Below are positions 1 through 49,026 of a DNA stretch of 49,026 bases, in pieces. The notes under the pieces were generated by a model, which was given only the letters and a program-made list of their open reading frames with translations, was not told the origin of the DNA and ran no database searches. This DNA is from Mediterranea sp. (in: CFB group bacteria) (GTDB lineage Bacteria > Bacteroidota > Bacteroidia > Bacteroidales > Bacteroidaceae): contig JAISHU010000104.1 of assembly GCA_031262385.1 (NCBI GenBank), positions 1 through 49,026 on the forward strand, in the 5' to 3' direction. Both the position numbers and the translations under genes were made by a program. How positions within the stretch are numbered: position 1 is the first letter of the stretch; every line of letters begins with the position of its first letter.

Positions 1-189
1 CAGGATTACTACTTTGCCGCCCTGCGCCGCCTGCTCAAAGAGGGACGCCTGCACGAAGAAGATATGGTGGGATACCTCAGCAGCGGTAAGGCAGGTACGC
101 AAACTTCGTTCCTTGAAATTAACGTGGTGGGTGACGCATTGAAATATGCCGGCGAAAGCGTGCTTCCCAACAAGAACCGCTACCTGTGA
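1..189 (+). CDS. C-terminal end of an unrecognised protein (partial)
   Basis: An open frame runs from the first base of the window to a TGA at 187-189, giving the last 62 residues (QDYYFAALRR... to ...NKNRYL). Codon use matches the genes that follow, so it is a real coding end and not a shadow. The next gene starts with GTG at 186, overlapping this stop codon, so the two are translationally coupled. I do not recognise the family from this fragment and propose no function. The N-terminal part lies outside the window. Confidence 0.75.
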   Translation, partial: QDYYFAALRRLLKEGRLHEEDMVGYLSSGKAGTQTSFLEINVVGDALKYAGESVLPNKNRYL

Positions 190-809
190 CACTCGATGAC
201 TACATTTTGCAGCACATCGACGAGGAGAGCGATTACCTAAAGGCACTCTATCGCGACACGCACCTCAAATTGCTCTATCCGCGCATGGCGTCGGGGCATT
301 TGCAGGGACGGATACTGAAGATGCTTGTGCGGATGATGCGTCCCCGACGAGTGCTGGAGATTGGTACGTATAGCGGATATTCCGCCCTTTGCATGGCAGA
401 AGGCTTGCCGAACGACGGACATCTCTACACCTTCGAGATAAACGACGAACAGGAAGAGTTTACCCGCCCGTGGCTGGAAGGCTCGCCCTACGCCGATAAG
501 ATAACATTTTACATAGGCGATGCGCTGCAACTGGCACCCCACTTGGGCGAAACGTTCGACCTGACCTTTATCGACGGCGATAAGCGAAAGTACACCGACT
601 ACTACGAGATGGCACTTTCGCTGACTACCGACGGTGGTTTCTTGATTGCGGACAACACCCTATGGGACGGACATGTGATAGACCCTGATATGCGCGATGC
701 ACAAACCATGAGCATCCGTACGTTTAACGACACCGTAAAACAAGACCCACGGGTGGAAAAGGTAATCCTCCCCCTGCGCGACGGATTGACGGTGATAAGA
801 AAAAAATAG
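186..809 (+). CDS. Class I SAM-dependent O-methyltransferase
   Basis: A 207-residue cytoplasmic methyltransferase of the catechol/caffeoyl-CoA O-methyltransferase type (family 3). The SAM-binding motif I is LEIGTYSGYSA near residue 57, followed by an acidic residue after a strand (YTFEIND) that would hold the ribose. FIDGDKRKY near residue 128 and IADNTLWDG near 153 are the usual metal and substrate motifs. Length is normal for the family. The GTG start overlaps the upstream stop, and no ATG lies near the domain start. Bacterial members include tRNA-modifying and small-molecule enzymes; the substrate cannot be read from the sequence. Confidence 0.85.
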   Translation: MTLDDYILQHIDEESDYLKALYRDTHLKLLYPRMASGHLQGRILKMLVRMMRPRRVLEIGTYSGYSALCMAEGLPNDGHLYTFEINDEQEEFTRPWLEGSPYADKITFYIGDALQLAPHLGETFDLTFIDGDKRKYTDYYEMALSLTTDGGFLIADNTLWDGHVIDPDMRDAQTMSIRTFNDTVKQDPRVEKVILPLRDGLTVIRKK

Positions 810-872
810 ACCTGTCACCGCTTCCTCATAACTCATAAATTCATAACTTAAAAAACTTATAAACTCATCCAA

Positions 873-1205
873 ATGGAAACTACCAGACAGAATAAGATAG
901 CCCGTCTGCTTCAGAAAGAGCTAAGCGAAATATTTCTGCTACAGGCAAAATCCATGCACGGCATGTTGGTATCGGTAAGTGCGGTACGCATCAGTCCCGA
1001 CCTCAGTGTGGCACGTGCCTATCTCAGTATCTTTCCGTCCGAAAAGGCGGAAGAAACGATACAAAGCATCAACAAAAACATGAAGTCCATTCGCTACGAA
1101 CTGGGCACACGTGTACGCCATCAGCTCCGCATCATCCCCGAGCTGAAATTCTTTGTGGACGATTCGCTGGATTATCTGGAAAAGATTGACGAGTTGCTCA
1201 AGTGA
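873..1205 (+). CDS. rbfA: Ribosome-binding factor A
   Basis: A 110-residue protein with the RbfA KH-like fold: N-terminal METTRQNKIARLLQKELSEIF, central VSVSAVRISPDLSVARAYLS and C-terminal LRIIPELKFFVDDSLDY. RbfA binds the 30S subunit and helps the 5' end of 16S rRNA mature, especially in the cold. Its last codon and stop overlap the GTG start of the LolC/E-type permease at 1202, so the two are coupled. The gene follows the O-methyltransferase by 63 bp and is probably in the same transcript. Confidence 0.93.
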   Translation: METTRQNKIARLLQKELSEIFLLQAKSMHGMLVSVSAVRISPDLSVARAYLSIFPSEKAEETIQSINKNMKSIRYELGTRVRHQLRIIPELKFFVDDSLDYLEKIDELLK

Positions 1206-2428
1206 ACCTACCGTTCTACATTGCCCGCCGCTACCTCTTCTCCAAAAAGAAGCACAATGCCGTCAATATCATCTCGGCCGTATCGGTGTGCGGGGTGACA
1301 TTGGCTGCACTGGCAATGGTGTGCACCCTTTCGGTATTCAACGGCTTTCAGGAAATGGTAGCCGGTTTGTTTACCGCTTTCGACCCACAACTCAAAATTA
1401 CCGTGCGCCAAGGCAAGGTGTTCAATCCCGATGACTCCCTGCTTTTACAGGTGCGCGCACTGCCCGAAGTGGCACTCTGCACCGAGACACTCGAAGAAAA
1501 CGCCATGGTACAATACAAGAACAACCAAGCCATGGTTACCATTAAAGGAGTGGAGGACAGCTTTCAGGAACTTACCGACATCGACAGTCTGCTGTTTGGC
1601 GCGGGAACGTTTCTGTTGCACGACTCTGTGGTGGAATACGGCATCATGGGTGCCGAACTTATCTCGCTACTGGGTACAGGCATTCAGCATGTCGATCCGC
1701 TGCAAGTCTATGCTCCCAAGCGGCAAGCACGGGTCAACATTGCCAATCCGTTGACCTCCTTCAATCGTGGTTATCTCTTTTCGCCCGGCGCGGTGTTTGT
1801 GGTAGGACAATCCGAATACGACGGGCACTACATTCTCACTTCGCTGCCATTTGCCCGTCAATTGTTCGATTACGACCACGAAGTATCAGCCCTTGAGCTG
1901 AAGCTGAAGCCCGATGCATCCGAGGCGGCAGTAGAAAAAAAGATAGCCCGCATGCTGGGCGAAACGTATGTGGTGGAAAACCGCTACGAACAACAAGCCG
2001 ATGTGTTTCGCGTAATGGAGATTGAGAAGATGGTCTCTTACTTGTTCCTTGTATTCATTCTGGTGGTGGCTTGCTTCAATATCATCGGCTCACTCTCCAT
2101 GTTGATTCTGGATAAGCGCGAGGACGTGGAAACGTTGCGTCATCTGGGTGCCGACAACCGACTGATAGCCCGTGTCTTTCTGTTCGAGGGTTGTTTGATT
2201 TCCCTTTTCGGTGCTCTTGTCGGCATCGTACTGGGGGTATTGCTTTGTTATTTGCAACAGACCTTCGGACTTATTTCGCTGGGTGGCGGTAACGGCAGCT
2301 TTATTGTGGATGCCTATCCTGTAAGCGTGCATGCCACCGACGTATTACTGGTATTCGCCACAGTGGTGGTGGTAGGATTCCTGTCGGTGTGGTATCCGGT
2401 GCGATACTTTACACGGAGATTGTTGTAA
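1202..2428 (+). CDS. ABC transporter permease, LolC/LolE (FtsX-like) family
   Basis: A 408-residue inner-membrane protein with the LolC/E layout: a cytoplasmic start LPFYIARRYLFSKKKHNAVNIIS, one membrane segment at about residues 20-45, a large periplasmic domain (about 50-265), then three C-terminal membrane segments (about 275-300, 325-350, 375-400) forming the FtsX domain. The family moves lipoproteins from the inner membrane to the carrier LolA, powered by a LolD ATPase encoded elsewhere. GTG start overlaps the rbfA stop by 4 bases. Co-transcription with rbfA is common in Bacteroidales. Whether it acts as LolC, LolE or a fused homologue is not resolved. Confidence 0.85.
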   Translation: MNLPFYIARRYLFSKKKHNAVNIISAVSVCGVTLAALAMVCTLSVFNGFQEMVAGLFTAFDPQLKITVRQGKVFNPDDSLLLQVRALPEVALCTETLEENAMVQYKNNQAMVTIKGVEDSFQELTDIDSLLFGAGTFLLHDSVVEYGIMGAELISLLGTGIQHVDPLQVYAPKRQARVNIANPLTSFNRGYLFSPGAVFVVGQSEYDGHYILTSLPFARQLFDYDHEVSALELKLKPDASEAAVEKKIARMLGETYVVENRYEQQADVFRVMEIEKMVSYLFLVFILVVACFNIIGSLSMLILDKREDVETLRHLGADNRLIARVFLFEGCLISLFGALVGIVLGVLLCYLQQTFGLISLGGGNGSFIVDAYPVSVHATDVLLVFATVVVVGFLSVWYPVRYFTRRLL

Positions 2429-2469
2429 AATAGCCATTCACTTTAGTTGACGGAAAGAACTATTATTTC

Positions 2470-2477
2470 TACCTTTG
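2470..2477 (+). promoter_or_regulatory. -7 promoter box for the FkbM gene
   Basis: TACCTTTG matches the Bacteroidetes -7 consensus TAnnTTTG and lies about 50 bp before the ATG at 2527. No good TTTG -33 box is seen. It suggests the two AT-rich sugar genes are transcribed apart from the rbfA unit. Confidence 0.6.
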
Positions 2478-2526
2478 CCGTCACAACAAACCTAATTTCT
2501 TACACGACTAACGAATTATTACGACA

Positions 2527-3477
2527 ATGCAACTGTTTAAAAACATCTTAATCGGTATCTGTTATAAGCGTTGGAGCTTGTATGTCTCTTTGCTTTATCT
2601 GATAAGAAAAGTCTTACAAGTGCTTCATTGTAGAAGCAATGGTTTCTCAACGTATTATGTAAAAGCCAACAATAAAAATTTCGTCAAGAACTGGCTCAAA
2701 AAAAGTAATGGCACTGCGTACTTCGACTTTGTGGTAGCTAAAATGCCTAACTGCTCTGAATCCAAAGGCATGTTAACCTCTCTGACTTATGCCTTTGATG
2801 ATATCTATCTTATTCCTGTATTTTTCAACGAAAACTATGATTCTCGTCTATTCGGACGACTTGACCCTGCTCTGCCCGAAGGTCCCTATTGTTATACAAA
2901 TAAGGCTCTTGACATAGATGTGACCCTGCATAAAGGAGATGTGGTTATTGATGCGGGAGCATGGATCGGCGATTTTAGTGCATATGCATCTGCGAAAGGG
3001 GCTATATGCTATGCCTTCGAACCGGTAAGCTCCACACAAGAGTGGCTGAAACAGACTATCAACCTCAACAAACAAGCCGAAGGAAAGATTATTCCGGTTC
3101 AACAAGCTTTGAGCAATCATACCGGCGAAATGGAAATATCCATAACAGAACATGGCGGCGGAGTTGTTAACTCAATCACACAAACTGTCGGTTTAAAAGG
3201 TGAAATAATACAACTGACTACAATAGATCGATTTGTTGAAGATAAGAATATTAATTGTGTAGATTTTATCAAAGCCGACATTGAAGGTGCCGAAAGGGAT
3301 ATGCTTCGCGGTGCGACTGACACTCTCCGGCGTTTTGCTCCGAAATTAGCAATTTGTACCTACCATCTTCCGGATGATCCGCAAGTGCTTACGCAAATAA
3401 TCATGGAGGCAAATCCGAAGTATCGAATCGCTTATACAAAGCACAAACTGTTTGCCGTTGCAGAACGGGAAATCTGA
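2527..3477 (+). CDS. FkbM family methyltransferase
   Basis: A 316-residue protein whose C-terminal two thirds match the FkbM methyltransferase domain: GDVVIDAGAWIGDFSAYAS near residue 136 is the SAM-binding loop, YAFEPV follows, and CVDFIKADIEGAERDML near residue 244 is the family signature. Such enzymes usually methylate sugars in surface polysaccharides or glycolipids. The first 130 residues are less conserved. The gene is clearly richer in A and T than rbfA or glmM on either side, as is the next glycosyltransferase, which points to a variable or transferred surface-glycan insertion. The acceptor is unknown. Confidence 0.85.
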   Translation: MQLFKNILIGICYKRWSLYVSLLYLIRKVLQVLHCRSNGFSTYYVKANNKNFVKNWLKKSNGTAYFDFVVAKMPNCSESKGMLTSLTYAFDDIYLIPVFFNENYDSRLFGRLDPALPEGPYCYTNKALDIDVTLHKGDVVIDAGAWIGDFSAYASAKGAICYAFEPVSSTQEWLKQTINLNKQAEGKIIPVQQALSNHTGEMEISITEHGGGVVNSITQTVGLKGEIIQLTTIDRFVEDKNINCVDFIKADIEGAERDMLRGATDTLRRFAPKLAICTYHLPDDPQVLTQIIMEANPKYRIAYTKHKLFAVAEREI

Positions 3478-3573
3478 TCACACCGTTATACGGGAACTAT
3501 CTGCCCAAGCGCATAAGTATGCCGGGCTACTGATTAAACATCTGAATCTTTAAACACTTACGACTACATCGTT

Positions 3574-4692
3574 ATGCCTAATCTACCTAATATATCTATA
3601 ATCTTTGCATTTAGAGACAGGGATTATTTACGCGTAAAACGCTGCCTTGATTCATTGGCAGAACAAACCTATAAAGATATTGAAGTACTGTTTATTGACT
3701 ATGGAAGTCAGCGCAATACAAAACAGTGCATCTCTGAATTAGTGAAATCATACTCCTTTACCAAGTATCTGTACATATACACAGAAGGAATGATCTGGAA
3801 TAAACCACATGCCCTGAATATCGGTATTCAAAAAGCAATATCTCCCTATATTCTTATAGGTGATATTGACCTGATATACTCAACTCAAGCCATAGATGCA
3901 TTATGGAACAACAGAGACAAAGAGGGTGTAGTTTGCCCTGAAGTATTGAATTTATTACCTAAAAACATGAGTATGCGTAACTTAAAAAGCACGAACGACA
4001 TACGGGCGTTTCTTTTAGTCCGGAGGGAAGTGCTCATTCAAATAAGAGGTTTTGACGAATACTATTGCTTCTGGGGTGTAGAAGATAGAGATCTGTACAG
4101 CAGGCTGACATATGTTATGAGAATGCCTTGTATGCTGCTTGATGAAACAAAATGCCGGATATATCATCAATGGCACCCGATTGTTTCGGATAGAAAGAAA
4201 GGCTTCTTTCCGGATAGATGGTGGGATGATATGAATATTTATTATGCAATCAATATCAATAATGTGATACGAAATACAGAAGGATGGGGGCGGCTATTGA
4301 CCGAGGAAGACCGTCCTATATTCACTGCGATAGAGACTTCTTACGATATTCCATATACAATTGCAAACTCATATCAGAAAGCATCTGTTTATGAAAGTAT
4401 TATCACCTCTGTCATGCAGTTAAAACAGAATGAATGTTTGTCGGTTCGTGTACGAATCCCCAAACACTATCGGCTACTCTATAAGTCATTGCATTTTATC
4501 AACTCCATTCTACGCAAAATAAGGTTTCCTGTCGGATTCGACGAAATGACAAGCGTTGAGCGGGAACGTTTTTTTTATCCGCGATATGACATTCTTTACC
4601 TCATTTGGCATCTCATAAAAAAGGAAGGACTTATTCGGGATTACCACATTCAATCCCAGAAAGACCAAATCACGATAAAGCTCATGCGATAA
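3574..4692 (+). CDS. Glycosyltransferase family 2 with galactosyltransferase-type C-terminal region
   Basis: A 372-residue protein. The N-terminus (ISIIFAFRDRDYLRVKRCLDSL) starts a GT-A fold, LIGDIDLIYS near residue 90 carries the DxD-type metal motif, and FDEYYCFWGVEDRDLYSRL near 165 resembles the C-terminal galactosyltransferase motif (GWGxEDxDL). It should transfer a sugar from a nucleotide donor to a glycan in the cytoplasm. It lies 96 bp after the FkbM gene on the same strand, shares its AT-rich composition, and ends at a strong bidirectional terminator. Donor and acceptor cannot be told. Confidence 0.82.
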   Translation: MPNLPNISIIFAFRDRDYLRVKRCLDSLAEQTYKDIEVLFIDYGSQRNTKQCISELVKSYSFTKYLYIYTEGMIWNKPHALNIGIQKAISPYILIGDIDLIYSTQAIDALWNNRDKEGVVCPEVLNLLPKNMSMRNLKSTNDIRAFLLVRREVLIQIRGFDEYYCFWGVEDRDLYSRLTYVMRMPCMLLDETKCRIYHQWHPIVSDRKKGFFPDRWWDDMNIYYAININNVIRNTEGWGRLLTEEDRPIFTAIETSYDIPYTIANSYQKASVYESIITSVMQLKQNECLSVRVRIPKHYRLLYKSLHFINSILRKIRFPVGFDEMTSVERERFFYPRYDILYLIWHLIKKEGLIRDYHIQSQKDQITIKLMR

Positions 4693-4696
4693 ATCT

Positions 4697-4734
4697 GACA
4701 AAGGGGATGACTCGCATGAATCATCCCCTTTGTC
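4697..4734. terminator. Bidirectional terminator between convergent genes
   Basis: A perfect 14 bp inverted repeat (GACAAAGGGGATGA, 10-base loop, TCATCCCCTTTGTC) fills the short gap between the convergent glycosyltransferase and glmM genes. No long T-run follows on either side, but the stem is strong and placed to stop both transcripts. Confidence 0.75.
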
Positions 4735-4755
4735 GTTACAGTCTCTTCGACCGGC

Positions 4756-6144
4756 TTATTTTGCCAAGTCTGCAATCACCTGCATAATCTGCTCACCGAT
4801 TTCTTCGGCAGCTTCTTGTGTGGAAGCTTCGCTGTACACACGGATAATGGGCTCGGTATTGCTTTTGCGCAAGTGCACCCATTTGTCGGCGAAGTCAATC
4901 TTCACACCGTCAATGTCGTTCACCTCTTCGCTGGCATAGAGTGCTTTCATTTTGGCAAGGATAGCATCTACGTCGGTATCGGGGGTGAGGTCGATGCGGT
5001 TCTTTGCCATGAAGTATGCGGGATAGGAGGCGCGCAGTTCGGTCATGGTTTTGCCTTCGTGCGCCAGATGACTAAGGAACAAAGCAATGCCCACCAGTGC
5101 GTCGCGTCCGTAGTGCGAAGCGGGATAGATAACACCGCCGTTGCCTTCACCGCCAATGACGGCGCCTACCTCTTTCATTTTGGCTACCACGTTGACTTCG
5201 CCCACAGCCGAAGCAGAATATTGCTGTCCGTATTTGCGGGTAATGTCGCGCAGTGCTCGGGTAGAGCTGAGGTTCGACACGGTATTGCCCGGTGTGTGTT
5301 TCAACACATAGTCGGCTACACTTACCAGCGTGTACTCTTCGCCGTACATGGTACCATCTTGACTAATCATTGCCAGACGGTCTACGTCGGGGTCTACCAC
5401 AAAGGCTACATCGGCTACCCCTTTGCTCATCAGTCCCATGATATCGCCCAAGTTCTTCTCCAACGGTTCGGGGTTGTGTTGAAACTCGCCCGTAGGTTCG
5501 CAGTAAAGCTTCTCAATGTGCTTCACGCCCAACTGTTCCAGCAGTTGCGGCAAGATGATGCCGCCCACGGAGTTCACACAGTCGATAGCTACGCGGAAAT
5601 CGGCTTTGCGGATGGCTTCTACATCAACCAAGTCGAGTGCCAGTACGGCATCAATATGTTTTTGATTGTAAGTGAGGTCTTTTCGGTAACTGCCCAAATG
5701 GTCTACATCGGCATAGTCGAAAGCTTCGGCTTCGGCAATGCGCAGCACCTCATTTCCTTCGGCGGCATTGAGGAACTCGCCGCGTTCGTTGAGCAGCTTC
5801 AGTGCATTCCACTGTTTGGGATTGTGCGACGCAGTAAGGATGATACCTCCTGCGGCACCTTCCATGGTAACGGCGAGTTCGGTGGTAGGTGTAGTAGCAA
5901 GGTCGATGTCTACTACATCCCAGCCCATTCCCATGAGCGTGCCTACAACGACGTTTTTCACCATTTCGCCCGAGATGCGGGCGTCGCGTCCGACAACAAT
6001 TTTATTGCTTTCCACCGTAGCGTTGCGACGGATAAGCGTAGCATAAGCAGAGGTAAATTTCACAATGTCGAGAGGATTCAGTCCCTCTCCCGCACCGCCG
6101 CCAATAGTGCCGCGGATGCCCGAGATTGATTTAATTAGGGTCAT
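4756..6144 (-). CDS. glmM: Phosphoglucosamine mutase (phosphohexomutase superfamily)
   Basis: A 462-residue alpha-D-phosphohexomutase. It starts MTLIKSISGIRGTIGG, a GlmM-like N-terminus, and has the phosphoserine loop TASHNPKQWNALK near residue 100, the magnesium loop DPDVDRLA near 250, the sugar-binding GEGNGGVIYP near 330 and the phosphate-binding RKSNTEPIIRVYSE near 430. GlmM turns glucosamine-6-phosphate into glucosamine-1-phosphate for UDP-GlcNAc, peptidoglycan and LPS. Some members also use mannose or glucose phosphates, so specificity is likely but not proven. Its ATG overlaps by one base the stop of the DUF4827 gene, so they are coupled. Confidence 0.85.
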   Translation of the reverse strand: MTLIKSISGIRGTIGGGAGEGLNPLDIVKFTSAYATLIRRNATVESNKIVVGRDARISGEMVKNVVVGTLMGMGWDVVDIDLATTPTTELAVTMEGAAGGIILTASHNPKQWNALKLLNERGEFLNAAEGNEVLRIAEAEAFDYADVDHLGSYRKDLTYNQKHIDAVLALDLVDVEAIRKADFRVAIDCVNSVGGIILPQLLEQLGVKHIEKLYCEPTGEFQHNPEPLEKNLGDIMGLMSKGVADVAFVVDPDVDRLAMISQDGTMYGEEYTLVSVADYVLKHTPGNTVSNLSSTRALRDITRKYGQQYSASAVGEVNVVAKMKEVGAVIGGEGNGGVIYPASHYGRDALVGIALFLSHLAHEGKTMTELRASYPAYFMAKNRIDLTPDTDVDAILAKMKALYASEEVNDIDGVKIDFADKWVHLRKSNTEPIIRVYSEASTQEAAEEIGEQIMQVIADLAK

Positions 6145-6749
6145 TATTTATAAATTTGATATTTGCGTATATCGTAAAAATAAGGATAGACATATTGTAT
6201 AGCCGTCTGGTGTCCCATTTTAGAGGGGACGATGAGGCGTACATGCGCTTTGTCGTGAATGTAGTTCAACGGCACCAGCCAGCCGGCAGGAACTGCCGAG
6301 CCGTAGTATTGCAACATGTAACCTTCGGTAAAGAGTCCGGCAATGGAACTGCTACTTACCGTGTAGCGGAACGCGTCGACCGTTTCGGGCGAGTTGAGGT
6401 TAGACAGCGTGGTGTCTTTCTCTATCAGTCCGTACTCCATGAAACGTACCAAGATAACATCGTTTGCTTTGATGGTGTCGGTAGACGTCGAATCGCTAAC
6501 AATTTGCATATAGACGCCGCTTGCCAGTTGCACGTATTCGTTTGCCTCGGGACTGGCGTCGGTGGTCGAGTCGTTTGCGTAAAACTCACTCTGTGAAATC
6601 ACATGAATGTTGTTGGCTTCAATAAACTGTGCTATGGCATCTTTCTCTTCTTCCAGCATCTCTGCATAAGATTTGGTATCGCTGCACGACTGTATGGCAG
6701 CGCCCAACAGTAAGAGTAGAATAAAGCATGACGGGATTAAATTCTTCAT
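6144..6749 (-). CDS. DUF4827 lipoprotein (FKBP-like)
   Basis: A 201-residue lipoprotein. MKNLIPSCFILLLLLGAAIQSC is a signal peptide with a lipobox ending at Cys22, followed by SDTKSYAEMLEEEKDAIAQFI. I recognise the pattern as DUF4827, a Bacteroidetes family often encoded next to the mutase and the DHH phosphoesterase, as here. The central region (VQLASGVYMQIVSDS... DVILVRFMEYGL) resembles the start of FKBP-type folds, but catalytic residues are not evident. It is probably anchored in the outer membrane or periplasm. The precise role is unknown. Confidence 0.75.
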   Translation of the reverse strand: MKNLIPSCFILLLLLGAAIQSCSDTKSYAEMLEEEKDAIAQFIEANNIHVISQSEFYANDSTTDASPEANEYVQLASGVYMQIVSDSTSTDTIKANDVILVRFMEYGLIEKDTTLSNLNSPETVDAFRYTVSSSSIAGLFTEGYMLQYYGSAVPAGWLVPLNYIHDKAHVRLIVPSKMGHQTAIQYVYPYFYDIRKYQIYK

Positions 6750-6772
6750 GAACTATATTTTATATTTTGGCA

Positions 6773-6780
6773 CAAATGTA
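6773..6780 (-). promoter_or_regulatory. -7 box for the DUF4827-glmM unit
   Basis: On the minus strand TACATTTG fits TAnnTTTG, 23 bases before the ATG at 6749. It would drive DUF4827 and glmM together. Confidence 0.6.
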
Positions 6781-6788
6781 TCGGTTTT

Positions 6789-7826
6789 TTATCCTTCGGC
6801 ATTCAGTAAAGGCTTAAACTTTGCTAATGCTTGTTCCCACACCTGTTTTGCTTCTTCCATGGTTCCGTAAAATTCGCCACCCGAAGCGTTGAGGTGTCCG
6901 CCTCCGTTGAAAAACTCGGCAGCCAGTTGGTTGCAAGGGAAATTACCCACCGAGCGTAGCGAAATCTTTATCATGGGGCGTTCGGTGTCCTCGCGCAGGA
7001 AGCACGACAGCACCACTCCTTTGATGCTAAGCGGTATGTTCACAAAGCCTTCGCTGTCGCCACGTATGTAGCTGAAGTTACTTTGCTCTTTTTTGGTCAG
7101 CGAAATCATGGCGGCACGACTGTCGGGATAGGTCTGCATCTGCGACAGCACATAACCCATCAGTCGCAAGCGGCTTTCCGAATAGGTGTTGTACACCTTG
7201 CGGTAGATATCGTCTTTGTCGATGCCTTTGGAAAGCAATTCGCCAATGATGAAATAGATTTCGCGGTTGTTGGAGTTATAGGTAAAGGCACCCGTATCGG
7301 TAATCATGCCGGTGTAGATACACTGTGCCACTTCGTAGCTGATGTTGTCGAAATCGCCCATGCGGCAGATAAGGCGGAAAATCAATTCGGAAGTCGACGA
7401 TATTTCGGGATGCGAAATGGTGATGTCGCAAAAGGCTTCGGGGTAAAGATGATGATCGATGAGTATCTTCTTGGCAGTGGCATTCTTCACAAAGCCCGCC
7501 AGTGCCTCAATGCGGTTGAGTGCGTTAAAGTCAAGGCAGCAGATGATGTCGGCTTCGCCTATCAGCCGTGCCGCCGCGTCGTGGTGTCGGTCGTAGAACA
7601 AGATGTCTCCGCTTCCCGGCATCCATTTCAGGAAATCGGGGAAGGCGTTGGGCACGATGACACGTACCGATTTGTCTTGCGAAAGCAAATAGTGGAACAA
7701 GCCCAAAGAGGCTCCTATCGCATCGCCATCGGGCGACACATGTCCTATGATGATTATCTTTTCGGCGCGCTCCAACCAACGGGAGAAGCGGTCTATTTTC
7801 GATTGATCTATGACTTTAGTCAGCAT
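6789..7826 (-). CDS. DHH-family phosphoesterase (NrnA-type oligoribonuclease/pAp phosphatase)
   Basis: A 345-residue enzyme with the DHH and DHHA1 domains. GHVSPDGDAIGASLGL near residue 28 is the N-terminal metal motif, LDFNALNR supplies another aspartate, IDHHLYPEAF near 121 is the DHH motif, and FFNGGGHLNASGG near 310 is the DHHA1 motif. NrnA-like enzymes degrade short RNA oligomers or dephosphorylate 3'-phosphoadenosine 5'-phosphate; which of these applies is not shown. The gene ends 40 bp before the DUF4827 start on the same strand and has its own promoter at 7858-7865. Confidence 0.85.
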   Translation of the reverse strand: MLTKVIDQSKIDRFSRWLERAEKIIIIGHVSPDGDAIGASLGLFHYLLSQDKSVRVIVPNAFPDFLKWMPGSGDILFYDRHHDAAARLIGEADIICCLDFNALNRIEALAGFVKNATAKKILIDHHLYPEAFCDITISHPEISSTSELIFRLICRMGDFDNISYEVAQCIYTGMITDTGAFTYNSNNREIYFIIGELLSKGIDKDDIYRKVYNTYSESRLRLMGYVLSQMQTYPDSRAAMISLTKKEQSNFSYIRGDSEGFVNIPLSIKGVVLSCFLREDTERPMIKISLRSVGNFPCNQLAAEFFNGGGHLNASGGEFYGTMEEAKQVWEQALAKFKPLLNAEG

Positions 7827-7857
7827 ATTGTTTTGTTATTCACTGGTTTTGAGAGCG

Positions 7858-7926
7858 CAAAAGTACAATAAAAAGGAGAATGGCGTGTGAATAATCTATA
7901 TTATTCGGGAAAAGGAATTACTTTTG
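7858..7926. promoter_or_regulatory. Divergent promoter region between DHH gene and glycosyltransferase
   Basis: CAAAAGTA at 7858-7865 is a minus-strand -7 box (TACTTTTG) for the DHH gene, and TACTTTTG at 7919-7926 is a plus-strand -7 box for the glycosyltransferase at 7953. The boxes are identical and point away from each other. No strong -33 boxes are evident. Confidence 0.65.
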
Positions 7927-7952
7927 CGCCTAAATATAAATAGGTAATCGCC

Positions 7953-9218
7953 ATGCGGATATTGTTAGTTAATACATCCGAACGAATAGGGGGCGCTGCC
8001 GTAGCAGCCGGCCGATTAGTAGAAGCACTGAAGAACAACGGTGTAAAAACCAAGTTGTTGGTGCGCGATAAACAAACCGACCACATTGATGTGGTACCAC
8101 TCAACCATAGTTGGCAATTGTTGTGGAAGTTCGTATGGGAGCGCATCGTCATCTGGCGTGCCAACCGTTTCAAAAAACATCATCTCTTTGCGGTAGACAT
8201 TGCCAATACGGGTACCGACATCACCACACTGCCCGAATTTAAACAAGCCGACATCGTACATCTTCACTGGATTAACCAAGGCATGCTTTCGCTGAAAAAT
8301 ATCGAAAAGATATTGGCTTCGGGTAAACCTGTGGTGTGGACATTGCACGACATGTGGCCTTTTACGGGCATCTGTCACTACGCGGGCAACTGCATCAACT
8401 ACCGCACCGCATGTAATCGTTGCCCTATATTATATGGTGGAGGCGCGAAGAAAGATTTGTCGTATCGCACGTTCCGCCGCAAGAAAGAGCTTTATACGGG
8501 TCGCCGCATCGCCTTTGCAGCATGCAGCCGATGGCTCGAAGGATGCGCCAAGTCGAGCGCGCTGCTGACGGGACAAACCATAGTAAGCATTCCCAATGCC
8601 ATTAACACCAATCTCTTTAAACCTCACAAGAAACAAGAGGCACGTCTGAAGTGCGAACTTCCTACAGAAGGAAAACTCCTGCTGTTCGGTTCGGTGAAGA
8701 TTACCGACGAGCGTAAAGGTGCAAAATACCTGATAGAAGCTTGCCACCTGCTCGCCGAACAGCATCCCGAGCTTACGGAACAGTTGGGCGTGATAGTGCT
8801 CGGCAACTACTCCCGACAGTTGGAACCTCTGCTTCCGTTCAAAGTCTACTCCATGGACTTTATTATCGAAGAGCGCAGGTTGGCGGAAGTCTACAACGCA
8901 GCCGATATCTTTGTGCTTCCGTCGTTGGAAGACAATCTTCCCAATACCATTATGGAAGCTATGGCGTGCGGCGTGCCTTGCGTAAGTTTCCACACGGGCG
9001 GCATCCCCGAAATGATAGACCACTTGCACAACGGATATGTGGCGAGGTATCGTTCGTCCGAAGATCTTGCCGAAGGCATCTATTGGCTACTTACCGACCC
9101 CGAGTACGACACCATTTCCGAACAGGCTTCGCGCAAAGCGGTGTCGAGTTATGCCGAAAGTGTTGTCGCCAAGCGCTACATCGAACTCTACAACAAAGTT
9201 TCCGGTCGCCGTGTATAA
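7953..9218 (+). CDS. Glycosyltransferase family 4
   Basis: A 421-residue GT-B enzyme. The N-terminus MRILLVNTSERIGGAAVAAGRL has the acceptor-side glycine loop, VWTLHDMWPFTGICHYAGNC is typical of Bacteroidetes members, VSIPNAINTNLFKP marks the start of the donor domain, and EDNLPNTIMEAMACGVPCVSF near residue 330 is the GT4 donor-binding E-x7-E region. It would add a sugar from a nucleotide donor at the cytoplasmic membrane face. The Cys cluster (CHYAGNC... CNRCP) near residues 145-160 could bind a metal. The next gene overlaps its 3' end, so the pair is co-transcribed and probably builds one glycan. Confidence 0.88.
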   Translation: MRILLVNTSERIGGAAVAAGRLVEALKNNGVKTKLLVRDKQTDHIDVVPLNHSWQLLWKFVWERIVIWRANRFKKHHLFAVDIANTGTDITTLPEFKQADIVHLHWINQGMLSLKNIEKILASGKPVVWTLHDMWPFTGICHYAGNCINYRTACNRCPILYGGGAKKDLSYRTFRRKKELYTGRRIAFAACSRWLEGCAKSSALLTGQTIVSIPNAINTNLFKPHKKQEARLKCELPTEGKLLLFGSVKITDERKGAKYLIEACHLLAEQHPELTEQLGVIVLGNYSRQLEPLLPFKVYSMDFIIEERRLAEVYNAADIFVLPSLEDNLPNTIMEAMACGVPCVSFHTGGIPEMIDHLHNGYVARYRSSEDLAEGIYWLLTDPEYDTISEQASRKAVSSYAESVVAKRYIELYNKVSGRRV

Positions 9219-9957
9219 ATCTGCCACACCCACGTTCAGCATCATCACCGTAACTTACAATGCGGAGGCTGTTCTCGACGATACGTTGCAAAGCGTCATC
9301 GCCCAAAGCTATCATCGTGTGGAATACATCTTGATTGACGGAGCCTCTACCGACGGAACCCTTGCCATAGCCGAAAGATACAAGACACACATCACTCACT
9401 TGGTAAGCGAGCCGGACAAGGGATTGTACGATGCCATGAACAAAGGGCTTGCACTGGCGAGCGGTGATTATGTCTGCTTTCTCAATGCAGGCGATGCGTT
9501 TCATTCGTCGGACACCTTGTTACAGATGGTACATACGTTACCCAAAGGCAGTATGCCCGACATAATATATGGCGAAACAGCGCTGGTGGATGCCCATCGT
9601 CACTTTGTACGCATGCGCCGTCTTTCCACTCCCGAAGTGCTTACTTGGAAGAGTTTTAAGCAAGGTATGTTGGTCAGCCATCAAGCTTTCTTTGCCAAGC
9701 GCACCCTCACCGAACCCTACAACCTGCAATACCGCTTTTCGGCGGACTTTGACTGGTGCATCCGTGTGATGAAAAAGGCGCAAACCTTGCACAACACGCA
9801 CCTCACCCTCATCGACTATTTGGAAGAAGGTATGACTACGCGAAACCGACGCAAGTCGCTCATCGAACGCTTTCGCATCATGGCAGTTTATTACGGATGG
9901 GGAAGTACCGTGGCACGCCACCTTGGGTTTGTGTGGCGGCTGGTGAAGGTGAGGTAG
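9211..9957 (+). CDS. Glycosyltransferase family 2
   Basis: A WcaA-like GT-A enzyme: PTFSIITVTYNAEAVLDDTL opens the fold, IDGASTDGT is the nucleotide-binding turn and VCFLNAGDAFH carries the metal-binding acidic residue. The computed ORF starts at 9037, but its first 58 residues (RPKILPKASIGYL...) look like a shadow of the upstream gene. I prefer the GTG at 9211, 248 residues, overlapping the GT4 stop by 8 bases; ATG 9151 is the alternative. The acceptor sugar is unknown. Confidence 0.82.
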   Translation: MYKSATPTFSIITVTYNAEAVLDDTLQSVIAQSYHRVEYILIDGASTDGTLAIAERYKTHITHLVSEPDKGLYDAMNKGLALASGDYVCFLNAGDAFHSSDTLLQMVHTLPKGSMPDIIYGETALVDAHRHFVRMRRLSTPEVLTWKSFKQGMLVSHQAFFAKRTLTEPYNLQYRFSADFDWCIRVMKKAQTLHNTHLTLIDYLEEGMTTRNRRKSLIERFRIMAVYYGWGSTVARHLGFVWRLVKVR

Positions 9958-10038
9958 TTCTTTAATAGTTGTCGGATAATATCCTGTTTACGCATCAAAA
10001 TGTCACAATATTGCGCTTTCTGCTAACTCGTACTTTGC

Positions 10039-10073
10039 AAAAAAAGAGTGCTCAGCCGGAAGACAACGCACTC
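10039..10073 (-). terminator. Minus-strand terminator-like hairpin beyond the repeat element
   Basis: Read on the minus strand, GAGTGC, a 16-base loop and GCACTC are followed by seven T residues. It lies past repeat copy 1 in the direction of the PepSY-like gene's transcript, so that transcript could run through the whole repeat before stopping here. The stem is only 6 bp. Confidence 0.45.
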
Positions 10074-10082
10074 CGAAGCCGT

Positions 10083-10494
10083 AGCCAATTCGTTGCAAAC
10101 GCGAAAACAACGAATCAACTCGGCGGAAACAACGAATCATCCGCACGAAAACAACGAACTGTCGGCACGAAAACAACGAATCAACTGCCGGCTTAGCAAA
10201 TTATCCCGGCAAGTTAAGCTGTATTTCCCGGCAAATTATTGTGTTATCCCGGCAAGTTATCACGCTAACTTGCCGGGATAATTTCATAAAGTTCTTTTTG
10301 AGGCTGTTTTTTCGCGCTGAAGGCGCTTTTTGTTTCTTGACATAATTTCTTCATATCTTTCTGTAAGTATGCGGATTAAATAGCGTATTTTACATAGTTT
10401 AACGCGCTATACTCGCACGAAAGTCACCAAGCCGTCCCTTAGTCCGAAATAAGCCCGTTTTTCGAGGGTTCGTTTGACGTTTTGACACTTTGTC
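10083..10494 (-). repeat. Phased non-coding repeat element, copy 1 (inverted)
   Basis: About 410 bp between convergent genes, the inverted homologue of 26050-26457. In minus-strand order it has block A (GTCAAAACGTCAAACGAACC at 10467-10486 and TAGCGCGTTAAACTAT at 10394-10409), block B (TCAGCGCGAAAAAA at 10307-10320), block C (five sites of the type TTGCCGGG, centred near 10273, 10251, 10230, 10208 and 10188, in both orientations) and block D (four units containing AAACAACGAA on the plus strand, starting at 10105, 10127, 10149 and 10171, exactly 22 bp apart). No convincing ORF is present; the tracks at 9969-10196 and 10048-10281 are chance frames. The rest of 9958-10636 shows nothing else I can name. 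Confidence 0.85.
10244..10281. repeat. Perfect 16 bp inverted repeat inside element copy 1
   Basis: TTATCCCGGCAAGTTA, a 6-base spacer and its exact reverse complement. It consists of two facing C-block sites. In copy 2 the outer bases of this palindrome are kept but the left core is flipped, so the two sites there become direct repeats. This suggests the TTGCCGGG core is a recognition word and not merely a stem. Confidence 0.85.
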
Positions 10495-10636
10495 AATGGA
10501 TGCGTCTCCCAACTTCTACCCGTACACGACCTGCCAAAAAAGGGAAACCGCCCTCTCCCTTTGACAGGAAAAGACAGTCTCCCGGATATAGAAACGAAGA
10601 TTAGATATAACTAACGACCCTTTCTATCTTATATAT

Positions 10637-11602
10637 TTAGCTAACAGGGATCCCTTCGGGAGTTATCCGCAGATGCCTTTCGGCTTCTCCGCGTTCCAGT
10701 TCGATGACATAGAAATTGCCGGTAGGAGTTTCGAAATAGTCTGCGTCGTCAACGTAATAACCGCTGAAATTGGCAGATATATAAGCTGCTACGGCAGAAG
10801 GTAATTCGGAGGAACGTACTTCCCACGAGGTGGAAATCCATTCGAACGTCGTAGAATTTAGGCGCACCTCTTTGCCGCGGTTCACATTCAAGTCGATAAT
10901 ATCGACTTCGATAGAACTATATTCGCGTTCAATCTCAATGATACGTGCATTGGGAAAGAGTTTCGCAATGGCATCTTGCACCGAAGTATAAGTGCCGGTA
11001 GGAGTTGTCGGTAGCAAAGCTCCGGTGTCGCCGCCTGCAGTTGCACCGTTGCCGGTACTACCGGTGTCGCCGCCCGTTCCGGTATTACCCGAATTGCTGT
11101 TGGTGCTGTTGCCGCGTTCGTCAACGCCCATTACAAAGATACCGTCTTCGGTGTAATACAAATCCCAGTCCACTTCGCCCACAAGGGTTTCTACGTCTAT
11201 AATGTAAACCGATTTGGAGTTGAGGCGCTCCACAAAGTCCACTTCGCCGTCGCGACGTTCGTAAACAGTCCGGTCGTTATATTCGCTACTTTCAAAAATG
11301 TTTTTAACAGCTTGCGGGATGGCAGCGTACGGCATCTCGGTAATCGTCATATACCACGTACCGTCGGGAGCATACCATACTTCGGTTTCATAGCCTTGGG
11401 CGTTTCTAAAAGTCGCTCTGTAATAGTTGGATGCCGAAACATTGCGCGTCTCCCAATTCAAATTCGAAGCACCCGCATAGTTTTGCTCAAAAGCTTTAGT
11501 AACAGGGTCGGGCACATTGTACAGGGAAGGGTTGTCGTTCTTTGTGCAACTATGCAGAGCAATCATTCCCATTGTTATCAAAATAAAATACATTTTCTTC
11601 AT
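10637..11602 (-). CDS. PepSY-like lipoprotein with two domains and a Gly/Thr/Ser linker
   Basis: A 321-residue lipoprotein: MKKMYFILITMGMIALHSC is a signal peptide with lipobox at Cys19. Two similar domains follow (about 30-165 and 205-321), each with the PepSY-like (BLIP-like) pattern of a short helix starting at a proline and a sheet with YETEVWYAPDGTWY-type strands. They are joined by a low-complexity linker rich in Gly, Thr, Ser and Asn (residues about 167-205). Such proteins are common in Bacteroides and sit in the periplasm or on the outer membrane; their ligand is unknown. It stands alone, minus strand, with the repeat element in its likely 3' UTR. Confidence 0.78.
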   Translation of the reverse strand: MKKMYFILITMGMIALHSCTKNDNPSLYNVPDPVTKAFEQNYAGASNLNWETRNVSASNYYRATFRNAQGYETEVWYAPDGTWYMTITEMPYAAIPQAVKNIFESSEYNDRTVYERRDGEVDFVERLNSKSVYIIDVETLVGEVDWDLYYTEDGIFVMGVDERGNSTNSNSGNTGTGGDTGSTGNGATAGGDTGALLPTTPTGTYTSVQDAIAKLFPNARIIEIEREYSSIEVDIIDLNVNRGKEVRLNSTTFEWISTSWEVRSSELPSAVAAYISANFSGYYVDDADYFETPTGNFYVIELERGEAERHLRITPEGIPVS

Positions 11603-11723
11603 AATCTACTTGTTTTATGTGTTAGTGATGGTTTCTACGACAAAGGTGCGGTACAAATCTGGAAAAAATTGGGCTTTTTATAAAAAAAAGTTAGGAGGTT
11701 CGGTTCTCTTCAAATAAAACACG

Positions 11724-11731
11724 TACTTTTG
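11724..11731 (+). promoter_or_regulatory. -7 box for the FKBP pair
   Basis: TACTTTTG fits TAnnTTTG, 62 bp before the ATG at 11794. The gap 11603-11793 separates the divergent PepSY-like and FKBP genes; no clear -7 box for the minus gene is seen. Confidence 0.6.
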
Positions 11732-11793
11732 CGCAACATTTAACGCAAATGATTGATTAAAAGAATCATTCATTTCAAACCAAACAAAAAAAT

Positions 11794-12381
11794 ATGGATA
11801 AATTTAGTTACGCACTCGGCCTCGGCATAGGTCAGAATTTAGTGAGCATGGGAACCAACGTCATTGTAGTAGACGATTTTGCAAAAGCAGTGAAAGATGT
11901 TTTGGAAGGTAACGAAACCGCCATCACACACGCAGAAGCCCGCGAAATGTTGAACAACTATTTTGCCGAACGCCAGCAACAGATGAATGCCGAAAGCATA
12001 GAACAAGGCAAAACTTTTCTGGACGAAAACAAAAAACGCCCCGAAGTAGTGACATTGCCCAGCGGACTGCAATACGAGATTCTCGAAGAAGGAACACCCG
12101 GCAAACGCGCCAAAGCCACCGACCAAGTGCGTTGCCACTACGAAGGCACACTGATTGACGGCACCCTGTTCGACAGCTCCATCAAACGCGGACAACCTGC
12201 CGTGTTTGGCGTCAATCAAGTTATAAAAGGTTGGGTGGAAGCCCTGCAACTGATGAACGAAGGCGCTAAATGGCGGCTTTACATTCCTGCCGAACTGGGC
12301 TACGGTGCACAAGGCGCAGGCGATATGATTCCCCCACACAGCGTACTGCTGTTTGATGTCGAATTACTCGAAATTCTCTAA
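11794..12381 (+). CDS. FKBP-type peptidyl-prolyl isomerase, cytoplasmic
   Basis: A 195-residue protein with no signal peptide. The N-terminal half (about 1-85) is the helical FKBP dimerisation domain (FKBP_N), and residues about 95-195 are the FKBP catalytic domain: VRCHYEGTLIDGTLFDSS, VIKGWVEALQLMNEGAKWRLYIPAELGYG and IPPHSVLLFDVELL. It catalyses proline cis-trans isomerisation during folding. The second FKBP gene follows 37 bp downstream and carries a lipoprotein signal, so the pair supplies related foldases to two cell compartments. Confidence 0.92.
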   Translation: MDKFSYALGLGIGQNLVSMGTNVIVVDDFAKAVKDVLEGNETAITHAEAREMLNNYFAERQQQMNAESIEQGKTFLDENKKRPEVVTLPSGLQYEILEEGTPGKRAKATDQVRCHYEGTLIDGTLFDSSIKRGQPAVFGVNQVIKGWVEALQLMNEGAKWRLYIPAELGYGAQGAGDMIPPHSVLLFDVELLEIL

Positions 12382-12418
12382 TAGAAACTTCATTCAAAAA
12401 TTTAATAGGAAAAGCAAA

Positions 12419-13285
12419 ATGAAAAAGATTACATTGTTTATGGCAATTGCAGTTGCCGCCGGTTTGGCATCCTGCACAGCACAAGCCCCCAAGGCCAATC
12501 TGAAAACAGAAGTAGACACACTCTCGTATGCCATCGGTATGGCTCGCACCGAAGGTTTAACTCAGTATCTGGGACAAGCGGGCATCGAAGCGTCGCAAAT
12601 GGGCGACTTCATGAAAGGTCTCATAGAAGGCTCTAAGATGGTTGACCCCAAAGACAATGCCTATATGCAGGGTCTGCAAATCGGTCAAACCGTTGCTACC
12701 TTGTGGGTGGAAAACCTCACACGCGACATCTTCGGCAGCGACTCTACCCAAAGCATCAGCCGCGACAATATGCTTGCCGGATTTATCGCCGGTGTCAAAG
12801 TCGACAGCACCATCATGAAGAAAGATGCGGCTACGGCTTACATGCAAACCAACATTGAGCGCATCAGAGAAAAAGCATTGGAAATCCAGTATGCCGACAA
12901 TAAAGCTGCCGGTGAAAAATTCTTGGCGGAAAACAAAACCAAAGAAGGTGTGATTACCACTCCCAGCGGTTTGCAATACAAAATCCTGAAAGAAGGTAAG
13001 GGTGCCATCCCCGCCGATACCTCCATAGTAAACGTGAACTACAGAGGCACACTGATTGACGGAAAAGAGTTCGATAGCTCGTACAAAAACAACAAACCCA
13101 TCTCTTTCCGCGCCAACTTAGTAATCAAAGGATGGACCGAAGCATTGCAGATGATGCCCGTAGGATCTAAGTGGGAACTCTACATCCCGCAAGATTTGGC
13201 TTATGGCAAACAACAAAGCGGTCCCGACATCAAACCTTTCTCTGCACTGATTTTCGAAGTAGAATTGGTAGGCATTGAGAAGTAA
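12419..13285 (+). CDS. FKBP-type peptidyl-prolyl isomerase, lipoprotein
   Basis: 288 residues from the ATG at 12419; the ORF track begins earlier (12353), but MKKITLFMAIAVAAGLASC is a clean lipoprotein signal with lipobox at Cys19. An FKBP_N helical domain follows (about 35-165), then the catalytic FKBP domain: VNVNYRGTLIDGKEFDSS, VIKGWTEALQMMPVGSKWELYIPQDLAYG and IKPFSALIFEVELVG. It should act in the periplasm as a foldase for envelope proteins. It is homologous to the upstream gene and probably arose by duplication. A terminator follows at 13330. Confidence 0.92.
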   Translation: MKKITLFMAIAVAAGLASCTAQAPKANLKTEVDTLSYAIGMARTEGLTQYLGQAGIEASQMGDFMKGLIEGSKMVDPKDNAYMQGLQIGQTVATLWVENLTRDIFGSDSTQSISRDNMLAGFIAGVKVDSTIMKKDAATAYMQTNIERIREKALEIQYADNKAAGEKFLAENKTKEGVITTPSGLQYKILKEGKGAIPADTSIVNVNYRGTLIDGKEFDSSYKNNKPISFRANLVIKGWTEALQMMPVGSKWELYIPQDLAYGKQQSGPDIKPFSALIFEVELVGIEK

Positions 13286-13329
13286 AGACAAACCGTCGCC
13301 ATACCATTGCAGGCGACAAGTTGTAACGG

Positions 13330-13380
13330 GAGGTGGAACAGAACTTTTTTCATTTAAGAGGGATGTTCCACCTCTTTTTA
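13330..13380 (+). terminator. Rho-independent terminator after the FKBP pair
   Basis: GAGGTGGAACA and TGTTCCACCTC form a perfect 11 bp stem across a 23-base loop, followed by TTTTTATT. It ends the FKBP transcript. Confidence 0.85.
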
Positions 13381-13492
13381 TTAGAAACTGTTTTAAATTT
13401 ATTGGAATAGATTCAAAACGGTTTTTTATTACCTAAGTCTTAAAAAAAACGACAAAACAGTAGACGAACTAAATAAAATACCTACATTTGCT

Positions 13493-13500
13493 TACTTTTT
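13493..13500 (+). promoter_or_regulatory. -7 box for the Lrp/AsnC gene
   Basis: TACATTTG fits TAnnTTTG, 35 bp before the ATG at 13536. Confidence 0.6.
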
Positions 13501-13535
13501 GACAGAGTAATCATTTTACCCTAATTATTTTTGTT

Positions 13536-14015
13536 ATGGAAAAAATAGATAATTTAGACAGGCAAATACTGGAAATCATTTCGCAAAATGCCCGTATTCC
13601 TTTCAAAGACGTTGCTGCCGAATGCGGCGTCTCTCGTGCAGCCATTCATCAGCGCGTACAGCGACTGATAGATTTGGGCGTAATAGTAGGCTCCGGTTAC
13701 CATGTTAATCCCAAATCGCTGGGATACAGAACCTGCACCTACGTCGGCATCAAGCTGGAAAAAGCATCTATGTATAAGGCTGTGGTATGCGAACTACAAA
13801 AGATACCCGAAGTCGTAGAGTGTCATTTTACCACCGGTCCTTACACCATGCTTACCAAAGTCTATGCCCGCGATAACGAACATCTCATGGATTTGTTGAA
13901 CAACAAGATGCAAGAGATTTCGGGCGTCACCTCGACCGAAACATTGATTTCGCTGGAGCAAAGCATCAAGAAAGAGATACCCATTGCTCCCGACAAACAA
14001 GAATCGGAACAGTAA
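13536..14015 (+). CDS. Lrp/AsnC family transcriptional regulator
   Basis: A 159-residue regulator. Residues about 1-60 (NLDRQILEIISQNARIPFKDVAAECGVSRAAIHQRVQRL) are the AsnC winged helix-turn-helix, and residues about 70-145 (YVGIKLEKASMYKAVVCELQKIPEVVECHFTTGPYTMLTKVYARD) are the RAM effector domain that binds amino acids and oligomerises. Members respond to leucine, asparagine or other amino acids; the effector cannot be told here. It probably shares a transcript with the DUF4491 gene. Confidence 0.9.
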   Translation: MEKIDNLDRQILEIISQNARIPFKDVAAECGVSRAAIHQRVQRLIDLGVIVGSGYHVNPKSLGYRTCTYVGIKLEKASMYKAVVCELQKIPEVVECHFTTGPYTMLTKVYARDNEHLMDLLNNKMQEISGVTSTETLISLEQSIKKEIPIAPDKQESEQ

Positions 14016-14016
14016 A

Positions 14017-14056
14017 AAACCCCTATTATTACAGTAAGAAGAAACCCCTATTATTA
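14017..14056 (+). repeat. 15 bp direct repeat before the DUF4491 start
   Basis: AAACCCCTATTATTA occurs at 14017-14031 and again at 14042-14056, 25 bp apart, and the second copy ends on the A of the DUF4491 start codon. It looks like a small tandem duplication that fills the whole gap between the Lrp and DUF4491 genes. Confidence 0.85.
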
Positions 14057-14367
14057 TGGAGTTCTTAAACGAATATCATCTGATAGGTTTACTGATAGGA
14101 ATCAGCACCTTTCTTATTATCGGCCTGTTTCATCCGGTTGTGGTAAAAGCCGAATACTATTGGGGCACCCGTTGCTGGTGGATTTTTCTGCTGCTGGGTA
14201 TAGCCGGAGTGATTGGCTCGCTTTTGGTAGACAACGTACTGATAGCTTCGCTGTTAGGCGTCTTTGCCTTCTCTTCGTTTTGGACGATTAAAGAAGTCTT
14301 CGAACAAGAAGAGCGTGTCAAGAAAGGTTGGTTTCCCAAAAACCCCAATCGCACCTACCCTTTTTAA
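14056..14367 (+). CDS. DUF4491 family small membrane protein
   Basis: A 103-residue protein with three hydrophobic segments (about 8-27, 38-60 and 63-82) and a short charged tail ending KKGWFPKNPNRTYPF. This fits DUF4491, an uncharacterised inner-membrane family. It lies 40 bp after the Lrp gene and just before a tRNA with its own promoter. I know no function; the link to the Lrp regulator is only positional. Confidence 0.72.
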   Translation: MEFLNEYHLIGLLIGISTFLIIGLFHPVVVKAEYYWGTRCWWIFLLLGIAGVIGSLLVDNVLIASLLGVFAFSSFWTIKEVFEQEERVKKGWFPKNPNRTYPF

Positions 14368-14401
14368 ACAACCGTGTATAGCGAACTTTTTCGCCAAAAG
14401 G

Positions 14402-14433
14402 TTTGCGTAGCTCGATAAGATATACTATTTTTG
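14402..14433 (+). promoter_or_regulatory. Full -33/-7 promoter of the CAU tRNA
   Basis: TTTG at 14402-14405 and TATTTTTG at 14426-14433 with a 20 bp spacer form a near-ideal Bacteroidetes housekeeping promoter about 28 bp before the tRNA. Confidence 0.8.
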
Positions 14434-14460
14434 CGTCCGCAATTCCCACAAGGGTGCATC

Positions 14461-14534
14461 GGACTTGTAGCTCAGTTGGTTAGAGCAACAGACTCATAAT
14501 CTGGAGGTCCTAGGTTCAAGCCCTAGCTGGTCCA
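14461..14534 (+). tRNA. tRNA with CAU anticodon, most likely elongator tRNA-Met
   Basis: A 74-base cloverleaf: acceptor GGACTTG/CTGGTCC, D-stem GCTC/GAGC, anticodon loop CTCATAA, T-arm CTAGG-TTCAAGC-CCTAG and discriminator A. CCA is not encoded. One T-T mismatch in the acceptor and an A-G pair closing the anticodon stem are visible. A CAU anticodon also occurs in the lysidine-modified isoleucine tRNA; the general form favours elongator methionine, and it is not an initiator type. Confidence 0.88.
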
Positions 14535-14543
14535 CAAAACTTC

Positions 14544-14590
14544 AAAGCCGTTATAACTGCCCGAAAGGCTGTTATAACGGCTTTCTTTGT
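14544..14590 (+). terminator. Terminator after the tRNA
   Basis: A perfect 14 bp stem (AAAGCCGTTATAAC and GTTATAACGGCTTT, 13-base loop) begins 9 bases after the tRNA and is followed by CTTTG. Confidence 0.85.
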
Positions 14591-14661
14591 ATCTCTTTTG
14601 TCGCGCGAAAATGAATACAAAACCGGTAAATAAATACAAAATCACAAAAAATATTCCTTTT

Positions 14662-14719
14662 TTTGCATACAATTACGAATATACTCGCTATTTTTGCAGC
14701 CGTAATCATAATAATTATG
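14662..14719 (+). promoter_or_regulatory. argR operon promoter with palindromic operator candidate
   Basis: TTTG at 14662-14665 and TATTTTTG at 14689-14696 (23 bp spacer) form a promoter. CATAATAATTATG at 14707-14719 is an odd-centred perfect palindrome between the -7 box and the argR ATG at 14724. It is AT-rich like ARG boxes, so it may be the site where ArgR represses its own operon; this is inference. Confidence 0.6.
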
Positions 14720-14723
14720 CACA

Positions 14724-15197
14724 ATGATAAAGAAGAAAGCAAGTCGACTGGATGCCATAAAGATGATTGTGTCGAGCAAAGACGTTAGCTCGCAGGAAGA
14801 ATTACTCATCGCTTTGAATGCAGAGGGATTCAATGTAACGCAAGCCACCCTGTCGCGCGACTTGAAACACTTAAAGGTTGCCAAAGCTGCCAACATGAAC
14901 GGAAAGTATGTATATGTACTGCCCAACAATGTGATGTATAAACGCAACAACGACCAAAGCCCCAGCGAGATGCTGATGAGCGGAGGTTTCCGCTCGTTGC
15001 ACTTCTCGGGCAACCTTGCCGTGATTCGCACACGACCCGGTTACGCCAGCAGCATGGCATACGACATAGACAATCGCGAATATCCGGACATCCTCGGTAC
15101 AGTAGCCGGCGACGACACCATTATGATGGTGCTGCGCGAAGGAACTCCACACGATGTCATTCGCCAATTTCTAGGCAAAATCATACCAAACCTATAA
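14724..15197 (+). CDS. argR: Arginine repressor
   Basis: A 157-residue ArgR. Residues about 8-70 are the winged helix-turn-helix with the family signature SQEELLIALNAEGFNVTQATLSRDLKHL. Residues about 85-155 form the hexamerising arginine-binding domain (NLAVIRTRPGYASSMAYDIDN... ILGTVAGDDTIMMVLRE). With arginine bound it represses arginine-synthesis genes. It heads the operon argR-GNAT-argG-argC-argD, which suggests self-regulation through the palindrome at 14707-14719. Confidence 0.95.
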   Translation: MIKKKASRLDAIKMIVSSKDVSSQEELLIALNAEGFNVTQATLSRDLKHLKVAKAANMNGKYVYVLPNNVMYKRNNDQSPSEMLMSGGFRSLHFSGNLAVIRTRPGYASSMAYDIDNREYPDILGTVAGDDTIMMVLREGTPHDVIRQFLGKIIPNL

Positions 15198-15223
15198 CCG
15201 CTTTTCAACAGACGAATATTGAA

Positions 15224-15775
15224 ATGGAAACTAAACAAATTGATGTGATGGTGGCTGATGCCTCGCACGAGATTTATGTGGACAAAATTCTGGAAACCAT
15301 TCGCGATGCGGCGAAAGTGCGCGGAACAGGCATTGCCGAACGCACACACGACTACATCGCTACCAAAATGAAAGAGGGTAAAGCCATTATCGCCTTGTGC
15401 GACGACGATTTTGCCGGATTTACATACATTGAAAGTTGGGGCAACAAGCAGTATGTCGCCACATCGGGACTGATTGTGCATCCCGACTATCGCGGCATGG
15501 GAGTGGCTAAACGCATTAAGCAGGCGTCGTTCCAACTGGCACGACTGCGCTGGCCGAATGCAAAAATATTCAGTCTTACCAGCGGAGCCGCTGTGATGAA
15601 GATGAATACCGAATTGGGTTACGTGCCTGTCACTTTCAACGAGCTGACAGACGACGAAGCCTTCTGGAAAGGATGCGAAGGATGCATCAACCACGATATT
15701 CTGGTAGCCAAGAATCGTAAGTTTTGCATCTGTACGGCTATGCTGTACGACCCTAAATTGCACCAAAAGGAATAA
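15224..15775 (+). CDS. GNAT acyltransferase of the arginine operon (candidate glutamate N-acyltransferase)
   Basis: A 183-residue GNAT-fold enzyme. GLIVHPDYRGMGVAKRIKQASFQ near residue 86 is the acyl-CoA-binding motif A, and IFSLTSGAAVMKMNTELGYVPVTF follows as motif B. It sits between argR and argG with short gaps. No argA or argJ is seen here, and Bacteroides makes arginine through N-succinylated intermediates, so this gene is a good candidate for the first step, acylation of glutamate with succinyl-CoA. The acyl donor is inferred from context, not seen in the sequence. Confidence 0.75.
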   Translation: METKQIDVMVADASHEIYVDKILETIRDAAKVRGTGIAERTHDYIATKMKEGKAIIALCDDDFAGFTYIESWGNKQYVATSGLIVHPDYRGMGVAKRIKQASFQLARLRWPNAKIFSLTSGAAVMKMNTELGYVPVTFNELTDDEAFWKGCEGCINHDILVAKNRKFCICTAMLYDPKLHQKE

Positions 15776-15812
15776 ACGTGTTAGAAGAACTATAATAGGA
15801 GAAAACATATAA

Positions 15813-17018
15813 ATGGAAACAAAGAAAAAAGTAGTTGTAGCCTTTAGTGGCGGACTGGATACCTCGTTTACCGTGATGTATCTGGCTAAAGAAAAGGGAT
15901 ACGAAGTGTATGCCGCCTGTGCCAATACGGGTGGTTTCAGCGACGAACAGTTGAAAACCAACGAGGATAATGCTTATAAGCTGGGAGCCAAACAATATGT
16001 AACGCTCGACGTGACGCAAGAGTATTACGACAAAAGCCTGAAGTATATGGTCTACGGCAACGTACTCCGCAACGGCACTTATCCCATATCGGTAAGCTCC
16101 GAACGTATCTTTCAGGCACTCGCCATTGCACGCTATGCCAACGAAATCGGTGCCGATGCCATTGCGCACGGCTCTACCGGCGCAGGCAACGACCAAATTC
16201 GCTTCGACATGACTTTCTTGGTACTCGCACCCGGCGTGGAAATCATTACGCTGACACGCGACATGGCACTGAGCCGTCAGGAGGAGATTGATTATCTGAA
16301 CAAACATGGCTTTGCCGCCGATTTTACCAAACTGAAATATTCGTATAACGTAGGACTGTGGGGTACCTCTATCTGTGGCGGCGAAATACTGGACTCGGCA
16401 CAAGGACTGCCCGAAAGTGCTTACCTCAAACACTGCACCCGCGAGGGTAGCGAGCAACTACGCCTCACTTTTGAACAGGGCGAACTCAAAGCGGTAAACG
16501 ACGAACGCTTTGACGACCCCATCCTTGCCATTCAAAAGGTGGAAGAGATTGGAGCCGCCTATGCCATTGGTCGCGACATGCACGTGGGCGATACCATTAT
16601 CGGCATCAAAGGACGTGTGGGTTTCGAAGCAGCCGCACCCATGCTGATTATCGGCGCACACCGCTTCTTGGAAAAATATACACTCAGCAAATGGCAACAG
16701 TATTGGAAAGATCAGGTAGCCAACTGGTACGGCATGTTCCTCCACGAAAGCCAATACCTTGAGCCGGTGATGCGCGACATCGAGGCGATGCTGGAATCTT
16801 CGCAACGCAATGTCAACGGTACCGCCATTCTGGAACTGCACCCCTACTCGTATCACACCGTAGGCGTGGAAAGTGCCGACGACCTTGTGAAAACGAAATT
16901 CGGCGAGTATGGCGAAATGCAAAAAGGCTGGACTGCCGAAGATGCAAAAGGCTTTATCAAAGTCACCTCTACTCCGTTGCGAGTCTACTACAATAATCAT
17001 AAGGACGAAGAAATCTAA
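15813..17018 (+). CDS. argG: Argininosuccinate synthase
   Basis: A 401-residue enzyme joining citrulline and aspartate with ATP. The N-terminal VVVAFSGGLDTSFTVMYLAKEKG is the PP-loop ATP site, AHGSTGAGNDQIRFD near residue 118 is the citrulline/aspartate region, and YSYNVGLWGTSICGGEILD near 175 completes the site. Length matches the family. It lies 38 bp after the GNAT gene and 22 bp before argC. Parts of the neighbourhood of the active site (LWGTSICGGEIL) are typical of the Bacteroidetes branch. Confidence 0.95.
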   Translation: METKKKVVVAFSGGLDTSFTVMYLAKEKGYEVYAACANTGGFSDEQLKTNEDNAYKLGAKQYVTLDVTQEYYDKSLKYMVYGNVLRNGTYPISVSSERIFQALAIARYANEIGADAIAHGSTGAGNDQIRFDMTFLVLAPGVEIITLTRDMALSRQEEIDYLNKHGFAADFTKLKYSYNVGLWGTSICGGEILDSAQGLPESAYLKHCTREGSEQLRLTFEQGELKAVNDERFDDPILAIQKVEEIGAAYAIGRDMHVGDTIIGIKGRVGFEAAAPMLIIGAHRFLEKYTLSKWQQYWKDQVANWYGMFLHESQYLEPVMRDIEAMLESSQRNVNGTAILELHPYSYHTVGVESADDLVKTKFGEYGEMQKGWTAEDAKGFIKVTSTPLRVYYNNHKDEEI

Positions 17019-17039
17019 AAAACTTAACCCCCTCAGCGC

Positions 17040-18008
17040 ATGATTAAAGTAGGAATTATAGGTGGCGCCGGCTACACGGCAGGCGAACTGATAAGGTTGC
17101 TCATCAACCACCCCGAAGCCGAGATTGTGTTTGTGAACAGCAGCAGCAATGCCGGCAACAAAATTACCGATGTGCACGAAGGTTTGTACGGCGAAACCAC
17201 ACTCACCTTCACCGATGCACTGCCGCTCGACGAGATTGACGTGCTTTTCTTCTGCACCGCACACGGCGATACGCGTAAGTTCATGGAAAGTCACAACATT
17301 CCCGAAACGTTGAAGATTATCGACCTCTCCATGGATTACCGCATCGCTTCGCCCGAACACGACTTTATCTACGGGCTACCCGAACTCAATCGCCGCGCCA
17401 CCTGCAAAACCATGCACGTAGCCAATCCGGGCTGCTTCGCCACTTGCATCGAACTGGGCTTACTGCCGCTTGCCAAAAACCTGATGCTTACAGGCGACAT
17501 TGCAGTAAATGCTATCACCGGAAGCTCCGGAGCAGGCGTAAAACCGAGCGCAACCAGTCATTTTAGCTGGCGCGACAACAACCTGAGTATCTACAAAGCT
17601 TTCGAGCATCAGCATGTACCCGAAATACGCCAATCGCTCCAACAGTTGCAAACCAGCTTCGATGCCGACATCGACTTTATTCCTTACCGGGGTAACTTCC
17701 CGCGCGGCATCTTTGCTACCATTGTGGTGAAAACCAAGGTCGGCATCGAAGAGATTAAGCGTATGTACGAAGAATATTACGCCAAAGACTCGTTTACCTT
17801 TGTGGTGGACGAAAACATCGACCTCAAACAAGTGGTCAATACCAATAAATGCCTCATCCACTTGGAGAAGCACGGCGACAAACTACTCATCGTGTCGTGC
17901 ATCGACAACCTGCTGAAGGGTGCAAGCGGACAAGCTGTGCACAACATGAACCTGATGTTCAACTTGGAAGAAACCGTGGGACTGCGCTTAAAGCCGAGCG
18001 CTTTTTAA
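17040..18008 (+). CDS. argC: N-acetyl(succinyl)-gamma-glutamyl-phosphate reductase
   Basis: A 322-residue NADPH-dependent reductase. The N-terminal VGIIGGAGYTAGELIRLLINHPEAE is the Rossmann nucleotide site, HVANPGCFATCIELGLLPL near residue 125 carries the catalytic cysteine, and GSSGAGVKPS follows. It turns the acyl-glutamyl phosphate into the semialdehyde in arginine synthesis; in Bacteroides the acyl group is expected to be succinyl. It overlaps nothing but is tightly spaced between argG and argD. Confidence 0.93.
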   Translation: MIKVGIIGGAGYTAGELIRLLINHPEAEIVFVNSSSNAGNKITDVHEGLYGETTLTFTDALPLDEIDVLFFCTAHGDTRKFMESHNIPETLKIIDLSMDYRIASPEHDFIYGLPELNRRATCKTMHVANPGCFATCIELGLLPLAKNLMLTGDIAVNAITGSSGAGVKPSATSHFSWRDNNLSIYKAFEHQHVPEIRQSLQQLQTSFDADIDFIPYRGNFPRGIFATIVVKTKVGIEEIKRMYEEYYAKDSFTFVVDENIDLKQVVNTNKCLIHLEKHGDKLLIVSCIDNLLKGASGQAVHNMNLMFNLEETVGLRLKPSAF

Positions 18009-18021
18009 TAAGATACGAAGA

Positions 18022-19146
18022 ATGAAACTTTTTGATGTATATCCTCTCTTCGACATCAACATTGTCAAAGGGAAAGGTTGCCGCGTTTGGGACGACAAAG
18101 GCAACGAATATTTAGACCTCTACGGCGGACATGCCGTCATTTCGATAGGACATGCGCATCCGCACTATGTGGAGGCTGTAAGCCGACAGGTGGCTACGCT
18201 GGGATTCTACTCTAACTCGGTAATCAACACCCTGCAACAGCAACTCGCCGAACGGCTGGGAACGGTGTGCGGCTACGACGACTACACGCTGTTTCTTATC
18301 AACAGCGGAGCCGAAGCCAACGAGAACGCCCTCAAACTGGCTTCGTTTTACAACGGACGCACGCGCATCCTGTCGTTTGCCAAAGCTTTTCACGGACGTA
18401 CTTCGCTGGCGGTGGAAGCTACGGACAACCCTAAAATCATTGCACCAATCAACAACAATCACCACGTCACCTACCTACCGCTCAACGATATGGAAGCGTT
18501 GCGGCACGAATTGGCGAAAGGCGATGTGTGTGCCGTTATCATCGAAGGCATTCAAGGAGTGGGAGGTATTCAGATGCCCACTACGGAGTTCCTGCAAGAA
18601 CTACGCACCCTCTGCACCGCACAAGGTACCGTACTGATTTTGGATGAGATTCAAAGCGGCTACGGACGCAGCGGACGCTTCTTTGCCCACCAATACGCCG
18701 ACATACGTCCCGATATCATCACCGTAGCCAAAGGCATCGCCAACGGTTTCCCCATGGGCGGGGTACTTATCAGTCCGATGTTCACGCCGGTGTACGGACA
18801 GTTGGGCACCACCTTCGGAGGCAATCATCTTGCCTGTGCCGCTGCTTTAGCGGTACTCGATGTGATAGAAGAAGAGAACCTCGTAGAGAATGCCGCACAA
18901 GTAGGCAAACACCTCATGGAAGAACTGCGTAAACTTCCCCATATAAAAGAGGTGCGCGGGCGCGGATTGATGATAGGTCTGGAGTTTGCCGAACCTATTA
19001 AAGAATTGCGAAACCGCCTGCTGCACGAGCAACATGTATTTACCGGCGCCAGCGGAAGCAATGTACTTCGCCTGCTTCCGCCTTTGTGCCTCAGCATCGA
19101 CGAAGCCGTCAGCTTTGTGGAGCGACTTAAGAAGGTGTTAAGGTAA
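18022..19146 (+). CDS. argD: N-acetyl(succinyl)ornithine aminotransferase
   Basis: A 374-residue class III PLP aminotransferase. INSGAEANENALKLA near residue 94 binds the cofactor phosphate, LDEIQSGYGRSGRFFAHQ near 208 supplies the ring-contacting aspartate, and ITVAKGIANGFPMGG near 236 contains the PLP lysine. It makes acyl-ornithine from the semialdehyde and glutamate. It is the last gene of the operon; the next gene has its own -7 box. argB, argF-like and argH are not in this window. Confidence 0.92.
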   Translation: MKLFDVYPLFDINIVKGKGCRVWDDKGNEYLDLYGGHAVISIGHAHPHYVEAVSRQVATLGFYSNSVINTLQQQLAERLGTVCGYDDYTLFLINSGAEANENALKLASFYNGRTRILSFAKAFHGRTSLAVEATDNPKIIAPINNNHHVTYLPLNDMEALRHELAKGDVCAVIIEGIQGVGGIQMPTTEFLQELRTLCTAQGTVLILDEIQSGYGRSGRFFAHQYADIRPDIITVAKGIANGFPMGGVLISPMFTPVYGQLGTTFGGNHLACAAALAVLDVIEEENLVENAAQVGKHLMEELRKLPHIKEVRGRGLMIGLEFAEPIKELRNRLLHEQHVFTGASGSNVLRLLPPLCLSIDEAVSFVERLKKVLR

Positions 19147-19152
19147 AAAGGC

Positions 19153-19160
19153 TATCTTTG
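19153..19160 (+). promoter_or_regulatory. -7 box for the radical SAM gene
   Basis: TATCTTTG fits TAnnTTTG, 23 bp before the ATG at 19184 and just after the argD stop. Confidence 0.55.
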
Positions 19161-19183
19161 CCCGAACTTTATTGAACGGAGTT

Positions 19184-19957
19184 ATGACGATACTTTTCTC
19201 TTCACCGGTCTTCGGACCGGTTCACTCCCGCCGTTTGGGAGTCTCGCTCGGCATCAATCTGTTGCCCGAAGACGGCAAATTTTGTTCGTTCGACTGCATT
19301 TATTGCGAATGTGGATTCAACGACGAACGCCGCACACACACCAAGCTACCCAGCCGCGAAACGGTACGCACTACACTGGAAGCCCGCTTGCAAGAGATGC
19401 AGCAAAACGGTCCCACACCCGATGTGATTACTTTCGCCGGCAACGGAGAGCCTACCGCTCACCCGCATTTCCCCGAGATTATAGAAGATACGCTCGCCTT
19501 GCGCAACCACTATTTCCCTGCTGCAAAGATAAGCGTACTTACCAATGCTACCTATATCCACAAACCCCGGGTGTTCGAAGCACTCAGCAAGGTTGACAAC
19601 AACATCCTGAAGCTTGATACGGTAGACGGAGAATACATCCGTCTGGTAGACCGCCCCGGCGGACACTATTCGGTGGAAGAGATGATTGAAGGCATGAAAG
19701 CTTTCAAGGGAAACTGCATCATACAAACCATGTTCTTAAAAGGCAATTACAAAGGTATCGACGTAAACAACACAGCCGACCGCTACGTACTTCCTTGGCT
19801 GGAAGCGGTAAAAACCATTGCACCGCGCCAAGTGATGATATATACCATTGACCGCGATACCCCCGACACAAACCTGCGCAAAGCCACACACGAAGAGTTA
19901 GACCACATTGCCGACCTTGTGCGCGCAGCGGGAATCGAAGTGTCGACATCGTATTAA
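19184..19957 (+). CDS. Radical SAM protein
   Basis: 257 residues from ATG 19184; the ORF track uses a TTG four codons earlier. FCSFDCIYCECG near residue 28 has the CxxxCxxC cluster that binds the [4Fe-4S] and SAM, and ITFAGNGEPTAHPHF near 84 is the GGE-like motif. TILFSSPVFGPVHSRRLGVSLGINLLP is typical of a conserved family with similarity to wybutosine and heme-maturation radical SAM proteins whose substrate I cannot name. It ends only 13 bp before the convergent outer-membrane protein gene, with no terminator between them. Confidence 0.82.
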   Translation: MTILFSSPVFGPVHSRRLGVSLGINLLPEDGKFCSFDCIYCECGFNDERRTHTKLPSRETVRTTLEARLQEMQQNGPTPDVITFAGNGEPTAHPHFPEIIEDTLALRNHYFPAAKISVLTNATYIHKPRVFEALSKVDNNILKLDTVDGEYIRLVDRPGGHYSVEEMIEGMKAFKGNCIIQTMFLKGNYKGIDVNNTADRYVLPWLEAVKTIAPRQVMIYTIDRDTPDTNLRKATHEELDHIADLVRAAGIEVSTSY

Positions 19958-19970
19958 AGTGGGCATCTAT

Positions 19971-20690
19971 CTACAAAGGTATTTGTATTCCAAAATTGAT
20001 TAAGGAGTAGGCTCCTTGATCGGGTATGTCTCCTTGATAGTTGAGTGGTGCATGTTGCCGGATGCTTTTCCTGAAGTTTAAGGAGGAATAACCCACGGAC
20101 GCCACATAGCTCAGCTTCTTCGGTTTGTACCGCACGCCCACAACGATGTTGTAATTCCAAATAAAGTCGGTAAAGATTTTAGTGGTTGCAGGGGTTCCGT
20201 TATAGTTGAATTTTCCCGTCATCAGCCCGATGGAAACTTCGTTCTCCAAGAAGAGTGCCAACTCTTCGTCCCACAAGTACCAATAAAGTTTGGGTACGAT
20301 ACCTATCTCGGGAGCCGCAAGTTGGTAGTCAAGAGGAGCGACACGTTCTCCAGAATAAGGAATCATCACTATATTCTCCATATTCCACTCGTAAGCTCTG
20401 TAATCGTAATCATAATAGCCGCATCGCGCCCTTAGCTCCACTTTAAAAATACTCAGAGGTTTGGAACTATATTCCACACCCAATGAAGCACCGAATCCCA
20501 TCACTTCATCAAAGAATAATCCACGCTTGAGATAGAAACCGGGAGTTAATGAAAACGGTTGGGCTGCACTGTTTAAAGAGACAAATAGCAAAAGGAGTAG
20601 GATGCCGATAGACTTCACAAAGAAAGCATACATAGACATCCTACATTTCTTTATGGCTCTTACATGACTGTCGGACAATTCCTTTTTCAT
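19971..20690 (-). CDS. Putative outer-membrane beta-barrel protein
   Basis: Up to 239 residues. A hydrophobic signal (SIGILLLLLFVSLNSAAQ, about 27-44) is followed by alternating aromatic/polar strands (YLKRGLFFDEVMGFGASLGVEYSS, RARCGYYDYDYRAYEW, NIVVGVRYKPKKLSYVASVGYSSL) and a C-terminal strand ending INFGIQIPL, consistent with a small barrel. The N-terminus before the signal is long, so Met18 or Met20 may be the true start. No characterised homologue is recognised. Its promoter lies inside a 15 bp inverted repeat, so expression may be phase-variable. Confidence 0.65.
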   Translation of the reverse strand: MKKELSDSHVRAIKKCRMSMYAFFVKSIGILLLLLFVSLNSAAQPFSLTPGFYLKRGLFFDEVMGFGASLGVEYSSKPLSIFKVELRARCGYYDYDYRAYEWNMENIVMIPYSGERVAPLDYQLAAPEIGIVPKLYWYLWDEELALFLENEVSIGLMTGKFNYNGTPATTKIFTDFIWNYNIVVGVRYKPKKLSYVASVGYSSLNFRKSIRQHAPLNYQGDIPDQGAYSLINFGIQIPL

Positions 20691-20720
20691 AACTTAGTTC
20701 TTTTGTGTTTGATATGAATA

Positions 20721-20836
20721 TAAATCCTATTATTTACGTTATTGTGTTGCATGCTTGCCGTGGCATGAGCAATTGCAATACAAAAATAAGGAACAAATAG
20801 CCCAAACAAAATAAATTCAACAAATAATAGGATTTA
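20721..20836. promoter_or_regulatory. Possible invertible promoter bounded by 15 bp inverted repeats
   Basis: TAAATCCTATTATTT at 20721-20735 and its exact reverse complement at 20822-20836 enclose 86 bp. Inside, on the minus strand, TATTTTTG (20781-20788) is a -7 box and TTTG (20807-20810) a -33-like box with an 18 bp spacer, aimed at the outer-membrane protein gene that starts at 20690. Inversion would point it at the SulP 3' end. Invertible promoters with short repeats are well known in Bacteroidales, but no recombinase gene is seen nearby. Confidence 0.55.
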
Positions 20837-20863
20837 ATCGGCTACTCCAACTGTCAATCACTG

Positions 20864-22549
20864 TCAATCATCCATTAGCAGCTCCCTTGCCCGTTCCAAC
20901 GCCGCATTGATGTTGGGACAGATGTTATCTTTCCCTATCAGTTCACAAAAGCCTGCTTTCTGTAAGTCGCGGTGTACTTTGGGGTTGACACCCGACAATA
21001 CCACGACGGTCTTCTCGCGTTCCGCCATGCGGCAAAGATTGGCTAAGTTGTGGATGCCCGTAGAATCTACAAACGGTACGCGGCGCATGCGTATGATGCG
21101 TACACGCGGGCGTTCGCCGAAGTGCGACATGGTCTCTTCGAACTTTGTGGCGATGCCGAAGAAGTAAGGACCGTTGATTTCGTACACCTCTACACCCTTT
21201 GGTATGGCAAGATGCTCCTCGTGCAAGGTCATGTCGACTTCGTTGTTGGGGTCAATCTCATCTTTTATTACCGATATTTGAGTGGTTTCCATAACGCGGT
21301 GCATAAAGAGCAGACAGGCAAGAACAAGTCCCGTACCAATGGCGATAGTCAGGTCGAAGAACACCGTCAGAAAGAAAGTCAGCAACAATACGCCTACGTC
21401 CGACTTGGGATTCTTCATAAACGCGCGAAACGTCCGCCAGCCGCTCATATTATACGATACCATTACCAGCACACCCGCCAGACAAGCCATCGGTATGTAC
21501 TTGGCAAGCGGCATGAGAAACAGCAGGATGAACAACAGCACAATGGCGTGCACAATGCCCGATACGGGAGTGCGACCTCCGTTGTGAATGTTTGCCATCG
21601 TTCGGGCAATGGCTCCGGTGGCGGGGATTCCGCCAAACAACGGAGTTACGATGTTGGCAACGCCCTGTGCTACCAGTTCGGTGTTCGAGTCGTGCTTATC
21701 GCCCGTCACACCGTCGGCAACGGTTGCCGACAGCAGCGATTCGATAGCTCCCAGCGCAGCAATGGTAATGGCAACAGGAAGAAGGTCTTTCACAGCTTCC
21801 CAGTTAATTGCCGGTACTGCCATGCCGGGCATTTCGGCTTTGATACTGAAGCGGTCGCCTATCGTGTCGAGTCCTTCCACTCCTAAGTAGGTACGAAGCA
21901 ACCACACCCCCACGGTCATCACCACAATAGCGATGAGCGAACCGGGAATCTTCTTGGAAAAGCGGGGAGCGAGAGCTATAATCGCAATGCTTCCGATGCT
22001 TACCAGCGTGTTCCACACATGCAGTGTGTCGAAATGGCGGAAATAAAGCAACCATTTCTCCACAAAATCGCCCGGCATCTTTTCGCCCCCTAAGTTCAAA
22101 CCGAACACGTCGGCTATCTGTGTAGTAAATATGGTGACGGCAATACCCGCCGTAAATCCTATGACAATGGGGTAAGGGATAAACTTAATGATTGTACCCA
22201 ACCGGAACAGACCCAGCAGCACCAAGATGACGCCCGCCAACAAGGTGGCAACGAGCAATCCAGCTTCGCCGTATTGCTGCACCACTCCATACACTATGAC
22301 AATAAAAGCGCCGGTAGGTCCGCCTATTTGCACCTTGCTGCCACCCAGCAAAGAGATAAGAAATCCGGCAACGATTGCCGTGATAATTCCTTTTTCGGGC
22401 GATACTCCCGAAGCAATGCCAAAAGCAATGGCAAGCGGAAGAGCCACGATTCCCACAATAACACCCGCCATAAGGTCGGCGGCGAACTGCTCTTTGGAGT
22501 AGTTCTTGAGCATTGAAAACAGCTTCGGCTGAAATGAAAAAGAGTTCAT
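20864..22549 (-). CDS. SulP family anion transporter with STAS domain
   Basis: A 561-residue inner-membrane transporter. The membrane domain (about 20-420) has ten or more hydrophobic segments and SulP signatures such as FAADLMAGVIVGIVALPLAIAFGIASG and GPTGAFIVIVYGV. Residues about 440-555 form a STAS domain (GVEVYEINGPYFFGIA... RMRRVPFVDSTGIHNLANL). Members carry sulfate, bicarbonate or other anions, usually with sodium or protons; the ion is not determined here. A tandem CTGTCAATCA repeat (20851-20870, plus strand) spans its stop codon. Confidence 0.9.
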   Translation of the reverse strand: MNSFSFQPKLFSMLKNYSKEQFAADLMAGVIVGIVALPLAIAFGIASGVSPEKGIITAIVAGFLISLLGGSKVQIGGPTGAFIVIVYGVVQQYGEAGLLVATLLAGVILVLLGLFRLGTIIKFIPYPIVIGFTAGIAVTIFTTQIADVFGLNLGGEKMPGDFVEKWLLYFRHFDTLHVWNTLVSIGSIAIIALAPRFSKKIPGSLIAIVVMTVGVWLLRTYLGVEGLDTIGDRFSIKAEMPGMAVPAINWEAVKDLLPVAITIAALGAIESLLSATVADGVTGDKHDSNTELVAQGVANIVTPLFGGIPATGAIARTMANIHNGGRTPVSGIVHAIVLLFILLFLMPLAKYIPMACLAGVLVMVSYNMSGWRTFRAFMKNPKSDVGVLLLTFFLTVFFDLTIAIGTGLVLACLLFMHRVMETTQISVIKDEIDPNNEVDMTLHEEHLAIPKGVEVYEINGPYFFGIATKFEETMSHFGERPRVRIIRMRRVPFVDSTGIHNLANLCRMAEREKTVVVLSGVNPKVHRDLQKAGFCELIGKDNICPNINAALERARELLMDD

Positions 22550-22576
22550 TCGTTATTTTTTTTAAAAAACAGGACG

Positions 22577-22626
22577 CAAAAGTAGGTAAAATAAGAAATA
22601 ACTATCAAACATATTCTCTATTTTTG
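22577..22626. promoter_or_regulatory. Divergent promoters of SulP and rubrerythrin genes
   Basis: For SulP on the minus strand, CAAAAGTA at 22577-22584 (-7) and CAAA at 22606-22609 (-33) have a 21 bp spacer. For rubrerythrin on the plus strand, TATTTTTG at 22619-22626 is the -7 box, 56 bp before its ATG. The two promoters nearly interlock, so a regulator bound here could affect both. Confidence 0.7.
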
Positions 22627-22682
22627 CGGGAGTTTTAAAGCCAATGGCTTCTATTCATTAACTTTTTAAAAACGTAAGGATT

Positions 22683-23261
22683 ATGACTAAGAGTGTAAAA
22701 GGAACGCAGACTGAAAAAAATCTGCTGACATCATTTGCCGGAGAGTCTCAGGCAAGAATGCGTTATACCTATTTTGCAAGTGTGGCAATGAAAGAAGGTT
22801 TCGAACAGATTTCAGCTATCTTTACCGAGACGGCTGACCAAGAAAAAGAACATGCAGAACGTATGTTTAAGTACTTAGAGGGGGGCATGGTAGAAATTAG
22901 TGCTTCTTATCCCGCCGGTGTTATCGGTACTACGCTCGAAAACTTGAAAGCTGCCGCTGCCGGCGAGCACGAAGAGTGGTCGAGTGACTATCCTCACTTT
23001 GCCGATGTAGCCGAACAAGAAGGTTTCCCCGCCATTGCTGCTATGTATCGCAACATTTCAATCGCCGAGAAAGGTCACGAAGAGCGTTACTTGGCTTTTG
23101 TAAACAACATCGAGAACGCCACCGTATTTGCCAAAGAGGGCGAAGTGGTATGGCAATGCCGCAACTGCGGTTTCATCACCGTAGGCAAAGAAGCTCCGAA
23201 GGCATGTCCCGCTTGTTTGCACCCGCAAGCTTACTTCGAAGTGAAGAAAGAAAACTGGTAA
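22683..23261 (+). CDS. rbr: Rubrerythrin
   Basis: A 192-residue non-heme iron protein. The N-terminal ferritin-like domain (about 1-145) carries the di-iron ligands in FAGESQARMRYTYFA, DQEKEHAERMF and AEKGHEERY. The C-terminal rubredoxin domain has two CxxC pairs, WQCRNCGFITVG and KACPACLHPQAYF. It reduces hydrogen peroxide in the cytoplasm and protects anaerobes during oxygen exposure. It is monocistronic, with a terminator at 23284. Confidence 0.96.
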   Translation: MTKSVKGTQTEKNLLTSFAGESQARMRYTYFASVAMKEGFEQISAIFTETADQEKEHAERMFKYLEGGMVEISASYPAGVIGTTLENLKAAAAGEHEEWSSDYPHFADVAEQEGFPAIAAMYRNISIAEKGHEERYLAFVNNIENATVFAKEGEVVWQCRNCGFITVGKEAPKACPACLHPQAYFEVKKENW

Positions 23262-23283
23262 AAGATACCATCACGTTTATAAT

Positions 23284-23318
23284 AAAGGCGTAATTACTTC
23301 GGTAGTTGCGCCTTTTTT
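23284..23318. terminator. Terminator after rubrerythrin
   Basis: AAGGCGTAA and TTGCGCCTT pair with one wobble around a short loop, followed by seven T residues. It lies in the 62 bp gap between rubrerythrin and the convergent helix-hairpin-helix gene. Confidence 0.8.
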
Positions 23319-23323
23319 TCATT

Positions 23324-25324
23324 CTAAAACTTCACCCGCAGTTGCATTTGCAGGTCGGTTTTGGTATGTCCCGCTATCAGGTCGTCGCCCGAGCCGATGG
23401 TTTCGCGGTCTTGGTAAAAGGTTTCACCGAATTTGGCGATAAGAGTGCAGTGTTTCAGCAGGGTGTAACTGATACGTGCCGAACAACGAAAGCCGCGTCC
23501 ATAGTACGACGGGGAGTAGAAGCTGTCGAGTAAGCCGCTTTCGGAGATGTAGAGGCGTGCATCGTAGGTATCGGCATGGAAATAGCTGCCTTGCGCGGAG
23601 AGTTTGAGCGGGAAGTGAAAAGAGTAAGTAAGCAACTCGGTACAACTGTAGCCTGTGTGCGAAGCTTGCCCCGTTTGACGAAAGAAGGTGTAATCGAACG
23701 TGGTGCGACATTGCAGCGCGTTGCCCGCATACTCCCACCGATAGCGACATTGGTGCTGACCGGTGGGTGTGGTCTCTTTGCCGCCGGTGGCGGTGACGTC
23801 GCGTTCTTTGCGACGGTAACGATAGGTGACATACATGGAGTTTCGCGTGTCGGGCATATAAAGTGCCTTGCACATCACATCCACACCTTGCGAAGGTTTG
23901 CTGATGCGGTATTTCCACCAAGGGGAAGCGTATAAGTCCACACCGGCAAACAATCGCCAATGCGCCATAGGCGAAGCTTCCGCCGCCAGATACCATCCGT
24001 TTTCGTTTTGCGGCGTTGAACTTTCGCCGAACGAACGAGCAAACAACGCCCAATAGTTGTACGCATAATAGCGGTAGACCAGTGTCAGCAGGTAGTCGCG
24101 CGAAAGGCGGTAACTCGCCTCGTTGACACAAGCTACGCCTTGCTTGCCTTTAGCGGCTTCACCGGCAAGCGAGAGTTGTTTCCAATGGTAACGATAGTCC
24201 ACCCCCACGTTGTAGAAGCGGTTGCCGCGCAGATTGTAACGATTGTACTCTTTGCGTGCAGGCAAGTAAGGACGGTCGAAAGTGTAATAAATGCCGGTAA
24301 CTCCTACCGACAGTCGGTTGGAGAGGTAGTTGACGTTTCCGCCTGCCATTTGCAAGGCAAAAGCGTTGCGGGCGGCAATCTCTTTCTCCGTGCGGTGCAG
24401 ACCGGTCTTGGCAATGGTGGTCAGCGTATCGTTTTTCACTGTGCCGTCCATGCGCCTGTAGGAGTAGAAGCCCGACAGTTGCACCTTTCGCAGCACTTCG
24501 AACGTCAATGCCGCTCCTCTAAAAAAGTTGTATTCGTCGGTAGAACTATGTTTGGTGATGCCCGCGGCACGTTGGCGGGTCGTCGTTACCGAATAAGTTT
24601 TACCCAAACTCAGGCGGTTGTTCACCACCAGCCCTTGTCCGAACGAGAGTCGGTAATCGCCCAACGCCAATGTTTTAAGCCACCCCTTGTCGTGGAGCAG
24701 AAAATGAAACGAGTAAGCGTCGTAACCCTTTCGGTTGGACAAAGCGAACAGCGGTTCGCCGGCATCTTTCTCGGCGGTAAGTCCCATTTGAAGGTAGTCG
24801 CCGTAGTGATACGCATATTTCAGCGAATGATATTGAGGAGAACCCAGATACTTGCTTTGGTATCCTTTGCGCGTATAAAACGGCACGTCGAGGCGGGTCG
24901 TTACTTGTTGTCTGCCCTGTTTCAGCAGCGTGCGCAGTGCGGGAAAGCGAGTTTGCGGCGGGGCAAGCTTTACGCATACAAAAGGCAGCAGGCGGTCGAT
25001 GGTGCGTTTATCCATGTCGGCAACCAACTGCAACTCGCTCAACGTCAGCAACTGCCCATGTATGTAGCGGTAGGCAAGCAGATTTTCTATCTGGCTGTCG
25101 CTGAGAAAAGCCAACTGTTCCAACTCTTTTCGGGTGACGGTGTTCAGGTCAAGCGGTTCTTGCAGGCGATGCGACAGCGATTCGAGTTCTTCTTCCCAAC
25201 TCGATGTTTCGTCGTCGGCACCCAACAATTCCATGCTCTCTTCGGTAGAAAGATTGTTTTGCGCACAAAGCACAGAGGCAATCCACAGCATGGCAATAAA
25301 TAAGCTCCCTCTTCTGTTTATCAT
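23324..25324 (-). CDS. Helix-hairpin-helix protein with outer-membrane-like C-terminal region
   Basis: A 666-residue secreted protein. MINRRGSLFIAMLWIASVLCAQ is a signal peptide. Residues about 50-125 contain ComEA-type helix-hairpin-helix motifs (PLDLNTVTRKELEQLAFLSDSQIENLLAYRYIHGQLLTLSELQLVADM). The remaining 540 residues are rich in alternating aromatic strands ending in FGETFYQDRE... TDLQMQLRVKF, typical of an outer-membrane barrel. This joins a presumed DNA-binding motif to a barrel. The family is common in Bacteroidetes, but I know no tested function. A degenerate -7 box (CGAAGATA, minus TATCTTCG) lies at 25348-25355. Confidence 0.75.
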   Translation of the reverse strand: MINRRGSLFIAMLWIASVLCAQNNLSTEESMELLGADDETSSWEEELESLSHRLQEPLDLNTVTRKELEQLAFLSDSQIENLLAYRYIHGQLLTLSELQLVADMDKRTIDRLLPFVCVKLAPPQTRFPALRTLLKQGRQQVTTRLDVPFYTRKGYQSKYLGSPQYHSLKYAYHYGDYLQMGLTAEKDAGEPLFALSNRKGYDAYSFHFLLHDKGWLKTLALGDYRLSFGQGLVVNNRLSLGKTYSVTTTRQRAAGITKHSSTDEYNFFRGAALTFEVLRKVQLSGFYSYRRMDGTVKNDTLTTIAKTGLHRTEKEIAARNAFALQMAGGNVNYLSNRLSVGVTGIYYTFDRPYLPARKEYNRYNLRGNRFYNVGVDYRYHWKQLSLAGEAAKGKQGVACVNEASYRLSRDYLLTLVYRYYAYNYWALFARSFGESSTPQNENGWYLAAEASPMAHWRLFAGVDLYASPWWKYRISKPSQGVDVMCKALYMPDTRNSMYVTYRYRRKERDVTATGGKETTPTGQHQCRYRWEYAGNALQCRTTFDYTFFRQTGQASHTGYSCTELLTYSFHFPLKLSAQGSYFHADTYDARLYISESGLLDSFYSPSYYGRGFRCSARISYTLLKHCTLIAKFGETFYQDRETIGSGDDLIAGHTKTDLQMQLRVKF

Positions 25325-25408
25325 ACTTCAAAGTCCGTTTAGGGGGGCGAAGATAGCTTAATTTAGTTAACAATGAAATAATTACGCACAGTTTAAATAA
25401 AAAAACAA

Positions 25409-25416
25409 TACTTTTG
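25409..25416 (+). promoter_or_regulatory. -7 box directly before the DUF4294 start
   Basis: TACTTTTG ends only 4 bases before the ATG at 25421. With normal spacing, transcription would begin at or next to the start codon, so the mRNA would be leaderless or almost so. Confidence 0.6.
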
Positions 25417-25420
25417 CAGC

Positions 25421-26041
25421 ATGAGGATAAGACACATCGTTATAGTTATCATGGCTTTGCTTGCATACCCTCCCTCGTTATGCCGGGCACAAGAAGTTAC
25501 GACAAGCACTCCGCCGCAAGGCAAGGATGTGCTGCTGGTGCCGATGTGCGTCTATCAAGGCGACACCATACCATACGTTAACTTACCCAACGTCTATATC
25601 TTCAAACCATTAGTATTCAAGAATAAAAAACAGCAGGTAGCTTACACCAAACTGGTGCGCGACGTTAAGAAAGTGCTGCCGTTGTCCAAGGAGATAAACC
25701 GTGCCATTATCGAGACTTACGAGTATATGATGACACTTCCGCCCGGCAAGCCGCGCGAACAACATATTAAAAAGGTGGAAAAAGGGTTGAAAGAACAATA
25801 CATGCCAGTTATGAAAAAGCTCACCTTTTCGCAAGGCAAGCTGCTCATTAAACTGGTTGACCGTCAAACGAATCAAACTTCTTACGATATAGTGAAAGCC
25901 TTTTTAGGCTCGTTCAGGGCAGGCTTTTATCAGGCTTTTGCCTCGCTCTTCGGCGCCAGCCTTAAAAAAGAGTACAATCCCGAAAAAGAAGACCAACTTA
26001 CCGAACGCGTAGTACTGCTGGTAGAAAACGGACAGATATAA
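25421..26041 (+). CDS. DUF4294 family secreted protein
   Basis: A 206-residue protein with signal peptide MRIRHIVIVIMALLAYPPSLCRAQ. The rest fits DUF4294: IPYVNLPNVYIFKPLVFKNKKQQ, then helical VRDVKKVLPLSKEINRAIIETYEYMMTLP and FLGSFRAGFYQAFASLFGASLKKEYNPEKED. It is a periplasmic or envelope protein of unknown role, restricted largely to Bacteroidetes. Keeping the full signal peptide requires the start at 25421, next to the promoter. Repeat element copy 2 begins right after its stop and would lie in its 3' UTR. Confidence 0.78.
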   Translation: MRIRHIVIVIMALLAYPPSLCRAQEVTTSTPPQGKDVLLVPMCVYQGDTIPYVNLPNVYIFKPLVFKNKKQQVAYTKLVRDVKKVLPLSKEINRAIIETYEYMMTLPPGKPREQHIKKVEKGLKEQYMPVMKKLTFSQGKLLIKLVDRQTNQTSYDIVKAFLGSFRAGFYQAFASLFGASLKKEYNPEKEDQLTERVVLLVENGQI

Positions 26042-26049
26042 TCCCTCTC

Positions 26050-26457
26050 TTGTCATTTTGTCAAAACGTCAAACGAACCCCTCGAAAAACGGCTGTTTTA
26101 CGGACTGAAGTACGGCTCGTGACTTCCGATGCCCGTGTAGCGCGTTAAACTATCTAAAAAATAGGGCTTAATGTGCACTCATCCAGAACGATAAGCTCCA
26201 AAAATCTTTGCGAAGAAAAAGCGTGCTCAGCGCGAAAAAAAGTCCCCGAAAAGAACATTCCGAAATTATCTTGCCGAGTTAGCGCGATAACTTGCCGAGA
26301 TAAATCAACAATTTGCCGAGACAGACAGCTTAACGTGCCGGGAAAAATAGTTTTCCCGGCAGCCGGTTCGTCATCTCCGTGTAGTTGATTCGTTGTTTTC
26401 GCGCAAACAGTTTGTTATTTCCGTGCAAACAGTTTGTTGTTTCCGCGCAAACAATGC
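26050..26457 (+). repeat. Phased non-coding repeat element, copy 2
   Basis: About 400 bp between convergent genes, homologous to 10083-10494 in opposite orientation. Block A is at 26060-26079 and 26138-26153, block B at 26227-26240, block C has five TTGCCGAG/TTGCCGGG-type sites centred near 26274, 26295, 26316, 26338 and 26358, and block D has four units starting at 26370, 26392, 26414 and 26436 (GTTATTTCCGTGCAAACAG-like), exactly 22 bp apart. The A-to-B gap is 73 bp in both copies. The rest of the gap, 26458-26604, shows nothing further. Confidence 0.85.
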
Positions 26458-26604
26458 ATTAAAAACGGGGCAAGAGCAGATTGCCTCCGTTTAAAGAGCG
26501 ATTTTCCACAAAGTGACGGTTAGGGAAAAAGGCAAAAAGACGACAGATTGATAGGATGAGGCGAGAAATAGTTTCTTTTTAAAAAAACACATCCCTCCCC
26601 GCCT

Positions 26605-27615
26605 CTATTTCCGCTTCTGTTTAGACAGCACCACACTGGGATAAAATATCTTGTTGGCACCCGAAGTGATTTTGCAAGCATCGGGTTCGCTTTCTATGAA
26701 CGACTGGATGTGACGAATGCGCTTTTCGGCAAGAATCTCGTCAACGGCTATCAGGATGCCGGTCTCTTCCACGTCGCCAAAGCCGTAGTTGATAGCTGTA
26801 CCGAACATACGCATAGTGGGACTGAGGTTCATGTAGGCATTCACCAACGGCGGTATGTTAAAGCCCAACTTGCGTATCTGTGCATTGAGCAGTTTGTAGT
26901 CTTCCTTAAATGTCTTTCCGTTAAAGAAAGCGGCAAGTTCGCGTTCGTCGGATTCCAAAATCAGCGGTTTCAACGGGGTAATAAGCCCTTCTTTGTCGCC
27001 AAAATGCTTACGAAGAAAGTACAATATCATGTCGCGCCCCTGTCTGTGATAGCTGGGATACATGGTAACCTTTCCGAAGAAATACTTCACTTCGGGCATA
27101 ATAACGGTGAGCGCTCCCAGTCCGTCCCACAGATTATCCAAAGCAAACAATCCTTTGCTTCCGGCACGTGTAGACTGGTATTCCAGCGTTACAAACGAAC
27201 GTCCCAGTTCGATAGTTACCGGCAGATATTCTTTCAAGAACTCTTCGGAGAAGTTAAACATATGGCTGGTGGCGAGCATGGGAGTGCCGTGTTCATCGAA
27301 GTCGATTTCGGTACCGAGTTTGTAACGATAGCCTCCCAGAATCTCCTCGGCTTCGGGGTTCCACACGATGAGTTGTTTGTAGGGACTTTCCATGATGTCG
27401 TACTCATCGATGTCCACCGACTCCCCGCAACCACCTCCGGCGGCACGGAAAGCAATTTCGCGCAAGCGTCCTATCTCGCGCATTAGGTTGGGCGAATCGT
27501 GTGCCGTGATGATATATATCTGATTATGGCTTTTGTTAGTCACACGCAAACGTTTGTCTTCCGTCAATTCGGCCTTCAGCAGCTCTTTAGCTACCGGTGG
27601 AATAATCTGTTGCAT
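26605..27615 (-). CDS. glsB: GNAT-like N-acyltransferase of glycine lipid synthesis
   Basis: A 336-residue protein with the Acetyltransf_5 (OlsB-like) fold: LREIAFRAAGGGCGESVDIDEYD near residue 50, QLIVWNPEAEEILGGYRY near 77, and VTIELGRSFVTLEYQ near 132. In Bacteroides such a protein next to a PlsC-like acyltransferase is GlsB, which joins a 3-hydroxyacyl chain to glycine. Its ATG is 4 bp after the stop of the glsA-like gene, so the pair forms one operon. Assignment rests on domain type and pairing; a different amino-acid acceptor is possible. Confidence 0.75.
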   Translation of the reverse strand: MQQIIPPVAKELLKAELTEDKRLRVTNKSHNQIYIITAHDSPNLMREIGRLREIAFRAAGGGCGESVDIDEYDIMESPYKQLIVWNPEAEEILGGYRYKLGTEIDFDEHGTPMLATSHMFNFSEEFLKEYLPVTIELGRSFVTLEYQSTRAGSKGLFALDNLWDGLGALTVIMPEVKYFFGKVTMYPSYHRQGRDMILYFLRKHFGDKEGLITPLKPLILESDERELAAFFNGKTFKEDYKLLNAQIRKLGFNIPPLVNAYMNLSPTMRMFGTAINYGFGDVEETGILIAVDEILAEKRIRHIQSFIESEPDACKITSGANKIFYPSVVLSKQKRK

Positions 27616-27619
27616 CGTT

Positions 27620-28450
27620 CTATGGTTGTTTATCTAAATTATATACTGTCTCTCTCACGCATGCCGCCCACTCAACCGGAGTTTTCGACTTATCGAAAGT
27701 TTGCCACGGAATGGGCTTGCCAATGGTGATGGTAAACGTTTTATGACGATTCTTCATCATCTCGTCTGCCAGATAGAGCATGGCTATGTTAAATTTGATA
27801 CCGAGTCGCTTACATATATTGGCTAAGTTATAAAAGAAGTTTGAATTTTGTCCCTCGAAATGAATGGGAACGACGTCTCTTTGAAACTGCACACTTTTAA
27901 TGATGAAGGTTTTTTTCCATGCCACATCGCGGATGACACCGTTTTTGCGGCGCGAGCAGAGATCGGCAGGAAAAACAATCATTTGGTTGTCCGACCCGAA
28001 GCCGGCATCTACCATGCGGGGAAAGTCTTTGGGTTGACGTCCCACCTTATTAATAGGTATGCACAACGGCGCCAGTCCGTGCAAGTGCATCAGCAGGTCG
28101 TTCACCATGTATTTTACTTTTCCGTTGTAGAAAGTACCCAGCACATAGCCCAGTGCCAGTCCGTCTTGCCCTCCCAACGGATGATTGGAAACAAACGTGT
28201 ACAAGCCCTCTTTGGGAAGATTCTCTTCACCTTTTATAATAAGCTTGGTATCCAGAAAGTCCAAAGAAGCTTTCAGGAAATCTACGCCGACTTTATGCTG
28301 CGAGTCGCGTAAAAAAGGATTCAATTCCTCTTGATGCACGATTCTTTTAAGGTAAGAAACGACAAACGAAGGAATGTATTTACTTTGCTTCGGAGCTTTC
28401 TCCCGAAGTATTTTTTCCACATCAATCAAAAAAAGAGGTGCCTCAGACAT
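27620..28450 (-). CDS. glsA: PlsC-like O-acyltransferase of glycine lipid synthesis
   Basis: 276 residues from ATG 28450. The ORF track starts at 28504, but a -7 box at 28473-28480 lies inside that extension, so translation must begin downstream. The PlsC-type domain shows SNHPLGGQDGLALGYVLG near residue 88, where H and D are five residues apart instead of the usual four, and VFPADLCSRRKNGVIRD near 155, the substrate-binding glycerolphosphate-like region. In Bacteroides this partner, GlsA, adds a second acyl chain to N-acyl glycine. The product lipids lie in the envelope. Confidence 0.75.
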   Translation of the reverse strand: MSEAPLFLIDVEKILREKAPKQSKYIPSFVVSYLKRIVHQEELNPFLRDSQHKVGVDFLKASLDFLDTKLIIKGEENLPKEGLYTFVSNHPLGGQDGLALGYVLGTFYNGKVKYMVNDLLMHLHGLAPLCIPINKVGRQPKDFPRMVDAGFGSDNQMIVFPADLCSRRKNGVIRDVAWKKTFIIKSVQFQRDVVPIHFEGQNSNFFYNLANICKRLGIKFNIAMLYLADEMMKNRHKTFTITIGKPIPWQTFDKSKTPVEWAACVRETVYNLDKQP

Positions 28451-28472
28451 ACCGTACGTTGTAAAGAATGGG

Positions 28473-28480
28473 CAAAAGTA
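28473..28480 (-). promoter_or_regulatory. -7 box for glsA-glsB
   Basis: Minus-strand TACTTTTG fits TAnnTTTG, 22 bases before ATG 28450. It rules out the longer ORF start at 28504. Confidence 0.65.
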
Positions 28481-28528
28481 ACGCATCTTTTTAATTTCTC
28501 GCAATATTTAGTCCGAAAAGCACCCGAG

Positions 28529-28567
28529 AACTATCAAAAAGCGCCTAAAAACTATTATTTGATAGTT
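28529..28567. promoter_or_regulatory. Inverted repeat between glsA and sigma factor genes
   Basis: AACTATCAAA at 28529-28538 and TTTGATAGTT at 28558-28567 form a perfect 10 bp inverted repeat across 19 bp, with ACTAT recurring near 28551 and 28578. It lies in the divergent promoter region and could be an operator shared by the glycine-lipid and sigma factor genes. Role inferred from place only. Confidence 0.5.
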
Positions 28568-28618
28568 TTTCCCCTAAACTATGTCTGTTTTTAGCCTATC
28601 CGGATTTGCGGGATGCCC

Positions 28619-28626
28619 TACTTTTG
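28619..28626 (+). promoter_or_regulatory. -7 box for the ECF sigma factor gene
   Basis: TACTTTTG fits TAnnTTTG, 51 bp before the ATG at 28678. A housekeeping-type box here suggests transcription does not depend only on the ECF factor itself. Confidence 0.6.
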
Positions 28627-28677
28627 TCACAGCAAAAAGAAAATGCACAAAAATTATAATATAAAAAAAGAACAAGT

Positions 28678-29181
28678 ATGAACAGTGTTACATTTCAAAA
28701 GGATTTAGTAAACATGCAAGATGAGCTGTTTCGATTTGCCTACAAGCTTACCGCCAACCGCGATGAAGCTGACGATTTACTTCAAGAAACGTCGTTAAAG
28801 GCGTTGGATAATGAAGATAAGTATGCTCCCGACACTAACTTTAAAGGTTGGATGTACACCATTATGCGTAATATCTTTATTAATAATTACCGCAAATTGG
28901 TACGCGAACAGACTTTCGTTGACCAAACGGATAACCTTTACCACCTTAGCTTGCCTCAAGACTCCGGTTTTGAGAGCACCGAAAGCAGCTACGACACCAA
29001 AGAAATGCGTCGAGTAGTCAATGCACTTCCCAAAGAATACAGAGAACCGTTCTCTCTGCATGTTTCGGGGTTCAAGTATCGCGAAATCGCCGAACGACTG
29101 AACTTACCCCTTGGCACTGTTAAAAGCCGAATCTTTTTTACCCGTAAAAAACTGCAAACAGAATTAAAAGATTTTATTTAG
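28678..29181 (+). CDS. ECF-type RNA polymerase sigma factor
   Basis: A 167-residue sigma-70 family protein with only regions 2 and 4. Region 2 (about 12-80) shows FRFAYKLTANRDEADDLLQETSLKALDN and FKGWMYTIMRNIFINNYRK; region 4 (about 108-160) shows LPKEYREPFSLHVSGFKYREIAERLNLPLGTVKSRIFFTRKKL. Length and layout fit an ECF sigma factor. No anti-sigma gene follows, unlike many Bacteroides ECF systems that pair with SusCD loci. A terminator follows at 29279. Its regulon is unknown; the divergent glycine-lipid operon is one possible target. Confidence 0.92.
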   Translation: MNSVTFQKDLVNMQDELFRFAYKLTANRDEADDLLQETSLKALDNEDKYAPDTNFKGWMYTIMRNIFINNYRKLVREQTFVDQTDNLYHLSLPQDSGFESTESSYDTKEMRRVVNALPKEYREPFSLHVSGFKYREIAERLNLPLGTVKSRIFFTRKKLQTELKDFI

Positions 29182-29247
29182 AAACTGTTTTATGTAGACA
29201 TAACACTCATATATTAAGATTTCATAGGTATAAGCATGATTAGTGAA

Positions 29248-29272
29248 GATTGTACTCGCACGAGTACCAATC
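29248..29272. repeat. Hairpin in the 3' region of the sigma factor gene
   Basis: GTACTCG, CA and CGAGTAC form a short perfect stem that extends on both sides with one bulged base. No T-run follows. It precedes the true terminator and may stabilise the mRNA end. Confidence 0.5.
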
Positions 29273-29278
29273 ATACGC

Positions 29279-29310
29279 AAGAGGTCGAAGTGATTCGACC
29301 TCTTTCTTTT
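29279..29310 (+). terminator. Terminator after the sigma factor gene
   Basis: AAGAGGTCGAA, a GTGA loop and TTCGACCTCTT form a perfect 11 bp stem followed by TCTTTTT. Confidence 0.88.
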
Positions 29311-29356
29311 TAAGCTATTTAAGAACTTGATAATAAGCAATCATTCAAAAATCCAC

Positions 29357-29364
29357 TATCTTTG
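29357..29364 (+). promoter_or_regulatory. -7 box directly before the CBM9-like gene
   Basis: TATCTTTG ends 5 bases before the ATG at 29370, so the mRNA would have almost no leader if that ATG is used. Confidence 0.55.
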
Positions 29365-29369
29365 CGCCC

Positions 29370-30146
29370 ATGTTTGAAAACGAATACACAACGCGATACC
29401 GGCATGATTGCCGCCTTCTGCGCATCCTTTTTTTTGCAGGATGCATGTTATTGTGTACCCTTTCTCTCTCTTCTCAAACTCATCAAAACCAAACAATGAA
29501 AGAATTGAATGTAAAAAAAGTAAGCATAGCGAATGTGCCTGTAGAAAACATTCCGACTTTGCTTGATGCTGAAAAGATTGCTTTTCAGTCTGTCGATAAT
29601 GCTAACTGGAAGGAGTTTCCCTATGTACCGGACGTACATTTCCGCATTGCCTACACCGGCGATGCCATCGTGTTGAACTACCGCGTGAAAGAGGCTTCGG
29701 TGCGCGCCGTGGCTGCACACGACAACGGCTCCGTATGGGAAGATGCCTGCGTGGAGTTTTTCTCCGTTCCCGCCGGCGACGGCACCTATTATAATGTGGA
29801 ATGCAACTGTGCCGGAACGCTGCTTATTGCCGCCGGTCCCGACCGCAATCACCGTACCCCGGCTCCGCAGGAAGTACTCGACCAAGTATGCCGCTGGTCG
29901 TCGCTGGGACGCGAACCTTTTGCCGAACGGGTGGGCGACTGCTCGTGGGAGCTGGTACTGGTCATTCCGTTTACCGCGTTTTTCCAACATCACATCACTT
30001 CGATGCAAGGAAAAGAGGTACGTGCCAACTTCTATAAATGCGGCGATGCACTGCAAACACCACACTTCTTGTCGTGGAACCCCATAGATTTGCCAAAACC
30101 CGATTTTCATTGCCCTGATTTTTTCGGAACACTGCACTTTGAATAA
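29370..30146 (+). CDS. Secreted carbohydrate-binding family 9-like protein
   Basis: A 258-residue protein with a hydrophobic signal (LLRILFFAGCMLLCTLSLSSQ) after a long N-terminal stretch. Residues about 65-255 match the CBM9-like domain: VPDVHFRIAYTGDAIVLNYRVKE, GSVWEDACVEFFSV, YYNVECNCAGTLLIAAG and a final LSWNPIDLPKPDFHCPDFFGTLHFE. The domain often binds xylan or sugar ends, but this small stand-alone Bacteroidetes form has no known ligand. Its stop overlaps the next gene's start by 8 bases, so both belong to one operon. Confidence 0.8.
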   Translation: MFENEYTTRYRHDCRLLRILFFAGCMLLCTLSLSSQTHQNQTMKELNVKKVSIANVPVENIPTLLDAEKIAFQSVDNANWKEFPYVPDVHFRIAYTGDAIVLNYRVKEASVRAVAAHDNGSVWEDACVEFFSVPAGDGTYYNVECNCAGTLLIAAGPDRNHRTPAPQEVLDQVCRWSSLGREPFAERVGDCSWELVLVIPFTAFFQHHITSMQGKEVRANFYKCGDALQTPHFLSWNPIDLPKPDFHCPDFFGTLHFE

Positions 30147-32067
30147 TCCTCCCAACAGAAAGAAACAAGAGAGAGGCACCGCCTCTCTGCGCCGGCTACC
30201 AATGCTTATCGCTCTTGTAGTCGTGGTCTACTCGTGCGCCAGTGTAGGGCGGCTCGAAGGCGGACCCGTTGACGAGATGCCGCCGCGCTTTCTTTCGTCC
30301 ACCCCGTCGCCCAACGCACTGAACAACACCCGCCCCCGCATCTCCATACTCTTCGATGAATATATCAAATTGGACAAGCCGGGCGAAAAGGTTATTATAT
30401 CGCCCCCGCAAGTGATACAGCCCGACGTAAAAGCTTCCGGCAAACGCGTGGTTGTAGAACTGAAAGATTCGCTGAGACCCAACACCACTTACACCATCGA
30501 CTTTGGCGATGCCATTCAAGACAACAACGAAGGCAACCCGCTGGGCGACTTCAGCTTTGTGTTTTCGACCGGCGCGGTGATAGACTCCATGGTGATTTCG
30601 GGCACGGTGCTCAATGCGGCAAACCTCGAACCGGTAAAAGGCATTCAAGTGGGATTGTATGCCGACTTGTCGGATACCGCCTTTACCACCAAACCGCTGG
30701 AGCGTGCCGGACGTACCGACAGCCGGGGACGTTACAGCATCCGAGGAGTGGCACCGGGCAAGTATCGCATCTTTGCCTTGCAGGATGCCGACCGCAACTA
30801 TCACTTCAACCAGCCGGTGGAAGTGATTGCGTTCTACGACAGCTTAATCATCCCTTCCATGGAAGAGCGCATGCGCATGGACACCGTGTGGAAAGACACC
30901 ATTACCATAGATACCGTCATCGCGCGGAAGTACACACACTACCTGCCCGACGACCTCTTGCTGCGCACCTTCAAAGAACATGTATCCTCGCAACGGCTGG
31001 CACGCAGCGAACGCCCCGAAGCACATAAGTTCTCGCTCTACTTCACCGCCCCTGCCGACACCCTGCCGCTGCTGAAAGGGCTGAACTTCGATGCCGACAA
31101 TGCCTTTGTGGTGGAAAAGCCCACCGGACGCATCGATACCCTCACCTATTGGATAAAAGACTCGCTGATATATAAGATAGATACGCTGAAGATGAGTTTG
31201 GAATACCTCTATACCGACTCGCTGAAGCAGTTGGTGCCCCGCACCGACACCTTGAAACTCGCCTCGCGTGCCAGACCCAAAGCTTCGCAGGAGAAAGATA
31301 AAAACAAGAAAAAGAAAAAAGGCGAAGAGGCTGCCGACTCCATCCCGAAGATAGAGTTTCTGACAATGGACGTGTACGCACCGGCAACCATGGATATATA
31401 CGACTACCTCAGTCTGTCGTTTCAAGAGCCGATAGCTTGGTTCGACAGCGCCGGCATCCGACTGGAACACAAGGTAGATAGCCTTTGGGAAGCAATGCCC
31501 TACCGGTTTGCGAAAGATTCCATCGACATCAAACGATACAACCTGCTGGCGGACTGGGGTGCCGGACAGAGCTACGCCTTCACGGTCGACTCAACGGCAT
31601 TCCACGGATTGTACGGCTTGTTTACGGCACCCGTCCGCAAAGAGTTTGCCATAAAAAAACTCGATGAGTACGGACAAATATTCTTCAACATCGAAGGCGC
31701 CGAATCCACGGCGTTCGTCGAACTGCTCGACGGCAGCGACAAAGTGGTTCGCACAGTGCCGGTAACGAGTGGCAAAGCCGATTTCTATTTCCTCAATCCG
31801 GGAAAGTACGGCGCACGATTAATTATAGACACAAACAAAAACGGAGTATGGGACACGGGCAATTATGCGAACAAAATACAGCCCGAAATGGTTTACTATT
31901 ATACACAAGTGCTGGAGTTGAAAGCAAACTTCGACTTAACGCAGGATTGGAACCTTACCGCCCAACCGTTGGATAAGCAAAAGCCCGATGAACTTAAAAA
32001 ACAAAAACCCGATGAAGACAACAAAAAGAGAAAGCAAAACAACCGGAATAGCAGCAACCGGCGCTAA
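30139..32067 (+). CDS. Ig-like domain lipoprotein
   Basis: Up to 642 residues from a TTG overlapping the CBM9-like stop. RRLPMLIALVVVVYSC gives a lipoprotein signal with positive residues only if the TTG or another upstream start is used; ATG 30202 would leave it without charge. Residues about 47-145 are a SbsA-type Ig-like domain (PPRFLSSTPSPNALNNTRPRISILFDEYI... TYTIDFGDAIQDNNEG), followed by a transthyretin-like repeat (GIQVGLYAD... GRYSIRGVAPGKYRIFALQDAD). A Lys-rich stretch lies near 385. The tail is Lys/Asn/Arg-rich. Surface or periplasmic; role unknown. Confidence 0.78.
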   Translation: MNNPPNRKKQERGTASLRRLPMLIALVVVVYSCASVGRLEGGPVDEMPPRFLSSTPSPNALNNTRPRISILFDEYIKLDKPGEKVIISPPQVIQPDVKASGKRVVVELKDSLRPNTTYTIDFGDAIQDNNEGNPLGDFSFVFSTGAVIDSMVISGTVLNAANLEPVKGIQVGLYADLSDTAFTTKPLERAGRTDSRGRYSIRGVAPGKYRIFALQDADRNYHFNQPVEVIAFYDSLIIPSMEERMRMDTVWKDTITIDTVIARKYTHYLPDDLLLRTFKEHVSSQRLARSERPEAHKFSLYFTAPADTLPLLKGLNFDADNAFVVEKPTGRIDTLTYWIKDSLIYKIDTLKMSLEYLYTDSLKQLVPRTDTLKLASRARPKASQEKDKNKKKKKGEEAADSIPKIEFLTMDVYAPATMDIYDYLSLSFQEPIAWFDSAGIRLEHKVDSLWEAMPYRFAKDSIDIKRYNLLADWGAGQSYAFTVDSTAFHGLYGLFTAPVRKEFAIKKLDEYGQIFFNIEGAESTAFVELLDGSDKVVRTVPVTSGKADFYFLNPGKYGARLIIDTNKNGVWDTGNYANKIQPEMVYYYTQVLELKANFDLTQDWNLTAQPLDKQKPDELKKQKPDEDNKKRKQNNRNSSNRR

Positions 32068-32890
32068 ACGCATCTCCCGTATCATTCTTCTTTTAACCGC
32101 ACTCCTGCTGGCTGTGCCCACTGCCCATGCGCAGTGCACGGCAATGAACGAAGCCTTTCAGTCCGGCGAAAAGGTGGGCTACGACCTCTATTTCAACAAA
32201 TCGTTTATTTGGGTGAAGGTGGGATATGCCAGCTTGGCAACCACCTCAACGACGTTCGACAACCGGGCTGCCTACCGCATGGACATGTTGAGTGTCAGCA
32301 GCAAGGCGGTCGATATCTTTTTTAAGATGCGCGATACCCTGACCTGCTACGTCAGCCAAGAGTTGGAGCCGCTCTACTTCCGCAAAGGTGCTGAAGAGGG
32401 CAAACGATATACCATCGACGAAGCATGGTTTAACTACACCGACGGAGTGTCGCACATCAAACAGCGGCGCACATGGCCTCGCGGCGAACGTGCCGTTGAA
32501 GAGATGGAGTACAGCGACAGCCGTTGCATCTTCGACATGCTGAGCATTCTCGCACAAGCCCGCTCGTACGACCCCACCCACTACACCGTGGGACAACGCA
32601 TCTTGTTCCCCATGGCAACTGGTCGGCGGGTGGAAGAGCAAACCCTGATTTATCGCGGTAAACAAAACATCGACGCCAACGACGGCATCACCTACCGTTG
32701 CTTAGTATTCTCGTTTGTGGAATACGACAAAAAAGGTAAAGAGAAAGAGGTTATCACCTTCTTTGTGTCCGACGACAAGAATCATCTCCCTATCCGCCTC
32801 GACCTCTACCTCAACTTCGGCGCCGCAAAAGCCTTCCTGAAAAATGTCACAGGCATGCGTCATCCCATGACGGCGATGGTAAAAGAGTGA
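32012..32890 (+). CDS. DUF3108 family secreted protein
   Basis: 292 residues from ATG 32012, with an alternative ATG at 31988. ISRIILLLTALLLAVPTAHAQ is the signal peptide. The mature part fits DUF3108: FQSGEKVGYDLYFNKSFIWVKVGYASL, YRMDMLSVSSKAVDIFFKMRDTL and the C-terminal VITFFVSDDKNHLPIRLDLYLNFGAAKAFL. The fold is a periplasmic beta structure of unknown role. It overlaps the 3' end of the Ig-like gene by 56 bp. The overlap holds a duplicated CCCGATGAA block that yields both candidate start codons. Confidence 0.78.
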   Translation: MKTTKRESKTTGIAATGAKRISRIILLLTALLLAVPTAHAQCTAMNEAFQSGEKVGYDLYFNKSFIWVKVGYASLATTSTTFDNRAAYRMDMLSVSSKAVDIFFKMRDTLTCYVSQELEPLYFRKGAEEGKRYTIDEAWFNYTDGVSHIKQRRTWPRGERAVEEMEYSDSRCIFDMLSILAQARSYDPTHYTVGQRILFPMATGRRVEEQTLIYRGKQNIDANDGITYRCLVFSFVEYDKKGKEKEVITFFVSDDKNHLPIRLDLYLNFGAAKAFLKNVTGMRHPMTAMVKE

Positions 32891-32920
32891 AAGAGTAAGT
32901 ACACTCGCTTAACGAAACTC

Positions 32921-33080
32921 TTAACTCGGCAAGTTAACACGCTATATCGGTAGTTTATAGCGATTATTCCGGCAAGTTATTTTATTATCTCAGTGATTCA
33001 CGTTTGTCAAACAAGTGATTCACGTTCGCCAAACAGGTGATTCACAAATGCCAAACAGGTGATTCACAAACGTCAAACAA
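32921..33080 (+). repeat. Phased repeat array, copy 3 (C and D blocks only)
   Basis: Between convergent genes. Three C-type sites (CTCGGCAAGTTA, a degenerate ATCGGTAGTTTA, TCCGGCAAGTTA) are centred near 32928, 32949 and 32971. Four D units starting at 32993, 33015, 33037 and 33059 follow, exactly 22 bp apart. Each D unit opens with the palindrome GTGATTCAC, has a variable middle of about 6 bases and ends CAAACA plus A or G. Blocks A and B are absent. Confidence 0.85.
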
Positions 33081-33106
33081 GGAGTTGCCGCAATGAAACA
33101 CTTCTT

Positions 33107-33811
33107 CTACAAAATGCCCAGCCGCAATGCCACCGCAATACCCTCGTGTATGTTGGAAACGTGCAGCTTTTGATGTAACAATTTACGTTTGCACCCTTTT
33201 ATCGTACTCATCGAAACCTTTAGCATACATGCGATGTCGGCGTTGAGATAACCTTGCGCCGTCAGTCGCAGAATCTTTTTTTCGCGAATCGTAAGCCGAT
33301 GATAACGAATCGTCTCCCACTTACCCATGCCGGTACGTACATAGCGCGTCAACCGTTCCATATCCCATATAGATGCCGTATGTGTTACCGGAAACAAGGA
33401 GTGCGAAACCGTACACACGCCCACATGTGTCTCGGAGGCATGATTTTCCCACAACGGGTAGCAGCAGATGCTTATCCAATGGCTCTCTCCGCACCTGTTT
33501 TCGATAGGAAGCGTCAGTTCGGCGTGGCAGTTTTGCTGCCCATAGAGATTCAGATCACTGTACTTGATTAAGGTATCTTTGTAAGCGAGTTAGGCGGAGA
33601 GGAGATCTTTCCTGTGCAACACTCTTTTGAAGAACATAAAACCCTCGCGCATCATTTGTTCGGGCAGATGCTTACCCAACGCCAAGTTGTGCGGCATTAC
33701 ATGCACTACACTCTCCTTCGAGATATCTACCAGCAACAGCGCATGGTTTTGAGTATGGAGGGGAGCATCGGACAACACTCGGTAAGCTTTTAATAAATTG
33801 GTGTCTATCAT
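33107..33811 (-). pseudogene. LuxR-type regulator interrupted by one in-frame TAA
   Basis: Two ORF-track entries (33590-33856 and 33107-33454) are the two halves of one frame. A single TAA at 33590-33592 separates them, and the 45 codons after it read without another stop (LAYKDTLIKYSDLNLYGQQNC...). Start is ATG 33811 (MIDTNLLKAYRVL), supported by a promoter at 33841-33873. The N-terminal part looks like a sensory PAS-like region; residues about 170-230 are a LuxR helix-turn-helix (LTIREKKILRLTAQGYLNADIACMLKVSMSTIKGCKRKLL). It is either a recent pseudogene, a sequencing error or a split protein. Confidence 0.82.
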
Positions 33812-33840
33812 GGATGGTAGGTGTATAATTAAGATTGTGG

Positions 33841-33873
33841 CAAACATACAAAACAAAAAAGTATTCCGCCAAA
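33841..33873 (-). promoter_or_regulatory. Promoter of the interrupted LuxR-type regulator
   Basis: Minus strand: TTTG (CAAA at 33870-33873) and TATGTTTG (33841-33848) with a 21 bp spacer, 29 bases before ATG 33811. An intact promoter implies the gene was active until recently or still is. Confidence 0.7.
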
Positions 33874-33956
33874 TCTCCTTAACAAATAAAACAACTTACG
33901 CAATGGCAAAAAATGGAAAAATAGCGACTTATTATACTTAAGATACCCCCATTTTA

Positions 33957-33988
33957 TTTGCACTCGGACAAGCAAGCCGCTATATTTG
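33957..33988 (+). promoter_or_regulatory. Promoter of the serpin gene
   Basis: TTTG at 33957-33960 and TATATTTG at 33981-33988 with a 20 bp spacer match the Bacteroidetes consensus. It lies inside the longer ORF starting at 33958, so translation must begin at ATG 34030. Confidence 0.8.
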
Positions 33989-34029
33989 CTGCGACAATCT
34001 TATTGTCTAATAATTCAATTAATACAAGT

Positions 34030-35298
34030 ATGAAAGCATTAAAATTGATTTCCTCCGCAGTGCTGCTTATAGTAGTCGCTGCTTGTACCAATGAGGTACT
34101 CTCTCCCGTCATTCCTGAAATAGCCCCTACCTCTCCTGCCGTGCGAGAGCCGACCAGCCGTATTGACCCGTCACTCTCTATACGGGAACAGCAGATGACC
34201 GACGGAAATAATGTTTTTGCTTGGGATTTGTTCCGACAGATTGTAAAGACGGAGAAAAATAAAAACATTTTTATTTCTCCGCTAAGTGCTTCGTACGCAC
34301 TCTCTATGCTGGGTAACGGTGCGGCAAGTTCTACGCTGGAAGAGCTGAAAGCGGTTTTAGGTTCGACCGATTACAGCATGACAGAGATAAATGCCTACTA
34401 TAAGAAACTCACCGAATATCTACTGAAAGCCGACGGAGCGACGGTTCTCGGCATCGCTAATTCGCTGTGGATGAACAAAGATTTTACACCTTACGACACC
34501 TTTGTGAAAACAAACAAGGATTCTTATCAGGCGGAAGTTCAATCGCTGGACTTTGCACAACCCGCCTCGCGTAAAACTATCAACGATTGGGTGAGCGATA
34601 AAACATACAAATATATTCCGGAGTTATTGGATAAACTTTTACCTACTGACATTTTGTTTCTTATCAATACGCTCTATTTCGATGGTTTGTGGTCTACGCA
34701 ATTCCAAGAATCGAAAGGTGACTTCACAGGCAGCAACGGCACTAAGATAACCACCCAGTGCTTGACGAACGAAAAATATTACCGTTACTACACCGGCGAT
34801 GGCTTGCAAATAGCCGAACTGCCATACGGCAACGAAACGTACAGCATGGTGATGGTCTTACCCGAAGCAGGGCTTACGTTGCAACGCGCGTTGGAAAAGT
34901 GTGCGGCAAACTGGAATAAGTTTAGTAGCGGGTTGAAAGAAACGTTGCTCCGCATGAGCTTACCTACATTCAAAATGGATTACAGCCGTGAGCTGACAGA
35001 TGACCTGAAGGCATTGGGAATGACCCGTAGCTTCTCGGTTGAGGCTGATTTCTCGGCATTAGCCAAAGCTCCGTTAATGGTTTCAGAGGTGCTACAAAAA
35101 ACGAAGATAGATGTGAATAAATACGGGACCACCGCGGCAGGAGCAACCGTAATCAAGATGGGACTTACCTCCCCGGGCAATGAGGTCGTAAAGCCTACCC
35201 CAGTTGATTTCATTGTAAACCGCCCATTCTTATTTGCCATCCGCGAGAATAGCACAAACGCGTTACTCTTTATCGGACAGATTGAAGAATTGAAATAA
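34030..35298 (+). CDS. Serpin family lipoprotein (protease inhibitor)
   Basis: 422 residues from ATG 34030. MKALKLISSAVLLIVVAAC is a lipoprotein signal with lipobox at Cys19. Residues about 55-420 form a serpin: NIFISPLSASYALSMLGNGA, NSLWMNKDF, INTLYFDGLWSTQF, LPYGNETYSMVMVLPE, and the C-terminal VDFIVNRPFLFAIRENSTNALLFIGQI. The hinge before the reactive loop is KYGTTAAGATVIKMGLTSPG, with small residues as in inhibitory serpins. It probably inhibits host or competitor serine or cysteine proteases at the cell surface. The bait residue P1 cannot be set with certainty. The divergent regulator is interrupted. Confidence 0.92.
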   Translation: MKALKLISSAVLLIVVAACTNEVLSPVIPEIAPTSPAVREPTSRIDPSLSIREQQMTDGNNVFAWDLFRQIVKTEKNKNIFISPLSASYALSMLGNGAASSTLEELKAVLGSTDYSMTEINAYYKKLTEYLLKADGATVLGIANSLWMNKDFTPYDTFVKTNKDSYQAEVQSLDFAQPASRKTINDWVSDKTYKYIPELLDKLLPTDILFLINTLYFDGLWSTQFQESKGDFTGSNGTKITTQCLTNEKYYRYYTGDGLQIAELPYGNETYSMVMVLPEAGLTLQRALEKCAANWNKFSSGLKETLLRMSLPTFKMDYSRELTDDLKALGMTRSFSVEADFSALAKAPLMVSEVLQKTKIDVNKYGTTAAGATVIKMGLTSPGNEVVKPTPVDFIVNRPFLFAIRENSTNALLFIGQIEELK

Positions 35299-35329
35299 GT
35301 TCTAAACTACACTCACACCCCGTTTTATC

Positions 35330-35968
35330 ATGAAACAGTTATTTGCCCTTACACTTTTTGCCCTCACCCTGTCTTCCACGGCTTGGTGTCAAGAGAAAAC
35401 TATGGAACTACGTTTTCGTGCGGGTGGTGCCGCCACCTTTTTATTACATAGTCACAACGATTCCAAATATAGTAGCGACACCTATGGTGGCTTACAGCCT
35501 TCGTTCAATTTTGGCATCGAAGCATCGCACTTCTTTTCGGCTAACAAAGAGTTGCTGTTCGGTGTGCAATATGCACGTGTCAGCGGACGGGAACAAAGAT
35601 CTAAAGATTACCTTGTCGCAGCTCCCGGACAGTTTTCGCCCAATCATAGTTTCTCCGGCGAAAAATTAGTCTTCCATGCGCTAACCGTCCCTGTGCAGTA
35701 TCGGTATAGTTTCAAGAAATACTTTTATGTGGACGGCGGTATATTCTTGGATGTGACAACCGCAAAGGAGCAAACTACCGGCGTTACGGTAGGACCGGGT
35801 GTGGGTGTAGGTATTCGTTACCCGCTCTCTAAAGAGTTCTCGATATCGTTTTACCCCAACGGTCGCTTGACTTTCTGGGGAGGAACAAGGGCTATGTTGC
35901 AAGGTAATATCGAATTGAATGTGGCATACCGAATACCGTTTAAGATACAACGGCTGTCGGAAAAGTAA
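35330..35968 (+). CDS. Small outer-membrane beta-barrel protein
   Basis: A 212-residue protein with signal peptide MKQLFALTLFALTLSSTAWCQ and a mature part of alternating strands (MELRFRAGGAATFLLH, FNFGIEASHFFSANKELLFGVQYARVSG, VPVQYRYSFKKYFYVDGGIFLDVTT, GPGVGVGIRYPLSKEFSISFYPNGRLTFW) ending LNVAYRIPFKIQ. This fits an eight- to ten-strand OmpW/porin-like barrel (outer-membrane beta-barrel family). It starts 31 bp after the serpin stop and probably shares its transcript. Function unknown. Confidence 0.75.
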   Translation: MKQLFALTLFALTLSSTAWCQEKTMELRFRAGGAATFLLHSHNDSKYSSDTYGGLQPSFNFGIEASHFFSANKELLFGVQYARVSGREQRSKDYLVAAPGQFSPNHSFSGEKLVFHALTVPVQYRYSFKKYFYVDGGIFLDVTTAKEQTTGVTVGPGVGVGIRYPLSKEFSISFYPNGRLTFWGGTRAMLQGNIELNVAYRIPFKIQRLSEK

Positions 35969-36011
35969 TGCGCTTCCTCCCCAAAATCAACGAAAAGAGA
36001 AGATTGTTTCC

Positions 36012-36019
36012 TACCTTTG
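36012..36019 (+). promoter_or_regulatory. -7 box for rdgB
   Basis: TACCTTTG fits TAnnTTTG, 22 bp before ATG 36042. Confidence 0.6.
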
Positions 36020-36041
36020 CGGGCAAAAATAGCCAAACAAA

Positions 36042-36623
36042 ATGGAACATCGCTACGTATTCGCCACCAACAACGCCCACAAATTGGACGAAGTGCGTGC
36101 TATGATGGGCAAGCAAATTGAATTGCTCAGCCTGAAAGATATTCATTGTTACGACGACATCCCCGAAACAGGCTCTACACTCGAAGAAAACGCGCTGCTC
36201 AAAGCCCGCTATGTGTACGAGCACTTCGGAATGGATTGCTTTGCTGACGACACCGGGCTGGAAGTGGATGCACTGGGCGGTGAGCCGGGTGTCTATTCGG
36301 CACGCTATGCCGGCGACGCACACAACTCCGACGCCAATATCCGCAAACTACTCTGCAACCTCAAAGGGAAAGAACTTCGCACCGCCCGCTTTCGTACGGT
36401 GTTTGCCCTGATTGTGGACGGCAAAGAACACCTGTTCGAAGGCACCATCGAAGGCACCATCTTAACGGCACGCCACGGCACCCGGGGCTTTGGCTACGAC
36501 TCGGTGTTTGTGCCCAACGGATACACACAAACATTTGCCGACATGAATGCGGAGCTCAAAAATCGCATCAGTCATCGCGCCGTTGCAGCCGGTAAACTGG
36601 CACAGTTTCTTAGCAAAATCTGA
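36042..36623 (+). CDS. rdgB: Non-canonical purine NTP pyrophosphatase (RdgB/HAM1)
   Basis: A 193-residue Ham1-family enzyme that hydrolyses dITP, XTP and similar nucleotides to monophosphates. [17 protein letters not shown] at the N-terminus binds the triphosphate, [24 protein letters not shown] near residue 67 has the metal-binding acidic residues, and [20 protein letters not shown] near 148 binds the base. Length matches the family. Its own -7 box lies at 36012-36019. Confidence 0.95.
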
Positions 36624-36683
36624 CATTTGCCCTTTTTATCGGTCATTCAGACAACGAACCGCTTGGCGTGTTGGAAAAATGAT

Positions 36684-36691
36684 TAACTTTG
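36684..36691 (+). promoter_or_regulatory. -7 box for the thioesterase gene
   Basis: TAACTTTG fits TAnnTTTG, 22 bp before ATG 36714. It could also serve the his genes that begin 33 bp after the thioesterase. Confidence 0.55.
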
Positions 36692-36713
36692 CGCGACCAC
36701 TAAACAAGCAAAG

Positions 36714-37205
36714 ATGAAAAAAATTATTAATCCTTGGAAAGAGATAGAAGGTTACAACTGCTTCGGATGTGCACCCCATAATCCCGCCGGTCTGCAAATG
36801 GAGTTTTACGAAGACGACGAAGAGATTGTAAGCATCTGGAAACCTCAGCCGCAATACCAAGGTTGGCTCAATACGTTGCACGGAGGCATACAGGCTGTAT
36901 TGCTGGACGAAATCTGTGCGTGGGTAATTGTACGACGGATGCAAACTTCCGGCGTAACTTCCAAAATGGAAACACGTTACCGACATCCCATATCGACCAA
37001 CGACTCGCACGTGGTATTGCGTGCCGCTATTCGCGAACAGCGGCGCAACATTGTGCTTATCGACGCCAAACTCTACAACGCCGACGGTAAACTTTGTACC
37101 GAAGCACTTTGTACCTACTTTACCTATCCGCGCGAACAAGCCGAACGCGAAATGATGTTTCGCGGATGCGACACCGAAACGGAAGAAATATTACCGCTCC
37201 TATAA
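36714..37205 (+). CDS. PaaI-like hotdog-fold thioesterase
   Basis: A 163-residue hotdog protein. NCFGCAPHNPAGLQM near residue 16 is typical of the family, and GWLNTLHGGIQAVLLDEICAWVI near 49 is the PaaI signature where an Asp/Glu after HGG takes part in catalysis. KMETRYRHPISTNDSHVVLRA forms the central strands. It probably hydrolyses acyl-CoA thioesters in the cytoplasm; the acyl group is unknown. It lies 33 bp before hisG, so it may be co-transcribed with the his genes without being part of the pathway. Confidence 0.82.
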   Translation: MKKIINPWKEIEGYNCFGCAPHNPAGLQMEFYEDDEEIVSIWKPQPQYQGWLNTLHGGIQAVLLDEICAWVIVRRMQTSGVTSKMETRYRHPISTNDSHVVLRAAIREQRRNIVLIDAKLYNADGKLCTEALCTYFTYPREQAEREMMFRGCDTETEEILPLL

Positions 37206-37238
37206 ATGCAATCTTATTTTTAAAATCAGACAACGCGT

Positions 37239-38093
37239 ATGTTACTACGAATTGCCGTACAAGCCAAAGGACGACTGTACGAAGAGACAATGACCTTTTT
37301 GGAAGAAGCCGACATCAAACTCACCAGCACCAAACGAACGCTGCTGGTACAGTCGGGCAACTTCCCCGTCGAAGTGCTTTTTCTGCGCGACGACGACATC
37401 CCGCAATCGGTTGCCACCGGCGTGGCAGACATCGGTATTGTGGGCGAAAACGAATATGTGGAGAAGCACGAAGATGCCGAACTGGTAAAACGACTGGGAT
37501 TCAGCCGATGCCGACTGTCGCTCGCCATTCCCAAAGATGCCGACTACACCGGCATACACTGGTTTGAAGGCAAAAAGATTGCAACCTCCTACCCCTATAT
37601 CCTCTCCAAATTTTTAGCCGAACACGGGGTACATGCCGAAATACATGTAATCACCGGCTCGGTGGAGGTAGCTCCCGGCATCGGACTCGCCGACGCCATT
37701 TTCGACATTGTAAGCTCGGGATCGACGCTGGTGAGCAACCGCCTCAAAGAGGTGGAGGTGGTTATGCGCTCCGAAGCCCTTCTGATAGGTTACAAAGAGC
37801 TGCACCCGCAAAAACGCGAAATCCTGCGCGAACTGCTCTTCCGCATGGATGCCGTGCGCACCGCTGAAGACAAGAAGTATGTGCTGATGAATGCACCCAA
37901 AGATAAGCTGAACGACATCATACAAGTACTGCCCGGCATGAAAAGCCCCACTATTATGCCGCTGGCACAAGAGGGGTGGTGCTCGGTGCACACCGTGTTG
38001 AGCCAAGAGTGCTTTTGGGAAATCATAGGCAAACTGAAATCGCTCGGAGCCGAAGGTATATTGGTATTACCCATCGAAAAAATGATTCCATGA
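37239..38093 (+). CDS. hisG: ATP phosphoribosyltransferase, long form
   Basis: A 284-residue HisG, the first enzyme of histidine synthesis. MLLRIAVQAKGRLYEETMTFLEEA opens the catalytic domain, IGIVGENEYVEK and the PRPP-binding region IFDIVSSGSTLVSNRLKEVEVV near residue 150 follow, and residues about 210-284 are the C-terminal regulatory domain (ACT-like) that makes this the long form, which needs no HisZ. Its stop overlaps the hisD start as ATGA. It heads hisG-hisD-hisC-hisB; the remaining his genes are not in this window. Confidence 0.95.
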   Translation: MLLRIAVQAKGRLYEETMTFLEEADIKLTSTKRTLLVQSGNFPVEVLFLRDDDIPQSVATGVADIGIVGENEYVEKHEDAELVKRLGFSRCRLSLAIPKDADYTGIHWFEGKKIATSYPYILSKFLAEHGVHAEIHVITGSVEVAPGIGLADAIFDIVSSGSTLVSNRLKEVEVVMRSEALLIGYKELHPQKREILRELLFRMDAVRTAEDKKYVLMNAPKDKLNDIIQVLPGMKSPTIMPLAQEGWCSVHTVLSQECFWEIIGKLKSLGAEGILVLPIEKMIP

Positions 38094-39361
38094 ACATTAT
38101 AGAATATCCGCAGCCCGAAACGTGGAGCGAACTGGTGAAACGTCCCTTGCTCGACACCGAACAGCTTTTCGACACCGTGCGCAGCCTCATAGAGACGGTG
38201 CGGCGCGGAGGCGATAAAGCTTTGTTGGAACTGGAAGCCCGCTTTGACCATGTGCAACTAACGTCGCTCGCAGTTACCGACGCCGAACGCGAAGCTGCCG
38301 AGGCGCTGGTGGACGATACCTTGAAAGCGGCACTGCAACAGGCGGCACACAACATCGAAACGTTTCATGCCGCCCAACGCTTTGAAGGCCGACCCGTGGA
38401 AACCATGCCCGGCGTAACCTGCCGACAGAAAGCTGTCGCCATAGAGAAAGTGGGACTTTACATCCCCGGCGGAACAGCCCCGCTGTTTTCTACCGTACTG
38501 ATGCTGGGCATTCCGGCACGTCTTGCCGGATGCCGCGAGATAGTGCTCTGCACCCCGCCTGACAAAGAGGGACACATACACCCCGCCATTCTGACCGCCG
38601 CACGCATTGCCGGCATCACACATATATATAAGGTGGGAGGAGCACAAGCAATCGCCGCCATGGCATACGGCACCGAGAGCATCCCCAAAGTCTATAAGAT
38701 ATTCGGTCCCGGCAACCAGTATGTCACCGCCGCCAAACAGTTGGTTAGCCTGCGCGACGTTGCCATTGACATGCCCGCCGGTCCGTCGGAAGTAGCCGTA
38801 CTCGCCGACCACACCGCCAAAGCCGCTTATGTGGCAGCCGACCTGCTGAGTCAGGCGGAACACGGAGCCGACAGTCAGGCTATGCTGATAACCACCTCGC
38901 CCAAACTACTCGCCAAGGTGCAAGTCGAAGTAGAACGGCAACTGGCAGCACTGCCCCGAAAGGAACTCGCCGCCCAGGCACTCGCCCACAGCCGCCTCAT
39001 CTTGGTCAACGACATGGAAGAGGCAATCCGCCTCACCAATCTATATGCCCCCGAACACCTGATTATCGAAACCGAAGCCTACCACCAAGTGGGCGACCGC
39101 ATCGTCAATGCCGGTTCGGTGTTCTTGGGACACTACACCCCCGAAAGTGCAGGCGACTACGCTTCGGGTACCAACCACACACTTCCTACTAATGGCTATG
39201 CCCGCGCATACAGCGGCGTAAGTCTGGATAGCTTTATCCGCAAAATAACGTTTCAGGAGATTACCCGCGAAGGCATCCGTCTTATCGGTCCGGTAGTGGA
39301 AGCAATGGCACAAGCCGAACAACTCACCGCACACAAGAATGCGGTAACCCTTAGAATGTAG
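38090..39361 (+). CDS. hisD: Histidinol dehydrogenase
   Basis: 423 residues from ATG 38090; the ORF track start at 37976 is a read-in from hisG. It oxidises histidinol to histidine with NAD in two steps and needs zinc. [24 protein letters not shown] near residue 128 and [16 protein letters not shown] near 205 are family blocks, [11 protein letters not shown] near 257 holds zinc ligands, and LYAPEHLI near 320 follows. The start overlaps the hisG stop by 4 bases. Confidence 0.96.
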
Positions 39362-39383
39362 CAATAATATAACAAAACGAAAA

Positions 39384-40451
39384 ATGAAACATTTAGAACA
39401 ACTGCTGCGTCCCAATATACGGGAGCTTAAACCTTATTCATCGGCGCGCGACGAATACAACGGCGTCGAGGCATCCGTGTTTCTGGATGCCAACGAAAAT
39501 CCGTACAGCAAACCCTATAATCGCTATCCCGACCCGATGCAGCGCGAACTGAAACAGTCCATATCCCGCATCAAAAACGTACCTACCGAGCATATCTTTT
39601 TGGGTAACGGCAGCGACGAAGCCATCGACTTGCTCTTCCGCGCCTTCTGCGAACCGCGCACCGACAATGTAGTCGCCATTGCACCTACCTACGGCATGTA
39701 TCGCGTGTGCGCCGATGTGAACGATGTGGAGTATCGCTCGGTGCTACTGGACGAAAACTTTCAGTTGGTTGCCGATACCCTGCTGGCTGCAACGGACGAT
39801 CGCACCAAACTGATTTTCCTCTGCTCGCCCAACAATCCCAGCGGCAACGACCTCAACCGCAACGAGATGATGAAAATAGTGGAGCAATTCGACGGGCTTG
39901 TGGTGATTGACGAAGCTTACATAGACTTTTCCGACCAGCCGTCGTTTTTAACCCAACTGACAAGTCTACCCAACGTGGTGGTGCTGCAAACTTTCTCCAA
40001 AGCTTACGGCAACGCAGCCATCCGACTGGGCATGGCTTTTGCCTCGCCCGACATTATTAACGTCCTCAACAAAATTAAATATCCCTACAACGTAAACTCG
40101 CTGACGCAGCAACATGCCATGCAACTGCTGCATCGCCGCTACGAGATAGATCGCTGGATAAAAGACATCAAGGAAGAGCGCCGCACGTTGCTGCGCCAGT
40201 TCTCTTCGCTGAAGTGCGTAAAAGAGATGTTCCATACCGACGCCAACTTCTTTCTGGCACGCATGACCGATGCCGTGGACATCTACAACTATTTGGTAAA
40301 CGAAGGCATCATTGTACGCAACCGCCACAACGTCGCTCTCTGCCAAGATTGCCTGCGCGTCACCGTGGGCACCAGCTCCGAAAACCGCAGCCTCATCGAA
40401 TCGCTGAGAAAGTATAAGGTGAAAACAAAGAAGAAAAAAGAGACAGAATGA
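39384..40451 (+). CDS. hisC: Histidinol-phosphate aminotransferase
   Basis: A 355-residue class I/II PLP aminotransferase. [18 protein letters not shown] near residue 33, the cofactor region [18 protein letters not shown] near 72, [15 protein letters not shown] near 150 and [19 protein letters not shown] near 202, with the PLP lysine in FSKAYG, fit HisC. It converts imidazole-acetol phosphate to histidinol phosphate. Its stop overlaps the hisB start as ATGA. Confidence 0.95.
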
Positions 40452-41572
40452 AAAAGAAAATACTCTTCGTCGACCGCGACGGCACACTGGTGGTCGAACC
40501 GCCCGTGGACTACCAACTCGATGCGTTCGAGAAGTTGCAGTTCTACCCCAAGGTGATGCGCAACCTCGGATTCATCCGAAGTAAGCTGGACTACCTGCTG
40601 GTAATGGTGACCAACCAAGACGGACTGGGCACGGCATCGTTCCCCGAAGAGACCTTTTGGCCGGTGCACCGCCTGATACTGCAAACGCTGGAGGGCGAAG
40701 GCATTACCTTCGACGACATCTGCATCGACCGCAGCATGCCTGCCGACAATGCGCCTACCCGCAAACCCCGCACCGGCATGTTGACGCACTACATCGACCA
40801 GCCCGAAACGTATGACCTTGCAGGTAGCTTTGTGATAGGCGACCGCCCCACCGACGTGGAACTGGCGGTGAATTTGGGCTGTCGAGCCATCTACCTGCAA
40901 AACGATACCGATGCACTGACCGACGCGGAGAAGGCGGCGTGTGCCTTGGTCACCACCGACTGGGACCAAATAGCAGAATTCCTTTTTGCCGGCGAACGAA
41001 CGGCGGAAGTACACCGCACTACGCGCGAAACAGATATTCGCGTAGCACTCAACCTCGACGGAAGCGGAGAGTGCCGCATCCATACGGGCATCGGCTTCTT
41101 CGACCATATGCTGGAACAGATAGGCAAACACGGAGGAATAGACCTCACCGTAGAAGTAAAAGGAGATCTTGAGGTGGACGAACATCACACCATCGAAGAC
41201 ACGGCTTTGGCACTGGGCGAATGTCTCTACCAAGCTTTGGGCAACAAACGCGGCATCGAACGGTACGGCTATGCCCTCCCCATGGACGACGCACTGGCTT
41301 GGGTGTGTCTGGACTTCGGCGGACGACCTTGGTTGGTGTGGGACGTCACCTTCACCCGCGAAAAGATAGGCGAAATGCCCACCGAAATGTTTATGCACTT
41401 CTTTAAGTCGCTCAGCGATACCGCCCGCATGAACCTCAACATACGCGCCGAGGGTGCCAACGAGCATCATAAAATCGAAGCCGTTTTTAAAGCGTTGGCA
41501 CGTGCCCTGAAAATGGCTGTCCGGCGCGACATCTATCACTACGAACTCCCCAGCAGCAAAGGGGTATTGTAA
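40448..41572 (+). CDS. hisB: Bifunctional histidinol-phosphatase / imidazoleglycerol-phosphate dehydratase
   Basis: A 374-residue fusion. Residues about 1-165 are a HAD phosphatase: [13 protein letters not shown] (DxDGT) and [12 protein letters not shown]. Residues about 185-374 are the dehydratase: [19 protein letters not shown] and [18 protein letters not shown] hold the two metal-binding HHxxE motifs. It does the sixth and eighth steps of histidine synthesis. The loop that carries a zinc-binding Cys/His set in the E. coli enzyme reads [18 protein letters not shown] here, without those ligands. The flippase gene follows 18 bp later. Confidence 0.95.
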
Positions 41573-41590
41573 CACTGCAAACCAGACAAC

Positions 41591-43054
41591 ATGTCCAACC
41601 TAAAGACGCTTGCCAAAGATACCGCCATTTATGGTGCCAGCAGCATTCTCGGTCGGTTCTTAAACTACCTGCTGACCCCCTTGTACACCAATACGCTGAC
41701 AGCCGACTCGGGTGGCTACGGCGTTATCACCAACGTCTACGCTTGGACGGCTTTGCTGTTGGTGTTGCTCACCTTTGGCATGGAGACGGGCTTCTTCCGC
41801 TTTGCCAACAAAGAAAACGAAGACCCCAAACGGGTCTATTCCACCACGCTGCTCATTGTTAGCGCCGTAGCGGTGACATTTGCGGTGGTAACGCTGTTGC
41901 TGCTGAAGCCCATAGCAGGCATGCTGGGCTACGGCGAGCATCCGTGGTACATCGGTATAATGGTGATTGTGGTGGCAATGGATGCCATACAGAGCATTGT
42001 CTTTGCCTACCTGCGCTACCTCAAACGCCCCATACGCTTTGCTACGCTCAAGTTGCTGTTTATCCTGCTCAACATCTCGCTCAACCTGATTTACTATGTA
42101 GGCATGGGCGGACGCGATGCAGGCTATACTTTCTTTATCAACTTGATATGTACGTCGGTCATTATGCTTTGCCTCATTCCCTATATGCGCGGCTTCAAGT
42201 ATGTGCTCGACCGCGCCCTGCTGAAACGCATGTGGCGTTACTCCATGCCGTTGCTGATACTGGGTGTTGCCGGCATACTCAATCAGACGGCGGACAAGAT
42301 GCTGTTCCCCTTTATCTACCCCGACAAAGCCGAAGGACTGACACAATTGGGCATCTATGGCGCAGCTTCCAAGATAGCCATGATTATGGCGATGCTTACG
42401 CAAGCTTTCCGCTACGCCTACGAACCTTTTGTGTTCGGTAAGAGCCGCGAAAGCGACAGCCGCGAGATGTATGCCAAAGCCATGAAGTATTTCATCATCT
42501 TCACGCTGCTTGCCTACTTGGGAGTGATATTCTATATGGATATATTGCAATACATTGTGGGTGGAGATTATCGCGACGGATTGCGCGTAGTGCCCATTGT
42601 TATGGCGGCGGAGATATTTATGGGTGTCTATTTCAACCTCTCCTTCTGGTACAAACTTATTGACGAGACGCGCTGGGGTGCCTACTTTTCGCTGATAGGC
42701 TGCGTGGTGCTTGTTACCATTAACGTGCTGTTTATTCCGCACTACGGCTATATGGCATGTGCTTGGGGAGGATTTGCCGGTTACGGCGTGGCTATGTTGC
42801 TCTCTTACTTTGTGGGGCAGCGTAAATACCCCATTCGTTACGACCTGAAAGGCATCGGCATCTACGTGTTGCTCGCCGCGATGCTTTACGTAGCTGCCGA
42901 AGCGGTGACGATAGACAGCTTGGTGCTGCGTCTCGTCTACCGCACGGTGTTGTTGCTACTGTTTGTGGGTTATTTTGCAAAAAGAGATTTGGCAATACCC
43001 ATTTCCAAGCCGCGCAATTCCGCCAGTCCGCGTAAGCGACCGATGCAAGAGTAG
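41591..43054 (+). CDS. Polysaccharide/lipid-linked sugar flippase (MOP/Wzx-like)
   Basis: A 487-residue membrane protein with about 12-14 hydrophobic segments. It starts [29 protein letters not shown], the usual opening of Wzx-like oligosaccharide flippases, and has [24 protein letters not shown] in the second half. It should move lipid-linked glycans across the inner membrane. The last 28 residues ([17 protein letters not shown]) are translated from the DNA strand opposite the 3' end of the mannonate dehydratase gene, an 85 bp convergent overlap. It follows hisB by 18 bp, probably on the same transcript. Confidence 0.88.
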
Positions 43055-44145
43055 CCCGGGTTGGTTTTCTTTTTCAAATCATCTATCATCTGATGACCGT
43101 GGTCGGGGCGCATAGGCACCGACACACCGCGGCGTTGCTGCATTTCGAGGAAGGCACGCATCACGTGATACATATCCACATCGCCTTCCAAATGGTTGGC
43201 TTCGTAGAAGTTACCTTCGTCGTCGCGTTGGGTGCTGCGGAAGTGTACAAAGTTCACGCGGTCGCCGAAGCGTCGCATCATCCCTTCCAAATCGTTGGCA
43301 CTGCTTACTCCCAGCGAACCGGTGCAGAGACACAGACCGTTACTTTGATTGGGCACAGCATCTATGAGTGCCTGAAAATCTTCGGCATTGCTCATGATGC
43401 GCGGCAGTCCAAGGATAGAGCATGGGGGGTCGTCGGGGTGAATCACCAACATCACGTCCGCTTCGTCGGCAACGGGTGCAATCTCTTGCAAGAAGTAGAC
43501 GAGGTTGGCGCGCAGCTTTTCGGGAGTGATTTCTTTGTAACGATCCAATTCGCGCTGAAACTGTTCCAGCGTAAAGCTCTCTTCGGAGCCGGGCAGTCCG
43601 GCAATCATGTTGCGTACCAGCAGTTGCTTGTCGGCTTCACTCATCGTATCAAAGCGTGCTTTAGCACGTGCTGTTTCTTCCGCCGTATAGTCGGCTTCGG
43701 CACCGGGGCGCTTCAGCAAAAACAGGTCGAAAGCAATAAAGGCGGCACGTTCAAAGCGCAGTGCACGGCTGCCGTCGGGCAGTTCGTAAGCAAGGTCGGT
43801 GCGCGTCCAGTCCAGCACAGGCATAAAGTTATAGGTTACAATGTTTATGCCGCACTCGCCCAAGTTGCGCAAACTCTCCTTATAGTTATCGATGTAACGC
43901 TGAAAGTCGCCGGTTTGTGTTTTGATGTGCTCGTGTACCGGCACACTTTCTACCACCGACCAGCGCAGTCCCACCGATTCGATGAGTGCTCTGCGTTTCA
44001 TAATCTCTTCGACACTCCACACCTCGCCGTTGGGGATGTGATGCAGTGCGTTTACCACGCCGGTAGCGCCTGCCTGTTTGATGTCCCACAGGCTGACCGG
44101 GTCGTTAGGACCGTACCAGCGCCAAGTTTGTTCACTAAGAATCAT
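42970..44145 (-). CDS. uxuA: Mannonate dehydratase
   Basis: A 391-residue UxuA that dehydrates D-mannonate to 2-keto-3-deoxygluconate in glucuronate breakdown. [43 protein letters not shown] is a typical UxuA N-terminus; [22 protein letters not shown] near residue 230 and [12 protein letters not shown] near 305 carry metal and substrate residues; [14 protein letters not shown] near 345 is the C-terminal signature. It lies 32 bp after the SDR gene on the same strand, matching the Bacteroides SDR-uxuA pair. Confidence 0.95.
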
Positions 44146-44177
44146 AGGTTTAAGTTTATAAGTTATAAGTTCTTAAG

Positions 44178-44987
44178 TTAGATAGAGAAGGCATCGAAGC
44201 CACCGTCTACTACCGAGAGTACACCTGTTACAAACGACGAAGCGTCGCTGATGAGGTAATGTATCGTACCCAGCAGTTCTTCGGGTTCGGCAAAGCGTCC
44301 GCAGGGTGTATGTGCGATAATGGTTTTACCGCGGTCGGTGAGCGAACCGTCGGGGTTGGTCAGCAGGTCGCGGTTTTGATTGGTCAGCAAGAAGCCGGGA
44401 ACGATGGCGTTCACGCGCAGGTCGGGGCTGAATTTCGTAGCCAGTTCGGTAGCCATATAGCGGGTATAGTTGGCAATGGCTGCTTTTGCCGAGCCGTAAC
44501 CTACTACGCGGGTAAGCGGGCGCAATGCCGATTCCGAACAGAAGTTCACGATGGCGCCTTTTTTGTTTTTCGCCATCACATCCACAAACACCATGGTGGG
44601 GAGCACCGTACCGAATAAGTTCAGGTCTACCACTTTACGGAAAGCGTCTACCTCAAGGTCGAGCACAGTTTTGTCGGGTGCGATAGTAGCTCCCGGCATG
44701 TTACCTCCGGCAGCGTTGAGCAACACGTCGATGGTACCGAAGTGAGCTACGATAGCAGCTTTGTTGGCTTCGAGCACCTCTTTGTTCAACACATCGGTAA
44801 CCAAGAATAAGGCTTCACCTTTTTGCAGCAGTTCGGCTTCCAGCTTTTTGCCGACCTCTTCCGAGCGGTCGAGTACCACCACTTTGGCACCTTGTTCCAC
44901 CAGATAATGAGCGATGCTCTGTCCCAATATACCGCATCCGCCTGTAAGTACAATGACTTTGTCTTTAATGTCGAATAAGTTCTTCAT
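44178..44987 (-). CDS. SDR oxidoreductase, probable D-mannonate oxidoreductase
   Basis: 269 residues from ATG 44987; the ORF track start at 45017 falls inside the -7 box, so MKNLFDIKDKVIVLTGGCGILGQ is the true beginning. TGGCGILG binds the cofactor, NAAGGNMPG follows, and the catalytic Ser and Tyr-x3-Lys are in NFCSESALRPLTRVVGYGSAKAAI. It should interconvert fructuronate and mannonate, the step before UxuA. It serves in place of the unrelated UxuB of E. coli; this is inferred mainly from operon context. Confidence 0.85.
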   Translation of the reverse strand: MKNLFDIKDKVIVLTGGCGILGQSIAHYLVEQGAKVVVLDRSEEVGKKLEAELLQKGEALFLVTDVLNKEVLEANKAAIVAHFGTIDVLLNAAGGNMPGATIAPDKTVLDLEVDAFRKVVDLNLFGTVLPTMVFVDVMAKNKKGAIVNFCSESALRPLTRVVGYGSAKAAIANYTRYMATELATKFSPDLRVNAIVPGFLLTNQNRDLLTNPDGSLTDRGKTIIAHTPCGRFAEPEELLGTIHYLISDASSFVTGVLSVVDGGFDAFSI

Positions 44988-45014
44988 TTCTATGTATTTT
45001 GTAGAATTAGGCGG

Positions 45015-45022
45015 CAAAGATA
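45015..45022 (-). promoter_or_regulatory. -7 box for the SDR-uxuA operon
   Basis: Minus-strand TATCTTTG fits TAnnTTTG and overlaps the longer ORF start, fixing the SDR start at 44987, 27 bases downstream. Confidence 0.65.
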
Positions 45023-45129
45023 GTGTAAAAACGGCGCAATAAACTCATATAGTATCTATTCGTGACGATAAATAAGAATAAAATAACTAACAATAGCAAA
45101 AAATAAAAACATAATTAAATAATAACTTG

Positions 45130-45137
45130 TATATTTG
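45130..45137 (+). promoter_or_regulatory. -7 box for the LruC-domain gene
   Basis: TATATTTG fits TAnnTTTG, 45 bp before ATG 45183. A small AGCAA/TTGCT stem lies in the leader. Confidence 0.6.
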
Positions 45138-45182
45138 CAGCAATTTAGAGTTGCTATCACTTAAAAAACTATGATAATTGAG

Positions 45183-47543
45183 ATGAAAAGAAACACAATT
45201 CTATTGTTTATTATGGCAGCGGTCGTTTTATTGACCGGCTGCTTGGGGGGCAATGTCTATGACCCGACTAAAAAGCCGGAAATTCCTCCCACAGAAAACC
45301 CGTTAGGAGAAGGCTTCACCGCCCCGCCCAGCTTCGATTGGACCATGTACAAGAGTATATCGCTTACCGCCGAAGTGAAAGACGAATTTAACGGGCAATA
45401 CAACTACTTGATAGAAGTTTTTGCGCAAAATCCACTGCTTACTTCTACTGCTACTCCCATTGCCACAGGCGTTGCCGGAAAAGGACAAAATTATACGGCA
45501 ACTTTGATTCTGCCTATACCGGCTACCGAACTGTATATACGTAAAACCGACCCCAAACAGCGCAAAGAGACCTATGCGTTTACTGTTCCCGCAGCATCGG
45601 GCAGTATCACATGCAAACTCTATCCCGGTGGCGCCGCTACCCGCGCAGTGGGCAGCAGCACGGCGGCTGTAGATGCGGCAAAAGCAGAAGGATTCAGCGA
45701 GCCGGAGGTTGACCCCAAAACGTGGTTTACACTGCCGAGTAACTGGACAGAACTACCTAAACAGGATGGCAGGAATGAATATCCGGGGGGTAGCAACTTT
45801 TTGATTGAAGGTACCTTTAATCGAGAAATTAATGCGAGTACGAATAGCGGTCGTGTCAAGGTCTATGTAAAAGGTACATGGGCTATCCCAACGAATGAAA
45901 TCCAGAGCAATTTGGACATTTATGTACTCAACGGAGGTAAAATTGAAGTTACTAAGGATGGATTCCAATTTGGGAAAGCATGTTCTATCTCCGTACAAGA
46001 AGGGGGTACAATAGATATTAAGGTAGCCAACAATGTAACCTTTCAAGATGCACCCTTTTACAACTTCGGCACGTTGAAATCGGGGACTAATGCCACCATA
46101 ACGTTTGGTGATAATATGGTGCTGAACTATGGCGATATATTAGTAAAGAAAAAAATGAAATTTGTTTCAGCAACAGTATCCAATCACGGTACTATCTCCG
46201 TCGATGAATGGCTGGACACCAATACTCCCAAAGATAAGTATTGGGTAAACTGGAACAGTGCCACTATCAAAGCGTACAAATGGACTGGTGGCGGTACTAT
46301 CTATAACGATGGATTTATAGAAGTAACCTTGCGCGAGAGTGCCACGGATGAGTTTATCTATAATGCTTGCACAATCATTGCCAAGGAGTCGTTTGACTTT
46401 ATTAAAATGACCTTAGATAAAGGTTCGTTGACCTCCGGACAAGACAGTAACGGGAAATGGCTTCCTGTTCCTTTAGTTACTTCACCGTATTCGACTGAAG
46501 TTACCATGAAGAACGGTTCGTTAATCAAAGCGACCAACTTGTTTTTCACAAATGGTGGTAGTACCGTAACAGGTGTTTCAGGTGGTGATATCTCCATGCT
46601 AAAAGCAGGAACAATCGAACTTGGAGAATACAACTGGGATACTCGGATAAGCGGAAATCTTGTATTGGAAAGAGATACAGTAATCAGTCCGAACGACAGT
46701 CAATGGAGTTCGTGCTTCCATGCCGAAGGCATCCCCACCACCGGTTACGACGAATCGCAATACACCGTAGAAACCTGCGGCGGTATACTCAACGAAGGCA
46801 ACGAAGGAGAGACTCCCACCAATCCCACTTATCCCCTTGTGACCGACGACGATACGGGTTATACCTTTGCTTTCGAAGACAACTGGCCTGTCTACGGCGA
46901 TTTGGACTTTAACGATGCGGTAGTCTCTATCGACAACATCATTACCGAACAACGTGCCGACGGCTCGCTGCAAGCAGCTACCATTAAAGGTAGTGTACGG
47001 GCTGTGGGTGCTTCGAAAACGCTGACTCTCGCTCTGCGTATGCAGACGATTCCCAACAGCTATCAGCTAATCAGTTCCGACTTGCATCGCTTTATGGGCA
47101 ACGCAACAGGCGACAACGAATTTATCAATACGAAAAAGGGAGGCTATACAAAGACACCCGCAACCTTTGAGGTGAAATATACCTTTAGTGGTACATCGGT
47201 GATGCCCGTCGACTTCAATATTAATATGGTGGATTTGTATATCTCGACCCCCTCGTGGAGCAACAAAACCATGTCCATAGAGATACACCTTCCCGATATT
47301 GCCCCCACCGACAAAGCCGACCCGAAACTATTCGACACGGGCGACGACGCTTCTACGTTGGAAGGTTACTACCTCAGCAAAGAGCGAATAGCATGGGCTA
47401 TCATGATTCCCGCTCCGTTTGCATGGCCGCTGGAATATAAAAATATTAAAGACGTATATCCCGACTTCAAGAGTTGGATAACCTCCGGCGGTACAAATAA
47501 TCCCGACTGGTATCAGAATCACAACGGCGATGTGTTTGAATAA
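45183..47543 (+). CDS. LruC domain-containing lipoprotein
   Basis: 786 residues from ATG 45183 (ATG 45171 is an alternative). MKRNTILLFIMAAVVLLTGC is a lipoprotein signal. Residues about 210-515 hold beta-helix-like, Gly/Asn-rich strands. The C-terminal region has the LruC/DUF4842 hallmark YTFAFEDNWPVYGDLDFNDAVVSIDN near residue 560, a calcium-binding-like acidic loop, then KGSVRAVGASKTLTLALRMQ, and ends with EGYYLSKERIAWAIMIPAPFAWPLE and NPDWYQNHNGDVFE. It is likely displayed on the outer membrane. It stands alone with a strong terminator. Function unknown; some relatives occur with adhesion or surface-fibre genes. Confidence 0.82.
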   Translation: MKRNTILLFIMAAVVLLTGCLGGNVYDPTKKPEIPPTENPLGEGFTAPPSFDWTMYKSISLTAEVKDEFNGQYNYLIEVFAQNPLLTSTATPIATGVAGKGQNYTATLILPIPATELYIRKTDPKQRKETYAFTVPAASGSITCKLYPGGAATRAVGSSTAAVDAAKAEGFSEPEVDPKTWFTLPSNWTELPKQDGRNEYPGGSNFLIEGTFNREINASTNSGRVKVYVKGTWAIPTNEIQSNLDIYVLNGGKIEVTKDGFQFGKACSISVQEGGTIDIKVANNVTFQDAPFYNFGTLKSGTNATITFGDNMVLNYGDILVKKKMKFVSATVSNHGTISVDEWLDTNTPKDKYWVNWNSATIKAYKWTGGGTIYNDGFIEVTLRESATDEFIYNACTIIAKESFDFIKMTLDKGSLTSGQDSNGKWLPVPLVTSPYSTEVTMKNGSLIKATNLFFTNGGSTVTGVSGGDISMLKAGTIELGEYNWDTRISGNLVLERDTVISPNDSQWSSCFHAEGIPTTGYDESQYTVETCGGILNEGNEGETPTNPTYPLVTDDDTGYTFAFEDNWPVYGDLDFNDAVVSIDNIITEQRADGSLQAATIKGSVRAVGASKTLTLALRMQTIPNSYQLISSDLHRFMGNATGDNEFINTKKGGYTKTPATFEVKYTFSGTSVMPVDFNINMVDLYISTPSWSNKTMSIEIHLPDIAPTDKADPKLFDTGDDASTLEGYYLSKERIAWAIMIPAPFAWPLEYKNIKDVYPDFKSWITSGGTNNPDWYQNHNGDVFE

Positions 47544-47571
47544 CCGCTAAGCATTTTCCCGCAAATCATCA

Positions 47572-47618
47572 TTTAAAAAGCAACCCCGTCTCACTACGAG
47601 ACGGGGTTGCTTTTTAAA
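47572..47618. terminator. Strong terminator after the LruC gene
   Basis: A perfect 21 bp inverted repeat around a 5-base loop (core GCAACCCCGTCTC / GAGACGGGGTTGC), flanked by A-run and T-run, so it can act in both directions. Confidence 0.92.
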
Positions 47619-47830
47619 ACAATCTTCCTAATTTATTCGGAAGCTGTTTTGAATTTAGTGCTTGTTTCGTCCTGATTTTGGTTGACCGTAGTATCTCAAT
47701 CTTTTCCTCAAGCAAAGAGAAGGTGCACGCTAAAGGTGTGATGGACGCGTGATAAGCTGTTTTATAACTTTTCTTTCTTACATCCTTATCTTTACAGCTT
47801 ATTTTATTGTCTTTGCACCGCACATTCTTT
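47619..47830. other. Non-coding stretch before repeat array 4
   Basis: No gene is supported. A minus-strand ORF (47614-47994) crosses it and the repeat array, but it lacks a recognised domain and its middle is repeat sequence. Only a small CTTCC/GGAAG stem near 47627 is visible. Confidence 0.5.
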
Positions 47831-47833
47831 ACC

Positions 47834-47921
47834 GTCCGACCAACGTCGTACGAGCGTCCGACGATGGTTGTACGACCGTACGACGTTGGTCGGACGCTCG
47901 TACGACGTTGGTCGGACGGTA
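47834..47921. repeat. Phased repeat array 4, with 11 bp sub-repeats
   Basis: Four units of exactly 22 bp begin at 47834, 47856, 47878 and 47900. Each splits into two 11-mers, and all eight 11-mers begin GT and have AC at positions 6-7 (for example GTCCGACCAAC, GTCGTACGAGC, GTACGACGTTG, GTCGGACGCTC). Units 1-2 and 3-4 face each other, giving a 32 bp perfect inverted repeat (47831-47862 with 47889-47920). It lies between two plus-strand genes. Confidence 0.85.
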
Positions 47922-47948
47922 AAGGAAGTGCAGTATAAAAATAATATA

Positions 47949-47976
47949 TTACTGATACATAATTATTTATCAGTAA
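47949..47976. repeat. AT-rich inverted repeat
   Basis: TTACTGATA at 47949-47957 and TATCAGTAA at 47968-47976 form a 9 bp stem. No clear role; the rest of 47977-48154 shows no gene or site. Confidence 0.5.
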
Positions 47977-48154
47977 ATAACAACTACTAAACAATTCACT
48001 GCCTCCGGTAAGTTTCTTAGCATCTCCGCAGAAGACAGGCAGCTATCTGACAAGTAAAAGAGAAAGATAAGACCGAAAAGAGACTCGGGAGCATGAGTAA
48101 TAAAAATTATATCAATAAAATCAAAACGGTTTCTAATAATCTTCGAAAAAGATA

Positions 48155-48162
48155 TACCTTTG
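48155..48162 (+). promoter_or_regulatory. -7 box directly before the S41 protease start
   Basis: TACCTTTG ends 6 bases before ATG 48169, so the mRNA would have a leader of only a few bases. Confidence 0.55.
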
Positions 48163-48168
48163 TTCTCT

Positions 48169-49026
48169 ATGACAAAAAAAGCTCTTATATATATAATAGG
48201 TGTATGCCTCTGCACAAACATGCAGGCACAACTGCCCGGCGGTCGTACGGCGGCACGCAAGTTACAAATGGCAGAGTTTGCCATATCGCGTCTTTATGTG
48301 GACACGGTCAACGAAGATAAGCTGGTGGAAAAAGCCATCGTAAGTATGTTGGCGGACTTAGACCCCCACTCGGTGTACAACAACGCCAAAGAGGTGAAGA
48401 AGATGAACGAACCTTTGCAAGGCAACTTCGAAGGCATCGGCGTGCAGTTCCAAATGGTGGAAGACACGCTGCTGGTGATACAACCCGTAACGGGCGGTCC
48501 GTCGGAGAAAGCCGGCATTCTGGCGGGCGACCGCATCACCGCCGTTAACGACTCGGCTATCGCCGGTGTAAAGATGTCGACCGAAGAAATCATGCGCCGT
48601 CTGCGCGGACCCAAAGGGACACAAGTACTCCTCACCATTGTGCGCCGCGAAGTAAACCGACCGCTGAACATCACCGTCAAGCGCGACAAGATTCCCATCT
48701 TCAGCATAGATGCCTCGTACCTCATACAACCCGGCACAGGCTACATCCGCATCAGTCGCTTTGCAGCCACTACCGCCGTAGAGTTTACCGAGGCACTCAA
48801 GAAACTTCAAAAGCAAGGCATGAGCGAACTGATTCTCGACCTGCAAGGCAACGGAGGAGGCTACCTCAACGCCGCTATTGATTTGGCGGACGAGTTCCTA
48901 AAACAGCACGAACTGATTGTCTACACCGAAGGACGCAGCGCCAAACGAAACGACTTCTTTGCCAAAGGCACCGGTAACTTCAAGAAGGGAAAGCTCATCG
49001 TGCTGGTAGACGAATACTCCGCCTCG
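48169..49026 (+). CDS. S41 family C-terminal processing peptidase (partial, right edge)
   Basis: The frame from ATG 48169 stays open to the window end (286 codons) and is missing from the ORF track. MTKKALIYIIGVCLCTNMQAQ is a signal peptide. Residues about 30-85 (EFAISRLYVDTVNEDKLVEKAIVSMLADLDPHSVY) are the N-terminal helical domain, residues about 88-165 a PDZ domain (GIGVQFQMVEDTLLVIQPVTGGPSEKAGILAGDRIT), and the S41 core begins at about 182 (GTGYIRISRF) with LILDLQGNGGGYLNAAIDLADEFL. The last residues, LVDEYSAS, contain the catalytic serine. The protease cleaves envelope proteins near their C-termini; the rest lies outside. Confidence 0.92.
   Translation, partial: MTKKALIYIIGVCLCTNMQAQLPGGRTAARKLQMAEFAISRLYVDTVNEDKLVEKAIVSMLADLDPHSVYNNAKEVKKMNEPLQGNFEGIGVQFQMVEDTLLVIQPVTGGPSEKAGILAGDRITAVNDSAIAGVKMSTEEIMRRLRGPKGTQVLLTIVRREVNRPLNITVKRDKIPIFSIDASYLIQPGTGYIRISRFAATTAVEFTEALKKLQKQGMSELILDLQGNGGGYLNAAIDLADEFLKQHELIVYTEGRSAKRNDFFAKGTGNFKKGKLIVLVDEYSAS

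What the first reader, a model, noticed from the sequence alone, without database searches (positions are those of the whole stretch)
10083..10494. A 400 bp non-coding element present in two inverted copies with conserved block order and spacing
The minus strand of 10083-10494 aligns with the plus strand of 26050-26457 from end to end. Shared exact blocks include GTCAAAACGTCAAACGAACC, TAGCGCGTTAAACTAT, TCAGCGCGAAAAAA, GATAACTTGCCG, ACAGCTTAAC and GTTGATTCGTTGTTTTCG, in the same order. The gap between the TAGCGCG and TCAGCGCG blocks is 73 bp in both copies. Neither copy codes for protein, and flanking genes differ. This is a dispersed structured element, not chance, and I know no name for it. 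It could be a non-autonomous mobile element, a conserved RNA 3' module or a chromosome-organising site.
Basis: seen in the sequence. Interest (0 to 1): 0.88.

Follow-up and report, generated by a model that had tools for sequence, protein, structure and literature searches.

The report
Genus-wide Bacteroides repeat, 22-bp phased array
The two matching stretches belong to a repeat found in about 90 places in this gut bacterium and, in altered form, in about a third of the related Bacteroides species tested; its two ends are conserved, while its middle is a different sequence in each lineage but keeps the same 22-letter rhythm, which suggests that the spacing matters more than the letters.

Summary
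In detail: the two inverted copies align at 74% over 370 nt. The element is larger than quoted (about 515 nt; window 9980-10496 and about 26050-26535). In this genome it occurs 85-87 times, between genes, without preferred gene orientation. 57 full-length copies align without an indel, yet no two exceed 92.6% identity, and their alleles are in linkage equilibrium beyond about 20 bp: heavy recombination among copies. A sequence model of the first ~147 nt ('leader') finds it in 52 of 160 genomes of the genus but in one of about 390 other genomes of the order. Species examined share the plan leader, interior with 22-bp periodicity, tail (GTGTCAGC); the 22-bp unit differs by lineage while leader-to-tail length stays near 380-400 bp. 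The leader has no RNA structure; AA/TT in the arrays has an 11-bp period. Related species share several positions, one locus lacks the element in two species, and flanks are exchanged at copies elsewhere. No coding capacity, target-site duplication, transposase partner or Rfam match. Closest known: the BrickBuilt MITE of Porphyromonas gingivalis (leader, 23-nt minisatellite, tail). Most likely a non-autonomous, BrickBuilt-like repeat acting as DNA; what the array does is unproven.

The parts
9980..10496 (-). copy A, full element (about 515 nt; 5' end at 10496)
   Evidence: alignment with 57 full-length indel-free copies of the same genome
10342..10487 (-). leader of copy A (conserved module, genus-wide)
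   Evidence: sequence-only model R1, 101 bits, E 1.2e-30
10244..10281 (.). 38-bp palindrome TTATCxCGGCAAGTTA.../...TAACTTGCCGGGATAA at the start of the array
   Evidence: self-match on the opposite strand; in about 60% of copies the left arm core is flipped to TTGCCG
10201..10260 (-). first 22-bp tandem units (CTTGCCGGGATAA type)
   Evidence: Tandem Repeats Finder period 22
10101..10186 (-). second 22-bp tandem units (GATTCGTTGTTTTCGC type)
   Evidence: Tandem Repeats Finder period 22; identity at lag 22 in copies 0.52 vs 0.26 at other lags
9980..10040 (-). tail of copy A (GCAAAGTACGAGTTAGCAGAAAGCGC...)
   Evidence: landmark 449 nt from the 5' landmark, as in most copies
26050..26535 (+). copy B, a divergent copy of the element
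   Evidence: 74% to copy A; tail landmark at 432 instead of 449, 9 mismatches
26059..26201 (+). leader of copy B
   Evidence: model R1, 53 bits, E 1.2e-15
26392..26453 (+). 22-bp tandem units of copy B (GTTGTTTCCGCGCAAACAGTTT)
   Evidence: Tandem Repeats Finder

Best explanation
Both stretches are copies of an old, non-coding, non-autonomous interspersed repeat of the genus Bacteroides with the plan leader (about 145 nt, conserved sequence) - array of about 22-bp units (sequence particular to each lineage) - tail (GTGTCAGC-like). It spread between genes by a copying mechanism whose enzyme is not identified (MITE-like, in lineage-specific expansions), is then inherited in place, and its copies recombine with one another: alleles are shuffled and flanks are sometimes exchanged at copies. 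It acts as DNA, not as folded RNA. Shown: copy number, architecture, genus-wide range, 22-bp phasing, allele shuffling, shared positions, one locus without it. Inferred: that spread was by a transposase acting in trans, and that the phased array is a platform for a DNA-binding protein or curved DNA.
For: 85-87 copies in G000, both strands, reversed-pattern control 0. 57 copies without indels; landmark distance 449 nt in most copies and 427-428 in four. Max pairwise identity 92.6%, 102-108 common polymorphic sites, r2 0.22 within 5 bp and about 0.02 beyond 60 bp. Leader model: 52 of 160 genus genomes, 6-87 copies in most carriers tested, 2 of 393 order genomes including G000 itself. 22-bp identity peak in nearly all of 23 genomes with different units. 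Leader without RNA pairs. Shared loci among G007, G094, G085, G139, G089; G034 and G095 have only 173 bp between flank matches where G007 and G085 have the element; flank exchange at copies. Same architecture as BrickBuilt (PMC4596501).
Against: No target-site duplication signal (own-pair longest match 5.19 vs 5.27 shuffled); terminal inverted repeats are weak (TGACA-like motifs); no copy carries a transposase; not found on phages or plasmids with a distant-mode DNA search. Constant length, absence of indels and positions shared between species suggest host constraint beyond a decaying MITE. The locus lacking the element may be a deletion rather than an empty site.
Confidence: 0.6

Rival explanations
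1. The element is primarily a host chromosome element: a helically phased array (two turns per 22-bp unit) that binds a nucleoid or regulatory protein or is intrinsically curved, with selection on spacing and length while the unit sequence drifts or co-evolves with its binder.
For: 22-bp period and leader-to-tail length near 380 or 400 bp kept across species with different units; AA/TT power at 11 bp 6.9 vs 1.5 in flanks and 2.9 +- 0.5 after register shuffling; predicted bend 10.5 vs 6.2 deg/turn, above shuffled in 20 of 23 genomes; no indels in 57 copies; shared positions; at one locus G094 has a different 44-bp (2 x 22) array where G007 and G085 have the element.
Against: G000 itself is not predicted to be curved (4.8 vs 6.4), and the 11-bp power exceeds 3 in only 12 of 23 genomes. 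A tandem array also keeps its period passively by unit duplication. Copy number varies from 0 to 87 between species, and many complete genomes of the genus show none at this sensitivity.
Confidence: 0.25
2. A transcribed structured RNA or terminator module.
For: The arrays have strong folding potential on both strands (mean z -3.1 and -3.3); a 16-bp-stem palindrome in G000.
Against: The conserved part (leader) has no consensus structure and z near 0. In about 60% of G000 copies the palindrome arm is flipped so that the hairpin is lost. Gene orientations are balanced: 17 divergent, 15 convergent, 31 co-directional. No Rfam match. Array folding is symmetric on both strands, as expected of repeated DNA palindromes.
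Confidence: 0.07
3. A derivative of an iteron-type plasmid origin (leader plus 22-bp iterons) scattered in chromosomes.
For: Iteron arrays of about 22 bp beside a conserved segment are the plan of such origins (general knowledge; review PMC4980987 seen as a hit, not read).
Against: No match in 72,556 plasmid records with a leader query; no replication-initiator gene seen in any copy; units are imperfect and often inverted.
Confidence: 0.03
4. Assembly artefact: chimeric repeats in a fragmented metagenome assembly.
For: G000 is a 171-contig, 84%-complete genome, and several contigs break inside the element.
Against: Linkage decays within about 20 bp, shorter than assembly k-mers; the same architecture occurs in near-complete genomes such as G007 and G089.
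Confidence: 0.02

Closest known systems
BrickBuilt MITE of Porphyromonas gingivalis (Klein et al. 2015, PMC4596501)
   Same: Leader + tandem minisatellite without spacers + tail; always intergenic; no coding capacity; imperfect repeats; loci shared between strains; restricted host range.
   Different: 23-nt instead of 22-nt unit; 19 copies in one species; 12-nt terminal inverted repeats matching IS5-family ISPg elements (not found here); strongly variable unit number (1-22.8), whereas here length is nearly constant. The leader model R2 matched only one of about 390 other genomes of the order, so homology to BrickBuilt is not indicated (Porphyromonas could not be named in that sample).
REP/BIME elements with RAYT transposases
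   Same: High-copy intergenic palindromic units in alternating orientation, recombining copies (general knowledge).
   Different: REPs are short (20-40 nt) and have no long conserved leader; RAYT presence was not tested here.
Intergenic 11-bp AA/TT-periodic DNA (E. coli, PMC516772)
   Same: AA/TT with about 11-bp period, between genes.
   Different: A statistical property, not a discrete repeat with leader and tail.

Membership tests
[quoted passage not shown]
   about 515 nt, 85-87 copies, no codon periodicity of variants
[quoted passage not shown]
   G000 ends ATCAAAGTGTCA / ATCATAATGTC are similar; genus-wide only TGACA-like motifs, direct and inverted scores 6.55 and 6.25 vs 6.03 shuffled
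[quoted passage not shown]
   own flank pairs share no more than shuffled pairs, 5.19 vs 5.27 +- 0.12; end positions are fuzzy, so short or eroded duplications could be missed
[quoted passage not shown]
   no transposase between leader and tail in about 70 readable copies, but the genome is 84% complete and no systematic comparison with insertion-sequence ends was made
BrickBuilt | leader - tandem minisatellite - tail, intergenic | tested here: met
BrickBuilt | 23-nt repeat unit with GAGACCTTTGCA-type terminal repeats | tested here: not met
   22-bp period and other ends (PMC4596501)
Rfam structured RNA | match to a family or conserved covarying structure | tested here: not met

The most novel reading that the evidence does not exclude
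A genus-wide chromosomal element whose conserved property is helical spacing rather than sequence: a leader and tail frame an array of 22-bp units that each lineage has replaced with its own 'word', kept at nearly constant length and shuffled among copies, possibly co-evolving with a DNA-binding protein that organises the nucleoid.
Probability: 0.2. Interest if true: 0.88.

Novelty: new variant of a known kind. Interest (0 to 1): 0.7.

Why it matters
No description of such a repeat in Bacteroides was found in the open-access papers searched. It is about 1.7% of this genome, occurs across many species of a major gut genus, breaks assemblies, mixes alleles among dozens of loci, and appears to be a site of rearrangement. 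Conservation of a 22-bp phase without conservation of the unit sequence makes it directly testable whether chromosomes keep DNA elements defined by spacing.

Tried and rejected
RNA module: no consensus pairs, no orientation bias, no Rfam match. Coding element: common variants show no codon periodicity (40/38/30 by position), and the open frame of about 100 aa is closed in many copies. Autonomous transposon copy: four odd loci (L070, L115, L129, L135) were read; three have truncated copies next to other genes and L135 a divergent tail. Plasmid or phage carriage: no matches to one 145-nt leader query. Target-site duplication: no signal. Orthologous-site comparison at the GlsB locus (copy B) failed because the neighbouring gene was not found in any relative fetched. 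The first alignment mixed strands and was redone.

Full report
Observation. The minus strand of 10083-10494 and the plus strand of 26050-26457 do align: score 264 against at most 34 in shuffles, 74% over 370 nt, E 9e-58. The quoted blocks, their order and the 73-bp gap are right. Aligned with its other copies, copy A is longer than quoted and spans about 9980-10496. Model R1 later found only these two leaders in the window.

Copies in this genome. The window is contig C135 of a 2.6-Mb, 171-contig genome. The 5' end TGTCAAAACGTCAAACGAAC occurs 85 times with up to 3 mismatches (42 forward, 43 reverse), with 0 for the reversed pattern; the leader model finds 87 places. At about 515 nt each this is about 1.7% of the assembly. 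Eighty copies were fetched with flanks. They lie between genes in all orientations: 17 divergent, 15 convergent, 31 co-directional. Several contigs end inside a copy, so the true number is probably higher.

Anatomy. 5' end (CTTATCAAAGTGTCAAAACGTCAAACGAACC), leader, a 38-bp palindrome built of TTGCCGGGATAA units, then 22-bp units of a second word (GATTCGTTGTTTTCGC), then a tail (GCAAAGTACGAGTTAGC...GACATTATGATGCG). The distance between 5' and tail landmarks is 449 nt in most copies and 427 or 428 (one unit less) in four. Beyond the tail the sequence continues in at least two versions, one an 8-mer array (TGCCAATATG...).

How the copies relate. 57 full-length copies align without an indel. Mean identity is 0.847 and no pair exceeds 0.926, so there are no recent twins. 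108 sites have a second allele at 15% or more, and 75 of them have at most two copies with a third base, balanced transversions included. r2 is 0.22 within 5 bp, 0.06 at 6-20 bp and about 0.02 (the value expected by chance for 57 sequences) beyond 60 bp; 98% of distant site pairs show all four combinations. This is the mark of reticulate exchange among copies (gene conversion); an assembly artefact would keep linkage over a k-mer length. Some alleles are local flips of a palindromic core (CGGCA to TGCCG at 212-216, complete linkage).

Range. A DNA search in 60 relatives found only a 5'-end match in G025, but G025 proved to have its own family of about 20 copies with a homologous leader and tail and another array. 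A sequence-only model of the leader from both (R1) matched 52 of 160 genomes of the genus. The broader model R2 gave 87 copies in G000, 52 in G035, 21 in G025, 15 in G007, 13 in G089, 12 in G072, 11 in G085, 10 in G083, 9 in G022, 6 in G094, 1 in G066 and none in five others. In 393 genomes of the order only G000 itself and one genome of another genus of the same family matched at E 1e-5. By an exact-pattern scan G025 probably corresponds to Bacteroides sp. RGIG8771, and G083 to a MAG named Mediterranea massiliensis SIG138 (same 95,892-base contig).

The array. In 23 species-level loci the interior has its highest self-identity at lag 22 (17 cases), at 44 or 43 (5 cases), or at 33 tied with 22 (1 case); identity at lag 22 is 0.34-0.66 against about 0.25 at lags 12-20. 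The units differ between lineages, e.g. ACTTTTGGCCGAAAAGT-like in G025, GAAAACATACAATCTGACGAGG-like in G007 and G139, GACCGCGGTGTTTTTGCAGACG in G141. The leader-to-tail distance clusters at about 380 and 400 nt across species. AA/TT dinucleotides in the arrays have a period of 11 bp (power 6.9; flanks 1.5; register-shuffled 2.9 +- 0.5, max 4.5) and predicted bending is above shuffled in 20 of 23 genomes, but not in G000 (the wedge parameters were written from memory, so this is indicative only). An 11-bp AA/TT period concentrated between genes is known from E. coli (PMC516772, abstract seen).

RNA or DNA. The leader alignment gives zero consensus pairs and folding z-scores near 0; arrays fold strongly and equally on both strands, as repeated palindromic DNA would. 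The element is therefore read as acting at the DNA level (inference).

Inheritance, absence, rearrangement. Among G007, G094, G085, G139 and G089, loci with conserved flanks carry the element at the same place (leader identity 0.66-0.96), so it is often inherited in place. At the locus of L288, G007 and G085 have the element, G034 and G095 have 173 bp between the flank matches instead of about 666, and G094 has a different 44-bp array. In G007 the left and right flanks of copy L279 are found at two different copies in G085 (L296 left 96.7%, L297 right 86.5%), while L297's left flank matches another G007 copy (L284): flanks were exchanged at the element, consistent with recombination between inverted copies; the fourth junction was not recovered. 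G000 and G025 share at most one of 15 sampled loci.

What it is. The nearest described element is BrickBuilt of P. gingivalis (leader, 23-nt minisatellite, tail, intergenic; PMC4596501). The architecture matches; the unit length, ends and near-constant length differ. MITE membership is not established: no target-site duplication signal, weak terminal repeats, no autonomous partner seen. I therefore call it BrickBuilt-like and leave the mobilising enzyme open. Whether the phased array has a host function is the main open question, with the curvature/binding model as the leading rival.

Noticed in passing
window 32921-33081: A leaderless intergenic array of 22-bp units (GTGATTCACAAACGCCAAACAG) preceded by the same TCGGCAAGTTA word as the main element: a second array type in the same genome sharing vocabulary.
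   Followed up: partly
window 47831-47918: Another 22-bp-period array, strongly palindromic (GTCGTACGACCGTACGACGTTGGTCGGACG), downstream of the gene ending at 47543.
   Followed up: no
flanks of many G000 copies, e.g. L131, L133, L088: Degenerate 8-mer arrays (TGCCAATATG, TGCTAATG) and a GTGCACCGCCTCATTAGCACATTA repeat abut the element on one or both sides; probably separate dispersed repeats.
   Followed up: partly
L321 (G094, locus of L288): Where G007 and G085 have the element, G094 has a different array of 44-bp (2 x 22) units without a recognisable leader.
   Followed up: partly
L223 and L229, next to GlsB in G133 and G075: Intergenic tandem arrays of about 42 bp (2 x 21) and 22 bp with other sequences; 21-22-bp arrays may be common in the genus beyond this element.
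   Followed up: no
L115 and L091 (G000): Two loci share 807 bp of left flank at 88.6% identity; in L115 the element is truncated after about 97 nt and followed by another gene (protein of 318 aa, SPFH-like by eye).
   Followed up: partly
L281 2427-3909 (G007): A sequence of about 1480 bp present in nine near-identical copies in G007 and 93% identical in G089 (probably an insertion sequence) lies about 65 bp from an element copy; its ends were not compared with the element.
   Followed up: no

Follow-up and report, generated by a model that had tools for sequence, protein, structure and literature searches.

The closest described systems are the invertible promoters of gut Bacteroidales. In Bacteroides fragilis, the invertible promoters IVp-I and IVp-II are served by the tyrosine recombinase BF2766/Tsr19 (PMC4747536). 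The published promoter consensus of the Bacteroidales consists of −33 TTTG and −7 TANNTTTGY (PMC8748976), and the arms of invertons are quoted as 10–40 nt in length (PMC11892184).

Here we describe a locus of similar layout in the window, a 49,026-nucleotide contig of Mediterranea sp., where the 173-bp gap between a sulP gene and a gene for a predicted outer-membrane protein (OMP) holds a perfect inverted repeat with a promoter match inside. The account that we consider probable, somewhat above an even chance, is a fixed promoter accompanied by an inverted repeat of unproven function. On this view, an ordinary promoter of the Bacteroides type, TTTG-N18-TATTTTTG, would lie in fixed orientation behind sulP and drive the OMP gene. 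The repeat of 15 bp would be a local quasi-palindrome, of a type frequent in the AT-rich intergenic DNA of the source genome, and recombination at it is probably not active in the source lineage. The weights given to this and the other readings are our judgement and are not computed.

A perfect inverted repeat around a promoter match

The arms of the repeat, TAAATCCTATTATTT at 20721–20735 on the plus strand and its reverse complement at 20822–20836 on the minus strand, are 15 nt each, 100% complementary and 86 nt apart. Their identity ends exactly at 15 bp on both sides, with no match between the flanks. The right arm sits 27 bp beyond the stop codon of sulP, ahead of the promoter, and the left arm forms part of the OMP gene's predicted 5′ leader, between the promoter and the start codon. 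The arms thus fall within the length range of inverton arms and flank an intergenic segment of 86 bp (20736–20821), which would invert if the repeat were a recombination site. Pure chance is an unlikely origin for the pair in the sulP–OMP gap, since shuffled intergenic sequence never yields it: none of 3000 dinucleotide shuffles of the 173-bp region reached an arm of 15 nt, the longest being 13, and among 60 block shuffles of the whole window none produced a pair of at least 15 nt at 30–600 bp.

Inside the repeat, the minus strand carries a predicted Bacteroides promoter at 20780–20810, formed by TTTG at 20810–20807, a spacer of 18 nt and TATTTTTG at 20788–20781, followed by T, in agreement with the −33/−7 consensus (PMC8748976). 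This is the sole TTG-N17-22-TAnnTTTG match in 20600–20950. It is directed at the ATG at 20690, with a predicted transcription start near 20773 and a leader of about 80–85 nt that includes the left arm. When the segment is inverted in silico, the promoter moves to the plus strand and is directed at the 3′ terminus of sulP, and the OMP gene is left with no TAnnTTTG facing it; the consensus promoter thus faces the gene in one orientation only. The first-pass annotation had described a 15-bp perfect inverted repeat around 86 bp and a full −33/−7 promoter reading toward the OMP gene, both of which are borne out, and the in-silico flip turns the promoter away from the gene that inversion was proposed to switch off. 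Both the activity of the promoter and its fixed orientation are our inference.

The same arrangement can be read as an invertible promoter, in which an invertase of the tyrosine or serine type, encoded at another place in the genome, recombines the 15-bp arms, the assembled orientation being ON for the OMP gene and the OFF orientation pointing at the sulP 3′ end. We regard this reading as possible yet doubtful. It draws on the perfect arms, the consensus promoter inside, the surface-protein target, the correct ON geometry and the loss of any promoter facing the OMP gene upon the in-silico flip, and it agrees with Bacteroidota invertons being mainly intergenic and often carrying the same promoter motif (PMC11892184).

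A rare predicted β-barrel gene downstream of sulP

The OMP gene at 19971–20690 on the minus strand is a rare accessory gene, a 239-aa ORF with no Pfam or NCBIfam family match. Its AlphaFold2 model (pLDDT 84) shows long strands after a hydrophobic helix at the N terminus, and a Foldseek search with this model returns OmpA (E 1.8e-07) together with the NspA and OmpW barrels. The hydrophobic N-terminal segment and antiparallel β-barrel expected of such proteins are thus both present in the predicted model, and the earlier naming of the promoter's target as an outer-membrane protein is well supported, the product being a predicted β-barrel of the OmpA/OmpW type.

Upstream, also on the minus strand, the neighbouring gene at 20864–22549 encodes a SulP-family permease with a STAS domain and would be faced by the promoter if the segment were inverted. 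Across the genus sulP is common, whereas the OMP gene occurs rarely and, compared with most members, is an accessory insertion. Homologues of the OMP, at about 40–46% identity, occur in 4 genus genomes, every one in another neighbourhood, and a 399-genome family sample contained no further ones. The OMP gene was found behind sulP in none of the genus or sampled family genomes, which makes a comparison of orientation across relatives impossible and deprives the invertible-promoter reading of an orthologous locus. In three genomes (L024, L030 and L089, at 2919–2984), a shared 14-nt perfect inverted repeat, CTTTATTTTACCTA, with a gap of 38, lies directly upstream of the sulP start.

Because the OMP gene is an accessory insertion, the repeat may also be viewed as the remnant of a small transposable element, a MITE-like unit of 116 bp, with terminal repeats of 15 bp, by which the promoter arrived. 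The unit is compact and has perfect terminal inverted repeats as its ends, but it is single-copy in the source genome and its flanks lack a clear target-site duplication. Both features disfavour a dispersed repeat or MITE, and we find such an origin scarcely credible.

Recombinases and copies of the site

The source assembly is a metagenome bin of 2.6 Mb that is 84% complete, to which the window contributes a contig of 49 kb. It contains three tyrosine-recombinase matches, two intact and one fragment. The first intact protein has XerD as its best match and scores above the XerD equivalog cut-off, the second has XerC as its best match and falls slightly under the XerC cut-off, and the third is a truncated integrase of 149 aa at a contig edge, which stops short of the domain's C-terminal part. 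No serine resolvase or invertase was found in the recovered assembly, and the 49-kb contig itself carries neither a tyrosine nor a serine recombinase. That the recovered assembly holds no invertase beyond XerC/XerD and the fragment argues for a fixed promoter and against an invertible one. The low count could stem from the incompleteness of the bin, which lacks about 16% of the genome; mobile genes are frequently lost from metagenome bins. However, genus relatives range from 1 to 48 tyrosine-recombinase genes per genome, and since some near-complete members have only 2–3, a low count need not be an artefact.

A more specific proposal would have an 86-bp, very short invertible promoter serve a rare, unclassified small β-barrel OMP through one dedicated site, recombined either by the housekeeping XerC/XerD or by an invertase that the bin lacks; we consider it very unlikely. 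As for a site of the Xer/dif type, a 28-bp core of 11-6-11 structure shows 15/28 matches to the E. coli dif sequence, which is the 95th percentile of AT-rich window DNA. This is not a convincing match, and a Xer/dif-type site was rejected on this comparison with the E. coli sequence.

The arm pair is single-copy in the source genome and absent from the 157 other genus genomes compared (one genome per species), which again favours a fixed promoter and weighs against recombination at the site. The best other single arm site in the source genome differs at 1 position and stands without an inverted partner in its vicinity, none of the other arms with one or two mismatches there has an inverted partner, and the pair was not found among viral contigs. 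Several similar sites would be expected of a master invertase; as the arm pair is unique, with no other site pair, a Mpi-like multi-site invertase regulon is rejected.

Loci of the OMP family give a similar picture. Among the 13 other loci, a perfect pair of at least 12 nt with a comparable gap occurs upstream in only 1, and its arms are unrelated, which is a further argument for the fixed promoter; a conserved upstream repeat is missing in the remaining 12. The exception is L134 (L021, 1113–1220), where a 16-bp perfect inverted repeat, ATTCGTTTAATAAGTC, with a gap of 76, has its right arm directly against the start codon of a distant homologue of the OMP gene and encloses a −7 box, TACTTTTG, facing that gene. 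This parallel lends some weight to the invertible-promoter reading, but L135 and L136, the nearest relatives of L134, lack this repeat. In its own right, the L134 repeat is a candidate for a separate inverton in another species. Upstream of the distant OMP homologues, L135 and L136 have TTACTTTTG and CAAAAGTAA facing each other about 22–25 bp apart. A similar pair is present at L134 too, where the OMP homologue lies behind an AraC-like regulator ORF.

Inverted repeats elsewhere in the source genome

Perfect inverted repeats are frequent in the source genome. In a 399-kb sample of it, about 16 perfect pairs of at least 15 nt were counted (about 1 per 25 kb), many of them from dispersed palindromic families, and this frequency also supports the fixed-promoter reading. 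In 573 kb of related loci, there are 28 perfect pairs of at least 14 nt with gaps of 30–600. In one defined community, the median number of confirmed invertons in Bacteroidota strains was 8.5 per genome (PMC11892184); extrapolated to the whole source genome, repeats of this kind would exceed that median, so that most of them are probably not invertons.

Two dispersed families are present in the window. A long hairpin at 47800–47951, with 75-nt arms, is built from CGTCCGACCAACGTCG/CGTACGA units; the 16-mer has 53 copies (25+28) in the source genome and none in the 157 other genus genomes, and the hairpin belongs to a lineage-specific dispersed repeat family. The second family, the palindrome AAATTATCCCGGCAAGTTA at 10100–10289 with 19-nt arms and a gap of 49, occurs on several other contigs too and adjoins imperfect tandem units of about CGGCACGAAAACAACGAATC.

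Setting such families aside, the 399-kb sample contains two wide-gap pairs of at least 15 nt, at the OMP locus and between tig and clpP, and both enclose a promoter match, against 13/71 gene-upstream gaps of 100–400 bp that have a promoter match facing the gene. This 2/2 is mildly suggestive and, like the shuffles, which never yield such a pair, speaks against the fixed-promoter reading. The tig–clpP pair, at L159 (C30) 5460–5591, is an 18-bp perfect inverted repeat, GTTCGTGAGTTTTTAAGC, with a gap of 96, and its promoter-like match faces the housekeeping protease gene clpP of the source genome. Promoter switching of clpP is implausible, and the pair therefore cautions against calling the OMP repeat a switch from its layout alone. 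Repeated GAGTTTTTAAG units lie beside the tig–clpP pair.

Predicted pairing of the arms in RNA

The repeat may instead have a structural or regulatory role that involves no inversion, either as a long-range hairpin in a read-through sulP–OMP RNA or as a pair of operators, one on each side of the promoter, for a DNA-binding protein, although we rate this as unlikely. In the minimum-energy fold of the minus-strand RNA of 20700–20850, the arms do pair (−31.6 kcal/mol, z −1.94, with 9/200 shuffles as good), which is a modest excess of stability over shuffles, and the arm TAAATCCTATTATTT contains a short internal dyad, AAAT-N6-ATTT. On the other hand, transcripts from the predicted promoter would hold one arm only, the leader alone is unstructured (z +0.58), and no related sequence is available for covariation. 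Rfam returned no match. Nor is there a terminator-like site, in the sense of a short-loop GC-rich hairpin with a T run, which agrees with the earlier statement that the repeat is not a terminator hairpin.

Comparison with known invertible promoters

Beyond confirming the layout of the OMP locus, the analysis leaves inversion as a possible reading, with the layout as its support, and the repeat is a weak, ordinary candidate for an inverton. From the first-pass reading of a phase-variable promoter, the repeat, the promoter and the OMP target stand, while the inversion itself gained no independent support, given that no invertase beyond XerC/XerD and a fragment was found in the recovered assembly, the site is single and clpP has the same layout. 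An inverted repeat, a consensus promoter and a surface gene are together insufficient for calling an inverton, because inverted repeats are abundant in the source genome and the same arrangement occurs at clpP. As at the OMP locus, the arms of the tig–clpP repeat are perfect, its gap (96 bp) is wide and a promoter match inside faces the downstream gene; unlike the OMP locus, its target is a housekeeping protease and its arms are of GAGTTTTTAAG-type repeats.

Similar to the OMP locus, IVp-I and IVp-II have inverted repeats around a promoter ahead of surface-related genes, including the outer-membrane protein BF3397 (PMC4747536). Their inversion was demonstrated by orientation-specific PCR and is abolished by deletion of the recombinase gene (PMC4747536). 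In addition, one recombinase acts there on a local and a distant site (PMC4747536), as opposed to the genome of the OMP locus, where neither such a recombinase nor a second site was found.

The Bacteroidota intergenic invertons identified with PhaseFinder and PhaseFinderDC share with the OMP locus the intergenic position, a −33/−7 consensus promoter inside and arms of 10–40 nt, but they are defined by reads in both orientations, whereas the OMP-locus repeat is known from one assembled orientation (PMC11892184, PMC8748976). Those PhaseFinder invertons that regulate resistance genes lie directly downstream of an invertase gene, unlike the OMP locus (PMC11892184, PMC8748976). If the OMP-locus promoter does invert, it would be at most an addition to a well-known kind of switch, controlling one more ON/OFF surface protein beside the many known in gut Bacteroidales.

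Follow-up and report, generated by a model that had tools for sequence, protein, structure and literature searches.

Intergenic arrays of about four short units at a 22- or 23-bp pitch recur across genomes of one large genus of the Bacteroidales

Overview

The intergenic regions of the window, i.e., the whole 49,026-nucleotide stretch of a Mediterranea sp. contig that was analysed here, and those of other genomes of the same genus carry short arrays of repeated units that are written in many different sequence words and that keep one pitch, 22 bp in most genomes and 23 bp in one clade, as well as an approximate number of units, about four. Among close species these arrays are conserved at their loci, and there the sites are constrained while the spacers are not. 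From the sequences we infer a putative dimeric protein bound to the sites and contacts between its neighbouring copies. We consider it rather probable that the arrays form a genus-wide class in which about four sites at a fixed 22- or 23-bp pitch would each bind one dimer, the neighbouring dimers touching one another to give one assembly.

Bacterial intergenic tandem repeats are usually seen as junk of variable number or as passengers of mobile elements. In the present arrays, the sequence varies and the unit number and pitch hardly do; this holds for many species of a large genus and, among close species, at loci that are conserved. Such constancy of number and pitch without constancy of sequence implies a common physical partner. 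None has been named in the literature, as far as it was searched, and identifying this partner could uncover a system that organises or insulates the chromosome in Bacteroidales. The arrays can be mapped by a simple scan rule, the autocorrelation of intergenic regions at lag 22-23.

The 22-bp pitch within and beyond the window's genome

Intergenic arrays with periods from 12 to 40 were scanned in the window and in 398 kb of the same genome, a sample of about 450 kb of its 2.6 Mb; the other genomes were also covered by partial samples. The genomes are assigned to Bacteroidales by their gene content (GlsB, LruC domain) and by kinship labels. The scan yielded 31 arrays at period 22, seven at period 21, and between none and two at each other period, whereas dinucleotide-preserving shuffles gave 0.0 period-22 arrays per replicate. 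The lag-22 autocorrelation that the initial annotation had proposed as a check is therefore positive: this period dominates the sampled intergenic repeats and recurs in other species. Arrays at 22 bp, made of different words, were found in the same-genus genomes that we denote G025 (14 in 253 kb), G021 (seven in 200 kb), G007 (four), G012 (four) and G031 (three), and in G026 the arrays stand at 23 bp instead. The peak at period 22 was not detected in 50 kb of E. coli, nor in the four other families of the order that were sampled. A literature search for 22-bp intergenic repeats in Bacteroides, with most subscription journals outside its scope, found no report of such a rule, and a search with an exact array unit of a genome contig collection, in which the window's own genome may not be visible, returned only chance matches in unrelated phyla. 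At glsB there is no genus-wide conservation of the locus, since among 29 genomes only one other array was found, also with period 22.

About four units were counted in 41 of the 61 placed arrays of all samples, a proportion biased toward four because the lag scan fires only from about 3.5 units, and thus the four-unit mode is weak when it is taken from the scan alone; the motif counts in the G026 clade given below are free of this bias. Rare long 22-bp arrays, of about ten or more units, occur at L152:474-726 (G025) and L191:6347-6565 (G031), and four is therefore a mode and not a limit.

The arrays of the window

At all four loci of the window where arrays had been described (10105, 26370, 32993 and 47834), Tandem Repeats Finder (TRF) called a period of 22, and together with the lag scans this bears out the strict 22-bp period (Table 1). 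The companion statement that every array has exactly four units holds only nearly. At the unit starts of the initial annotation, the units agree with one another at 13-18 of 22 positions at 10105, at 17-19 at 32993 and at 13-20 at 47834, but the first unit at 26370 is poor (10-13 of 22), the good run there amounting to about three units (2.8 copies according to TRF), and copies of other length exist in the genome. The four arrays are also not all that the window contains, since the element described in the next section carries a second array of approximately 21-22-bp units, at about 10195-10281 in one copy and at about 26270-26355 in the other. Thus, the pitch and the existence of the arrays stand, and an absolute four and a separate sequence family for each locus do not.

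Table 1. Coordinates of the arrays and of the dispersed elements in the window.
Feature	Positions	Strand	Basis
Element 1 copy, complete	9985..10497 (approximate ends)	-	Alignment with 45 full-length genome copies
Element 1 A array, four 22-bp units (TTCGTTGTTTYCG plus nine variable bases, minus-strand reading)	10101..10186	-	TRF period 22, lag scan
Element 1 B array, units TAACTTGCCGRGATAA at about 21-22 bp, outermost unit inverted	10195..10281	-	TRF 10201-10260, sequence
Terminator-like hairpin GCGCTGAAGGCGC followed by TTTTT, within element 1	10314..10326	+	Consensus scan; kept in copies
Element 1 copy, opposite orientation, left end diverged or missing	26100..26530 (approximate ends)	+	Genome-wide matches, sequence
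A array of this copy, as first annotated: a degenerate unit, then three good 22-bp units (26392-26453)	26370..26457	+	TRF, unit identities
Bare array, four 22-bp units GTGATTCACRWWYGYCAAACAR; TTGCCGG/CCGGCAA-type units just upstream	32992..33080	+	Related arrays in genome
Element 3 array, 94-bp palindrome TTACC...GGTAA of 11-bp half-units, period 22	47831..47924	no strand	

Two dispersed elements

The arrays at 10105 and 26370 had been taken for two sequence families, but they are copies of a single dispersed element of about 0.5 kb (element 1), one on each strand and reverse complements of each other. The equal unit number at these two loci is thus an inheritance, and the four independent loci shrink to three. 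We recovered 45 full-length copies of element 1 in the window's genome. Each is ordered as a left end TTATCAAAgTGTCAAAACGTCAAACG, a conserved leader, a terminator-like hairpin, the B array, the A array and a fading tail. The A array, which is among several array families without a clear palindrome, has four units in 44 of the 45 copies, and the core between fixed end points measures 440 bp in 39 of them and 418 bp, i.e., one unit less, in two. Leader and tail are conserved between copies, and the two ends show a weak inverted resemblance, the right one fading. Searches of plasmid and phage records did not return element 1 from either.

One arm of the B palindrome contains a 9-bp core that is direct in 21 copies and inverted in 20. 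Since the core is found in either orientation, the pairing in this palindrome is not kept. The two forms, CTTGCCGAG / CTCGGCAAG (window 10244-10281 and copies), constitute an in-place inversion polymorphism in which the surrounding bases have not moved.

The 47834 array is a second dispersed element (element 3). Of its 21 copies, 20 are exactly 94 bp long and one measures 116 bp (+22). Its earlier description as a run of D-type units has to be corrected to an inverted structure, based on 11 bp, inside a near-perfect palindrome. The inner palindromic array is present in both orientations with respect to its flanks (L061 versus L071), as if it were inverting between its arms. Within the families of element 1 and element 3, the constant four is partly a matter of common descent. 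Nevertheless, the rule of pitch and unit count generalises beyond descent within families.

Bare arrays in the window's genome

The 32993 array belongs to a looser group that has no conserved surroundings, and variants of the palindrome AATCACGTGATT make up its sites. The genome contains this palindrome several times more often than the control (71 and 88 matches on one strand and on the other, versus 10 and 12), and adjacent sites of its kind are again 22 bp apart. The bare arrays of this genome have about 4 to 6 units each. Next to the 32993 array, at a distance of 27 bp, is a LuxR-type HTH reading frame (33107-33856); upstream, this gene seems to run on in other frames, and it may be broken.

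Constrained sites in the 23-bp arrays of the G026 clade

It is the 23-bp clade, rather than the window's genome, that supplies the strongest data on constraint. With at most two mismatches, the word TTTGATGTACATCAAA was found at 48 sites in the complete genome G026, versus two for a reversed-word control, a count that is independent of any repeat threshold. About three of these sites aside, all belong to arrays in which successive sites are exactly 23 bp apart. G026 and the related species G003 and G074 have 23 arrays, 19 with four sites and four with three. The sites are 16-bp palindromes that mostly hold 1-2 bits per position, versus 0-0.3 bits in the 7-bp spacers. Thus, the arrays of these three genomes have constrained sites, free spacers and a fixed phase, as expected for a binding array.

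Many of these arrays lie at orthologous loci, recognised by flanking proteins that are mostly 60-98% identical. The loci of G003, G074 and G026 were fetched because they carry the motif, and the orthologous share is thus not an unbiased rate; it is the recurrence of the same loci among about 4000 genes that constitutes the evidence, and this conservation of loci was shown among close species only. Where the length of an array differs between species, whole 23-bp units have been lost or gained, and sites have been kept better than spacers. A second palindrome, TTAGACCCGGGTCTAA, forms arrays at the same 23-bp pitch and is mixed in register with TTTGATGTACATCAAA (A-B-B-B, A-A-A-A-B), and the A-B-B-B array is conserved between G026 and G074.

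These observations bear on the possibility that some property of replication or repair yields 22-23-bp duplications and that the arrays persist without any function. A single period shared by very different words, as well as length changes in whole units, would be expected from such a neutral process. A random duplication would copy the spacers too, and the conservation of the sites alone speaks against it, as do the two palindromes mixed in register and conserved between species. We therefore regard a neutral origin as very improbable.

The palindromes could also act at the RNA level, they and the larger inverted repeats forming hairpins in transcripts, as terminators or as stabilisers of 3' ends. 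The terminator-like hairpin of element 1, the long palindrome that is element 3 and a mild excess of arrays between convergent genes (see below) are in agreement with this idea. However, the clade palindromes have no excess of compensatory changes, with three double changes versus 4.8 expected at positions 3/14 and 14 versus 20 at positions 7/10. That half-site changes are not compensatory argues against hairpins and in favour of independent half-sites of a bound dimer. In addition, the G026 sites are mostly A+T-rich and loop-less, the arm core of the B palindrome of element 1 occurs in either orientation, and a search of Rfam gave no match at the arrays. Thus, a role as transcript hairpins appears quite unlikely.

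The word TTTGATGTACATCAAA contains TTGAT-N4-ATCAA, the textbook FNR box, and thus matches the known FNR consensus. The string of the box is also present in a paper on FNR of E. coli (PMC4214427). The arrays could then be multi-site operators of a regulator of the FNR/CRP family. But they are not specifically upstream of genes, the genes that flank them are unrelated, lone sites are nearly absent in G026, and other species use other words, so that we give this reading very little credence indeed; the resemblance of the G026 word to an FNR box is only a lead.

Genomic placement

The genes around the arrays are oriented much as in the background, convergent pairs being slightly more frequent (22 of 61 versus 76 of 339), and their orientation is about random around 14 arrays of G026. 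No common theme was found among twenty proteins flanking G026 arrays (glycoside hydrolases, YchF, a peptidase, formate-tetrahydrofolate ligase and others), nor do the arrays of this genome prefer or avoid ori or ter. An ordinary regulon was rejected, since the arrays are not promoter-specific, the functions of their neighbours are unrelated and the orientation is near background. A nucleoid-occlusion or ter-specific system was also rejected, given that in G026 arrays lie close to both points at which the GC skew turns. The near-indifference to the orientation and function of genes suggests chromosome organisation or insulation rather than a regulon; the candidates that remain from this placement are chromosome organisation, insulation and a selfish system. 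We also considered core sites of tyrosine recombinases, whose geometry (8-bp arms, 7-bp overlaps) fits superficially. The overlaps are all different, and partners could thus not recombine, which makes this reading unlikely.

A proposed mechanism

In the mechanism that we favour, each short and often palindromic site would receive one dimer of a putative sequence-specific DNA-binding protein, adjacent dimers would touch at a fixed distance, and about four of them would align as a single short nucleoprotein assembly. Words would then be free to differ between species or arrays, or to mix within one array, provided that pitch and number are kept. In the window's genome, two types of array have also been multiplied inside dispersed elements of about 0.5 kb.

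The initial annotation had proposed a platform for a cooperatively binding protein that presents equal faces of the DNA four times, with an identical number of units and different sequence versions at different loci. The platform is partly supported by the clade data, namely constrained sites, random spacers and half-site-like substitutions, the binding protein itself being putative. The equal faces are only approximate. At 10.5 bp per turn, 22 bp make 2.10 turns and 23 bp make 2.19, a rotation of about 34 or 69 degrees per unit, so that on relaxed DNA the units do not share exactly one face; the geometry agrees better with underwound DNA or with a fixed contact between dimers. The identical number survives as an approximate mode of four in the genus, and the different versions survive as the unrelated words of other species; at 10105 and 26370, one inherited element accounts for both loci.

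In a broader form, which we advance tentatively, the arrays would belong to a chromosome-wide architectural system of the genus, served by a fast-evolving family of DNA-binding proteins of which about four dimers would assemble on an array. The geometry of the array (four sites, 22-23 bp) would be the conserved signal, and the word would change along with the protein from one species to another and could even be mixed inside an array.

Relation to known repeats and to mobile elements

Several known systems share some of these features. Plasmid iterons, e.g., those of 22 bp, are direct repeats at about two helical turns that are cooperatively bound by dimers. The present arrays resemble iterons and partition sites in having direct repeats at about two turns, but they occupy dozens of chromosomal loci, with no adjacent replication or partition gene among the flanks scanned. 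The sites of SlmA, Noc, MatP and ParB are also palindromes spread across the chromosome regardless of gene function. They are, however, single sites or loose clusters and not about four sites in strict register, and the arrays of G026 lack any exclusion from ori or ter. A CRISPR array was rejected, since the units are degenerate (13-20 of 22 identical) and the spacers constant at 7 bp, versus unique spacers of about 30 bp and cas genes in CRISPR. REP sequences are hairpins of 20-40 nt with a GTAG or CGTC tag, found in alternating orientation and associated with RAYT transposases (PMC2817692, PMC3733652). Like REPs and BIMEs, the arrays consist of short intergenic palindromes in many copies, with more than one family in a genome; unlike them, their sites are loop-less, head-to-tail, at a fixed pitch and without compensatory changes.

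The closest described relative is BrickBuilt of Porphyromonas gingivalis, a member of the same order. BrickBuilt is a MITE with 23-nt tandem repeats without spacers, a leader and a tail, present at about 19 intergenic places, and its unit has constant and variable positions (PMC4596501). Its repeat number ranges between 1 and 22.8, its inverted ends are IS5-like and 12 bp long, and it has been reported only from P. gingivalis and P. gulae; direct repeats of 22 and 23 nt had been noted earlier in P. gingivalis strain W83 (PMC4596501). The likeness lies in tandem repeats of about 23 nt within an intergenic element (22 bp in elements 1 and 3, 23 bp in the G026 clade) and in a conserved leader and tail, which element 1 has (39 of 45 copies at 440 bp) and the bare arrays lack. 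In contrast to BrickBuilt, the repeat number is not freely variable here (four in 44 of 45 A arrays, a length of 94 bp for 20 of the 21 element 3 copies, four sites in 19 of 23 clade arrays), the inverted resemblance of the element 1 ends is weak, and the arrays use many unrelated words, often without any surroundings, with constrained palindromes and random spacers at conserved loci. We do not file the present arrays as members of BrickBuilt.

This comparison raises the possibility that all the arrays are mobile minisatellites, i.e., MITEs with internal repeats in which the arrays are passive cargo and their constancy is a product of copying. The dispersal of elements 1 and 3, with 45 full copies of the former and 21 copies of the latter, their conserved surroundings and uniform lengths, and the existence in G025 and G007 of elements with a leader recognisably that of element 1, having other 22-bp arrays inside or beside them, point in this direction. 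Against it, the ends of element 1 are only weakly alike as inverted repeats and the right one fades, unrelated words share one pitch, and the bare arrays (G000, G026 clade) have no conserved surroundings, while in the clade constrained sites alternate with random spacers at orthologous loci. Mobility of this kind accounts for the dispersal of elements 1 and 3 but leaves the bare, constrained and locus-conserved arrays unexplained, and as an account of the whole class mobile minisatellites seem unlikely to us.

Many copies of element 1 (e.g., L005, L011, L014 and L028) begin directly after an octamer similar to GACGCATC, which may be an insertion preference or a piece of a longer element. G025 has a dispersed family of its own (L099, L113, L116, L119, L122 and L124), with a leader related to that of element 1, AAACCGCCTGAGAATCGCTTATTTCGG..., and with 22-bp arrays of the TTTTAAACTTTTG type.
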